Shown here: piece after piece, positions 1-48,376 of the stretch
Numbering within the stretch: the first letter of the stretch is position 1
Layout of the letters: the number at the start of each line of letters is the position of its first letter
Source of the DNA: Alphaproteobacteria bacterium
GTDB lineage: Bacteria > Pseudomonadota > Alphaproteobacteria > Elsterales > Elsteraceae
Length of the DNA stretch: 48,376 bases
NCBI GenBank assembly: GCA_004292755.1
Contig: RDXE01000076.1
Location: 1-48,376, forward strand
Direction of reading: 5' to 3'
The notes under the pieces: generated by a model
Seen by the model: only the letters and a program-made list of their open reading frames with translations
Databases searched by the model: none
Told to the model about the DNA's origin: nothing
Translations under genes and position numbers: made by a program

Positions 1-2
1 CG

Positions 3-2084
3 AACATCAGCGCTGTGCCGGTGACGTTTGATGCGTCAGCACTGACCGGCAGCAACCGCGTGATTATGACCGGCGCCTCCCCGGTCCGCGTTGGTATTAC
101 GGGCGGCGCTGGCAATGATGAACTGTATGGTCGCGCTCAATCCGGCGACTCGCTAAATGGCGGTGCGGGCGATGACAAGCTTTACCCGATGCTCGGCGGC
201 ACCGGTGACTTTGTTACCATGGGCGGTGGTGCGGACACTGTGTTTGGTACTGCCTCCGACTTGGACAATTTGACGATCAGTGACTTCGGCAGTGGCGATG
301 TGATCCAGATCACCTCACACGCCTTCACCGGCGGTGTGATGGCGGGCACTGGGTCGTCAACTGGGATGACAGCCTTCTCGATCCGTGTCGATACCGCAGG
401 CAACAAACTTTACTTGGAGACCAGTGGTGACAGCACCGCTGATGCCACGATCAACCTCAGCAGTGGCGGGTTCAGCGGCAGTAATTTCAGCGCGACCGGC
501 GGCATGATCAGTTATGTTGCTGGCCCCTCCCTGGTGTTTACCGCAACAGGTGCCGAGACCATCACTGGCACTGCTGGCAATGATACCTTCACGGCTGCCA
601 CGGGAACCTTGGGGGCAGGCGAACGCGTGGTGGGTGCCGGTGGCTCCGATACGTTGCATCTAACCGGCGGCGGTGCCTTCAACTTGAATGGTGTGCTGGG
701 GCTTACCTCGATCCACCGGATCACCACCGACAACGTTGCCACGTCTGTGATCCTGCCAAATGACGGTATCAGTCGACTGCTGCTCGGCAGCGGTAACGAC
801 ACAATCACCATCGGCGCTGGCACCAGCGTGAACACCATTTGGGGCGGGGCTGGCAGCGACGAGGTTACGCTGGGGGGTGGTAACTTTACGAGCGTTGTGT
901 CCAATGGTGGATTGGATACAGGCTCCATGCTGATCAGCGTCTCGGGTAACCCGAACGCCACCATCTTCGCCGATGGCGATACCATCACGGGTGGCAGTTC
1001 GGCCAATATTGTCGTGGTCGCCACCACGGCGGTTGCGCCGACGGTGATCAGCCTTGGCGGTTCGTCTGGAAGCGTCACAGCCTTTGTTCATGGCACAGCA
1101 ACCACTGTCGTTACCGGCTCCAACAGTGACTTGCTCTATGGCGGCCCCGGCTCCCAACGGTTTGATGCTGGTCCTGGCAGTGATATCTTGATTGGTGAGG
1201 CGGGGCGCGACCTTTTGCTGGGCGGCGCAGGCAATGACATGCTGGTCGGCGGGGCGGATGGCGACATCCTAGTCGCCGGGAGCGGCCAGAACACCGTGTG
1301 GGGCGATGCTGGCCAAGACGTGTTTGTGTTGGACACCACGGGCGTCGATCTGATCACCGACTTCGTCTCGGGCGTGGATCGCATCAATGTTCGCGCGATC
1401 AGCGGCTCAATCGTTGATTTTGCCAGCTTCGAGGCGGAGATGACCGCAACCCCTGCAACAAATGGGTGGAGCTACCGGCTGGTCAGCGCCCCGTCGATCG
1501 GGTTCGATGTCATCACCGCCACCAAGCTGACGGCTGCCGATTTCATCTTTGGGCAGATTGGCGTGGGCGCGGCGGGCGCCGCCAACGAAACCATCAACGG
1601 TACATCTGATAGCCTATTTGGCTCGGCTGGAGCCGATACCCTGGTCGCAGGCATGGGCGCTGACACGTTGGACGGCGGAGCCGATGGGGACGTCTTCGTC
1701 TTCCCCGCTGGTACCAACGCTATTATTGGCGCGGCACCAGACGTTATCGTGGGGCTGGAGGCATCCGACACGATTCGGCTTGGCCCCTCCTCGCTTAACC
1801 TCTCGCTGTCCGCGTCCACCACCTTCACCGTGGGCGCCGTCACCGCAGGCCCCGCAAACGGTATGGCCGACGTGCTGGGCTTGTTCAGCGGCACCCCAGG
1901 CTCCACCAACAGCATCGTTCAAACCCGCAGCGTGACCATCAGTGGCGGAGCGCTGGCCGGTAACGTCTATTTGTTTATCAATGACGGTGCAGTCGGTGGC
2001 AGTGCGGGACCTGATATGCTGATCCGTTTGGTCGGAGGCTCCCTGCCCGTCGCCAGTGCGTTTACGGTTGGTGAATACCTCTAG
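3..2084 (+). CDS. RTX-type calcium-binding repeat protein (5' end outside window)
   Basis: The frame is open to the left edge, so the gene starts upstream; a GTG at 15 is only an internal codon. About 690 residues are visible. Glycine/aspartate-rich nonapeptide repeats of the GGxGxDxLx type occur in three clusters: near the visible N-terminus (GGAGNDELYG, GGAGDDKLY), in the middle around residues 380-430 (GGAGNDMLVGGADGDILVAG), and near residues 530-560 (LDGGADGDVFVF). Between them are long Thr/Ser/Gly-rich beta-type stretches. In RTX proteins these repeats bind calcium and fold into parallel beta-rolls after type I secretion. The C-terminus lacks charged residues and ends in aliphatic and aromatic residues, which fits an uncleaved C-terminal secretion signal (inference). 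No enzymatic domain is visible in this part. It could be an adhesin, S-layer-like or matrix protein; the missing N-terminus would decide. Confidence 0.8.
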   Translation, partial: NISAVPVTFDASALTGSNRVIMTGASPVRVGITGGAGNDELYGRAQSGDSLNGGAGDDKLYPMLGGTGDFVTMGGGADTVFGTASDLDNLTISDFGSGDVIQITSHAFTGGVMAGTGSSTGMTAFSIRVDTAGNKLYLETSGDSTADATINLSSGGFSGSNFSATGGMISYVAGPSLVFTATGAETITGTAGNDTFTAATGTLGAGERVVGAGGSDTLHLTGGGAFNLNGVLGLTSIHRITTDNVATSVILPNDGISRLLLGSGNDTITIGAGTSVNTIWGGAGSDEVTLGGGNFTSVVSNGGLDTGSMLISVSGNPNATIFADGDTITGGSSANIVVVATTAVAPTVISLGGSSGSVTAFVHGTATTVVTGSNSDLLYGGPGSQRFDAGPGSDILIGEAGRDLLLGGAGNDMLVGGADGDILVAGSGQNTVWGDAGQDVFVLDTTGVDLITDFVSGVDRINVRAISGSIVDFASFEAEMTATPATNGWSYRLVSAPSIGFDVITATKLTAADFIFGQIGVGAAGAANETINGTSDSLFGSAGADTLVAGMGADTLDGGADGDVFVFPAGTNAIIGAAPDVIVGLEASDTIRLGPSSLNLSLSASTTFTVGAVTAGPANGMADVLGLFSGTPGSTNSIVQTRSVTISGGALAGNVYLFINDGAVGGSAGPDMLIRLVGGSLPVASAFTVGEYL

Positions 2085-2181
2085 GGGCGGCAGCGCAGGA
2101 CGCCGCACCATGTGGCCCATGGACAAGGGCGCATCCGGTGTGGTTCCTCTGCCGCGGCGACCTGGAGATCGGAGGGGACGC

Positions 2182-2406
2182 ATGGACGACCGGCTAGCCG
2201 AAGAGTTGATGCAGGAATTGCGCACACTCAACGCCAACCTTGTGGATTTGAAACAGACGATTGAGCGGTCGGCGGGTTTGGTCGCAGCGTCTCAATTGAT
2301 CGCCACCGACGCCGCGCGCTCGGAGGTATTTGCCACTCAACTGGATGAACATCTGGTGGAAGTGGGCGCGAAACTGGTGCGCATGAGCGTCGGCGGTCGC
2401 TCCTGA
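2182..2406 (+). CDS. Small helical hypothetical protein (74 aa)
   Basis: I do not recognise the family. ATG 2182 is chosen over upstream in-frame starts because GGAGGGG lies just before it (2171-2177) and because earlier starts would overlap the RTX gene. The product is short, charged and probably almost wholly alpha-helical, with a heptad-like pattern in its N-terminal half (LAEELMQELRTLNANLVDL), so it may form a coiled coil. There is no signal peptide or membrane segment. It sits 97 bp after the RTX stop and 66 bp before the next small gene on the same strand. Confidence 0.55.
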   Translation: MDDRLAEELMQELRTLNANLVDLKQTIERSAGLVAASQLIATDAARSEVFATQLDEHLVEVGAKLVRMSVGGRS

Positions 2407-2472
2407 TCCGCAGCCCCTGTCCTGGCACCAAGCCCACGCCGCCACGTGGGCTGCTCGCGAAGAGAGGATACC

Positions 2473-2784
2473 ATGCCACGCTACAAGGTGTTGGCGCGTA
2501 GCAAAGGGTCGGTGGAAGTCTTAAAAACCTTCGGAAAGAAGGAAGAGGCTGAGTCCTTTGTGCGCATGACACAGCGCAATCCAAAGTATGGCTCCTTGAT
2601 GATTGAGGAGGAGAAGGCGCCAACCCCGGCTGCTGCCACGCCAGCGCCAGAGCCAACCGCCGCAGTTGCAAAGCCGAAGTCCACTGGCATGCCCTATTGG
2701 GCGATGGGACTTTTGTTGCTGGTGATTTTGGGCGGCGCCATCGCGGCGATTGAAGGCATCAACGCCATGCTGTCGCGGATGTGA
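2473..2784 (+). CDS. Small C-terminally membrane-anchored hypothetical protein (103 aa)
   Basis: Not recognised as a named family. ATG 2473 is preceded by AGAGAGGA, giving a better start than GTG 2446. Three parts are visible: a basic, possibly alpha/beta N-terminal region of about 45 residues (MPRYKVLARSKGSVEVLKTF onward); an Ala/Pro-rich linker around residues 50-72; and one hydrophobic segment at about residues 77-95 (YWAMGLLLLVILGGAIAAIE) followed by a short tail. This is the topology of a tail-anchored inner-membrane protein with its small domain in the cytoplasm. Its last codons may overlap the start of the next gene, which suggests co-transcription. Confidence 0.6.
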   Translation: MPRYKVLARSKGSVEVLKTFGKKEEAESFVRMTQRNPKYGSLMIEEEKAPTPAAATPAPEPTAAVAKPKSTGMPYWAMGLLLLVILGGAIAAIEGINAMLSRM

Positions 2785-4261
2785 CGTGCTGATCCGCGGC
2801 GCCACGGTTATCGATGGCACGGGCAGCGCCCGAATTCGCACTGATGTTCGCATCACCGATGGCCGCATTGCGGAGATTGGTCAGCTGAGCCGGGACGACC
2901 ACACCATCGATGCTGATGGCTTGGTGCTCGCCCCTGGCTTTATTGACTGTCACACCCATGATGATGAGGCCGTCCTGGCCGACCGAACCCTGGCCTGCAA
3001 GACCAGCCAGGGCGTGACCACCGTGGTCACCGGAAACTGCGGGATCAGCCTCGCACCGATGCGGCACTGCCCGGAGCCAGCACCACCGCCGCTCGATTTG
3101 TTTGGTGGTGCTGGGCGCTATCGGTTTGCCCAGTTTCGCGACTATGCGGCCGCCCTCGCCGCCACACCACCCGCTGTGCATGTTGCTGCGTTGGTTGGGC
3201 ACATGACCTTACGGGTCGAGGCGATGGACCGCACGGACCGGCCTGCCAACGAGCGTGAAATCGCCCACATGGCCGCCCGACTGGATGCAGCGCTGGCCGA
3301 GGGGGCGCTCGGTCTATCCACAGGTCTGGCCTACAAGCCCAACCAGGCCGCCCCCACGGCCGAGGTGATTGCCCTGGCCCAGGTTGTGGCGCGCTACCAC
3401 GGCGTCTACACCACTCACATGCGTGATGAGGGGGCCGCGATCCTTGCCAGCATTGAAGAGACGGCCGAGGTCGGTCGGGCAGCTGGCGTGGCAGCCATTA
3501 TCTCCCACCACAAGCTTGCCGGGCGTCCCCATTTTGGGGGAAGCACTGCCAGCCTGCCGCTGATTGAACAATTGGCCGCGCGCCAGCCGCTTGGCTTCGA
3601 TATGTATCCTTATCCGGCCTCCTCCACCGTGCTGGAGGCACATCGGGTTGCGATGGCGGAGCGCACCATCGTCACTTGGTCGGACCCGCACCCCGACTGT
3701 GCTGGCGAGGATCTTGCTGTGATTGCCGCCCGTTGGGGTGTCACGGTCGAGGCCGCAGTGACGCGTCTGGTGCCAGCCGGTGCGATCTATTTCTCCATGG
3801 ATGAGGGCGATGTCCGGGCGATCCTGTCCCATCGTCTGGCGATGGTTGGCTCTGACGGCTTGTGGATGCCAACCGGGCGCCCGCATCCGCGGCTCTGGGG
3901 CACCTTCCCGCGCGTGTTGGGCCACTATGTCCGAGATGTCGGACTGTTTGACCTGGAAACCGCTGTCCACCGCATGACTGGCCTGACGGCAGAGCGGTTT
4001 GGTTTGAAGGATCGCGGACGCATCGCCGTCGGCGCCGCTGCTGACCTTGTACTGTTCGATCCGACCACGATCCGCGACCGGGCCACCTTCGACTCGCCCG
4101 AGGAACCGGCCGAGGGCATTCACACTGTGTTCGTCCACGGCACTCCGGTGTGGCGTGACGACCGCCCAACTGGCGCAACCCCGGGCACCCTGCTCGACCG
4201 CCGCACACAGTCCCGACCGATGAGCACTTGGCGCCCCCAGGATCACGCCCCGCAGTTTTGA
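2750..4261 (+). CDS. N-acyl-D-amino-acid deacylase (D-aminoacylase), amidohydrolase family
   Basis: A cytoplasmic zinc amidohydrolase expected to release D-amino acids from N-acyl-D-amino acids. Every metal-site motif of the D-aminoacylase family is visible, numbered from TTG 2750: HTHDD at 68-72, the zinc-bridging Cys in GNCG at 97, His in THMRDEG at 223, His in SHHK at 253-254, and the catalytic Asp in VGSDG at 369. The length of 503 residues is close to the family's usual 480-500. The start is uncertain. TTG 2750 keeps the conserved first beta-strand (CDVLIRG) but overlaps the upstream gene by 35 bp; GTG 2786 begins 1 bp after the upstream stop and drops two strand residues. Neither has a strong ribosome-binding site. 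The substrate is inferred from family only. The gene may serve D-amino acid catabolism or recycling of peptidoglycan or secondary metabolites. Confidence 0.85.
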   Translation: MKASTPCCRGCDVLIRGATVIDGTGSARIRTDVRITDGRIAEIGQLSRDDHTIDADGLVLAPGFIDCHTHDDEAVLADRTLACKTSQGVTTVVTGNCGISLAPMRHCPEPAPPPLDLFGGAGRYRFAQFRDYAAALAATPPAVHVAALVGHMTLRVEAMDRTDRPANEREIAHMAARLDAALAEGALGLSTGLAYKPNQAAPTAEVIALAQVVARYHGVYTTHMRDEGAAILASIEETAEVGRAAGVAAIISHHKLAGRPHFGGSTASLPLIEQLAARQPLGFDMYPYPASSTVLEAHRVAMAERTIVTWSDPHPDCAGEDLAVIAARWGVTVEAAVTRLVPAGAIYFSMDEGDVRAILSHRLAMVGSDGLWMPTGRPHPRLWGTFPRVLGHYVRDVGLFDLETAVHRMTGLTAERFGLKDRGRIAVGAAADLVLFDPTTIRDRATFDSPEEPAEGIHTVFVHGTPVWRDDRPTGATPGTLLDRRTQSRPMSTWRPQDHAPQF

Positions 4262-4436
4262 GCGGAGCGAGCGCGTTGGATCGCGTCCTCCCACTTGAGC
4301 TCCTTGTCGAGGGGGCAGATCGATCTTTGCAAGCCACCTGCGGTTCAGGACAATTATTGAAGATGGCAGGTAGACCTCGCATGGTTCAGGCGGGCATTTT
4401 AAACGGCTTGTTGTCGATGCGAGAGTTCGGGCGCCG

Positions 4437-6158
4437 ATGGTTCATCACTACCTAGCCGATCTCCTGCTGGTCCTCGTTGCGGCGATGGCGGCGGTGTTGG
4501 TGTTTCATCGCGCGGGCATCTCCTCCATCCTCGCCTATCTGGCGGCGGGGTTGGTGATTGGGCCGTTTGGCTTGGGTGTCATCTCCGATTTGACGAAGGT
4601 TGAGCACTTTGCCGAGTTCGGCGTGGTGTTCATGCTGTTTGCCATCGGCCTGGAGTTGCCAATCCAGCGTCTGCGCACCATGCGCCATTGGATTTTTGGC
4701 TTGGGCACGGCACAGGTGCTGATCAGTGCCGCGGTGATCGCTGGCTTGGCTGCCTTGGCGGGTCAGCCAGCGGCGGCAGCCGTGGTGATTGGAGGCACCC
4801 TGGCACTGTCTTCCACCGCGACGGTGCTGCAGCTGCTGACCGAGCGCGGCGAAGCGGCGGCACGGTTTGGCCGGGTCTCGGTCGCGGTCTTGTTGTTTCA
4901 AGACTTGGCGGTGGTGCCGCTGCTGGTGTTGGTACCGCTGTTGACGCACGGTGGCGATGGGCTGATGACGGCGCTGGCCCTGGCCTCGGTCAAAGCCGCC
5001 GCTGTGCTGGCGCTGATCGCCGTCAGTGGGCGGTACATCGTGCGACCGATGTTTCAATTGATCGCCAGCACCCAGAATGCCGAGGCGTTCACTGCCGCTG
5101 CGTTGTTATTGCTGTTGGGCCTTGGTTACGCCACGGCTGAGGCAGGCATGTCGATGGCGCTGGGGGCGTTCTTGGCGGGCATCCTGTTGGCAGGCACGGC
5201 CTACCGCCACCAGATCGAAGCCGACATCCAGCCCTTCCGCGGCTTGCTGCTGGGCCTGTTCTTCATGACGGTCGGCATGACCATCGACCTTGGCATGCTG
5301 CTCGCAAAGCCAGAGGTGGTGCTGGGGACCACGCTTGGGCTGCTGGTGGTGAAGGCCGCAGTGCTGATCGGTTTGATTCGTCTGTGGGGTCTGCCCTGGC
5401 ATGTTGCGGTGCGCAGCGGGTTGCTGCTGGCCCAGGGCGGGGAATTTGCCTTTGTCGTGTTGGCTCAATCCCTCCGAGAGGGCTTGATTGACCCCGTGAG
5501 CCAGCAGGTGCTGGTCGCGGCTGTGGTCGCCAGCATTGCCGTCACGCCGCTGCTGGCCTCCCTCGCGGCGCGGCTGTCCACCACCATCCGCGTGCGCACC
5601 CAAGAGCCGACGCCATCAGTCGCCGAGGAAGGGGCGCATCTGGTCGATCATGTGGTGGTGGCGGGCTATGGTCGCGTGGGTCAGACCATCGGCACGGTGC
5701 TGACCCGCCAGGGCATCCGCTGGCTGGCGCTGGACTTGGACGTGCAGCGCGTGCTGGCCGCGCGCGCCCTCGGTCGTCCAGTCTATTTTGGCGACGCAAG
5801 CCGGATTGATGTGCTGCGCGCCGCGGGGATCGAGCGGGCACGCATGGCTGTCATCACGCTGGATGCACCGCGCCTAGTCGATCACGCTGTCACAGCCCTG
5901 CACACCCTGCGCCCTGACCTTCCGATCCTGGCCCGCGCACGCGACAGTGCCCACGGCGCCAATCTGCGCATGCTTGGCGCCACCGAGGCTGTCGCTGAAA
6001 CCGTGGAAGCATCGCTCACCCTGGGCGAGCACATGCTCGCCCTCACTGGTCTGGAGCGCGCGATCATCGACGACACGCTGGCCGCCTTACGCGCAGATGA
6101 CTACGCGACCCTGGAAGCCGACCGCCGCGCCCTGGCCGAGGCGACGGTTCGGCGCTAG
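4437..6158 (+). CDS. CPA2-family cation/proton antiporter with RCK domain (KefB/YbaL-like)
   Basis: An inner-membrane monovalent-cation:proton antiporter, probably K+ efflux. Residues 1-385 form about 12 hydrophobic segments with CPA2 landmarks: an early GxxxGP-like stretch (LAAGLVIGPFGLG) and the FAIGLELP motif. A cytoplasmic RCK/TrkA-N domain follows from about residue 400, with the nucleotide-binding glycine pattern VVAGYGRVGQ and a downstream acidic residue in LALDLD. The 573-residue length matches YbaL/KefB-type proteins; no clear TrkA-C domain follows. ATG 4437 opens directly into the first membrane helix, with only a weak ribosome-binding site. The 175-bp gap from the deacylase contains no other gene, so the antiporter may have its own promoter. 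Regulation by glutathione adducts, as in Kef, cannot be read from sequence. Confidence 0.88.
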   Translation: MVHHYLADLLLVLVAAMAAVLVFHRAGISSILAYLAAGLVIGPFGLGVISDLTKVEHFAEFGVVFMLFAIGLELPIQRLRTMRHWIFGLGTAQVLISAAVIAGLAALAGQPAAAAVVIGGTLALSSTATVLQLLTERGEAAARFGRVSVAVLLFQDLAVVPLLVLVPLLTHGGDGLMTALALASVKAAAVLALIAVSGRYIVRPMFQLIASTQNAEAFTAAALLLLLGLGYATAEAGMSMALGAFLAGILLAGTAYRHQIEADIQPFRGLLLGLFFMTVGMTIDLGMLLAKPEVVLGTTLGLLVVKAAVLIGLIRLWGLPWHVAVRSGLLLAQGGEFAFVVLAQSLREGLIDPVSQQVLVAAVVASIAVTPLLASLAARLSTTIRVRTQEPTPSVAEEGAHLVDHVVVAGYGRVGQTIGTVLTRQGIRWLALDLDVQRVLAARALGRPVYFGDASRIDVLRAAGIERARMAVITLDAPRLVDHAVTALHTLRPDLPILARARDSAHGANLRMLGATEAVAETVEASLTLGEHMLALTGLERAIIDDTLAALRADDYATLEADRRALAEATVRR

Positions 6159-6272
6159 ACCGGCTTGGGTTCGCGATGCTCCCTCAGCCCACTCTCAGTC
6201 CTTGTTTTTGCGGATTTTGAGGCGGTGAGAGGGTTCCTCCCGACCGCGATCTGGTCTGACCCAGCCCCCTGG

Positions 6273-6854
6273 TTAGCGCCCCGCATCCTCCCGCAGGATG
6301 GCGAACAGCAGGTGGTCCTCCCAGCGGCCTGCGATCTTCAGGTATTTGCGGGCAATCCCTTCGCGCTGGAAGCCGCAGCGGTCCAGAAGACCAGCGGAGG
6401 CAGTGTTGCGCGGCAGGCAGGCGGCCTCCACCCGATGCAGACCAAGGTCTGCGAAGGCGAAGTCGAGGGCCGTGCGCAGGGCCTCGCGCATGTAGCCTTG
6501 GCGGGCATGCGGCTCGCCAATCCAGTAGCCGACGCTGGCGGCTTGGGCGACGCCGCGGCGGACATTGGTGAAGGTTAAGGCGCCCAGCAGGGCTTGATCC
6601 TCGCGCCGGATCAAGTGGAAGGCGTAACCGGCATCCTCCCGCCAATCCTCGGCAGCCCGCTTCAAACGGCGGCGGTAGCAGGTGCGGGAGAGGGCGTCAC
6701 TGGGCCAGAGCGGCTCCCACGGCTCCAAGAAGGCGCGGGATTGGCCACGCAGTATCGCCCAATCCCGATAGTCCGCCCGTTGGGGCGGACGCAGCACAAG
6801 GCGCGGGGCCGTCAGCAGCAGGTCGGGCAGCGGTTCGGAGAACAGCACGACCAC
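6273..6854 (-). CDS. GNAT family N-acetyltransferase, RimJ/RimL type
   Basis: A predicted cytoplasmic acetyl-CoA-dependent N-acetyltransferase of the RimJ/RimL branch, whose members acetylate N-termini of ribosomal proteins or other small amines. Visible signatures are the N-terminal strand TAPRLVLRPP, the central SVGYWIGEPHARQGYMREAL segment (acetyl-CoA pyrophosphate loop of the Q/RxxGxG/A type), the RVEAACLPRNTASAGLLDRC helix typical of RimJ, and GFQREGIARKYLKIAGRWED near the end. The length of 193 residues is normal. Start is GTG 6854, preceded by AGAGG about 8 nt upstream and 13 bp after the M16 peptidase stop, so it is the last gene of the long cox/thrC unit. The actual substrate is unknown. 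Confidence 0.85.
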   Translation of the reverse strand: MVVLFSEPLPDLLLTAPRLVLRPPQRADYRDWAILRGQSRAFLEPWEPLWPSDALSRTCYRRRLKRAAEDWREDAGYAFHLIRREDQALLGALTFTNVRRGVAQAASVGYWIGEPHARQGYMREALRTALDFAFADLGLHRVEAACLPRNTASAGLLDRCGFQREGIARKYLKIAGRWEDHLLFAILREDAGR

Positions 6855-6867
6855 CGCTGCACCTCTG

Positions 6868-8124
6868 TCAGCCGAGGGTGCGCCGGATCACCGCCTGCGG
6901 ATCAACACCCGCCAGCGGACCGACTGTGGCCACAGTTGGGACCGTGCCGCGGATCGAGCGGGCGAGCCGGGCAATGTCGGCTGCCGTCACGGCCTCCAAC
7001 CGCTCCATCTGCTCGGCCAGCGGCACCACACGGCCGAACACCATCAATTGCTGCGCCAAAGCTTCGGCCCGGTGCGAGGTGCCCTCGCGCCCCATCAGCG
7101 TGCCTGCGCGCAGCTGCGCCTTGGCCCGACGCAATTCCACCTCAGAGACCACATCGCCCAGAAGAGCGAGTTCGGTGCAGGTAACCTCCAACACCTCTGC
7201 CAAATCCTTCGGATCGGTGCCGACATAAATGCCAAGCGTGCCGCCATCGCGGTAACTGGCCCCGAAGGAATAGATCGAATAGGCCAGTCCGCGCTTTTCC
7301 CGCACTTCCTGGAACAGCCGAGAGGACATGCCGCCGCCCAGGATCGTCGAATAGACGGACCAGGCGTAATAGTCCGGATCGGTGACCGATCCGGCTGGAA
7401 AGCCCAGCACAGCGTGAACTTGTTCCAGATCGCGATCCTCGTGCAGCACACCACCTTGGTACTGCGCCGCTGCCCCGGCCGCCCCAGCACGGGCTGGCAG
7501 GTCCGCGAAGGCGGTGGACACTTCGTCCAGAAAACGCTGGTGGTCCACCCGTCCGGCTGCAACGGCCACCATCTGGGTCGGGCCATAATGGCTGCTGAGA
7601 TACTGGATGAGATCATCCCGCCCCAGGCGAGCCACCACGTCAGGATCGCCCAGCACCGGCTTGCCCAGCGGCTGATCGGGATAGGCTGCCAGTTGGAACC
7701 GGTCGAACACGATGTCGTCCGGCGTATCCTCCGCCTGCCCGATTTCCTGTAGGACCACGTGGCGCTCGCGCTCCAGTTCCTCCGGATCGAAAACGGAGTT
7801 CTGCAGGATGTCCGCCACGATATCGAGGGCGAGGCTGGTATCGTCCGCCAGTACCTTTGCGTAGTAGGCGGTCTGCTCCCGCCCAGTATAGGCGTTCAGG
7901 TGGCCGCCAACATCCTCAATCGCCTCGGCAATGGCGCGGGCGCTACGCCGCGTCGTGCCTTTGAACGCCATATGCTCCAGCAGGTGCGCGATGCCATCGG
8001 CGCCAGCTGGCTCATCACGGGTGCCCACGCCAACCCAGACCCCAACCGAGGCGGTCTCGACCGATGTCATGGTGTCGGTGGCGACCGTCAGGCCCGACGG
8101 CAGGCGGGTGACAGTCACGCTCAT
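6868..8124 (-). CDS. M16 family zinc peptidase (mitochondrial processing peptidase-like)
   Basis: A zinc metalloprotease of the M16 (pitrilysin/MPP) family. The inverted zinc motif HxxEH is at residues 47-51 (HLLEHMAFKG), and the third ligand Glu is probably residue 127 in RERHVVLQE, the usual spacing. The product has 418 residues with the two-domain M16B arrangement and a C-terminal half including the G-rich loop GGGMSSRLFQ. No signal peptide is seen, so it is probably cytoplasmic. Alphaproteobacterial members are the closest bacterial relatives of the mitochondrial processing peptidase beta subunit (established knowledge). The start codon overlaps the thrC stop as ATGA (8121-8124), indicating translational coupling. 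This thrC-peptidase pair is commonly seen together in this class. Confidence 0.9.
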   Translation of the reverse strand: MSVTVTRLPSGLTVATDTMTSVETASVGVWVGVGTRDEPAGADGIAHLLEHMAFKGTTRRSARAIAEAIEDVGGHLNAYTGREQTAYYAKVLADDTSLALDIVADILQNSVFDPEELERERHVVLQEIGQAEDTPDDIVFDRFQLAAYPDQPLGKPVLGDPDVVARLGRDDLIQYLSSHYGPTQMVAVAAGRVDHQRFLDEVSTAFADLPARAGAAGAAAQYQGGVLHEDRDLEQVHAVLGFPAGSVTDPDYYAWSVYSTILGGGMSSRLFQEVREKRGLAYSIYSFGASYRDGGTLGIYVGTDPKDLAEVLEVTCTELALLGDVVSEVELRRAKAQLRAGTLMGREGTSHRAEALAQQLMVFGRVVPLAEQMERLEAVTAADIARLARSIRGTVPTVATVGPLAGVDPQAVIRRTLG

Positions 8125-9515
8125 CGGGCAAGTGCCCCGCGCATCAAGGATTGCACGGCGGCGACGCTGTTGGGCAGCACCGTCATGCGCTCCTCCGCCG
8201 CCATCAGGCCGCTGAGGTGGCGCGGAAGCGGGGCTGGGGTCCCGATGGCTTGCACCGCGGCATCCACGAACTTCGCCGGATGCGCGCAGGCAAGGCTGAT
8301 CATCGGCACGCGCGGATCACCCCGATGCGCCAAGCTGGCAGCAACGCCGACAGCGGTGTGGGGATCCAGAAGCTCCCCCGTCTGGTCGTGAACCCGTGCC
8401 ATGGTCGCGAGCGTGCCCTGGTCATCCACCCGATGGGCCGAGAACAACCGCTGGGCAGTGGCGAGCAAGTCCGCTGGCAGCGCAAAACGGCCTGTCGTCC
8501 GGAACCCGTGCATCGCCTCGGCAATCCTAGTGCCGTCACGCCCCATCAACTCAAACAAATACCGCTCCAGATTGGAGGAGACCTGGATGTCCATCGACGG
8601 GGACAGGCTGGGTTCCACGGCACCGATCTCCATCACGCCCGTGGTAAACAGCCGGGTCAGGATATCATTGCGGTTGGACCCAATGACCAAGCGATCAATC
8701 GGCAATCCCATCGCCCGCGCCACAGTGGCGGCGTAAACATTGCCAAAATTACCTGTCGGCACCGCGAAAGAGACAGAGCGCGACGGCGCGCCAACGGCAA
8801 CCGCTGCCACAACGTAGTACACCGTCTGGGCCACAATGCGCGCCCAGTTGATGGAATTGACGGCACCTAGGCCAACCTCATCCCGAAACGCCAGATCACC
8901 AAAGCACGCCTTCACAAGGTCCTGGCAATCGTCAAAAGTCCCCTCGACTGCGATGGCGTGAACATTGGCCGAGGCGACTGTGGTCATCTGCCGCCGCTGC
9001 ACATCGCTGACCCGCCCATGGGGGAACAGGATGAAGATGTCCACTGCGCTGCGGTCCTTACAGGCCTCGATCGCAGCCGAGCCCGTATCGCCCGAGGTCG
9101 CACCCAGCACCGCCATGCGCTGGCCGCGGCGGGTGAGGACATGGTCGAACAGCCGCCCCAGCAACTGCAGGGCATAATCCTTGAACGCAATGGTCGGCCC
9201 GTGAAACAGCTCCAGCAGCCAGTCATTGCTGCCCAACTGCTTCAAGGGTGCGACGGCCGGATGGCGAAAGTTACGATAGGTGTCGTGCACCATCGCCGCT
9301 AAATCCGCTTGGGAGATGGTGTCGCCGACAAAGGGCTTCAGCACCCTGACCGCGATCTCGGCATAGCTCAACCCTGCCAGACTGGCCCACTCCGCCTCGG
9401 ACCAGCGGGGCATGGTTTCTGGCACATACAGGCCGCCGTCACGGGCGAGCCCCGTCAATACCACATCGTCAAAGCTCAAGACCGGGGCGGCACCGCGGGT
9501 TGAAACGTAACGCAC
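8121..9515 (-). CDS. thrC: Threonine synthase
   Basis: A PLP-dependent enzyme converting O-phospho-L-homoserine to L-threonine plus phosphate, the last step of threonine biosynthesis. The family start MRYVSTRG is present when GTG 9515 is used; an in-frame TTG at 9521 would add two residues. The N-terminal domain contains GLARDGGLYVPE, and the PLP-binding lysine lies in HGPTIAFKDYALQ (Lys at about residue 112). The phosphate loop GATSGDTGSAA and the segment AVPTGNFGNVYAA are also visible. The length of 464 residues is typical for the bacterial long form. It sits 46 bp downstream of the M32 peptidase stop-side gene boundary and overlaps the M16 gene by 4 bp. Its ribosome-binding site is weak, so translation may depend partly on its neighbours. 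Confidence 0.95.
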   Translation of the reverse strand: MRYVSTRGAAPVLSFDDVVLTGLARDGGLYVPETMPRWSEAEWASLAGLSYAEIAVRVLKPFVGDTISQADLAAMVHDTYRNFRHPAVAPLKQLGSNDWLLELFHGPTIAFKDYALQLLGRLFDHVLTRRGQRMAVLGATSGDTGSAAIEACKDRSAVDIFILFPHGRVSDVQRRQMTTVASANVHAIAVEGTFDDCQDLVKACFGDLAFRDEVGLGAVNSINWARIVAQTVYYVVAAVAVGAPSRSVSFAVPTGNFGNVYAATVARAMGLPIDRLVIGSNRNDILTRLFTTGVMEIGAVEPSLSPSMDIQVSSNLERYLFELMGRDGTRIAEAMHGFRTTGRFALPADLLATAQRLFSAHRVDDQGTLATMARVHDQTGELLDPHTAVGVAASLAHRGDPRVPMISLACAHPAKFVDAAVQAIGTPAPLPRHLSGLMAAEERMTVLPNSVAAVQSLMRGALAR

Positions 9516-9561
9516 TGGCAAAACTCACTTTCGTTAGGGGGCAGGCCGACAGCAGCGGCAA

Positions 9562-11058
9562 CTAACCAAGATAGCGCCGCTCAAGATGACGGCGATAGGC
9601 CGCGACGTCGAGCGGTCTGCCCGTCGCGTGGGTCAGCAGCGCATCGGTTGGCAGGCTGCTGGCGCGATGATGGATGGCGTCCCGCAACCACGAGACCACG
9701 GGTGCAAAGTGACCTGCGGCCAACTGCGACTCCAAGTCTGGGATTGCCTGGTCCACCGCCTCGCGCAACTGGGCAGCCGTCATCGCACCCAAGGTGTAGG
9801 TGGGAAAATAGCCAAAGGCACCCGATGGCCAGTGGATATCCTGCAAGCAGCCATCCTTGTGATCGGGGGGCGTAATGCCGATCAAGCGGCGCATGCCTTC
9901 CGCCCATGCGTCTGGCAAGTCTGCCACGTCCAGCGCGCCATCGATCATCTGGCGCTCCAGCCGGTAGCGCAGCAGCACATGGGCTGGATAGGTGCACTCA
10001 TCGGCATCGACGCGGATCAGCGACCGCTGCACCCGTGTGCCAACAGCGTACAGATTCTCTGGTGTCCAGGCCGGACCGTCGACCCCAAACGCCTCGCGCA
10101 CCAGCGGTGCGAGGAAGTGCTGAAACGCAAGGCTGCGGCACAGCTGCATCTCAACAAACAGCGACTGGCTTTCGTGAATGCTCATGCCGCGCGCAGTACC
10201 GACGGGCTGGTGCCGCCACTCAGCTGGGAGCCCGGCTTCGTAGAGGGCGTGCCCGGTTTCGTGCAGGGTGCCCATCAGCGCGCGCGCGAAGTCCTGCTCG
10301 TTGTACCGGGTGGTCAGGCGCAGATCGTCTGGCGTGCCACCACAGAAAGGGTGGGCCGAGACATCGAGGCGCCCGCGGTCAAAATCAAAGCCCAGCGCCG
10401 CCATCAAGCGCTGACCCAGATCGCGCTGCGCGGCGACTGGAAAGTGCCCGTCCAGCGGCAGCGGAGCCGGACGGCTCGCCTGTCGCTCAAGTGCCGTGGC
10501 GATCAAGTCAGGCAGGAAGCCGGACAACTCGTCAAACAGCTGGTCGATGCGCGCTGAGGTACCACCGGGCTCGTACTGATCCAGCAGTGCGTCATAGCGG
10601 CTGACACCAAGAGCCTCTGCCTTCGCCGCTGCGATCTCCCGCTGGGAGGCCAGCACGGTGCGCAGCAGCGGGGCCAAGCCGTCAAAATCATTCTCGTGCC
10701 GCGCGGTGCGCCAGCGATGCTCGCATTGGGAGGCAGCGCGCGATGCGGCCTCCACGAGGTCAGCTGGCACCGCAGTCGCGTGCAGCCATGTCCGCCGCAT
10801 ACCGTCCAGATTGGCGCGCTGCCAAGGGTCGAGGGTGGTTGCGTCGACGGCAGCGAACACCTCCCCCAAATCCGGGGCGGTGAGACGCTCATGCACCTCC
10901 AGCGCCAGGGCAGCATCCACTTCGGCACGGGCCTCGGCACTGCCGGGCCGCATGGTGGTCGCACTGTCCCAGGACAGGATTGCTTGAGCATCGCCCAACA
11001 GGGCGATCCGGCGGAAACGCTCAACCAAGCTTTGGTAGGCGGCGTGGGGCGTGGTCAT
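9562..11058 (-). CDS. M32 family metallocarboxypeptidase (Taq-type)
   Basis: A zinc-dependent carboxypeptidase of family M32, removing C-terminal residues from peptides with broad specificity. The HExxH motif is HETGH at residues 266-270, in the M32 context GTLHETGHALYEAGLP, with the downstream glutamate-containing helix HESQSLFVE (about 300) and the conserved NLYAVG and ECTYPAHVLLRY segments. The length of 498 residues is the family norm and no signal peptide is seen. Start ATG 11058 overlaps the surf1 stop as ATGA (11055-11058), favouring it over a longer reading from 11130 that would run into surf1. Its place between surf1 and thrC makes it part of the same transcription unit, but nothing in the sequence links it functionally to the oxidase. 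Confidence 0.92.
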   Translation of the reverse strand: MTTPHAAYQSLVERFRRIALLGDAQAILSWDSATTMRPGSAEARAEVDAALALEVHERLTAPDLGEVFAAVDATTLDPWQRANLDGMRRTWLHATAVPADLVEAASRAASQCEHRWRTARHENDFDGLAPLLRTVLASQREIAAAKAEALGVSRYDALLDQYEPGGTSARIDQLFDELSGFLPDLIATALERQASRPAPLPLDGHFPVAAQRDLGQRLMAALGFDFDRGRLDVSAHPFCGGTPDDLRLTTRYNEQDFARALMGTLHETGHALYEAGLPAEWRHQPVGTARGMSIHESQSLFVEMQLCRSLAFQHFLAPLVREAFGVDGPAWTPENLYAVGTRVQRSLIRVDADECTYPAHVLLRYRLERQMIDGALDVADLPDAWAEGMRRLIGITPPDHKDGCLQDIHWPSGAFGYFPTYTLGAMTAAQLREAVDQAIPDLESQLAAGHFAPVVSWLRDAIHHRASSLPTDALLTHATGRPLDVAAYRRHLERRYLG

Positions 11059-11759
11059 CCTTGCTCCCGTAGGCGGCGGCGAACCCATATCCCATAGATC
11101 ACCACCAGCGTCAGGCCAAACGAATACCAAGTCAGCGCATACTGCAGGTGGTTGTTCGGCAGATCGAGGCGGGTTTGCCCACCAATCGGCAGGCCACCGG
11201 GGTTGGGCGTCGCATCAGCATCGATCAAGAACGGGCGCACATCGCCATAGCCGGTCGCAAGGGCCATAGCGGCCACATCGACATAGAACCAATTGTTGCG
11301 GGCGGGCTCGTTCTCCGGCTGCATCCAGGTGCGCTGGCTGCCGAGGCGGATCAGTCCCGTGACGGTGACCGGCTCCGCACTCTGTCCGGCTGCCCGCTGG
11401 CCGGGGTCGCGCGCCGCGTTCGGAACCCAACCGCGGTTGACCAGCACCACCCCGCCGCCCTCCAGGATCAAAGGCGTGATGATGTGCAGACCCGGACGAT
11501 CGCGATAAGCGCGACCGGTTAGGTGCAGTTCGCGAGCGTGGTCAAAGGTGCCACGCACGGCGGTGCGGACAAACTCCTGCTCCGGCGTGACGCGCTCAGG
11601 CACAGGGATGGGCGGAGCGGCCACGGCGCGGGCGCGAGCCTCGATCAGCCCTTGCTTCCAGGTGAGCCGCTGCACCTGCCAGGTGCCCAGCACCACCGTC
11701 AGCACCACGCCAACCAGGGTGATGACCGACGGCCAAAACAACGACCGCCGGGAGGGCAT
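11055..11759 (-). CDS. surf1: Surf1 family cytochrome c oxidase assembly protein
   Basis: An inner-membrane assembly factor that aids heme a insertion into oxidase subunit I. Topology is the Surf1 one: an N-terminal membrane helix (WPSVITLVGVVLTVVLGTWQ, ending in the conserved LGxWQ), a periplasmic middle domain, and a C-terminal membrane helix (YALTWYSFGLTLVVIYGIWV). Conserved segments GLHIITPL, VNRGWVP, NNWFYVDV and NNHLQYALTW are all present. ATG 11759 gives 234 residues, the usual size. The frame is open further upstream into ctaE, but that extension carries no Surf1 sequence; a short extension from an alternative start in the 40-bp gap cannot be excluded. It overlaps the M32 peptidase by 4 bp. 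Confidence 0.92.
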   Translation of the reverse strand: MPSRRSLFWPSVITLVGVVLTVVLGTWQVQRLTWKQGLIEARARAVAAPPIPVPERVTPEQEFVRTAVRGTFDHARELHLTGRAYRDRPGLHIITPLILEGGGVVLVNRGWVPNAARDPGQRAAGQSAEPVTVTGLIRLGSQRTWMQPENEPARNNWFYVDVAAMALATGYGDVRPFLIDADATPNPGGLPIGGQTRLDLPNNHLQYALTWYSFGLTLVVIYGIWVRRRLREQG

Positions 11760-11799
11760 CCCGGCGGTCTTGGATAGGGACGCGTCAGCAGGCAGTGTC

Positions 11800-12639
11800 T
11801 CAATGACCGGCGCTGTGGCCGGCCCCCCACCAGTAGATCGACACGAACAGGAACAGCCACACCACGTCGACGAAGTGCCAATACCAAGCAGCACTTTCAA
11901 AGCCGACATGCTTCTCGGGCGTGAAATCCCCCCTCATCGCGCGCACCAAGCACACAGCCAGGAAGATCGTGCCGACGATCACATGAAAGCCGTGAAAGCC
12001 CGTCGCCATGTAGAAGGTGGAGGAGTAAATGCCATCGCGGAAGCCGAAGGCGGCGTGGCCATACTCATAGGCTTGCAGCAGCGTGAAGATAAAGCCCAGC
12101 GCCACGGTCAGCGCCAGACCTTGGATCAAGCCCTTGCGATCCTTCTCCAACAGCGCGTGGTGCGCCCAGGTGACGGTGCAGCCCGACAGCAGCAAGATCA
12201 GAGTGCCGAGAAACGGCAGGTGGAACGGGTCGAAGGTGACGACGCCCTTCGGGGGCCACACGCCACCAGTCGCTGGCTGCGGAAACAGGGCCGAATGGAA
12301 ATAGGCCCAGAAGAAGGCCAGGAAGAACATCACCTCCGACGCAATGAACAGGGCCATGCCGTAGCGCAGGCCGATGTTCACCACGGGATTGTGGTAGCCC
12401 TTCTTGGCTTCGCGCACCACATCGCGCCACCACATGTACATGCAGGCGACAACTGCCAACAGGCCGACCACCATCAACCAGGGGCCAGACTTGTGCATGT
12501 ACATCACGGCGCCAACGGCCAACACACCACCCGACAGGGCGCTGATCAGCGGCCACGGGCTGGGGTCAACCAGATGGTAGGGATGCTTTTGGGCGTGGGC
12601 GTCGCCCGCGTGACCGGGGGCGTGAGTGGTAGTGGCCAT
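11800..12639 (-). CDS. ctaE: Cytochrome c oxidase subunit III
   Basis: The third core subunit of the aa3-type oxidase, a seven-helix inner-membrane protein thought to stabilise proton uptake and bind lipid. The 279 residues contain the family segments [12 protein letters not shown] at the N-terminus, WWRDVVREA, the conserved [18 protein letters not shown] helix with its buried Glu, [37 protein letters not shown], and the C-terminal [18 protein letters not shown]. The length corresponds to a full-size subunit III. It lies between ctaG (22-bp gap) and surf1 (40-bp gap). Confidence 0.97.
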
Positions 12640-12661
12640 GCTCTGGTCTCCTCGGTCTTGT

Positions 12662-13234
12662 CTAGCCTGGCGGCTGGCGCGATCCGGCCGCCGAGGCCGT
12701 CGGCGTCTTTGCCCGGAAAAACGTGTAGGACAGGGTAATGGTGTGGACGTCCGCTAGGTTCGGATCATTGACGATCTCGGGATCCACAAAGAACGACACC
12801 GGCATGGTGACGCTCTCGCCCGGTGCCAGCGGCTGCTCGGTGAAGCAGAAGCAAGCAAGCTTGTTGAAGTAGATCGCAGCCTTGTGGGGCGTGACATTGT
12901 AGGTGGCCGTGCCAACGATCGCCTCTGCCCCGCGATTGCTGGCGAGGTAGTTGACCAACCCGTTCTCGCCAACGGCGAGGGTGACGCTGCGCGTCTCAGG
13001 GCGGAACTGCCAGGGCAGGCCATCGGCCAGCGACGCATCGAAGCGCACGGTGATCCGCCGCTCCACTGGAGCCGCAGGCAGGGCGGTTGCCACCTGCGTG
13101 GTGCCACCAAATCCAGTCACCCGGCAAAACAGGTCGTACAGCGGCACGGCCGCGAACGACACACCAATCATCGTGCCAACCAACCCGAGGCAGGCCAGCA
13201 TGGTGCGGCGGTTGCGGTTGCGAACCTCGCTCAT
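12662..13234 (-). CDS. ctaG: Cytochrome c oxidase assembly protein CtaG/Cox11
   Basis: A copper chaperone that delivers Cu to the CuB site of subunit I. One N-terminal membrane helix (about residues 12-32, with the [15 protein letters not shown] segment that carries a conserved Cys) anchors a periplasmic immunoglobulin-like domain. The copper-binding CFCF motif is present in [17 protein letters not shown], and PVSFFVDPE follows as usual. The 190-residue length is normal. The ATG overlaps the coxF stop as ATGA (13231-13234), so the small gene and ctaG are translationally coupled. Confidence 0.95.
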
Positions 13235-13371
13235 CGGCCAACCTGAACCACAGTGATGGCAAAGAACAGCGCCGTCAGGCCCAGCAAGGCCAGCATGACG
13301 GCGACGTTGCGACCGCGGCGGCGGCGATAGAACTCCGCCCGCTCAGCCTGGGTCATCTCAACGCTCTGCAT
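13231..13371 (-). CDS. coxF: CoxF-like small membrane protein of the cox cluster (46 aa)
   Basis: A 46-residue protein with a charged N-terminus (QAERAEFYRRRRGRN) and one membrane helix (VAVMLALLGLTALFFAITVV). It begins at ATG 13371, 2 bp after the ctaB stop, and overlaps ctaG by 4 bp. Alphaproteobacterial cox clusters often carry such a tiny gene, called CoxF, exactly between ctaB and ctaG. The assignment rests mainly on position and topology. Its function is not established; a helper role in oxidase assembly, perhaps with CtaG, is inference. A longer reading of the same frame from 13554 overlaps ctaB and is not credible. Confidence 0.8.
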   Translation of the reverse strand: MQSVEMTQAERAEFYRRRRGRNVAVMLALLGLTALFFAITVVQVGR

Positions 13372-13373
13372 GA

Positions 13374-14318
13374 TCACGCGATCCCCCGCAAGAGAACACC
13401 ATCCACCAACAACAGCAGGAACAGGCCGAACAAGTGCGCCAGCGAGAAGCGGAACATTGCCCGCGGCCAGCGATCCCCCGTGCTGCGCAGCACTGCCACC
13501 GCCATGGCGACAAAGCCCAGCGCCAGGGCCAAGGCTGGCACGCCATACACCCAACCGGCAAAGCCCAGCGCCACCGGCGCCATGGTCACCGGCACGAGGA
13601 CCACCGTGTACAGCAACATTTGCCGCTTGGTTGCAGCAGCCCCGGCCACCACTGGCAGCATCGGCACGCCGGCGCGGTCATAGTCACCGCAGCGATACAA
13701 CGCCAACGCCCAGAAGTGCGGCGGAGTCCACAAGAAGATCAGCGCGAACATCACCAGCGGGGCGAGGTCGACTGTCCCCGTCACTGCCGCCCAGCCAATC
13801 ACCGGCGGAAACGCACCAGCAGCCCCGCCAATCACAATGTTCTGCGGCGTGCGGCGTTTCAGCCATACGGTGTAGACGAACACGTAGAACAGGATCGACA
13901 GCGCCAGCACCGCCGCTGCAACCCAGTTGACGCCAACCCCCATCACAAAAACCGAGGCGGCTGCCAAGGTGCAGCCAAAGGCCAGAGCCTCCCCAGCGCT
14001 GACCCGGCCTGCCGGGATCGGGCGGCCACGCGTCCGGCTCATCACCGCGTCGATATCGCGGTCATACCACATATTGATGGCACCGGCTGCCCCGGCCCCC
14101 ACGGCAATCGCCAGCACAGCTGTAAAGGCGATCACCGGATGCACGTGACCGGGGGCGAGCAGGAGGCCGACAATGCCGGTAAACACCACCAACGACATCA
14201 CCCGCGGCTTCAACAGGGCGATGAAGTCCTGCGGTTCCGCACCAACCACGCGCGGATCCAATGTCCGCTGCGTGATTGGGGCGGCAGTCATGCTGTCACT
14301 GGCGGCGATATCCGACAC
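13374..14318 (-). CDS. ctaB: Protoheme IX farnesyltransferase (heme O synthase)
   Basis: A polytopic inner-membrane prenyltransferase that attaches a farnesyl group to heme B, giving heme O for heme A synthesis. The UbiA-type motifs are visible: the first Asp-rich loop [19 protein letters not shown] and the second region around [17 protein letters not shown], with the family start [15 protein letters not shown]. It has 314 residues and about nine hydrophobic segments. The start is GTG 14318, supported by an AGGAGG seven bases upstream; this adds nine residues before an internal ATG at 14291. It follows ctaD by 29 bp. Confidence 0.96.
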
Positions 14319-14347
14319 CGTCTGTCCTCCTGTCCAACACCAGCGGC

Positions 14348-15988
<1,641 letters not shown>

Positions 15989-16912
15989 TCAGCGGGTGGC
16001 AACAGTGAGCGCACCCGGCTCCAGCGTCGCCTGAGCCACGCCCGGCGTCTCAGGCGACGCAGCTGGGGTGGCGGCAATCGCCGTTGTGGGTGCGGGTGCG
16101 GCCGCTGGTGCGTCGGCAAACTTGCGCTTGGCTTCCTCGGTCCAGGCGGCGAACCGCTCGCGGCTCACAGCCTCCACAGCAATCGGCATGAAGCCGTGAT
16201 TGACGCCGCAGATCTGGTTGCACTGGCCGTAATAGACGCCTTCCTTGTCGATCCGCACCCAGGTTTCGTTGGTACGACCGGGAATCGCGTACATCTGCAC
16301 GCCCAGGGCGGGCACAAACCAGGAATGCATCACGTCAGCGGCGGTGACGAGGATCCGAACATTCTGGCCGACCGGCAGCACAATCCGGTTGTCCACCTCC
16401 AGCAGGCGGATCTGACCGGGCTTCAGCTCGTTGGTCGGCACCATGTAGCTGTCGAACTTGAATTCCCCATGGTCGGGGTACTCGTAGCTCCAATACCACT
16501 GATGGCCGGAGACCTTGACGGTCAAATCCGCCTCGCGGGTCTTGTCAGCAAAGTACAAGAGCCGGAAGGAGGGGATCGCAATCACGATCAGGATCAGCAC
16601 CGGCACCACGGTCCAGATGATCTCGATGGTGGTGTTGTGTGCGGTGCGGCTGGGGTTGGGATTCTTAGCCGCCGAGAAGCGGAAGATCACATACAGCAGC
16701 AACGCCAGCACAAACAGGCTGATCGCGGTGATGATCACCAGCAGCAAGTTGTGCATGTCGTTCATCATCGCCTTCATCGGCGACCCGGCGGGCTGAAAGC
16801 CCAATTGCCACGGCTCGGGCACGGCTGCGCCCGCAGACCCACTGCCCACCATCCACACCAAGGCGACCGCCAGCGGCGCCAGGCAGAGCGCGATCCAACC
16901 GTTCCGCTTCAT
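15989..16912 (-). CDS. ctaC: Cytochrome c oxidase subunit II
   Basis: The CuA-bearing subunit that receives electrons from cytochrome c. The N-terminus is a probable cleaved signal (hydrophobic to about residue 30, GSAGAA), followed by two membrane helices (about 55-78 and 98-120) and a periplasmic cupredoxin domain. CuA ligands are His196 (MHSWFVP), Cys231, Cys235, His239 and Met242 in GQCNQICGVNHGFMPI. The position between the cysteines, usually Glu, is Gln here (CNQIC; codon CAG). The aromatic electron-entry patch GHQWYWSYEYPDHG is present. The C-terminus has a Pro/Ala-rich tail of about 40 residues. It is the first gene of the cox unit; the divergent tldD lies across a 322-bp gap. Confidence 0.97.
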   Translation of the reverse strand: MKRNGWIALCLAPLAVALVWMVGSGSAGAAVPEPWQLGFQPAGSPMKAMMNDMHNLLLVIITAISLFVLALLLYVIFRFSAAKNPNPSRTAHNTTIEIIWTVVPVLILIVIAIPSFRLLYFADKTREADLTVKVSGHQWYWSYEYPDHGEFKFDSYMVPTNELKPGQIRLLEVDNRIVLPVGQNVRILVTAADVMHSWFVPALGVQMYAIPGRTNETWVRIDKEGVYYGQCNQICGVNHGFMPIAVEAVSRERFAAWTEEAKRKFADAPAAAPAPTTAIAATPAASPETPGVAQATLEPGALTVATR

Positions 16913-17234
16913 CCCGTACCCCCAATAACCCTATGCCCAGAGCTTCAGGCCGGAACCCCCGACCAATCCCCCGGCGCTGAAAACCGCCAGTCCCTTGGAC
17001 CAGCCATCCGCGTGCTGACGCTGCGTCAAACAACCTCAACACACCCAAGCTGCGCTAAGGATGCGCTATCCCGCGATCCGCGTCAAAGCGTCTCGCGGTC
17101 TGATCGCTGGCTCTTGCCGCCAGCCCCGATGCCGCTGATATAACGGAGCATCGGAACGGCGACAGTCGCTCCAACGCGGCGGCGACAGTATGTCGCGCGG
17201 CCGGTTTGATCCAGCGCAATGCAAAGGCACCCCC
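16913..17234 (+). other. Divergent intergenic region between ctaC and tldD
   Basis: This 322-bp gap separates the start of the long cox unit (leftward) from tldD (rightward) and must contain both promoters. No convincing gene is present: the few open frames are parts of longer frames antisense to ctaC or tldD, or out-of-frame extensions. A short direct/inverted theme, TTTGACGCAGCGTCA on the minus strand (about 17022-17036), includes the palindrome TGACGC/GCGTCA and could be an operator or a -35 element for the cox unit. This is suggestive only. Confidence 0.5.
17114..17142 (+). promoter_or_regulatory. Candidate sigma70-like promoter for tldD
   Basis: TTGCCG (17114-17119), a 17-bp spacer and GATATA (17137-17142) lie about 95 bp upstream of the tldD start, in the only gap where its promoter could be. 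The -10 element is a weak match to consensus; the alternative TATAAC at 17139 needs a 19-bp spacer. Confidence 0.3.
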
Positions 17235-18668
17235 ATGGCGAACCACGCGATAGCAGACCAAGTGTTCTTCCAGCAAGCTGGATTGGATCGCACCGCTGTC
17301 GAGGGGTTGGTGAAGGAATCCCTCGCCGCAGCTGACGACGGTGAATTGTACCTGGAATATATTCAATCTGAGAGTCTGTCCTTCGATGATGGACGACTGA
17401 AGGCCGCCAGCTTCGATGTCACCCAAGGTTTTGGATTGCGCGCCGTCGCTGGCGAAGCCGTGGGCTATGCCCATGCGTCGGTCTTGGACGAGGCCGCGAT
17501 CCGCCGCGCTGGGCAGACCGTTGGTGCTGTCACCCGCGGCTACAGCGGCAGTCTGGCGCTCGCACCGCAGGCCACCAACAGCCGCCTCTACACCGATCTG
17601 AACCCGATCGCCCTGGTTCCGTTTGAGCACAAGGTCGCCCTGCTGGCGGAGATCGACGCCTACGCGCGGGGTCGCGACCCGCGGGTGCGTCAGGTGATGG
17701 CCTCTGTCGCGGGGGAATGGCGGGCGGTGTCGATTCTGCGGGGCGATGGCAGTTCCGCAGGGGACGTTCGCCCACTTGTGCGCCTTACGGTCACGGTCAT
17801 GGTGGGTGATGGTGCCCGCCAGGAAACCGGCAGCCACAGCATGGGTGGGCGCCTGACCTTCGAGCGCTATCTGGAGCCGGAACAGTGGCAGGCGACCGTC
17901 GACGAGGCCCTGCGTCAGGCCTTGGTGAACCTGGACAGCGTGCCCGCACCGGCTGGAGAGATGCCCGTCGTGCTGGGGTCCGGCTGGCCGGGCATTCTGC
18001 TGCACGAGGCGATTGGCCATGGGCTGGAGGGGGACTTCAACCGCAAGGGCACCTCTGCCTTCGCGGGCCTGATGGGTCAGCGGGTCGCCTCTCCCGGTGT
18101 CACTGTGGTGGATGATGGCACCCTGCCCGACCGCCGCGGCTCGATCACCATTGATGATGAGGGCACCCCGTCCAGCCGCACGGTCCTGATCGAGGATGGC
18201 ATTCTGGTTGGATACTTGCAGGATCGCCAGAACGCCCGGCTGATGAACATGCGCCCCACTGGCAATGGTCGCCGCCAGTCCCACGCCCATGCGCCAATGC
18301 CACGGATGACCAACACAATCATGCTGTCTGGCGCCCATGATCCAGCCGAGATCATCGCCTCGGTCAAGGGGCGCGGGCTCTATGCCGTTAACTTCGGCGG
18401 CGGTCAGGTTGACATCACGTCCGGTAAGTTCGTGTTCTCAGCCGCGGAAGCCTACTTGATCGAGGACGGCAAGCTGGGACCCGCCGTGAAGGGGGCCACC
18501 TTGATCGGCAACGGGCCAGACGCGCTGACCCGCGTGCGGATGATCGGCACTGATTCCCGCCTCGACCCTGGCGTTGGCACCTGCGGCAAGGATGGTCAGT
18601 CCGTGCCTGTCGGTGTTGGCCAGCCCACTCTGCTGCTGGATGGATTGACCGTCGGCGGCACTGCCTGA
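17235..18668 (+). CDS. tldD: Metalloprotease TldD
   Basis: The zinc-protease subunit of the TldD/TldE system, a cytoplasmic heterodimer that degrades unfolded peptides and processes modified peptides such as microcins. The zinc motif HEAIGH is at residues 257-262 in GILLHEAIGHGLEGDFN, and downstream conserved segments (RRGSITIDDEGTP, TNTIMLSGAHDP, NFGGGQVDITSGKFVFSA) are intact. ATG 17235 follows AAAGG by about 8 nt and gives 477 residues, the family norm; an earlier in-frame ATG at 17190 lacks a ribosome-binding site. A partner tldE (pmbA) is not in the window. Divergent placement beside the cox cluster is a recurring alphaproteobacterial arrangement. Confidence 0.96.
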   Translation: MANHAIADQVFFQQAGLDRTAVEGLVKESLAAADDGELYLEYIQSESLSFDDGRLKAASFDVTQGFGLRAVAGEAVGYAHASVLDEAAIRRAGQTVGAVTRGYSGSLALAPQATNSRLYTDLNPIALVPFEHKVALLAEIDAYARGRDPRVRQVMASVAGEWRAVSILRGDGSSAGDVRPLVRLTVTVMVGDGARQETGSHSMGGRLTFERYLEPEQWQATVDEALRQALVNLDSVPAPAGEMPVVLGSGWPGILLHEAIGHGLEGDFNRKGTSAFAGLMGQRVASPGVTVVDDGTLPDRRGSITIDDEGTPSSRTVLIEDGILVGYLQDRQNARLMNMRPTGNGRRQSHAHAPMPRMTNTIMLSGAHDPAEIIASVKGRGLYAVNFGGGQVDITSGKFVFSAAEAYLIEDGKLGPAVKGATLIGNGPDALTRVRMIGTDSRLDPGVGTCGKDGQSVPVGVGQPTLLLDGLTVGGTA

Positions 18669-18727
18669 GTACTGGGCAGACGCCCCCCTTCCCTGTTACC
18701 ATTCGTGCGGCGGCAAAGGGATCGGGT

Positions 18728-19222
18728 ATGGACGTTCAAGCAAAGATTCAAGAAGCGCTGGTCCTTGGCCGCGGTGACATGGCCAAGGCCGTGCGTGCCC
18801 TGCAGGATATGTGTGTGAAGGATGAACGGCTGCTGCGGGCGCTGATCCAGCCGTTCCTGCCGGGCATCTTGGCACACGCTGTCCAGAAGGCGATTGGGGC
18901 TGCAGGCGGACGGGTGCGCCAAGCCAGTGGCACACCGCCGCGCGCACCGGTCAGCACCGTCCAGAAGAATGGTTTGACCATCGTGAAGGGCCAGACGGGC
19001 CGCAAACCGCAGGCGGTTCCAACCTCCGTCCTGGATGCGTTGCTGGAAAAGCTGGGCCAGGAGTTGCCGGTCAAGCGTCCAGACCCGACACCGCGCCCCA
19101 AGACCGGGGCTGACATCGCCAATTTGCTGGGGGCTGACCCCAATGCCCCCTTGCCGCCAACTCGCGCTGGCAAGGTGCATCAGGCATCAATCCACGTGCT
19201 GGCGAAAAGCTTCAAGCGCTAG
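18728..19222 (+). CDS. Hypothetical protein with Pro-rich linker (164 aa)
   Basis: Not recognised. ATG 18728 is preceded by AAAGGGATCGGGT, a plausible ribosome-binding site, 59 bp after tldD. The first 60 residues are probably helical (MDVQAKIQEALVLGRGDMAK), the middle (about 65-105) is basic and low in complexity, and the rest is Pro/Lys-rich with a short helical patch (SVLDALLEKLGQEL) and a conserved-looking end (TGADIANLLGADPNAPLPP). There is no signal peptide or membrane segment, so it is cytoplasmic. Codon use resembles the neighbouring genes, which supports it being real. Confidence 0.65.
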   Translation: MDVQAKIQEALVLGRGDMAKAVRALQDMCVKDERLLRALIQPFLPGILAHAVQKAIGAAGGRVRQASGTPPRAPVSTVQKNGLTIVKGQTGRKPQAVPTSVLDALLEKLGQELPVKRPDPTPRPKTGADIANLLGADPNAPLPPTRAGKVHQASIHVLAKSFKR

Positions 19223-19268
19223 ACAGGTGCCCGGCCCAGGGGCCGCGCCTATTTGCCCGCTCTGGTGG

Positions 19269-19463
19269 TCAGCGCCCCGGCTGAGGGGGGTTCGAGGTGG
19301 GCATCAACTCGCTCACCATCCGCTCCAGGATTGAGGCATAGACGCGCAAGCGGGCCGCTTGATCGCTATCCCCACTCGACGTGCCGCCACTCTGCGCCAT
19401 GTCCTGAAAATCTTGCGCAACATAGCGGAGCAGACCGGCATGGGTGGCGAAGTAGGCAGACAT
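19269..19463 (-). CDS. Possible small protein (64 aa), weakly supported
   Basis: A 64-residue frame on the minus strand in the 351-bp gap between the 164-residue orphan and the DUF2141 gene. It starts at ATG 19463 with GAGAG about 8 nt upstream. The predicted product is amphipathic helical (MSAYFATHAGLLRYVAQDF and a second helix SILERMVSELMP) joined by a Gly/Ser/Asp linker, which looks like a natural protein rather than random frame. It is soluble with no signal peptide. No family is recognised. The rest of the gap shows no other credible gene. Confidence 0.4.
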   Translation of the reverse strand: MSAYFATHAGLLRYVAQDFQDMAQSGGTSSGDSDQAARLRVYASILERMVSELMPTSNPPQPGR

Positions 19464-19573
19464 CGCGGGGGTCTCTCAAAACGGGGCGGCAGCCGCAAGG
19501 GCACCACCGGGGGGCTCGTTGCTGCGATGCAGCACCGGGGTCTGTGCATAGCACGCGCGTATGTGGAGGTCCC

Positions 19574-20035
19574 ATGAACGGTTTGTCACGCGGCCTTCTG
19601 TCTGGCGCAGTGCTGATCGGCTTGACCTTCGGTGCCAATGCGACTGAACTGACAGTTCAACTGACAGGTATCAGTGATGGTCGCGGCGATGTGCTGGTCA
19701 TCGCTTGTGACGAAACTGGTTACGCCGCTGAGATCACGGGTCGCAGCGCGACCCCGGCCTGCACCGCGCGTCAGGTGCGCGCAGCTGCAGCGGGTGACGT
19801 CACCGTGGTCCTGGGCAGCCTGCCACCGGGCCGCTACGCCATCCGCGCCTTCCATGACCACGACCGCGACGGACGCCTGGGGCGAGGCATTTTCGGCGTG
19901 CCAACGGAAGGATTTGGCTTTTCCAACAACCCGGACACCACCTTCGGCCCGCCTGACTTCGCGGCTGCCGCCGTTGAGATTAGCCGCCCGACCAGACTGT
20001 CGATCCGGCTGCGCTATCCCCTGGGCGCACCCTAG
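19574..20035 (+). CDS. DUF2141 family exported protein
   Basis: A 153-residue protein with a clear Sec signal peptide (hydrophobic core GLLSGAVLIGLTFGANA, cleavage probably after NATE or ANA) followed by one small beta-sandwich-like domain. The DUF2141 landmarks are visible: an opening LTVQLTGISDGRGDVLVI, then LPPGRYAIRAFHDHDRDGRL, and GFSNNPDTTFGPPDF near the end. ATG 19574 is preceded by TGGAGGT. Function of the family is not established; it is predicted to be periplasmic. The HDHDRDG stretch could bind a metal ion (inference). A perfect 13-bp inverted repeat starts 3 bp after the stop. Confidence 0.85.
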   Translation: MNGLSRGLLSGAVLIGLTFGANATELTVQLTGISDGRGDVLVIACDETGYAAEITGRSATPACTARQVRAAAAGDVTVVLGSLPPGRYAIRAFHDHDRDGRLGRGIFGVPTEGFGFSNNPDTTFGPPDFAAAAVEISRPTRLSIRLRYPLGAP

Positions 20036-20037
20036 GG

Positions 20038-20081
20038 CATCACCACACGGCTGGGTGAAAGCAACGAACCGTGTGGTGATG
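20038..20081. terminator. Hairpin between convergent genes, possible bidirectional terminator
   Basis: CATCACCACACGG (20038-20050) and CCGTGTGGTGATG (20069-20081) are perfect reverse complements with an 18-nt loop. It lies just after the DUF2141 stop, facing the convergent AsmA-like gene. Neither flank has a T-run, so it may act as a transcript 3'-end stabiliser or a binding site rather than a classical intrinsic terminator. Confidence 0.5.
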
Positions 20082-20138
20082 TGTGCAAGCACAAGCCTTT
20101 AGAGCAGGTCTGGTCAGCGAAGGTGTACTCACGCCGAT

Positions 20139-22577
20139 CTATGGCGCCTGTCCCGCGATCACCACACCATCGACCAGTGTGACTGCCTGGGCGCGACCGC
20201 CCGCGCGGGTCCAGCGTTGCTCCACCACGCGACCGGCTGCGTCAGCCGCCCGCACCAGCAAGCGCACCACGTCCCCCTCCTGGCTCACGGCGATCTGGCC
20301 CGCCTCCCCCGCAGCGGTGAGGGTGAGGAGGGTGATCGCGTCGCCTTGAACCTCCAGGCGAACCGCGGCGCGGGCAAAGCTGGTGCGGCCACGGCTCAAG
20401 GCGGTGAGCACGGCAGCATCAGCGCCCTGAGCCAGAGCCTCGGCCATCGCTGTCAGATCGCCGCTGATGCTGACGCCCTCTGCGGTTCCCGACACCGCAC
20501 CCGACGCCCCCGCCTCGGTCACAGCAACGCTACCAGCCACGCGGGCCAGACCATCCACACCCAGATCGGCCAGTACCGGCTCCAGCGCCAACGGCAACCC
20601 ATCGGTATCCAGCAAGAAACGACGCCCGTCCCGATCCGTTTGCTTCACGCGCATTTGACCAGTCGGCAAGGTCAGCGTGATATCCAGCATCGGTGCCGCC
20701 GTGCTGCCCGACACGATGACGGAGCCTCCCGAAGCGTCCAGCGGACCCAAGCGCACTTGTGGCAGCGCCACTGTCGCCTGCAGCACCCCGTCAGGCAGCA
20801 CCACGCCCAGACAGCGGGCCAGCGCCAACGGCAAGGGGCAGGTGGAGCGGAGTTGCCCCTCCAAGCTCAACTGGCTGCGCCCCTCGGCCGCAAGCGGGCC
20901 AGCGGGACCAAGGCCAAGCACGGCACCACGCCAGAAGCCTGTCGCCGACAGCGGCCCTGCCACCAGTTCCGCCACTTCGGTCGGATCGACGCCGGTGAGC
21001 GTCGCACTCACACTTCCGGTTCGGCTGGCAAGCACTAGGCCCATCCTGGGCCAGAGCGGCCCCCGCACCAGCATCGGTTGACCGTGCCAATCAATGGTTC
21101 CCTCAACGCTCACGCCCGTGGGGCTGAGATCAAAGGTGATGTCGGCCGGGTGCGCGCCGCCAAGACGCACATGTCCGGCAAAGCGCGCTGGGGCTGCTGC
21201 GGCGAACAGGGTCCCGCCGACCGTGACATTGCGCCCCTCCCACATCGCAGAAAGCTGGTCGAGCACCATCACACCAGCATTGCCTCCACCCGTGGCGCGC
21301 ACGCCCTCCAGCGCCACATCGCCGACTGTCAGGCGCTGGATCACCACCTCCGCCCGTCCATCCCAGTCAGGGATGATCGCCAGAGGAAGGTCTGGCAGTG
21401 TGAGCTGATCCAAGCGCAGCAGCAGGTCGAGACGGGGGCGGGCCGCATCACCAGTGGCTGCACCCAGAGTGGCAGCACCGTCGATGCGGCTGTCGCCAAG
21501 GCTCACATCCAAGTCACGCAGCACAAGGCGTCGGGGTGTCCAATCCACCACGGCAATGCCAGCGGCATCGCGGGCCAGCGGCGCTGGCAGAGCCGGTGCG
21601 GCCCCCAACCACCAGCCGAGTGGACGGCGCAGATCATCGGCGCCGAACTCCAGCCGCCCTTCCAGTCGGTCCTCAGTCCAGCGCCCATCGGAAAAGGCAA
21701 GATGCAGGTCGCCCGGCAAGTGCGCTTCCGCCCAAGGGATGCGGATGCCCTCAGCACCCGCCGCGGCCTCCAACACCAAACCGCGCACCGGCCCACCACG
21801 CCAGCGCGCCGTCTCAGCCGTCAGGCGCAGGTGAACCGGCAACTGCGGCGCACTCCCAAGCCGCCCCGGCGCCTGCAGCAGATGATCGATCACGAGGGAG
21901 GGCACCGCCACCTCGACAGTCAGCTGTGGGGCGGCAAAGGCCATCTCCGCGTGACCTGTGAGGCGCAGCAACCCCGTGACATAACTGGCTGCCGTCAACC
22001 GCAGACTGGTGGGGTCCAGGCTGATGTCGCCTTCCAGCACGCCAGCGGGGCGCAGCATCCCAGGCGGTTCTGCGATGCCCATGGTGGCGAGTAAGGCCTT
22101 GGGGTCGGCAATCTCGGCCCGCACGCGCCCATCCAGCTGCTGGCCGCGCAGCACACCGGAGAGACGCGCCGTGCTGCCGAGGGCCGTCACGGTGGCGCTG
22201 ATGGCTGGGTCGGAGCCGGGGGTGAGTGTCCCCTCCACCCGGAGGCTGCTAGACCCAAGGGTGAACCGGCGTTGACCCTCGCGCGTCTCGTAGGAGGCTC
22301 GGAGCGCCTCCACCCGCTGCCCGCTGGGCAAGTGGACGGTCAGGCTCTGCACCTGCACCGATGGTGCTGGCATCACCAGCCCCAGATCAATTTCCACCCG
22401 CGGGCTCGGCACAAGGATCAGACGTGGCCGCTCCACCACGGCATCCTGGCCCAAGTGATCCGCGACGGCGCGGATCAGGCGCGCTTCGTCCCATTGGGAT
22501 GTCAGCCGCCACGCCATCGCTGCGGCGGCCAGTGCTACAAGACAGCACAGGGCAAAGACCCATCGGCCGATGGTCAC
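20139..22577 (-). CDS. AsmA/TamB-like large envelope protein (812 aa)
   Basis: A large protein with a short cytoplasmic N-terminus, one membrane helix (WVFALCCLVALAAAAMAW, about residues 6-24) and about 780 residues predicted in the periplasm, made of repeating beta-strand segments such as LDLLLRLDQLTLPDLPLAI and LDITLTLPTGQMRVKQ. This is the architecture of the AsmA/TamB/YhdP group of bridge-like lipid-transfer or outer-membrane biogenesis proteins. The assignment is to the general group, not to a named member. GTG 22577 is preferred because AGGAG lies about 7 nt upstream and it starts directly before the helix; a longer frame from 22628 adds uncharacteristic residues. The gene is 91 bp downstream of the PilZ-like gene. 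Confidence 0.7.
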   Translation of the reverse strand: MTIGRWVFALCCLVALAAAAMAWRLTSQWDEARLIRAVADHLGQDAVVERPRLILVPSPRVEIDLGLVMPAPSVQVQSLTVHLPSGQRVEALRASYETREGQRRFTLGSSSLRVEGTLTPGSDPAISATVTALGSTARLSGVLRGQQLDGRVRAEIADPKALLATMGIAEPPGMLRPAGVLEGDISLDPTSLRLTAASYVTGLLRLTGHAEMAFAAPQLTVEVAVPSLVIDHLLQAPGRLGSAPQLPVHLRLTAETARWRGGPVRGLVLEAAAGAEGIRIPWAEAHLPGDLHLAFSDGRWTEDRLEGRLEFGADDLRRPLGWWLGAAPALPAPLARDAAGIAVVDWTPRRLVLRDLDVSLGDSRIDGAATLGAATGDAARPRLDLLLRLDQLTLPDLPLAIIPDWDGRAEVVIQRLTVGDVALEGVRATGGGNAGVMVLDQLSAMWEGRNVTVGGTLFAAAAPARFAGHVRLGGAHPADITFDLSPTGVSVEGTIDWHGQPMLVRGPLWPRMGLVLASRTGSVSATLTGVDPTEVAELVAGPLSATGFWRGAVLGLGPAGPLAAEGRSQLSLEGQLRSTCPLPLALARCLGVVLPDGVLQATVALPQVRLGPLDASGGSVIVSGSTAAPMLDITLTLPTGQMRVKQTDRDGRRFLLDTDGLPLALEPVLADLGVDGLARVAGSVAVTEAGASGAVSGTAEGVSISGDLTAMAEALAQGADAAVLTALSRGRTSFARAAVRLEVQGDAITLLTLTAAGEAGQIAVSQEGDVVRLLVRAADAAGRVVEQRWTRAGGRAQAVTLVDGVVIAGQAP

Positions 22578-22668
22578 ATCCGCACTCCTGATCTGGTCAC
22601 ATGCGCAGGCCGCACGGTCCCATCCCATGCGCGACCAGCACGTCCGGCGCCCAGATCCCTCCGGCCAA

Positions 22669-23022
22669 TCAGGCGCGGGCGATGCGGGCCAACTCAGTCA
22701 GGGATTCTTGATCCAGACGGGTGAAGCGGAATTGTGCGGCGCGCTCCTGCGCGTCATAGCGCACCACCATACCAACTGCGGTCAAGACCCGTCCGGGGAT
22801 GGCGATTCGCATCGGTACTTCGGTGCCCTCAGGTGCGGGAGGCGCTGGCATCCGCAGACGCATGCCGCCGAGAGACCAATCCAGCGTGTCAAACACCCCG
22901 TGGGGAAGTTGCACCCGCAAGCGCGGCGCGCCTGCAATGGGACGCGCAGACGCACCGCCTAGACGGCTGGCACGCACGGTGCCTAGCAGATCCAAAGCCA
23001 ATGCCTGACGCGTGTCACTCAT
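22669..23022 (-). CDS. PilZ-like domain protein
   Basis: A 117-residue cytoplasmic protein that probably consists of one PilZ domain. PilZ domains bind c-di-GMP through an RxxxR segment and a D/NxSxxG strand. Here LDWSLGGMRLRMP matches the second motif in form, and the following strands (EVPMRIAIPGR, TAVGMVVRYDAQERAAQFRF) fit the PilZ barrel. A clear RxxxR is harder to place: RASRLGGASARP is a candidate, so c-di-GMP binding is uncertain. ATG 23022 is favoured over GTG 23034; both have weak ribosome-binding sites. The gene lies between the TAXI-type protein and the AsmA-like protein on the same strand. Confidence 0.65.
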   Translation of the reverse strand: MSDTRQALALDLLGTVRASRLGGASARPIAGAPRLRVQLPHGVFDTLDWSLGGMRLRMPAPPAPEGTEVPMRIAIPGRVLTAVGMVVRYDAQERAAQFRFTRLDQESLTELARIARA

Positions 23023-23186
23023 GCTGAGCACCACCCACCTTCAACCAAGCCGTTACCAAGACGCGCTTGATACGCGATGCGACCAAGTCCTGTCCGTGAC
23101 GGTCGTCACTCTTTACAGAAAATTGTTGGAAAATGCGCCTCCAATCGCGTTGCGAAGCGGTAACAGTCCCTTGATCTGCCAGCACT

Positions 23187-24245
23187 TTATGGCGCTGGTG
23201 AGGCAAGCAGCCCTGCATCGCGGTACCAGCGCTGCGCACCCAGGTGCAACGGTACCCTCACCCCCGCTAGCGCCTGCTGCGGCCTTGCGTCACGCGCCTC
23301 GGCCGAGCCGGTGAACATCAATCGAAGCGTCGCCGGGTGCCACAGCGAGCGGGTGATCTGGAACACCAGATCGAGATCGCTGTCCGCTGGAACGAACAGC
23401 TGGGTCGGTACACCGACTGTGGTCGCCATCGCCCCACCCTCCACCAGGGTGACGGGCAATTGGCGCGGTACGAGGTATAGACGGTCAGCGATCAGCTTTG
23501 CCGCCTCGGCTGCGGACAACGGCACCAGCTTCAGCCGCCCCTCCACCAGTCCAGGCCAGGGCTGGGGCCAAGTCGCCAGCACCAGGGCCGCGGGCAGGCG
23601 CCCATCGGCGACGGTGGCCACGGCATCGTCGCTTTCAACGAATCGGATGAGATCAGTCTGGAAGCCCAGCGCCGTCGCCATCTCCCGCAACAGGCTGGAG
23701 GGCTGGCCCTGGGCAAGGCCGACTGCAATCTCGCCGTCGGTCAAGTCACCCAGCCGAGTGGCTTGGCTGGAGGCTGGCACCAGCAGGTGCAGTTCTTCAA
23801 CGAACAGCGTGCCGACGGTCCTAAGGGCTGCTTGCGCTCCAGCACTGGCCTCATAGCTGCGCACGGCGTCCGCTGCCGACAACACCACGCCATCGATCTG
23901 GCGTCGCGTCACCTGGTCCAAGGCATCGGCAACGCCAGTCAACGCCTGGGCTGCCGCCAGCATCCCCGGCACCCCGCAGGAGCCGCCACGCTCGCACGGT
24001 CGACCACCCGGTGGATTGGACAGCCCGCTGGCCACCAGCGCCGCCACAGCAAAGGTTGGGCTGTCGACTGTCGGCGCCCCGATTCGGAACATCCTGGGCT
24101 GCGCTACGGTTTGCGCCGTGGCCGCACCGGATAAGGCGAGGATAATGGACCACACCACCATCAAGGCGGGAATACTGCGGAGGCGAGTATGGTCCCAATG
24201 GGGAGTCAGACAGTCGCGGCGATCCAATCGCAGGTGCAACCCCAT
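23187..24245 (-). CDS. TAXI-family TRAP-type periplasmic solute-binding protein
   Basis: A predicted exported substrate-binding protein of the TAXI (NMT1-like) group. After a hydrophobic signal core (ALMVVWSIILALSGAATA) the mature part opens with FRIGAPTVDSPTFAVAALVA, in place of the usual glycine-rich TAXI opening, followed by a Cys-Gly segment CGVPGMLAAAQALTGVADAL and a second lobe with LLVPASSQATRLGDLTDGEI. ATG 24245 has AGGA about 8 nt upstream but gives a long basic n-region; ATG 24161 would give a compact signal with no ribosome-binding site. No TRAP membrane component (DctQM-like) is found in the window, so it may act as an orphan sensor or with distant permease genes. Two Cys pairs in the N-lobe could form disulfides (inference). 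Confidence 0.7.
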   Translation of the reverse strand: MGLHLRLDRRDCLTPHWDHTRLRSIPALMVVWSIILALSGAATAQTVAQPRMFRIGAPTVDSPTFAVAALVASGLSNPPGGRPCERGGSCGVPGMLAAAQALTGVADALDQVTRRQIDGVVLSAADAVRSYEASAGAQAALRTVGTLFVEELHLLVPASSQATRLGDLTDGEIAVGLAQGQPSSLLREMATALGFQTDLIRFVESDDAVATVADGRLPAALVLATWPQPWPGLVEGRLKLVPLSAAEAAKLIADRLYLVPRQLPVTLVEGGAMATTVGVPTQLFVPADSDLDLVFQITRSLWHPATLRLMFTGSAEARDARPQQALAGVRVPLHLGAQRWYRDAGLLASPAP

Positions 24246-24435
24246 GGGGCCAGTCCTGGCGTACCGACCTGCGACCCCCGGGAGCAGGAGTGCGGCGGCA
24301 TCACTTGACACCCAAACAATAGGTAGACCTTCGCCACCACTCAAGGGGACGAGATCACGCAGGCAAACTCAGCCCCCACTGTGGCCCCCCAGACACGGCA
24401 GCCAAGGAGGACTGACCCGCACGCCAGGTGGCAGC

Positions 24436-26064
24436 TCAGCGCCGACGCAACATCGCCCCCAACACGCCGCGGACAATCTGCCGACCGACTTCGCTGCCCA
24501 CTGTTCGCACCACGGTTTTGGCGAGTGTTGCCCCAAGGCCTTCCGGTGCCCGGGGCTGCACGGTGCGCCGCGGCGCTTGCGGGGCGCGCGGGGCTGCGGT
24601 GCCGCCCCCGCTACGCCAGGGATTGGGCGCTCGCTCTTGCGGAGCGGGTGTCTCCCACCCTGCCCCACCGCCGCGTCGCCCGCTGGACGGTACCGGGGGA
24701 GCCGTGGGCGCTGGGGTCGTGGTTGGTATGCCCAGCACGGAGCCCAGGGTGCCGAACCAGCCGCCTTCCTCCGGCGGGGTCTCGGCTGCCCCCGCAAGCA
24801 CCTCGTAGGCGCTTTGGCGGTCGATTGGCGCGTCATACTCTCCTGCAAACGGGCTACCCGCCAGCACCTGCGCCCGCTCGTCTTGCGTGAGGGGGCCGAT
24901 GCGGCTTCCTGGCGGCAGCACGAAGGCACGCTCCACTGGGGTCGGCACGCCCCGCTCATCCAGCACGCTGATCAGCGCCTCGCCAACTGCCAGTTCGGTG
25001 ATGGCCTCGGCGGTATCGATCTTGCGGTTGGGGCGAAAGGTTTCCGCAGCCGCGCGCACGGCCTTCTGGTCACGCGGCGTAAAGGCCCGCAGCGCGTGTT
25101 GCACCCGGTTGCCCAGCTGCGCCAGGACGGTATCCGGCACATCCAGCGGATTCTGGGTGATGAAGTAGACACCCACCCCCTTTGACCGGATCAGGCGAAC
25201 CACGCGCTCCACTTCATCAACCAGGGCCTTTGGTGCGTCAGAGAATAGCAAATGCGCTTCATCAAAGAAAAAGCACAGCTTTGGCCGATCTAGATCACCG
25301 ACCTCCGGCATCTGCTCAAACAGTTCTGCCAACAGCCAGAGCAGAAACGTGGCGTACAGCGTTGGTCGATTGACCAGCTTGTCTGCCGCCAGCACGTTCA
25401 CGATGCCGCGCCCATCGGCATCGGTCATCAACAAGTGCTCTAGATCCAGCGCTGGTTCGCCAAAGAAGCGATCACCACCCTGATCCTCCAATTGCAGCAG
25501 GCCGCGCTGAATAGCACCGACCGAAGCCGTGGTGACATTGCCGTACTGAACTGCAAGGTCACGCGCGTTCTCGGCAACATATTGAAGAACGGCGCGCAGA
25601 TCCTTCAGGTCCAGCAGCAGCCAGCCATTGTCGTCGGCGACACGAAAGACAATCGCCAGAACCCCGGCCTGTACCTCGGTTAGACCAAGCAGGCGCGCGA
25701 ACAGCAGTGGACCAAGATCAGACACAGTAGCGCGCAATGGGTGGCCCTGCTCACCCAACAAATCCCAAAACACAGTTGGATTTGCTTGAAATGTTGGATT
25801 GTATCCAATGGCGCGACAGCGTTCCATCAGTTTGGGCTTTGGTTCACCCCGTGCGGCAAGACCAGACAGATCACCCTTGATGTCGGCTACAAACACGGGA
25901 ACACCCGCCTGGCTCAACCCCTCGACGATGGTTTGCAGCGTGACAGTCTTGCCTGTGCCGGTCGCCCCCGCGATCAGGCCATGTCGGTTGGCGAGACGCG
26001 GCGAGAGGGAGATGTCAGTACGGCCAACGCGGCCAATCGGAATATCAGCAACAGGCTCGGACAT
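24436..26064 (-). CDS. HerA-like P-loop ATPase (DUF853 family)
   Basis: A cytoplasmic HerA/FtsK-superfamily ATPase of the DUF853 group, annotated variously as helicase HerA-like. Walker A is GATGTGKT at residues 33-40 and Walker B is LCFFFDEAH at about 263-271; the sensor-like segment [16 protein letters not shown] and arginine-containing [15 protein letters not shown] follow. The C-terminal 120 residues are a Pro/Gly/Arg-rich linker plus a short basic helical tail ([14 protein letters not shown]) resembling the usual membrane- or DNA-associating end. ATG 26064 has GAGGA upstream and matches the family start [12 protein letters not shown]; the longer frame from 26220 is rejected. The 542-residue length is slightly above the usual 500, due to the linker. 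Its biological role is unproven. Confidence 0.88.
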
Positions 26065-26191
26065 CGGTGATCCTCGATCAGCGCGGGATGGCTGGTTACA
26101 GATGGCAACGTGCTGGCTCAATTGCCAGCGTCTGGACAAGCGATGGCCGGTTCCGTCATACACAGACGCGAGTTGAGCGCGGGAAACGGGC

Positions 26192-26584
26192 ATGTATTCC
26201 AAGACCACCGAGGGAATCACCGTAACGGTTCAGCCGTTTTATCTGGCGGAGCAGTCCTCTCCCGATGAGGGGCACTACGTCTGGGCCTACCATGTTCGGA
26301 TCGAAAATGGTGGGCGACAGACCGTGCAACTCAAGACTCGCTATTGGCGGATCACCGATGCCCATGGCCGGGTCCAGGAAGTGCGCGGTGCAGGCGTGGT
26401 TGGGGAGCAGCCAGTTTTGGATCCGGGCGATTTCTTTGAATACACCTCGGGCACCCCGCTCTCGACACCGTCGGGAATCATGACCGGCACCTATCAGATG
26501 GAAGCGTCAGACGGGCGCCAGTTTGATGCCGAAATTCCTGCCTTCTCGCTCGACTCCCCGCACCAGTCGATCCGTCTGAACTGA
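26192..26584 (+). CDS. apaG: ApaG protein (DUF525)
   Basis: A small cytoplasmic fibronectin-III-like protein of 130 residues. Family landmarks are [13 protein letters not shown], the [14 protein letters not shown] strand pair, [38 protein letters not shown] and the glycine-rich [11 protein letters not shown]. ApaG is linked in enterobacteria to Ap4A metabolism and Co2+ resistance, but its biochemical activity is unclear. It starts at ATG 26192, divergent from the HerA-like gene across 127 bp. The following 218 bp to folE hold no gene, only an imperfect GGCC/GGCC-flanked hairpin (about 26609-26639) without a T-run. Confidence 0.95.
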
Positions 26585-26802
26585 CGGTTGCATCCCCTTG
26601 GACGGATGAGGCCTGCGGCACCCTGCCACAGAGGCCATTGACCAACCGCGACCTCGTGTCATTTCATTCTTGTGGGCGCTGATGCCGAGCGTCCATCAAC
26701 CCTTTGATCCATCTGGGTTTTTCCCGCGTATAGGGATTGTCCGGGGGTGACAAGGCCGCAGCCGCACCCGCGCGGCCCATCGCATCAAGAAGGAATGCCA
26801 CC

Positions 26803-27435
26803 ATGAATGCCGCCACCTTGCACCAGTTGAAGCGCGATCTGCCGCCCAGCACACGTCCGTCCCGCGAAGAGGCGGAACGGGCCGTGCGGACCTTGATCGA
26901 ATGGGCTGGTGATGACCCGGACCGGGAAGGTTTGGTCGACACCCCCTCGCGCGTGGTGCGCGCTTACGAGGAATGGTTTGCTGGCTACGGGATTGATCCC
27001 GTTGATGTGTTGCAGCGCACATTTGAAGAAACCGATGGCTACGATGAAATGGTGCTGCTGCGGGACATTCGCTTCGAAAGCTTTTGCGAGCACCACATCG
27101 CCCCAATTATTGGCAAGGTTCACGTCGCTTACTTGCCAGAGCGGCGGGTGGTTGGCATTTCCAAACTGGCGCGCGTGGTTGAAGCCTATGCCAAGCGCAT
27201 GCAAATCCAGGAAAAGATGACCGCACAGATCGCCAATGCGCTGCACGAGGTGCTGCAACCCAAGGGGGTTGCTGTGGTGGTGGAAGCCCAGCACCAGTGC
27301 ATGACCACCCGCGGCATTCACAAGCCCGGCGTGTCGATGGTGACCAGCCGGATGCTGGGGGCGTTCCGCGATGATGCAGCAACCCGGCGTGAGTTCTTGT
27401 CGATGATCCAGACGGGCAACTCCGCCGCAGTCTGA
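26803..27435 (+). CDS. folE: GTP cyclohydrolase I
   Basis: Converts GTP to 7,8-dihydroneopterin triphosphate, the first step of folate (tetrahydrofolate) synthesis; cytoplasmic homodecamer. The zinc ligands Cys95 and His98 in FCEHHIAP and Cys166 in [10 protein letters not shown] are all present, so this is the zinc-dependent FolE type IA enzyme, not the metal-promiscuous FolE2. The active-site segment [20 protein letters not shown] is intact. ATG 26803 follows AAGGA by about 8 nt and gives 210 residues, the usual length. A strong intrinsic terminator follows 57 bp after the stop. Confidence 0.97.
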
Positions 27436-27491
27436 CAACAGGACGCAGCGGTCGGCAGTTGTCGCTTATCCGCAACAGGCGCATGGATATG

Positions 27492-27524
27492 CCGCCCCGC
27501 ATGGAATTGTGCCATGCGGGGCGG
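27492..27524 (+). terminator. Intrinsic terminator after folE, upstream of cytochrome c gene
   Basis: A perfect 13-bp stem, CCGCCCCGCATGG (27492-27504) with CCATGCGGGGCGG (27512-27524), a 7-nt AATTGTG loop, then TTTCGTTTC. This is a textbook Rho-independent terminator. Its end is only 28 nt before the cytochrome c start codon and 14 nt before the GGAGGA ribosome-binding site. Confidence 0.85.
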
Positions 27525-27552
27525 TTTCGTTTCTCCCCGGAGGACCCGTCCA

Positions 27553-27975
27553 ATGCGCGCGCCGACTCTTGCTCTGATGCTGACTGTTGCTGGCCTTGCC
27601 CTTTCCGCCCCAGCATTCGCTGAGGGTAATCCGGAGAAGGGTGAAGCCGTGTTCCGCTCCAAGTGCCGCTCCTGCCACCAGATCGGTGAGACGGCGCGCA
27701 ACGGCGTTGGCCCGGTCCAGAATGGCATTGTTGGCCGGGCGGCTGGCACTGTTGCTGGCTTCGCCTACTCCCCGCTGAACAAGGCTGCGGGCGAGGCGGG
27801 CCTCACCTGGACACCGGAAAACATCACGGCCTACCTGCCTGACCCCAACACCTTCCTGCGCACCTTCATCACGGGTAAGGGTGGCACGGTGCCTGCGGGC
27901 GTCACCAAGATGACCTATCGGCTCAACAACGCTCAGGAAATCGCCGACGTGATCGCCTACTTGGCAAAGAACTGA
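27553..27975 (+). CDS. Class I cytochrome c (c-552/c2-like)
   Basis: A small periplasmic electron-transfer protein of 140 residues. It has a Sec signal peptide ending AFA (about residue 23), a single heme-binding motif CRSCH at 38-42, and Met120 in VTKMTYRL as the probable sixth ligand. The segment GVGPVQNGIVGRAAG and the C-terminal helix EIADVIAYLAKN are typical of the cytochrome c2/mitochondrial-type family. It could carry electrons to the aa3 oxidase encoded elsewhere in the window. ATG 27553 follows GGAGGA, giving a better start than an in-frame ATG at 27514, which lies inside the terminator stem. Its stop is 3 bp from the convergent ABC exporter stop. Confidence 0.92.
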   Translation: MRAPTLALMLTVAGLALSAPAFAEGNPEKGEAVFRSKCRSCHQIGETARNGVGPVQNGIVGRAAGTVAGFAYSPLNKAAGEAGLTWTPENITAYLPDPNTFLRTFITGKGGTVPAGVTKMTYRLNNAQEIADVIAYLAKN

Positions 27976-27978
27976 TCG

Positions 27979-29730
27979 TTACGCAGACACCTCCTCCGGC
28001 GTGTCCGGTCGCGGGCGGTGAAAGTCACCGCTCGCGACCAAGCCGGAGAAGACACCGCCAGCCGCAGCCAAGTCGCCGAAGCGACCGCGCTCGACAATCC
28101 GACCGGCCTGCAGCACCAGGATTTCATCGGCATCGGCGATGGTAGACAGTCGGTGCGCGATGATCAGTGTGGTGCGCCCCTGCCGCAACCGATCCAGCGC
28201 GCGCTTGATCGTCATCTCGGTGGTGGGGTCGAGGGCGCTGGTGGCTTCGTCCAGAATCAAAATCGGCGCGTCCTTCAAGATCGCCCGCGCGATGGCGAGG
28301 CGTTGACGCTCCCCTCCCGACAAAAACAAGCCCCGCTCGCCAATCACAAAGCCGTAGCCACCGGGCTTTGCCTGGATGAAGTCGTGGGCTTCAGCGGCGC
28401 GAGCAGCCGCCTCCACCTCAGCGTCGGTCGCATCGGGGCGGCCGAGGCGGATGTTTTCTGCAATTGAGCGGTTGAACAGACCCGCATCCTGGAACACCAC
28501 GGCGACGGCCGCGCGCAGGTCCGACAGGCGGATCGTCGCGATGTCCACGCCATCGACGAGAATCTGCCCCGCTTCAGGCTCGCGCACCCGCTGCAACAGG
28601 GCGAGTGTGGTGGTTTTGCCGGAACCCGTGGCACCAACCAGCGCCACCGTTCGCCCCGCTGGCACCTCAAAGCTGATGTCAAACACCCCTTGGCCCGAGG
28701 CGCTGCCATACCGGTAGCTGACCCCGTGATAGGTGATCGTCCCCGTCACCGGGCCGAGCGGCCTCGCATCGGCTGCGTCATGGACCGCAGGCGCCTGATC
28801 AGCAAAATCAAAATAGCTGCGCAGCACAGGGGCGGATTGAAAGGTGCGCACCGCAAAGGCCGAGAGGTGGTCAAGCTTGCTGATCAGCAACCCAGCCAGC
28901 GCGATGAAACTGACAATCTCGCCCACGGAAATCTCGCCGCGCGCGGCGAGGATGGAGCCTAAGGCGAACACCACCACCATGGTGATGGTGCTGGCCGCAC
29001 TGGTCAGTACCGTCAGCAATCCCCACCAAGTCAGCACAGGGTACTGCTCCGCCAGCACCTTCTCCATCAAACCGCGCATGGCAGCCATCTCGGCCGCAAA
29101 CCGGCTGTAGGACTGCACGACGGTGACATTGGCCAGCACGTCGCCGACACGGCCATACACCTCGCTATGGTACCGCTCCACTGCGCTCTGCCCAGCCGAG
29201 GTGCGGGAGACCACCAGCGCATTGGCGGCGACAAAACTCGCAGCCAGCAACCCCAGCACGGCCGCCATCCGCCAATCCAGAACAATCGCCAACGGCACCA
29301 GACACAGCACCCCGACCACTGCCGCCACTTGTTCGCGCAAGGCCGACAGCCACAGCCAGAACAAACCATCGGTGCCCGCCAGGATGGCGCGCACCACCGA
29401 TCCCGTCCCCCGCTCCGCATGCCAGGAAATCGGCAGCGTCATCGCCCGCTCGAACGCGGCCGCCATGGCGGCGAGACGGCGGCGATGGGCCATGCGATCG
29501 GCTGAAACCGCAACCGTGACCCCGGCCAGAATACCAAGGGTGCCAAGCCCGGCCCACAGCAGGATCAAATCCCCGGTCGGCTGCTGACGGCTCAGCGCAT
29601 CGATCACGCGGCCAAACAACACGGGCTCTGCCAACTGCACCAGGGCGACCAGGGCATTGGCGAGCACCAGGCCCCAAATCCACCACCCCTCCGCCCCCAG
29701 CAGTCTCAGTGCGCGCAGATACAGCGTCAC
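27979..29730 (-). CDS. ChvA/NdvA-like glucan ABC exporter (fused membrane and ATPase domains)
   Basis: An inner-membrane ABC half-transporter expected to work as a homodimer. Residues 15-310 are the six-helix membrane domain, with segments matching the beta-(1,2)-glucan exporters ChvA/NdvA: the N-terminal AEPVLFGRVIDALS, then LILLWAGLGTLGI, EQYPVLTWWGLL, and QDAGLFNRSIAENIRLG in the ATPase part. The nucleotide-binding domain has Walker A GATGSGKT at 366-373, signature LSGGERQ at 470-476, Walker B LILDEATS at 491-498 and the switch His in IIAHRLST. GTG 29730 has AAAGGA 8 nt upstream and matches the family start MTLYLRALRLLG; the frame reading back to 29877 is unlikely. The 583-residue length is the ChvA norm. 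It is divergent from the ribD-like/opgH operon, which is the context supporting a glucan substrate. Export of another polysaccharide or lipid cannot be excluded. Confidence 0.85.
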   Translation of the reverse strand: MTLYLRALRLLGAEGWWIWGLVLANALVALVQLAEPVLFGRVIDALSRQQPTGDLILLWAGLGTLGILAGVTVAVSADRMAHRRRLAAMAAAFERAMTLPISWHAERGTGSVVRAILAGTDGLFWLWLSALREQVAAVVGVLCLVPLAIVLDWRMAAVLGLLAASFVAANALVVSRTSAGQSAVERYHSEVYGRVGDVLANVTVVQSYSRFAAEMAAMRGLMEKVLAEQYPVLTWWGLLTVLTSAASTITMVVVFALGSILAARGEISVGEIVSFIALAGLLISKLDHLSAFAVRTFQSAPVLRSYFDFADQAPAVHDAADARPLGPVTGTITYHGVSYRYGSASGQGVFDISFEVPAGRTVALVGATGSGKTTTLALLQRVREPEAGQILVDGVDIATIRLSDLRAAVAVVFQDAGLFNRSIAENIRLGRPDATDAEVEAAARAAEAHDFIQAKPGGYGFVIGERGLFLSGGERQRLAIARAILKDAPILILDEATSALDPTTEMTIKRALDRLRQGRTTLIIAHRLSTIADADEILVLQAGRIVERGRFGDLAAAGGVFSGLVASGDFHRPRPDTPEEVSA

Positions 29731-29956
29731 GGCTCGGTTCCTTTGACGAAGGAGTACGCACCGGGCAGCGCCTGATGGCGGAGGTGCTTGAACTTTCCCG
29801 GCCCCAATGCCAGAGCAACGGCGTTCACGCAACCCCGCTGGCCGGTCTGTCACACCTAGCCCGCCTGCGCCGATCAACCGGGCCCGACGGCCCTAGCCGA
29901 CATGGCCGCGCACCCCATCTTGCTGCGGCACCCGCCTGTGATGAGGACCTGCCGCC
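29731..29956. other. Divergent intergenic region of the glucan locus
   Basis: This 226-bp region separates the ABC exporter (leftward) from the RibD-like/OpgH operon (rightward), so it should hold promoters for both. I see no gene and no strong -35/-10 pair. The GC-rich sequence includes AACCGGGCCCGACGGCCC (about 29877-29894), with short self-complementary GGGCCC, but no clear operator. Confidence 0.45.
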
Positions 29957-30691
29957 GTGATGGATGGCCCGCCCCTGCTGATCGACGCCGCCCCAGTCCC
30001 CTCCCCACTGGGGCGCTTGGCGACCAGTCGGCCCGGGGATCACATCATTGTTGGTCAGTTGGGCCAGACGCTGGACGGGCGCATCGCCACCGTGTCGGGT
30101 GACAGCAAGTGGATCAATGGCTCCGACGCGTTGGACCACTTGCACCGGCTGCGTGCAGCAGTCGATGCAGTGGTGGTCGGCGTCGGCACGGTGTTGGCCG
30201 ATGATCCGATGTTGACCGTGCGCCGCGTGCCCTGCCCCGTGGTGCCGCCAGCGCGGGTGGTGATCGATCCCCGCGGGCGTCTGGGTGCCGATTGTCGCTG
30301 CCTTAGCCCATGCGATGGTGCACGCTGTCTGGTCATCCGCTGCGTCGATGCGCCTGCCCCACCGGGGGCCGAAGTCGTGCTGCTCCCCGCGTCCTCGGGT
30401 CAGATTGATCCTGCAGCCCTGGTGGCCGCACTCGCCGCGCGTGGCCTGACCCGGCTGTTGATTGAGGGGGGGGCCACCACCCTGTCCCATTTCATGGATG
30501 CCGGGCTGGTGGATGACTTGCACCTGCTGGTCGCCCCAATGCTGCTGGGGTCTGGCAAGCCAGGCTTAACCCTATCGCCTGTCGCGCGGGTGGCGGACGC
30601 CCTGCGACCCGTGACGACACTGCATCCATTCGCCGACGGCGACGTATTGTTTGTGTGCGCGCTTCCGCGTCGCACCGCTGAGGGATCATGA
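29957..30691 (+). CDS. RibD C-terminal-domain reductase (DHFR-like fold)
   Basis: A stand-alone RibD_C (dihydrofolate reductase-like, NADPH-binding) domain protein of 244 residues, cytoplasmic. Visible motifs are the opening VGQLGQTLDGRIATVSGDSKWI, then VVVGVGTVLADDP, PPARVVIDPRGRL, and the substrate/NADPH segment LLIEGGATTLSHFMDAGLVDDL. The deaminase domain of true RibD is absent, so riboflavin synthesis as such is not implied; related stand-alone proteins reduce diverse pterin- or sugar-like substrates. GTG 29957 has GAGGA about 9 nt upstream; the adjacent ATG 29960 is equally possible. The last codon overlaps opgH as ATGA (30688-30691), so the two are translated together and probably act in one pathway (inference). 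Confidence 0.85.
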   Translation: MMDGPPLLIDAAPVPSPLGRLATSRPGDHIIVGQLGQTLDGRIATVSGDSKWINGSDALDHLHRLRAAVDAVVVGVGTVLADDPMLTVRRVPCPVVPPARVVIDPRGRLGADCRCLSPCDGARCLVIRCVDAPAPPGAEVVLLPASSGQIDPAALVAALAARGLTRLLIEGGATTLSHFMDAGLVDDLHLLVAPMLLGSGKPGLTLSPVARVADALRPVTTLHPFADGDVLFVCALPRRTAEGS

Positions 30692-32502
30692 GCGACCGAA
30701 CCCACGCCTCCGGTGCCGCTGCGGGACCGACGATAGCCACCCCTGCCCGCCCGCTGACCACCCCTGCGGGGCTGCAGTCGACCGCACAGTTGAGCCGTCG
30801 ACGCTGGCTGGTGTTGGGCCTGAATGTCCTCACCACGCTAGCATTGCTGGCGCTCGTCGCCCTGGTGTTGGCCAGCGATGGCTGGCACGCGGTAGAGGTG
30901 GTCGCGCTGGCGGCGATCAGCATTGCCATGCCGTGGACTGTGCTGGGGTTCTGGAACGCCGTGATTGGCCTCACGCTGCTGCATCGCCCTGGCGATGTGC
31001 TGGCCGATGTCGCCCCCTACGCAGCAGCTGGGGCTGAGCCAACACCGCTCACCATCCGCACGGCGGTGCTGATGACCCTGCGCAACGAAGACCCAGCCCG
31101 CGCGCTGCATCGCCTGCGCGTCGTGAAGACCAGCCTGGACGCGACAGGAAGCGGTGCGGCGTTTGACTGGTTCGTGCTGTCCGACACCAATCGCCCGGAG
31201 GTCGCCGCGGCCGAGGAAGCCGCGATCGCCCGCTGGCGGGAAGAGGAGCCGGACTCCGCCACCCGCATCCACTATCGCCGCCGGAGCGAGAACACCGGCT
31301 TCAAGGCGGGCAACCTGCGGGATTTCTGCGCGCGCTGGGGTGCTGACTATGAGTTGATGCTGCCGCTGGACGCCGACAGTGTCATGGACGGGCCGACGAT
31401 CGTGGCCCAGGTGCGCATGATGCAGGCCCACCCACGCCTTGGCATTCTGCAAAGCTTGGTGGTTGGCATGCCCGCCCAGGCGGCCTTCGCGCGGCTGTTC
31501 CAGTTTGGCATGCGCCACGCGATGCGCAGCTACACCATGGGTCAGGCCTGGTGGACTGGCGATTGCGGGCCATTCTGGGGGCACAATGCTCTTGTGCGCA
31601 TCCGTCCCTTCGCCGATGCCTGCCATTTGCCGATGCTGCCGGGCAAGCCGCCCCTGGGAGGGCACATCCTCTCCCACGATCAAGTGGAGGCAACCTTGAT
31701 GCGGCGCGCGGGCTATGAGGTGCGCGTTCTGCCGGTTGAGGGCGGGTCCTGGGAAGAGAATCCCCCCTCGATGCCCGATTTCGTCCAGCGCGACCTGCGC
31801 TGGTGTCAGGGGAACCTGCAATATCTGAAGCTGCTGTCGCTGCCCGGCCTGTTGCCGATGAGCCGCTTCCAGCTGGTGTGGGCGATTGCCATGTTCGCCG
31901 GCATTCCGGCCTGGACCCTGGTGATCGCCCTCCTGCCCCTGCTGGCGCTGGCAGCGGGACCAGCCTTTCCGGCACCCTTGGCGATTGCCCTGTTCGTGCT
32001 CTACCTCGGGATGTTCCTGACGCCGAAGCTGGCTGGCTTGGTGGATGTGTTGCTGACGCCGGGTGGCGCCGCCCGCTACGGCGGTGGAATGCGCCTAATG
32101 GCCGGGGCAGCCGCTGAAACCCTGTTCAGCTTCCTGCAAAGTGCCGCCTCCACCCTACACACCACGCTGTTCATGATCGGCATCCTGTTCGGCCGCACCG
32201 TCAGTTGGGGTGGGCAGGCGCGGGATCCGCGGCGGCTCGCGTGGGGGGAGGCCGCTCGCCTGCTCTGGCCGCAAACCCTGTTTGGAACAGTGGTGGTTGG
32301 CTCGCTGGTGATCCTGGCGCCTGCGCTGGCTTTGTGGAGCTTGCCACTGACCCTTGGCTATCTGGTTGCGATTCCCTTCGCCGTCGTCACGGCCAACCCG
32401 GCCCTGTCCGCGTGGTTGGTGCGCCATGGCATCGCCGCCATTCCAGAGGACATCGCCGCCCCCGCTGAGGTGCAGGCGGTGGCGGCTGGGCCCGGCCGAT
32501 GA
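30688..32502 (+). CDS. opgH: OpgH/MdoH-type glucans biosynthesis glucosyltransferase
   Basis: A polytopic inner-membrane GT2 enzyme that polymerises glucose from UDP-glucose into the beta-1,2-glucan backbone of osmoregulated periplasmic glucans and probably extrudes it. OpgH landmarks are clear: TAVLMTLRNEDP (about 125-135), SENTGFKAGNLRDFC, the DxD motif in LDADSVMDG (228-230), GPFWGHNALVRI, the catalytic SHDQVEATLMRRAG (about 329-342), and RDLRWCQGNLQYL, the Q/RxxRW-like motif (368-380). Two N-terminal and about five C-terminal membrane helices flank the catalytic domain. The 604-residue length fits alphaproteobacterial OpgH (E. coli OpgH is longer, about 850). It overlaps its neighbours on both sides by 4 bp. 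The usual periplasmic partner opgG/opgD is absent from the window. Confidence 0.93.
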   Translation: MSDRTHASGAAAGPTIATPARPLTTPAGLQSTAQLSRRRWLVLGLNVLTTLALLALVALVLASDGWHAVEVVALAAISIAMPWTVLGFWNAVIGLTLLHRPGDVLADVAPYAAAGAEPTPLTIRTAVLMTLRNEDPARALHRLRVVKTSLDATGSGAAFDWFVLSDTNRPEVAAAEEAAIARWREEEPDSATRIHYRRRSENTGFKAGNLRDFCARWGADYELMLPLDADSVMDGPTIVAQVRMMQAHPRLGILQSLVVGMPAQAAFARLFQFGMRHAMRSYTMGQAWWTGDCGPFWGHNALVRIRPFADACHLPMLPGKPPLGGHILSHDQVEATLMRRAGYEVRVLPVEGGSWEENPPSMPDFVQRDLRWCQGNLQYLKLLSLPGLLPMSRFQLVWAIAMFAGIPAWTLVIALLPLLALAAGPAFPAPLAIALFVLYLGMFLTPKLAGLVDVLLTPGGAARYGGGMRLMAGAAAETLFSFLQSAASTLHTTLFMIGILFGRTVSWGGQARDPRRLAWGEAARLLWPQTLFGTVVVGSLVILAPALALWSLPLTLGYLVAIPFAVVTANPALSAWLVRHGIAAIPEDIAAPAEVQAVAAGPGR

Positions 32503-33239
32503 GCCCGGCCCTCGCGGGTCTGGTTCGATCACTGGCTGTCTACCGCCGGGATGCCGCCCATGCCCAACGGCTCGACGGCATGTATCGCCGGTATCTCCAG
32601 CCCGGCACGCTCGCCTTCGACATTGGCGCCCATGTCGGCGACCGCATCGCCTCCTTTCGCCGCTGTGGCGCGCGCGTGGTGGCACTGGAGCCGCAGCCGC
32701 TGTGTCTGCGCGCCTTGCGCCTGCTGCATGGTCGTGACCCAGCAGTCACGTTGCTGGCCGCCGCCTGCGGTGCGGCGGTGGGCAAGCTCGACCTCCTGGT
32801 CAACCGCGCCAACCCCACCGTGACCACAGCCTCCCCAGCCTTTGTCGCCGCAGCTGATGGCGCCGTGGGGTGGGAGGGACAGCGCTGGGATGCGCGCCTC
32901 ACCGTGCCGGTGACCACCCTTGATCAGCTGATCGCCGAACACGGCCTGCCTGCCTTCATCAAGATTGATGTTGAAGGCTTCGAAGATGCCGTGCTGGCTG
33001 GCCTCAGCCAGCAGCCAGCCGCTCTGAGTGTGGAGTTTACCACCATTCAACGCCGTGTCGCTCTCGCCTGCCTGCACCGCCTGGAGGGACTCGGCTACCG
33101 GGCCTTTCGGGTCGCCCTGGGGGAGAGCCACAGCTTCCTGCACCCTGAGCCCTTGTCCGCTGCGGCGATGGCGGCTGTGATCAGCACCCTGCCGTCCGAG
33201 GCAAATTCCGGAGACATCTATGCCGAACGCGCCGATTAG
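32499..33239 (+). CDS. FkbM family methyltransferase
   Basis: A cytoplasmic SAM-dependent methyltransferase of 246 residues. The SAM-binding glycine motif is FDIGAHVGDRIASFRRCG (about residues 40-57), followed by the acidic strand end VVALEPQPLCL and the FkbM-specific IKIDVEGFEDAVLAGL (about 151-166). The N-terminal 35 residues contain several Arg residues. FkbM enzymes usually O-methylate sugars or polyketides, so a glucan-methylating role is reasonable but inferred. It overlaps opgH by 4 bp (ATGA 32499-32502) and the next gene by 20 bp, so it belongs to a tightly coupled operon. Confidence 0.88.
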   Translation: MSPALAGLVRSLAVYRRDAAHAQRLDGMYRRYLQPGTLAFDIGAHVGDRIASFRRCGARVVALEPQPLCLRALRLLHGRDPAVTLLAAACGAAVGKLDLLVNRANPTVTTASPAFVAAADGAVGWEGQRWDARLTVPVTTLDQLIAEHGLPAFIKIDVEGFEDAVLAGLSQQPAALSVEFTTIQRRVALACLHRLEGLGYRAFRVALGESHSFLHPEPLSAAAMAAVISTLPSEANSGDIYAERAD

Positions 33240-34167
33240 TCGTCGCTTGCTGCTGGCCGCTGCTGGCCTTGCCCCATTGCCACTGGGGGCGGCGACGCTG
33301 GATGGATTGGCCGTAACTGTGGTGAACAGCTCCGAACCAGTGCTATGCGCCGAAAAGGACAATGTGACCCTGACGGTCGCCTCGCCCGAGATTGGCTCGT
33401 TCAGTTTGGAGGCGCTGCACCCGGCGTACATCGACACCCTGCAACGCGATCGTTTCGCCCCAGACTGGACCGCTTGCGACATGGCAGGCGACCCAGTCCA
33501 TCCAGCCGAACCGCGCCGGATCACCCTTTATGAGGATTGGGACCTGCAACTGGTCGGCTACACCTTTCCTGGTTTCTGGCGCCCCGGTGAGGTTCCATTG
33601 ATGATTGGGGAGCGTCGGGAAACCGGTCTGCACATGCTCCAGCTCTGGGTCCGCGTCGACGAACGGGCCGAAGAAGTGTTGGTACTCTACCCACCCGACG
33701 GCTACTGGCGCGCGCGGCCTCTGCCACCCAGGCACCTCGGCTGGTCCGCCTATGGCACATCCTTCCTGGTTGGCCCGGTGGAACTGCTGGGACGCCCAAC
33801 GGTTCGCCTGACCGAGGTGCGCTTTGTGCCACGCGAAAAACGGTTCGACTTACGATTCGCCGCCGGTGGCCACGGCACTGTGCGGCTGGCAGAGCTGACC
33901 AGGGATCGTCAGTTGTTGACTGTCGCGTTGGCCGACACCCCAGGCGCCCTGCCCTTCGCGGCCCTGCGCTCAATGTATATCACCGAGGTGAATGCCGATG
34001 CCGCGCGCGTGGCGATGCGCGGCCCTGGCGCGCGCGGCTGGGTGGAGGCGCCCGTGATGGGCTTTGCTGGCGGCGAGGCGACCGACCTTTGGCTCGGCCG
34101 ACACATCCCCTCGCGCCACAACACCTCGGCGCCAGACATGCACCTGTTCCAGTTCCGCCGCCGGTAA
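33220..34167 (+). CDS. Uncharacterised exported protein of the glucan operon (315 aa)
   Basis: I do not recognise the family. ATG 33220 has GGAG about 7 nt upstream and overlaps the FkbM gene by 20 bp. The N-terminus ISRRLLLAAAGLAPLPLGAA is a signal peptide with a twin-arginine-like SRRLLL, so export by Tat or Sec is likely. The mature region is about 290 residues of mostly beta-rich sequence with many Trp, Tyr and Arg residues and two Cys (VLCAEKD, WTACDM) that could form a disulfide. Segments such as LYEDWDLQLVGYTFPGFWRPG and SAYGTSFLVGPVELLG look like a carbohydrate-binding or processing fold, but this is inference. It is far shorter than OpgG (about 500 residues) and shows no obvious OpgG motifs. 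Its position after opgH and FkbM suggests a periplasmic step acting on the glucan. Confidence 0.75.
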   Translation: MPNAPISRRLLLAAAGLAPLPLGAATLDGLAVTVVNSSEPVLCAEKDNVTLTVASPEIGSFSLEALHPAYIDTLQRDRFAPDWTACDMAGDPVHPAEPRRITLYEDWDLQLVGYTFPGFWRPGEVPLMIGERRETGLHMLQLWVRVDERAEEVLVLYPPDGYWRARPLPPRHLGWSAYGTSFLVGPVELLGRPTVRLTEVRFVPREKRFDLRFAAGGHGTVRLAELTRDRQLLTVALADTPGALPFAALRSMYITEVNADAARVAMRGPGARGWVEAPVMGFAGGEATDLWLGRHIPSRHNTSAPDMHLFQFRRR

Positions 34168-34205
34168 CACCCGTCCCCGGGGATCAACATCAGCCGAGAA
34201 AACGA

Positions 34206-34237
34206 CAACAGGCGGAGGATTGCTCCTCCGCCTGTTG
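34206..34237 (-). terminator. Terminator of the ribosomal-protein block (after rplQ)
   Basis: CAACAGGCGGAGG (34206-34218) pairs perfectly with CCTCCGCCTGTTG (34225-34237), with a short ATTGCT between them. On the minus strand the stem is followed by GTTTTC (AAAA at 34199-34202 on the plus strand), giving the T-tract of an intrinsic terminator for the rplQ side. It may also stop the convergent glucan operon, which ends at 34167, but the plus-strand side has no T-run. Confidence 0.85.
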
Positions 34238-34274
34238 CGTGTTCGGACTTGAGCCTCGCCGACGTGGCGGTGGC

Positions 34275-34685
34275 TTAGGCCGCTGCGTCGCTGGTTTGCT
34301 GCGAAGCACCGGAGCCCTTGGCTGCCGGGTCGCGATCCACCAGTTCGATCACGGCCATCGCAGCCGCGTCGCCATGACGGAAGCCAGCCTTCAGCACGCG
34401 GGTGTAGCCACCCTTGCGCGCCGCATAGCGTGGGCCAATCACCTCAAACAGCTTCTTGGTGGCGGCATCGTCGCGCAGATGCGAGAACGCCAGCCGCCGC
34501 GCAGCGAGGTCGCCACGCTTGCCGAGGGTGATCAACTTTTCCACCACCGGGCGCAGGTCCTTCGCCTTCGGCAGGGTCGTGGTAATCTGCTCATGGGTGA
34601 GCAGGGCAACACACATGTTATCGAACATGGCCTTGCGGTGGGTCGAGGTCCGACCGAGCTTCCGGCCGCTCACTCCGTGACGCAT
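34275..34685 (-). CDS. rplQ: Ribosomal protein bL17
   Basis: A large-subunit protein near the peptide exit tunnel. The N-terminal core matches the family: [20 protein letters not shown], then [19 protein letters not shown] and [27 protein letters not shown]. The 136-residue length includes a C-terminal Ser/Ala/Gln-rich tail of about 15 residues. ATG 34685 follows GAGGAG; an upstream reading from 34808 overlaps rpoA. It is the last gene of the block, 10 bp after rpoA. Confidence 0.97.
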
Positions 34686-34695
34686 TGTGGGCTCC

Positions 34696-35712
34696 TCAGT
34701 ACGGCTCTTCCAGGCGCTTGGCCAGGTCTTCGATGTTCTCGGGCGGCCAACCAGGGATTTCCATACCAAGATGGAGACCCATCTGCGCCAGCACTTCCTT
34801 GATCTCATTCAGCGACTTGCGGCCGAAGTTCGGGGTGCGGAGCATCTCCGCCTCGGTCTTCTGCACCAAGTCACCGATATAGACGATGTTGTCGTTCTTC
34901 AGGCAGTTCGCCGACCGGACCGACAGTTCCAGCTCGTCAACCTTGCGCAACAGGTTCTTGTTGAACGGCAGATCGGACGCCCGATCCTCCGCCACCGCCT
35001 GTTGCGGCTCCTCGAAGTTGATGAACAGCTGCAACTGGTCCTGAAGAATGCGGGCGGCCAGCGCCACGGCATCTTCGGGGCTGATCGCGCCGTTGGTTTC
35101 CACCGTCATCAACAGCTTGTCGTAGTCGGTGACCTGCCCAACGCGGGTGTTTTCCACCTTGTAGGCGACCTTGCGCACCGGCGAGAACAGCGCGTCCACA
35201 GGGATCAGACCAATCGGTGCATCCTCGGGACGGTTCTGCGTCGCGGCGACGTAGCCCTTACCAGTCTGCACCGTCATCTCCATCGAGATGCGTGCACCGG
35301 TGTCGAGCGTGCAGATCACCAGATTGGGGTTCATCACCTCAATGTCGCCGGTGGTCTCAATCATCCCCGCCGTCACAGCACAGGGGCCTGTGGCCTTCAA
35401 GCGCAGCTTCTTGGGGTGATCGCCCTGCATGCGCAGGCCAATCGACTTTACGTTCAGCACGATGTCGGTCACATCCTCGCGCACACCCGGCACGGAGGAA
35501 AATTCGTGCAACACGCCTTCAATCTGGATTGCCGTGATTGCAGCACCCTGCAACGACGACAACAGAATGCGACGCAGTGCATTGCCGAGCGTCAACCCGA
35601 ACCCACGCTCCAACGGCTCAGCCACAATCGTGGCGAAACGCGCCGGGTCAACGCCGGGATCAACCTCAAGCTTGCTCGGCTTGATCAGGGTCTGCCAGTT
35701 CTTCTGGATCAC
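34696..35712 (-). CDS. rpoA: DNA-directed RNA polymerase subunit alpha
   Basis: The alpha subunit that dimerises to nucleate RNA polymerase assembly and contacts promoters and activators. The N-terminal domain contains [29 protein letters not shown]; the C-terminal domain (about 250-338) has [22 protein letters not shown] and [28 protein letters not shown] 35712 gives the standard start [16 protein letters not shown] and 338 residues, the alphaproteobacterial norm, with GGGGA upstream. The gap of 75 bp from rpsK contains a strong hairpin. Confidence 0.97.
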
Positions 35713-35744
35713 AGGATCAATCCCCTGGCTGGAACACACAAACG

Positions 35745-35778
35745 GCCGAGGGAGGCAGCAGCCCCCTCGGCTGTTTTT
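35745..35778. terminator. Hairpin between rpsK and rpoA
   Basis: GCCGAGGG (35745-35752) pairs with CCCTCGGC (35764-35771), and inner GGC/GCC extends it to 11 bp with one bulged A and an AGCA tetraloop. A TTTTT run follows on the plus strand (35774-35778), antisense to the operon, while the minus-strand side has only GTTTGT. It may be an attenuator, RNA-processing site or terminator of antisense transcription. Confidence 0.55.
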
Positions 35779-35787
35779 CGGCTCGGA

Positions 35788-36180
35788 TCAGACGCGGCGA
35801 CGCTTCGGTGGGCGGCAACCATTGTGCGGGATCGCCGTCACGTCGCGGATGGAGGAGATGGCAAAGCCAACCGCCTGCAATGCGCGCAATGCCGATTCAC
35901 GTCCAGCACCTGGGCCCTTCACCTCGATGTCGAGGGTCCGCATGCCATGCTCTTGCGCCTTGCGGCCGGCGTCCTCGGCGGCAACCTGAGCGGCGTACGG
36001 GGTGGACTTGCGTGACCCCTTGAAGCCCTTGGTGCCAGAGGACGACCACGCGATCACATTGCCCTGGGCGTCCGTGATCGTGATCATGGTGTTGTTGAAC
36101 GACGCGTTCACATGCGCGACGCCAGCGGTGATGTTCTTGCGTTCGCGACGCTTGACGCGCGCTGCTGCGGGCTTTGCCAT
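35788..36180 (-). CDS. rpsK: Ribosomal protein uS11
   Basis: A small-subunit platform protein contacting mRNA near the E site. Family segments [43 protein letters not shown] and the C-terminal [18 protein letters not shown] are intact. The 130-residue length is standard. ATG 36180 starts 18 bp after rpsM. It is the second gene of the alpha sub-operon. Confidence 0.98.
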
Positions 36181-36198
36181 TGCTTCGAATCCCTGGCC

Positions 36199-36567
36199 TT
36201 ACTTCTTCTTGCCGGCAATCGGCTTCGCCTTGCCCTTGCGGGTGCGGGCATTGGTGTGGGTGCGCTGACCACGGACCGGCAGGCCCTTGCGGTGACGCAG
36301 GCCCCGATAGCAGCCGAGGTCCATCAACCGCTTGATGTTCATCGCCACTTCACGGCGCAGATCGCCCTCGACATGGTAGTCGCGGTCAATCACCTCACGG
36401 ATGCGCAACACTTCCTCGTCCGAGAGGCTGTGGACCCGGCGTTCGGCAGCGATGCCGAGCTTGCCACAGATCTCCTTCGCCTTGGACGGGCCGATGCCAT
36501 AAATGTACCGCAGACCGATCTCGACCCGCTTCTGCGTCGGGATGTTCACGCCAGCAATGCGCGCCAC
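36199..36567 (-). CDS. rpsM: Ribosomal protein uS13
   Basis: A small-subunit head protein that contacts 23S rRNA and the P-site tRNA. It opens with [25 protein letters not shown] and ends with the basic tail [23 protein letters not shown], 122 residues in all. The start codon is GTG (36567) with AGGAGAG upstream. It heads the alpha sub-operon, downstream of a strong promoter and a roughly 115-nt leader with overlapping hairpins. Confidence 0.98.
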
Positions 36568-36615
36568 GCCACACTCTCCTCACACCAAACACATTCGCGT
36601 TGCCCATGCCTGCCA

Positions 36616-36641
36616 GACAGACTGTCGAAGACAGTGTCTTC
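36616..36641 (-). promoter_or_regulatory. Overlapping hairpins in the rpsM leader
   Basis: On the plus strand the sequence GACAGACTGTCGAAGACAGTGTCTTC (coordinates as given) contains three interleaved inverted repeats: GACAG/CTGTC, ACTGTC/GACAGT (3-nt loop) and GAAGAC/GTCTTC (3-nt loop). They share bases, so only some can form at once in the leader RNA transcribed from the minus strand. A role in translational feedback is inference. Confidence 0.4.
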
Positions 36642-36689
36642 AGGTGGCACAGATGAATGACCGTTCGGCCCCAACGCTTAAGGCCGCGC

Positions 36690-36717
36690 AGTATAGGGAT
36701 TGCTCTGCCTCCGTCAA
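36690..36717 (-). promoter_or_regulatory. Promoter of the alpha sub-operon (rpsM-rpsK-rpoA-rplQ)
   Basis: On the minus strand, TTGACG (36717-36712), a 16-bp spacer and TATACT (36695-36690) form a near-consensus sigma70-type promoter about 120 bp upstream of rpsM and 44 bp after the adk stop. It is the strongest promoter match I see in the window and explains how rpoA and its neighbours could be transcribed apart from the spc genes. Confidence 0.75.
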
Positions 36718-36760
36718 GGGGAGCGTTGCGACGGATCGTCGCGAACCCCCCTCAGCGGCC

Positions 36761-37426
36761 TCAAGCTGGAACGCCACGCACCTCAGCCAGCACAGCCTCG
36801 ATCTGGCGCGTGACTTCGTCGATCTCTTCCATCCCGTCTACCTTGTGCAGGATGCCCTTTGCCGCGTAGTACGGCAGAATCGGGGCGGTTTGCTCCCGAT
36901 AGACATTCAACCGCTTGGTGACGGTGCTGACGGTATCGTCGGTCCGGCGGGTCAGATCGCGCGAGCCGCACGCATCGCACACGCCAGGCAGCCGAGTCGG
37001 CTTGAACACATCATGGTAGCCAGCCCCGCAGGAGGCACAGCTGTAGCGACCGGTGATGCGCTGCACCAGTGCATCCTCGTCCACCACCATCTCCACCACC
37101 GCGTCCAGGCGCAACGCCTTTTCGGTCAGCATGGCGTCCAGCGCCTCGGCCTGGGCCGTAGTGCGCGGGAAGCCATCCAGGATGAAGCCGTTCTGGCAAT
37201 CTGGCTGGTCGATCCGATTGGCAATCATGCCGACGATGATGGCGTCTGACACAAACTGGCCAGCGTCCATAATCTTCTTGGCTTCCATGCCAAGTGGCGT
37301 GCCCGCGGACACCTCGGCGCGCAGCATATCGCCAGTCGACAGCTGGACGGAGCCATGGGCATCCTGCAAGCGCTTAGCCTGCGTGCCTTTCCCAGCCCCC
37401 GGTGGGCCGAGCAGAATGATGTTCAT
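36761..37426 (-). CDS. adk: Adenylate kinase
   Basis: Catalyses ATP + AMP to 2 ADP, in the cytoplasm. The P-loop GPPGAGKGT is at residues 8-16, the AMP-binding region has STGDMLR, and [10 protein letters not shown] is at about 80-89. The LID carries four Cys (C130, C133, C150, C153 in CASCG and CDACG), the zinc-binding structural site seen in many bacteria, making this the long form with 221 residues. ATG overlaps the secY stop as ATGA (37423-37426), so adk is translationally coupled to secY. Confidence 0.97.
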
Positions 37427-38769
37427 CCACGCCTCCCTCGCAACTTTGCCTTCTTGATCAGGCCTTCATACTGATGGGCGAGCAGGTGGCTGTGGATCTG
37501 GGCAACCGTGTCCATCGTCACCGTCACCACGATCAGCAAGCTCGTGCCGCCCAGATAGAACGGCACGGCATACTCAGCGATCAAGAGTTCCGGCAGGGCA
37601 CAGACTGCGGCCAAATAGAGCGCCCCTAGCAGGGTCAGCCGCGTCAGCACGTAGTCAAGATAGTTGGCGGTGTTCTGACCCGGACGGATGCCAGGAACAA
37701 AGCCGCCATACTTCTTCAGATTGTCTGCCGTCTCCTGCGGATTGAACACGATCGCGGTGTAAAAGAACGCGAAGAAGATGATCAAGCCGACGTACAACAC
37801 CAAGTACAGCAATTGACCATGCGCCAAGTTGTTGGCCAGCCAATTGAGCCACTCCGGCCGATCCGCGACATTGCTGAAGCCCGCGATGGTCGCCGGCAAC
37901 AGCAACAGGGAGGACGCAAAGATTGGCGGAATCACGCCTGAGGTGTTCAGCTTCAGCGGCAGGTGACTCGATTCGCCACCGAACATCCGGTTGCCTTGCT
38001 GACGCTTCGGGTACTGCACCAGGATGCGGCGCTGCGCGCGCTCCATGAACACAATGAACGCCGTCACACCAACGGCCATGATCAGGACGAACAGGATGAA
38101 GAAGGTCGACAGGGCCCCTGTCCGGCCCAGCTCCAAGGTTCCAGCCAGCGCCGAAGGCAGGCCCGCCACAATGCCCGCAAAGATGATCAAGGAGATGCCG
38201 TTGCCGACGCCGCGCGCGGTGATTTGCTCGCCCAGCCACATCAGAAACATCGTCCCACCGGTCAAGGTGATCACGGCCGTGATGCGGAAGAACCAACCGG
38301 GATCAATCACTGCCGCGCCAACAGACCCAGTCATGCCCTCCAACCCCACGGCAATGCCGTAGGACTGAACAATCGCCAAGGCCAGGGTCAGGTAGCGGGT
38401 GTACTGATTGAGAATCTTCCGGCCGCTTTCGCCCTCTTTCTTCAGGGCTTCCATCTTCGGGCTCACCGCGGTCATCAGCTGAATGATGATCGAGGCCGAG
38501 ATGTACGGCATGATGTTCAGGGCGAAGATGGTCATCCGGCTCAACGCGCCGCCCGCCAGCATGTCGAACATGCCGAGGATGCCACCGGCATTCTGGCGGA
38601 AAATCTCCCCCAGAATCGTTGGGTCAATACCGGGCAGTGGGATGTAGGTGCCCAACCGGTAGACAATCAACGCGCCGAGGGTGAACCAGATACGATTCTT
38701 CAGCTCCGTCGCCTTGGCGAAGGCGGAGAAATTGATGCTCTGCGCGAGCTGCTCGGCTGCGGATGCCAT
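37423..38769 (-). CDS. secY: Preprotein translocase subunit SecY
   Basis: The channel subunit of the Sec translocon, ten membrane helices in the inner membrane. The start [19 protein letters not shown] from ATG 38769 leads into the first helix; the plug/TM2 segment YIPLPGIDP, the fifth cytoplasmic loop [23 protein letters not shown], and the C-terminal [21 protein letters not shown] are intact. The 448-residue length is normal. The upstream continuation of the frame to 38973 runs into rplO and is rejected. A 142-bp gap with several hairpins separates it from rplO. Confidence 0.97.
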
Positions 38770-38800
38770 CCTGTTCGACCCCGTTCCCTCAACATGCAAA

Positions 38801-38830
38801 CCGCCGGTGCCCCGTCTGGGCCACCGGCGG
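38801..38830. terminator. Hairpin upstream of secY
   Basis: CCGCCGGTG (38801-38809) and CACCGGCGG (38822-38830) are perfect reverse complements, with inner CCC/GGG extending the stem. On the minus strand it is followed by TTTGCATG, a short T-run, 31 bp before the secY start codon. It may partly terminate or process the spc transcript. Confidence 0.45.
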
Positions 38831-38863
38831 CTGATCCTGACCGGATGCCCCGGTGCAGGAAAG

Positions 38864-38909
38864 CACTGATTGCAGTGGCGCTGGCCTGTCGGCTCGCAGC
38901 GCCAGCTGC
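38864..38909. repeat. Two competing hairpins just after rplO
   Basis: GCAG-TGGCGCT (38872-38882) pairs with AGCGCCA-G-CTGC (38898-38909), an 11-bp stem with one bulge beginning 2 bp after the rplO stop. CACTG (38864-38868) and CAGTG (38873-38877) form a second, overlapping hairpin, so the two exclude each other. Confidence 0.4.
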
Positions 38910-38911
38910 AC

Positions 38912-39376
38912 CTACTCTGCTGCCGGCAGCGTAACGGTCCCGCCCGCTTGCTCCACCGCCGCCTTGGCCGCATCGGATGCGTCCTGAACGATGATGGTCA
39001 GCTTCGCGGTCAAGGAGCCCTTGGCGAGCAGACGGATTGGTGCGGCACCTTCGCGCACCAAGCCAGCTGCTTCCAGCACCGCCCCATCAATGGGGGCGTC
39101 CACCGCCAGACGGCCATGATCAATGGCATTCTGGATGGCGCCGACATTGACGATCTGCATCTCGACCCGGAACGGGTTCTTGAAGCCCCGCTTCGGCAGA
39201 CGGCGGTGCAGCGGCATCTGGCCGCCTTCAAAGCCGTTGATCGAGACGCCGGTACGGGCCTTCTGACCCTTCACACCACGGCCGGAGGTTTTCCCCAGGC
39301 CCGACCCGATGCCACGACCGAGGCGCTTCTTGCCACGGCGCGCGCCATCATTGTCGCGGATTTCATTGAGCTTCAT
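38912..39376 (-). CDS. rplO: Ribosomal protein uL15
   Basis: A large-subunit assembly protein. The N-terminal glycine/arginine-rich extension ([21 protein letters not shown]) that penetrates 23S rRNA is present, with [20 protein letters not shown] after it. ATG 39376 gives 154 residues. It lies 4 bp after rpmD. Confidence 0.97.
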
Positions 39377-39380
39377 CGCC

Positions 39381-39569
39381 CTACTCCTCAACCCGAACCA
39401 GGTGCTGGACCCGCCGGATCATGCCACGCACGGCGGGAGTATCCTCCAGCGTGCGGGTGCGATGCATCTTATTGAGGCCAAGCCCGATCAGGGTGGCCCG
39501 CGCCCACTCCTCACGCCCAATCGGGCTGTGGATTTGGGTGACCGTGACGGTCTTCTTTGCCTCAGCCAT
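39381..39569 (-). CDS. rpmD: Ribosomal protein uL30
   Basis: A 62-residue large-subunit protein. The core [19 protein letters not shown] and [20 protein letters not shown] is typical. Its ATG (39567-39569) lies inside the end of rpsE: the two genes overlap by 8 bp in different frames, which implies coupled translation. Confidence 0.96.
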
Positions 39570-40146
39570 TGGCCGCACCCTCATCACGCTTGCCGAGGAT
39601 GTCCGCCACCTTCTTGCCGCGGCGGGCCGCAACCGACCGCGGGCTGGAGCACCGCGCCAGTGCATCGAAAGTGGCCTTGATCATGTTGTGTGGGTTGGAG
39701 GTGCCGACCGACTTGGCCACCACATCCTGCACGCCCAACGCATCAAACACCGCACGCATCGGACCACCGGCGATGATACCGGTACCCTGCGGAGCCTGAC
39801 GAAGCACAACGCGACCGGCGCCAAAGTGGCCCTGGACATCGTGGTGCAGCGTCCGACCTTCACGCAACGGCACGCGCACCATGGCGCGCTTGGCGGCTTC
39901 GGTCGCCTTGCGGATGGCTTCCGGCACTTCGCGTGCCTTGCCAGCGCCATGGCCAACCCGGCCCTTGCCGTCGCCCACAATCACAATCGCCGCGAAGCCG
40001 AAGCGCCGACCGCCCTTCACCACCTTGGCGACGCGGTTGATGCCAACCAGCTTCTCGATGAATTCGGACTCCTCGCGGTCCCGCTCCCGCGGCTGACGCT
40101 CGCGGTCGCGGCCGCGGCCCGAACGTTCGCGCTCGTTCTCTGCCAT
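39562..40146 (-). CDS. rpsE: Ribosomal protein uS5
   Basis: A small-subunit protein that helps decoding accuracy and binds 16S helix 34. The double-stranded-RNA-binding domain starts [25 protein letters not shown], and the second domain has [13 protein letters not shown]. The N-terminal 26 residues are an unusually Arg/Glu-rich extension ([18 protein letters not shown]), and the total is 194 residues. ATG 40146 is preferred; the upstream frame to 40188 overlaps rplR. Confidence 0.97.
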
Positions 40147-40156
40147 GGTCTGGCCC

Positions 40157-40519
40157 TCAGAACTGCAGACCGCCCTCACGGGCGGCATCGGCCAGGGCCT
40201 TCACCCGGCCATGATAAATGTAGCCGCCGCGATCAAACACGACAGCCTCGACGCCTGCGCTGCGCGCCCGCTCGGCAATCAGCTTGCCAACGGCCTTCGC
40301 CGCCTCGATGTCGGCGCCAGTCTTCAGCGTCTCCCGCATGTCCTTTTCGATGCTGGAGGCCGCCACCAAAGTGACGCCCTGAACATCATCAATGACCTGC
40401 GCATAGATGTGCTGAGACGAACGGAACACCGACAGCCGCGGGCGGCCATAGGCAACCTGCTTCAAGCGATGACGAGTGCGACGCTTGCGCCGCTCGAACA
40501 GAAGATCGGACTTGTCCAT
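40157..40519 (-). CDS. rplR: Ribosomal protein uL18
   Basis: A 5S rRNA-binding large-subunit protein of 120 residues. The basic N-terminus ([20 protein letters not shown]), [20 protein letters not shown] and the C-terminal [19 protein letters not shown] match the family. Gaps are 11 bp from rplF and 10 bp to rpsE. Confidence 0.98.
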
Positions 40520-40530
40520 CGGTGCCCTCC

Positions 40531-41064
40531 TTACTTCTTCTTGCCTTCCTTGCGGAGGATCACCTCGGACTCGTACTTGATACCCTTGCCCTTGTAGGGC
40601 TCGGGTCCGCGGTACGAGCGGATCTCGGCGGCGACCTGTCCGACGCGCTGCTTGTTCGCACCGCTGACAACCAACAGAGTCGGCTTCTCTGCCACCACCT
40701 TGATGCCCTCGGGCACCTGGTAAATGACATCGTGAGAGTAGCCGAGCGACAGGGTCACGGTTTGACCCGACACTGCGGCCTTATAGCCGACACCGTTGAT
40801 CTCCAGACGCTTCGAAAAGCCCTCGGAGACACCTTTGACCATGGTGTTGACCAGCGCGCGGGTGGTGCCCCACATCGCGCGGGCCTGCTTGCTCTCGCCC
40901 TTCGGCTGAACCAGCACCTTGCCGTCTTCGATTGTGGTTTCCACCACGTCCGACAGCGGCAAGGTCAATTCACCAAGCTTACCCTTGGCGGACAGCACGC
41001 GATCGACAATCGCAACCTGCACGCCCGCCGGGATCGCCACTGGATTTTTGCCTACACGGCTCAT
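40531..41064 (-). CDS. rplF: Ribosomal protein uL6
   Basis: A large-subunit protein near the sarcin-ricin loop. Start [15 protein letters not shown] from ATG 41064; the second domain contains [11 protein letters not shown] and the C-terminal signature [24 protein letters not shown]. 177 residues, the usual size. Confidence 0.98.
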
Positions 41065-41080
41065 CTCGTGCCTCCCCCGA

Positions 41081-41479
41081 TTAGAACACGCGGCACAGGA
41101 CCTCGCCGCCAACATTGGCGACGCGGGCTTCCTGGTCCGACATGACCCCCTGCGGGGTGGACAGGATTGCAATGCCGAGGCCGTTGTAAACCCGCGGCAG
41201 GTCCTTGATCTTTGAGTAGACGCGCCGCCCGGGCTTGGAGATCCGCTTGATCTCCTTAATCACCGGCTCGCCCTCGTGATACTTCAGCTCGATGCGCAGT
41301 TCGGAGATGCCCTTGCGGACCTCCGACTGGCTATAGCCACGGATGTAGCCTTCGCGCCTCAGAACCTCGAGAACGTTGGTGCGCAGGCTCGATGCCGGGG
41401 ACATCACCACCGACATGCGTGCGCGCTGCGCGTTGCGGATGCGCGTCAGCATATCCCCAAGGGGATCGCTCATCGCCAT
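41081..41479 (-). CDS. rpsH: Ribosomal protein uS8
   Basis: A 16S-binding small-subunit protein of 132 residues. [16 protein letters not shown] opens it and [25 protein letters not shown] carries the C-terminal RNA-binding motif. In E. coli S8 also represses the spc operon by binding its mRNA; no matching site was identified here. ATG 41479 or the ATG two codons later could be used. Confidence 0.98.
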
Positions 41480-41494
41480 ATCCAGACTCCTTCC

Positions 41495-41800
41495 TTACCA
41501 GCTCGACTTGACCAGACCGGGGATCTGGCCGGTCGAGCCGAGTTCGCGCAGTGCAATGCGCGACAGCTTAAACTTGCGATAGTTCGCCCGCGGACGACCG
41601 GTCAACTCACACCGGAGCCGAACCCGAACACGCGAGGAATTGCGCGGCATCTCGGCCAGCTTCAGGCGAGCGGAAAACCGCTCCTCCATCGACAGGGCCT
41701 CGTCATTCGCCGTCGCCTTCAGGCGCGCGCGCTTCTCTTTGAAGCGAGCGACCATGGCCTCGCGGCGCTTGTTCTTTTGAATCGAGCTTTTCTTCGCCAT
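41495..41800 (-). CDS. rpsN: Ribosomal protein uS14, zinc-independent form
   Basis: 101 residues, the longer bacterial form without the CxxC...CxxC zinc ribbon; the only Cys is in [11 protein letters not shown]. This C-minus type does not require zinc. The C-terminal [19 protein letters not shown] and GLVKSSW are the family signature. 11 bp after rplE. Confidence 0.98.
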
Positions 41801-41811
41801 CGATCCGGCCC

Positions 41812-42354
41812 TCAGTTCGCGAACGGCATCTGGAAGCCCTTCAACAGGGCGCGGGCTTCGTCATCGGTCTTCGCAGTGGTGCAGATCACGATGTCCATGC
41901 CGCGCACGGCATCAACCTTGTCGTAATCGATTTCCGGGAAGACGATCTGCTCTTTCAAGCCCAGCGCATAGTTGCCACGGCCATCGAACGACTTCGCCGA
42001 CACGCCGCGGAAGTCACGCACGCGCGGCAGCGCGATCGTGATCAGACGGTCGAGGAACTCGTACATCACCTTCTTGCGCAGGGTAACCTTGCAGCCAATC
42101 GACAAACCGGCGCGCAGCTTGAAGCCAGCGATCGACTTCTTCGACTTGGTCTTCACCGGGCGTTGGCCCGTGATCGCCATCATGTCGCCGAAGGCGGCAT
42201 CAAGCTTCTTCTGGTCCTGCACTGCTTCGCCAACGCCCATGTTGACGACGATCTTCTCGATGCGCGGCACCTGCATCACGTTCTTGTAGCCAAACTCCTG
42301 CATCAGGGCTGGCTTCACGACCGTGTCGTAGTGCGTTTGAAACTTCGTGCTCAT
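41812..42354 (-). CDS. rplE: Ribosomal protein uL5
   Basis: A 5S rRNA-binding protein of the central protuberance, 180 residues. [28 protein letters not shown], the loop [22 protein letters not shown] and [24 protein letters not shown] are typical. 8 bp after rplX. Confidence 0.98.
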
Positions 42355-42362
42355 GGCCGGCC

Positions 42363-42686
42363 TCAGACGTCGATGGCTTCGCCGGAGCGCTTGGCAAAGC
42401 GCACCTTGCGGCCGTCAGCAAGGAACTTGAAGCCAACGCGGGTTGGCTCCTTTGTCTTTGGGTCGATGTGGGCGACGTTGGACACGTGGATTGGGGCTTC
42501 CTTCTCCACAATACCGCCCGCCTGCATCTGAGTGGCGCGAGTATGGCGCTTCACGATGTTGACACCGCGAACCTTCACCCGGTTCTCAGATGGCATGACC
42601 TCGAACACCTCGCCGGTCTTGCCCTTATCGCGACCAGTGATCACCACCACTGTGTCGCCCTTCTTGATCTTCAGCTTCGTCGCCAT
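42363..42686 (-). CDS. rplX: Ribosomal protein uL24
   Basis: An assembly-initiator protein of the large subunit, with the KOW motif [19 protein letters not shown] at the N-terminus. 107 residues. It lies 2 bp after rplN. Confidence 0.98.
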
Positions 42687-42688
42687 GG

Positions 42689-43057
42689 TTACAGCACCTC
42701 CGGCGCCAGGCTGATGATCTTCATGAAGTTCTTCGAGCGCAGCTCACGTGTCACTGGCCCAAAGATACGCGTGCCAATCGGCTCGTTCTGCTTGTTGATC
42801 AGAACGGCAGCATTGGTGTCGAAGCGGATCGAGGTGCCGTCTGGACGGCGGATTTCCTTGGCGGTGCGAACGATGACGGCGCGATGCACGTCACCCTTCT
42901 TCACCTTACCCCGCGGAATCGCCTCTTTGATCGAAACGACAATGACATCGCCGACAGCGGCGAACTTGCGCTTCGACCCACCCAGCACCTTGATGCACAT
43001 AACGCGGCGCGCGCCGGAATTGTCGGCAACGTCCAGGTTTGTCTGCATCTGGATCAT
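42689..43057 (-). CDS. rplN: Ribosomal protein uL14
   Basis: A 122-residue large-subunit protein at the subunit interface. [21 protein letters not shown] and the C-terminal [20 protein letters not shown] are diagnostic. First gene of the spc portion, 18 bp after rpsQ; no separate promoter is evident. Confidence 0.98.
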
Positions 43058-43075
43058 GGATCAGTCCTCAGTCGT

Positions 43076-43333
43076 TCACGCAGCCGGAGCCGCGCCCTGG
43101 GCCTCGTCAGAGACGACCTCCCAGCGCTTGGTCTTCGACAACGGGCGGCATTCACGGATTTTCACCGTGTCGCCGATCTTGTAGCGGTTCGTTTCATCAT
43201 GCGCTGCATACTTTTTGGAGCGCGTGATAAACTTCTTGTACATCGGGTGCATGACGCGCCGAACCACCAGGACCGTGACGGTCTTGTCGGTCTTATCGCT
43301 CACCACCGTTCCTTGCAGGATGCGCCGCGGCAT
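43076..43333 (-). CDS. rpsQ: Ribosomal protein uS17
   Basis: An 85-residue OB-fold protein of the small subunit. [18 protein letters not shown] and [27 protein letters not shown] are the family core. Last gene of the S10 portion, 11 bp after rpmC. Confidence 0.98.
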
Positions 43334-43344
43334 CGCCTACTCCC

Positions 43345-43548
43345 TTAGCCCTGGGTTTGAGCGGCGGTCTTCTGGGCCAACACGGTGCGGATGCGCGCGA
43401 TATCGCGACGCACTTGACGCACCTGTGCGGTGTTCTCCAGCTGACCGGTCGCCTTGCGGAACCGCAGGTTGAACTGTTCCTTCTTAAGCTGGGCAAGCTG
43501 TTCGGTCAGCTCGTCCGCCGTCTTCGCCTTCAGGTCAGCCGCCTTCAT
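43345..43548 (-). CDS. rpmC: Ribosomal protein uL29
   Basis: A 67-residue helical hairpin protein at the exit tunnel. [21 protein letters not shown] and [17 protein letters not shown] are typical. ATG 43548 fits, starting 4 bp after the rplP stop. Confidence 0.97.
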
Positions 43549-43552
43549 GGCG

Positions 43553-43972
43553 TCACGCCTCCTCACCGATGCGCTGCACGAAGCGCGTCTTGATCGGCAG
43601 CTTGGCGGCGGCCAACTCGAACGCGCGTTCAGCGAGTTCCTTCGGCACGCCGTCGATCTCGAACATCACGCGACCGGGCTTCACCCGGCACACCCAGAAC
43701 TCCGGCGACCCCTTACCCGAGCCCATGCGGACTTCGGCAGGCTTCGTGGAGACCGGCACGTCCGGGAAAATCCGGATCCACACCCGACCTTGCCGCTTGA
43801 TGTGGCGGGTCAGAGCGCGACGCGCGGCTTCGATCTGGCGGGCAGTGACGCGCGCGGGCTCCAGAGCCTTCAGACCGAAGGCGCCGAAGTTCAACGCAGT
43901 GCCACCCTTGGCGACGCCATGGATGCGGCCCTTATGGGCCTTGCGGTATTTGGTGCGCTTTGGCTGCAGCAT
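43553..43972 (-). CDS. rplP: Ribosomal protein uL16
   Basis: A 139-residue A-site-proximal large-subunit protein. [19 protein letters not shown] and [29 protein letters not shown] are diagnostic, including the arginine that is hydroxylated in some bacteria (MRMGSGKG context). 12 bp after rpsC. Confidence 0.98.
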
Positions 43973-43984
43973 CGTCCACCTTCC

Positions 43985-44662
43985 TCAGCGCGCCGGCTGC
44001 TGCTCGAGGGCGCGCTTGTCTTGCGCCATCGGGTCATGCGCCAGAATCTCGCCCTTGAACACCCACACTTTGACACCACAGGTGCCATAGGTGGTGCGGG
44101 CCGTGGCCGTGCCGAAATCGACATCCGCGCGCAAGGTGTGCAGCGGCACGCGACCCTCGCGATACCACTCCATCCGCGCGATCTCGGCGCCGCCCAGACG
44201 ACCGGAACACTTGATCCGGATGCCCTGGGCGCCAAGACGCATGGCCGACTGCACGGCACGCTTCATCGCCCGCCGGAAAGCCACGCGACGCTCCAGCTGT
44301 TGCGCAATCGACTCGGCCACCAGCTTCGCATCGATTTCCGGCTTGCGGATTTCGACGATGTTCAGGTTGACCTCGCCACCGGTGCGCTTCGCCAGATCGA
44401 GGCGGAGCTTCTCGATGTCGGAGCCCTTCTTGCCGATGATCACGCCCGGACGGGCGGTGTGAATGGTCAACCGCGCCTTTTTGGCCGGCCGCTCAATCAC
44501 CACCCGGCTGACGCCAGCGGCAGACAGCTTCTTCATCAAGTAATCGCGCAAGGCGAGATCAGCATGCAGCAGCTGAGCGTAATCGCGGTTGGCGTACCAG
44601 CGCGAGTCCCAGGTGCGATTGATGCCGAGCCGCAGCCCGATCGGATTGACTTTCTGACCCAT
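43985..44662 (-). CDS. rpsC: Ribosomal protein uS3
   Basis: A 225-residue small-subunit protein at the mRNA entry channel. The KH domain GxxG loop appears as [20 protein letters not shown], and the C-terminal domain has [20 protein letters not shown]. 1 bp separates it from rplV. Confidence 0.98.
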
Positions 44663-44663
44663 G

Positions 44664-45056
44664 TTACGCCGCCTCCCCGCGCTGCTCTTCGCGCTCGCGG
44701 ACGATCACCGTCAGGTGGCTGAACGGCTTGATGATCCGCGCGCCACGGCCACGCGCGCGGGCGTGGAACCGCTTCATCACCACCGACTGGCCGACGAACG
44801 CCTCAGAGACGTACAGGCGGTCAACATCGAGCTGATGATTGTTCTCGGCGTTGGCGATTGCCGACTGGAGCGCCTTCTTGACGTCCTTGGCAATGCGCCG
44901 GGTGGAGAAGGTGAGTTCGGCCAGCGCCGAGCTCGCCTTCTTCCCGCGGATCAGCTGGGCCACGAGATTCAGCTTGCGCGGGCTGATGCGCAGATTGCGC
45001 ACCACCGCCTGGGCCTCGGTCTCACCAAGCCGGCGCGGATTTTGAGGCTTGCCCAT
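44664..45056 (-). CDS. rplV: Ribosomal protein uL22
   Basis: A 130-residue protein lining the exit tunnel with a long beta-hairpin. [21 protein letters not shown] and [23 protein letters not shown] match the family; the hairpin tip carries ARGRGARI. A short N-terminal extension ([18 protein letters not shown]) precedes the usual start. Confidence 0.98.
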
Positions 45057-45059
45057 CGG

Positions 45060-45338
45060 CTACTTCCTCTTCGCCTTCTTGTCGGCCGCATGGCCGTGGA
45101 AGGTGCGGGTCGGCGCGAACTCACCGAACTTGTGTCCGATCATGTTCTCGTTGACCAACACCGGAATGAACTTTTGGCCGTTGTACACGCCAAACGTCAG
45201 TCCGACAAACTGCGGCAGGATCGTCGAGCGACGCGACCAGATCTTCACGATCTCGTTGCGGCTGCTCGCGCGCGCCTTGTCCGCCTTCTTCAGGAGGTAT
45301 CCGTCGACAAACGGACCTTTCCAGACAGAACGAGCCAC
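45060..45338 (-). CDS. rpsS: Ribosomal protein uS19
   Basis: A 92-residue small-subunit head protein. [20 protein letters not shown] and [30 protein letters not shown] are diagnostic. The start codon is GTG 45338. 3 bp before rplV, 12 bp after rplB. Confidence 0.98.
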
Positions 45339-45350
45339 GTTAGGCCCCCG

Positions 45351-46175
45351 TTACTTAGTGCGACGACGAATGATCAAACCATCCGTCTTCTTGTTGTTGC
45401 GCGTCTTCTTGCCCTTGGTCGGCTTGCCCCAAGGGGTCACCGGATGGCGACCACCGGAGGTCCGACCCTCACCACCACCGTGGGGGTGGTCGATCGGGTT
45501 CATCGCCACACCGCGCACCGACGGGCGTTGGCCCATCCAGCGCATACGGCCGGCTTTGCCGAAGTTCTGGTTCGATTGGTCCGGGTTCGACACCGCACCC
45601 ACCGTCGCCATGCAGTCGCCGCGCACCATCCGAAGCTCGCCGGAGGCCAGCTTCAACTGCGCGTAGCCCTGGTCACGACCAACGAGCTGAGCATAGGTGC
45701 CGCCCGCGCGGGCCATCTGACCACCTTTGCCGGGCTTCAGCTCGACATTGTGGACAATGGTGCCGACCGGCATGTTCTTCAGCGGCATCGCGTTGCCCGG
45801 CTTGATGTCGCAGCGTTCGCCGGACACCACCGTGTCGCCCACCGTCAGGCGCTGTGGCGCCAGAATGTAGGCCAACTCGCCGTCAGCATAGCGGATCAGC
45901 GCGATGAACGCGGTGCGGTTGGGGTCATACTCCAACCGCTCCACCGTCGCCGGCGCACCAAACTTGCGGCGCTTGAAATCGACCAAGCGATAACGCTGCT
46001 TGTGCCCGCCGCCGCGACCGAACGCCGTGATGCGACCCAGATTGTTACGACCGCCGGAGCCAGTCTTGCCCTCGGTCAGGGCCTTGACAGGCTTGCCCTT
46101 CCACAGCTCGGACCGGTCGATCAGGACCAGTTCGCGCGTGCTCGGCGTGATCGGGTTGAAACTCTTGAGCGCCAT
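45351..46175 (-). CDS. rplB: Ribosomal protein uL2
   Basis: A 274-residue protein needed for peptidyl-transferase centre assembly and subunit joining. It contains [43 protein letters not shown] and the C-terminal [26 protein letters not shown] with the conserved His. 4 bp after rplW. Confidence 0.98.
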
Positions 46176-46179
46176 CGCG

Positions 46180-46503
46180 TCAGATCCCCGTCGTCAGGTC
46201 GATGGATTGGCCAGGGGCCAACTTGACCATCGCTTTCTTCCAGTCGGACCGCTGGCCCGGCCGTCCGCGCCACAGCTTGCGCTTGCCATGCACCGTGATG
46301 GTGTTGACCTGCAGCACTGTGACATTGAACAGCCCCTCAACCGCCGCCTTGATCTCCGGCTTAGAGGCGCCTGTCGCGACCTTAAAGGTGACGAAATTGG
46401 CATCCGTCACCATCGTCGCCTTTTCAGTGACCACTGGGGCGAGCACGATGTCATACATGCGCTCGCGCGGCAGCTTCACCGTTGCTTTGAACCGGCTGCT
46501 CAT
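46180..46503 (-). CDS. rplW: Ribosomal protein uL23
   Basis: A 107-residue exit-site protein that docks trigger factor and [19 protein letters not shown] and [19 protein letters not shown] are typical. The start overlaps the rplD stop as ATGA (46500-46503). Confidence 0.97.
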
Positions 46504-47132
46504 CGCGTGATCTCCGCGGTCAGGCGCTGCTGCAGATGCTCAACGGCGGCCTTGGTCAGCACCAGCGTGTCGCGACGAATGATGTCGTACACATTGGCAC
46601 CCTGCTGCGGCAGCACATCCACATGCTTCAAGTTGGCGGCGGCGCGACGCACACCGGCATCCACCTCCGGACCGTCAATGAACAGCACCGAGGACAGGCC
46701 CAGCTTCGCCAGCCGATCCGCAAACTCCTTGGTCTTGGACACGCCACCCAGGCTGTCCACCACCACCAGCTTGCCCTCGCCCTGCTTCACCGACAGCGCG
46801 GTCTTCAGGCCCAAGGTGCGCACCTTCTTCGGCAGCGAATAGCCGTGATCGCGCACCACGGGACCAAAGATCACCGCGCCACCGCGGAACTGCGGCGAAC
46901 GCAACGAGCCCTGACGAGCCCGGCCAGTACCCTTCTGGCTGTGCGGCTTCTTGGTGGTGCCCGAGATTTCAGACACGCCCTTGGTCTTGTGGGTGCCTGC
47001 GCGGCGCTTGGCCAACTGCCACTGGATCACACGATCCAGGATGTCGGCCCGCGGCGCCAACCCAAACACCGCCGGGTCCAGATCGATCGTGCCGACCGTC
47101 TGGGCATCCAGATTGACAACGTTAATCTGCAT
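46500..47132 (-). CDS. rplD: Ribosomal protein uL4
   Basis: A 210-residue large-subunit protein with an exit-tunnel loop. [36 protein letters not shown] is the loop and [21 protein letters not shown] the C-terminal part. It overlaps rplC by 11 bp. In E. coli L4 also represses its own operon; no leader is visible here because the operon start lies beyond the window. Confidence 0.97.
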
Positions 47133-47823
47133 TGGAGGTCTCCGCGGCCGGGGTCTTCACCTGGCCCGGGAACGGCAGGCCGTCCGGCGCCTTGCGCTTG
47201 ACCGCATCCCGCACCAGCACCCAGCCGCCTTCGGCACCAGGCACTGCGCCCTTCACCATGATCAACCCGCGCTCCACATCGGTGCCAACCACCTTGAGGT
47301 TCTGCGTGGTGACCCGCACATCGCCCATGTGCCCGGCCATCTTCTTGCCCGGGAACGTGCGACCTGGATCCTGACGGTTACCCGTCGACCCGTGAGAGCG
47401 GTGCGACACCGACACGCCGTGGGTAGCCCGCAAGCCACCGAAGTTGTGCCGCTTGATCGCGCCAGCAAAGCCCTTACCGATGGTGGTGCCGGTCACGTCG
47501 ACGAATTGCCCTTCGACGAAGTGACCAACCGACAACTCGGCGCCCACTTCGATCAGCGCATCCGCCGACACGCGGAACTCAACCAGCTTCTTCTTCGGCT
47601 CAACCTTCGCCTTGGCGAAGTTGCCGCGATCAGCCTTGGTCAGGTTCTTCACCTTCGCCGTGCCAACGCCCAGCTGCAGGGCGGTGTAACCATCCCGCTC
47701 CACGGTGCGCTGTGCCACGACCTGGCAGTTATCAACCTTCAGCACCGTCACGGGCACGTGCTCGCCCTCGGCGGTGAACAGCCGGGTCATCCCCAGCTTC
47801 TGTGCAATAAGACCCGTCCGCAT
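47122..47823 (-). CDS. rplC: Ribosomal protein uL3
   Basis: A 233-residue early-assembly protein of the large subunit. [27 protein letters not shown] at the start and [40 protein letters not shown] in the tip loop are intact, with the Gln that is methylated in many bacteria (GNRQDPG). 12 bp after rpsJ. Confidence 0.98.
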
Positions 47824-47835
47824 GGCGCGCCGTCC

Positions 47836-48144
47836 TTACAGCTTGATCTCGACATCGACACCCGACGCAAGGTCGAGCTTCATCAGCGCGTCCACGGTCT
47901 GCGGGGTCGGGTCGACGATGTCCAGGAGCCGCTTGTGGGTGCGGATCTCAAACTGTTCGCGGCTCTTCTTGTCCACGTGCGGCGAGCGGTTGACCGTGAA
48001 CTTCTCGATCTCGGTCGGCAGCGGGATCGGCCCGCGCACCCGCGCCCCGGTCCGCTTCGCGGTCGACACGATCTCCGAGGTCGACTGGTCGAGCACTCGG
48101 TGATCGAACGCCTTCAGGCGGATCCGAATATTCTGGTTGTCCAT
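47836..48144 (-). CDS. rpsJ: Ribosomal protein uS10
   Basis: A 102-residue small-subunit head protein (also NusE in antitermination). [24 protein letters not shown] and [35 protein letters not shown] are diagnostic. ATG 48144 is chosen over a longer frame from 48198. It is separated from tuf by 63 bp with no clear promoter. Confidence 0.98.
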
Positions 48145-48207
48145 TGTCGTGTTGTCTCCGGAACGCCGCGAGGGTTGGCTCCCCCGCGGGTCTTCCATGA
48201 CCTGTCG

Positions 48208-48376
48208 TTACTGAACCACCTTCGCGACGACACCGGCGCCGACGGTCCGACCGCCTTCGCGGATCGCGAAGCGCAACCCTTCGTCCATCGCGATCGGCGC
48301 AATCAGCTCGACTTCCATCGAGATGTTGTCGCCCGGCATCACCATCTCCGTGCCTTCCGGCAGCTTGATCATGCCG
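48208..48376 (-). CDS. tuf: Elongation factor Tu, C-terminal end (5' part outside window)
   Basis: The last 56 codons of EF-Tu, which delivers aminoacyl-tRNA to the ribosome. The visible end reads [20 protein letters not shown] then [21 protein letters not shown] followed by TAA (48210-48208), the domain-3 signature of bacterial EF-Tu. The gene continues beyond the right edge on the minus strand, upstream of rpsJ, as in most Proteobacteria. Confidence 0.95.

Follow-up and report, generated by a model that had tools for sequence, protein, structure and literature searches.

A 315-residue exported protein encoded at the end of an OpgH operon is probably a single-domain, OpgG-fold protein that partners a distinct OpgH branch in the periplasm, standing in the place of OpgG. 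We refer to this protein as T315. Its gene lies in the window, the whole stretch of 48,376 nucleotides of alphaproteobacterial DNA analysed here, where the gene order on the plus strand is OpgH, FkbM, T315. The features are as follows.

27979-29877, minus strand: ChvA/NdvA-type glucan exporter, an ABC transporter (NF010178, TIGR01192), upstream of and outside the operon.
30688-32502, plus strand: OpgH/MdoH glucan glucosyltransferase, 604 amino acids, 'type A' clade (NF003963).
32499-33239, plus strand: FkbM-family methyltransferase, 246 amino acids (PF05050/TIGR01444), with OpgH on one side and T315 on the other.
33220-34167, plus strand: T315, the exported 315-amino-acid OpgG-fold protein (open reading frame, AlphaFold2 model, structural match).
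33220-33294, plus strand: T315 signal peptide, about residues 1-25, with RR in this copy (sequence, low pLDDT).
33310-33486, plus strand: N-terminal beta part of T315, residues 31-89, containing the invariant C43 and C86, outside the OpgG match.
33487-34164, plus strand: OpgG-like beta-sandwich of T315, residues 90-315 (matching OpgG 54-343 and OpgD 74-370).
33997-33999, plus strand: codon of T315 D260, invariant, a candidate equivalent of OpgD D300 (the register may be off by about 2 residues).

The original prediction had described a 315-residue exported protein coupled to OpgH and FkbM, and both the coupling and the coordinates were confirmed. T315 starts with an ATG that has GGAG immediately 5'; as FkbM ends at 33239 and T315 starts at 33220, the two overlap by 20 bp, as had been stated, and OpgH and FkbM overlap by 4 bp (32499-32502). 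OpgH scored 929.7 bits against NF003963 (cut-off 884), and FkbM scored above the cut-offs of PF05050 and TIGR01444. A RibD-C gene (29957-30691) lies just before OpgH. The exporter scored 767.1 bits against NF010178 (cut-off 733) and 643.5 against TIGR01192 (cut-off 585.4); it is possibly related in function to the OpgH operon and may export the OpgH glucan. It adjoins the operon in one further locus (L002); the other loci compared, which have short flanks, gave none at E ≤ 1e-20. A hairpin with a 14-bp stem (34206-34237; folding z = -6.5 for 34180-34250) separates T315 from the convergent gene downstream and is perhaps a two-way terminator.

The T315 frame is real and not a chance one, as the matched segments of the 80 kept loci are 50-69% identical to it. 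In the profile search that the original prediction had called for, having itself recognized no family, T315 matched no Pfam or NCBIfam family at E ≤ 10. Across 81 members (the window copy and 80 relatives), 14 Pfam families appeared at E ≤ 1, none convincing and none of them MdoG, and the best match was to a signal-sequence model (E 0.0011). PF04349 was matched neither by T315 nor by any of the 81 alignment members at E ≤ 1, a sequence search of the PDB with T315 gave no credible match, and no OpgG sequence motif could be detected in T315, in agreement with the prediction.

A hydrophobic N-terminal stretch was present in 74 of 82 T315 rows. The motif RRx[FLIMV] occurred within the first 40 residues in only four of the 82, the window copy among them, so that the twin-arginine-like signal proposed originally describes the window copy (SRRLLLA) and not the family; a Tat-dependent T315 family was ruled out on the same count. 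In a 112-row alignment, which keeps duplicates (for example, L002 and L082 are the same contig), the two cysteines noted before, C43 and C86, were invariant in every row and would probably form a disulfide in the N-terminal part. Thirty-one columns were invariant in the 112 rows, many of them polar or acidic. Besides D260, the invariant polar residues include D77, E152, R164, R250, R294, S298, H300, N301 and D306, which could serve binding or catalysis.

AlphaFold2, given the 81-row alignment, modelled T315 as an all-beta protein (pLDDT 91.3, pTM 0.87), bearing out the beta-rich mature part that had been predicted. In the structural comparison with OpgG and OpgD that had also been proposed, these two proteins were the best fold matches. 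VIA-align 2, which re-ranks solely chains proposed by Foldseek, placed Escherichia coli OpgG first (1txk; Z 14.8, 2.9 Å over 213 residues, 13% identity), followed by OpgG 8ip2 (Z 14.7) and OpgD 8ip1 (Z 13.8); the next unrelated chain had Z 6.6, a lead of 7 to 8 Z for OpgG/OpgD. T315 residues 90-315 correspond in this whole model to OpgG 54-343 and OpgD 74-370. With a second model, limited to residues 28-270 (pLDDT 87.2), the top matches were 8ip2 at Z 9.8 (3.5 Å, 170 residues), 1txk at 9.7, and 9e08 and 8ip1 both at 8.9, with the next chain at 5.8 and hence a lead of 3 to 4 Z; here T315 90-270 corresponds to OpgG 48-285 and OpgD 71-312. Lower VIA-align ranks for T315 include GH38 mannosidases (Z 6.3 and 6.2), GH38 being the glycoside hydrolase family nearest OpgD in a published DALI search (PMC10514313). 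Foldseek alone returned nothing at E ≤ 0.001 for the T315 model, either against the PDB or against viral structure predictions.

Profile-profile comparison by hhalign with 30 MdoG sequences was not significant (E 0.042 with the 81-row profile, 0.08 with the 112-row profile). We ran it in local, global and structural-range modes, with 60 column-shuffled profiles and one reversed profile as controls. On the structurally matched ranges E was 0.14 and the score 17.4; the reversed profile scored 19.0, and the 60 shuffled ones had a median of 16.0 and reached 21.4 at most. Because hhalign did no better than with shuffled or reversed columns, sequence does not demonstrate common descent with OpgG; the case for shared descent is the fold plus the genomic context. 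That T315 shares the fold of the OpgG N-terminal beta-sandwich is, as a model-based prediction, well supported. An unrelated known family and a fold devoid of any carbohydrate link, the two outcomes that the original prediction had named as counting against it, were both looked for, and neither was found.

The matched region stops short of part of the OpgG/OpgD active site. In OpgD, D388 is the general acid and D300 the proposed general base (PMC10514313); the OpgG counterparts are D361 and D273, respectively. OpgG W343 is the equivalent of OpgD W370 in full-length numbering, and the matched ranges are therefore in full-length numbering too. Residue 315, the last of T315, closes the match at W343/W370, 18 residues short of the general acid, and the segment holding OpgD D388/OpgG D361 is absent from T315, which has no residues beyond 315. 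Equating T315 D306 with the general acid D388 was dropped on these grounds. D260, invariant in 112 of 112 rows, lies 10 residues before G270, and the fragment range ends pair G270 with OpgG 284-285 and OpgD 311-312, that is, 11-12 residues past D273/D300. The models thus make D260 a candidate counterpart of the general base D300, to within about 2 residues by range ends; the D300 position is itself not invariant among the 30 MdoG sequences compared.

T315 also ends before both the OpgG/OpgD C-terminal domain and Loop A (OpgD 434-453; PMC10514313). The original prediction had put it at about 200 residues shorter than OpgG, and it is the C-terminal domain that T315 lacks. Some GH186 clades have no Loop A, according to the OpgD authors (PMC10514313). 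The same study reports that E. coli OpgG has OpgD's three catalytic residues and is very slow, yet indispensable for glucan. As OpgG is indispensable despite being so slow a glucanase, loss of the general acid is no argument against an OpgG-like role. T315 should nevertheless not be filed as a member of GH186/MdoG, since it does not match the PF04349 profile and has neither the general-acid segment nor the C-terminal domain.

To place T315 among its neighbours, we scanned genome contigs, which yielded 240 stretches encoding T315 relatives; neighbour counts use the best 80 of these. By record title the 80 are mostly Hyphomicrobiales (Chelatococcus, Bosea, Methylobacterium, Azorhizobium, Microvirga, Phreatobacter and others). 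Neighbours were identified by profile and BLAST anchors; all-against-all clustering of open reading frames was set aside because shadow frames in GC-rich DNA polluted the neighbours. Genes in 12 of the 13 loci that lack OpgH were called from GC at codon positions, a method that gave no calls in L013. OpgH lay just upstream of T315 in 67 of the best 80 loci: 51 had the order OpgH-FkbM-T315 and 16 had OpgH-T315 without FkbM. No OpgH was nearby in the other 13, among them L032, whose contig extends only 498 bp upstream. Within loci that are themselves the best T315 matches, T315 thus follows OpgH more faithfully than FkbM does, and FkbM as an obligatory partner was rejected on account of the 16 loci without it.

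Several individual loci depart from this arrangement. In L139 (4213-7128, genome G257) a single open frame of 972 codons covers both OpgH and T315, with a linker and a second hydrophobic stretch ahead of T315; this is probably a natural fusion, with an internal start as the alternative. Two loci from Methylosinus and Methylocystis records (L048:5977-7862 and L075:5980-7889) have no OpgH nearby and carry an HGSNAT_cat membrane acyltransferase (PF07786) directly after T315. A second, diverged T315 (360-396 bits) is found in several genomes (G065:C2:2200686, G078:C18:22763, G079:C2:467223 and others), some copies with an in-frame stop. L011 (G081:C15), from a record filed as Pseudomonas syringae GR12-2, has T315 without an adjoining OpgH; about 2.5 kb away lies an MdoG gene read in two frames. 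This locus is either a misassigned contig or a transfer.

We compared partners in 25 T315-carrying genomes, 24 reached through named loci chosen from the 80 plus the window's own, leaving out a 19-bit OpgH fragment and a 78-bit MdoG fragment (the latter from G081). NF003963 scores split the OpgH proteins of these genomes into 24 of type A (643-988 bits) and 22 of type B (350-445 bits). Counting as 'beside' anything within 2 kb, T315 was beside 17 of the 24 type A and none of the 22 type B OpgH, and MdoG was beside all 22 of type B and none of the 24 of type A. A midpoint-rooted FastTree tree of 100 chosen OpgH sequences (67 beside T315, 18 beside MdoG, 15 beside neither) placed the 18 MdoG-side sequences, including that of E. 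coli, in one clade (support 1.0) and the other 82 in a second (0.94). Beyond 2 kb the separation between OpgH clade and partner is not absolute: L127 has an OpgG-OpgH pair about 5 kb away from T315, the T315 and MdoG operons of L135 are within about 7 kb of each other, and in G081, as noted, MdoG is about 2.5 kb from T315.

The association extended to an even sample of 199 genomes from the Chelatococcus order, in which all type A OpgH fall among the matches listed and MdoG was scored by eye in the genome table. T315 was found in 35 of them. Type A OpgH was present in 31 of these 35 and in 22 of the 164 without T315 (P = 7e-18, Fisher exact test, kinship ignored), and T315 lay within 2 kb of 21 of the 54 type A OpgH. 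The 22 genomes with type A OpgH and no T315 indicate that this OpgH can do without T315; six of them (G098, G120, G153, G183, G205 and G244) have neither T315 nor MdoG among the matches listed. Ten of the 22 T315-less type A loci were examined, and in three a secreted alpha/beta hydrolase, possibly a third kind of OpgH partner, comes right after OpgH:

L113:8510-9388, secreted alpha/beta hydrolase after type A OpgH.
L114:4723-5571, secreted alpha/beta hydrolase after type A OpgH.
L115:5932-7080, secreted alpha/beta hydrolase after type A OpgH.

L120 has FkbM alone, and L118 has OpgC nearby. Upstream of the type A OpgH in loci L113-L122 there is often a RibD-C-like reductase, a zinc dehydrogenase resembling BchC, a GT4 glycosyltransferase and a small methyltransferase.

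The window genome itself (99.91% complete) encodes OpgH and gave no MdoG (PF04349) match, with E. coli as a positive control. No MdoG was found in T315 genomes G070 and G080 either. Among the matches listed, 33 of the 35 T315 genomes in the set of 199 carry MdoG too, the exceptions being G070 and G248. The notion that T315 replaces OpgG in every genome was rejected, as most carriers in our samples have both.

Among 60 genomes (the window's own and its relatives) T315 occurred in two, the window's own and one other of its genus, and was absent from seven others of the family. It was present in six of 387 genomes in a class sample and nine of 397 in a phylum sample, the window's own included in both, with two of the nine in another class. 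The window OpgH nests inside Hyphomicrobiales OpgH (supports 0.95 to 0.98); in the T315 tree the nearest outer node is weak (0.50) and deeper nodes have 0.83 and 0.99. This placement suggests that the cassette was transferred into the source lineage.

Taken with the fold, the pairing with type A OpgH makes T315 probably a stripped-down stand-in for OpgG, most likely working as OpgG does. OpgH would make the glucan chain and pass it through the inner membrane, as described for the E. coli enzyme; FkbM, where present, may act in the cytoplasm to O-methylate the glucan or one of its precursors, a step suggested by its family only; exported T315 would then bind the emerging chain in its sandwich cleft and could help to release, size or further modify it. 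Glucan binding, any catalysis and contact with OpgH are inferences. From its position alone, the original prediction had guessed at a periplasmic glucan-processing or branching role, which is supported in part: the OpgG/OpgD fold and the lack of any refuting family agree with a glucan role, processing is not demonstrated, the general-acid segment being missing, and branching found no support.

The main competing reading is that T315 is an active glucanase or transglycosylase of the OpgG fold that takes its second catalytic residue from elsewhere (for example, R294, H300, N301 or D306) and sets chain length or closes a ring. The invariant columns, with D260 and these four among them, form an enzyme-like pattern, D260 falls near OpgD D300 by the fragment range ends, and GH186 has both hydrolases and a transglycosylase among its known members (PMC11842490). 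However, the match stops before the OpgG/OpgD general acid, and since E. coli OpgG is indispensable although very slow (PMC10514313), the OpgG role may call for no activity; we regard an active enzyme as a real possibility, though less likely than not. Should T315 instead serve decoration rather than synthesis, presenting glucan to an enzyme that adds acyl or other groups, FkbM between OpgH and T315 in most of the best 80 loci and the acyltransferase after T315 in L048 and L075 would find an explanation. Yet OpgH-T315 without FkbM recurs, FkbM is expected in the cytoplasm and T315 outside it, and the acyltransferase neighbour is confined to those two loci, so a role in decoration seems unlikely.

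It is more doubtful still that T315 is a generic galactose-mutarotase-like beta-sandwich with some other envelope role, its link to OpgG being coincidental. The want of any sequence-level signal to MdoG, the empty result of Foldseek alone, the weak matches to other sandwich domains (Z 5 to 6.6) and the T315 genes without OpgH nearby would fit such a protein. Against it, OpgG and OpgD lead the structural ranking with the whole and the fragment model alike, and OpgH adjacency and fold are two independent lines to the same family. A bolder extension of the stand-in reading, which we offer tentatively and think rather less probable than not, is that there are two OpgH lineages, one with OpgG and the other, mainly in Hyphomicrobiales, with the undescribed minimal T315. 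T315 would there carry out the essential OpgG step without the catalytic pair, on an FkbM-methylated and hence unrecognized O-methylated periplasmic glucan, and the single OpgH-T315 frame would be a case of the partner tethered to its synthase.

OpgG's job is unsettled, the protein being indispensable in E. coli and a very slow enzyme (PMC10514313). With a one-domain partner that apparently has no general acid, what is essential in OpgG could be told apart from its enzymology and tested on a small protein. Such a partner would also complete some alphaproteobacterial OpgH operons in which OpgG is missing. The FkbM gene in the operon points to a possible methylated glucan. In the open-access literature (most subscription papers lie outside it), we found no description of a T315-type partner and no link of FkbM with opgH or periplasmic glucan.

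Among known systems, the closest likeness is to OpgG/OpgD (MdoG/MdoD, PF04349, GH186): T315 is exported, encoded beside OpgH, has a predicted beta-sandwich matching over 213 residues and carries a candidate general-base aspartate. Unlike OpgG/OpgD, it has no PF04349 match, falls about 200 residues short of their length, is without C-terminal domain, Loop A or general-acid segment, and has an N-terminal part of its own with two invariant cysteines. In E. coli opgG precedes opgH, whereas T315 stands after OpgH and often after FkbM.

The NdvB-type synthase of the cyclic beta-1,2-glucan system (ChvA/NdvA with ChvB/NdvB) carries the GH94 domain PF06165. What the T315 locus shares with this system is a ChvA-type exporter next to the operon, in L002 as in the window, but the synthase in the window genome is OpgH, and that genome gave no PF06165 match in a search run without an NdvB-bearing control genome. 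Caulobacter resembles the window genome in having an alphaproteobacterial OpgH and no OpgG; there, opgH is reported to be the only opg gene (PMC11389396), whereas the window genome has a dedicated exported partner.
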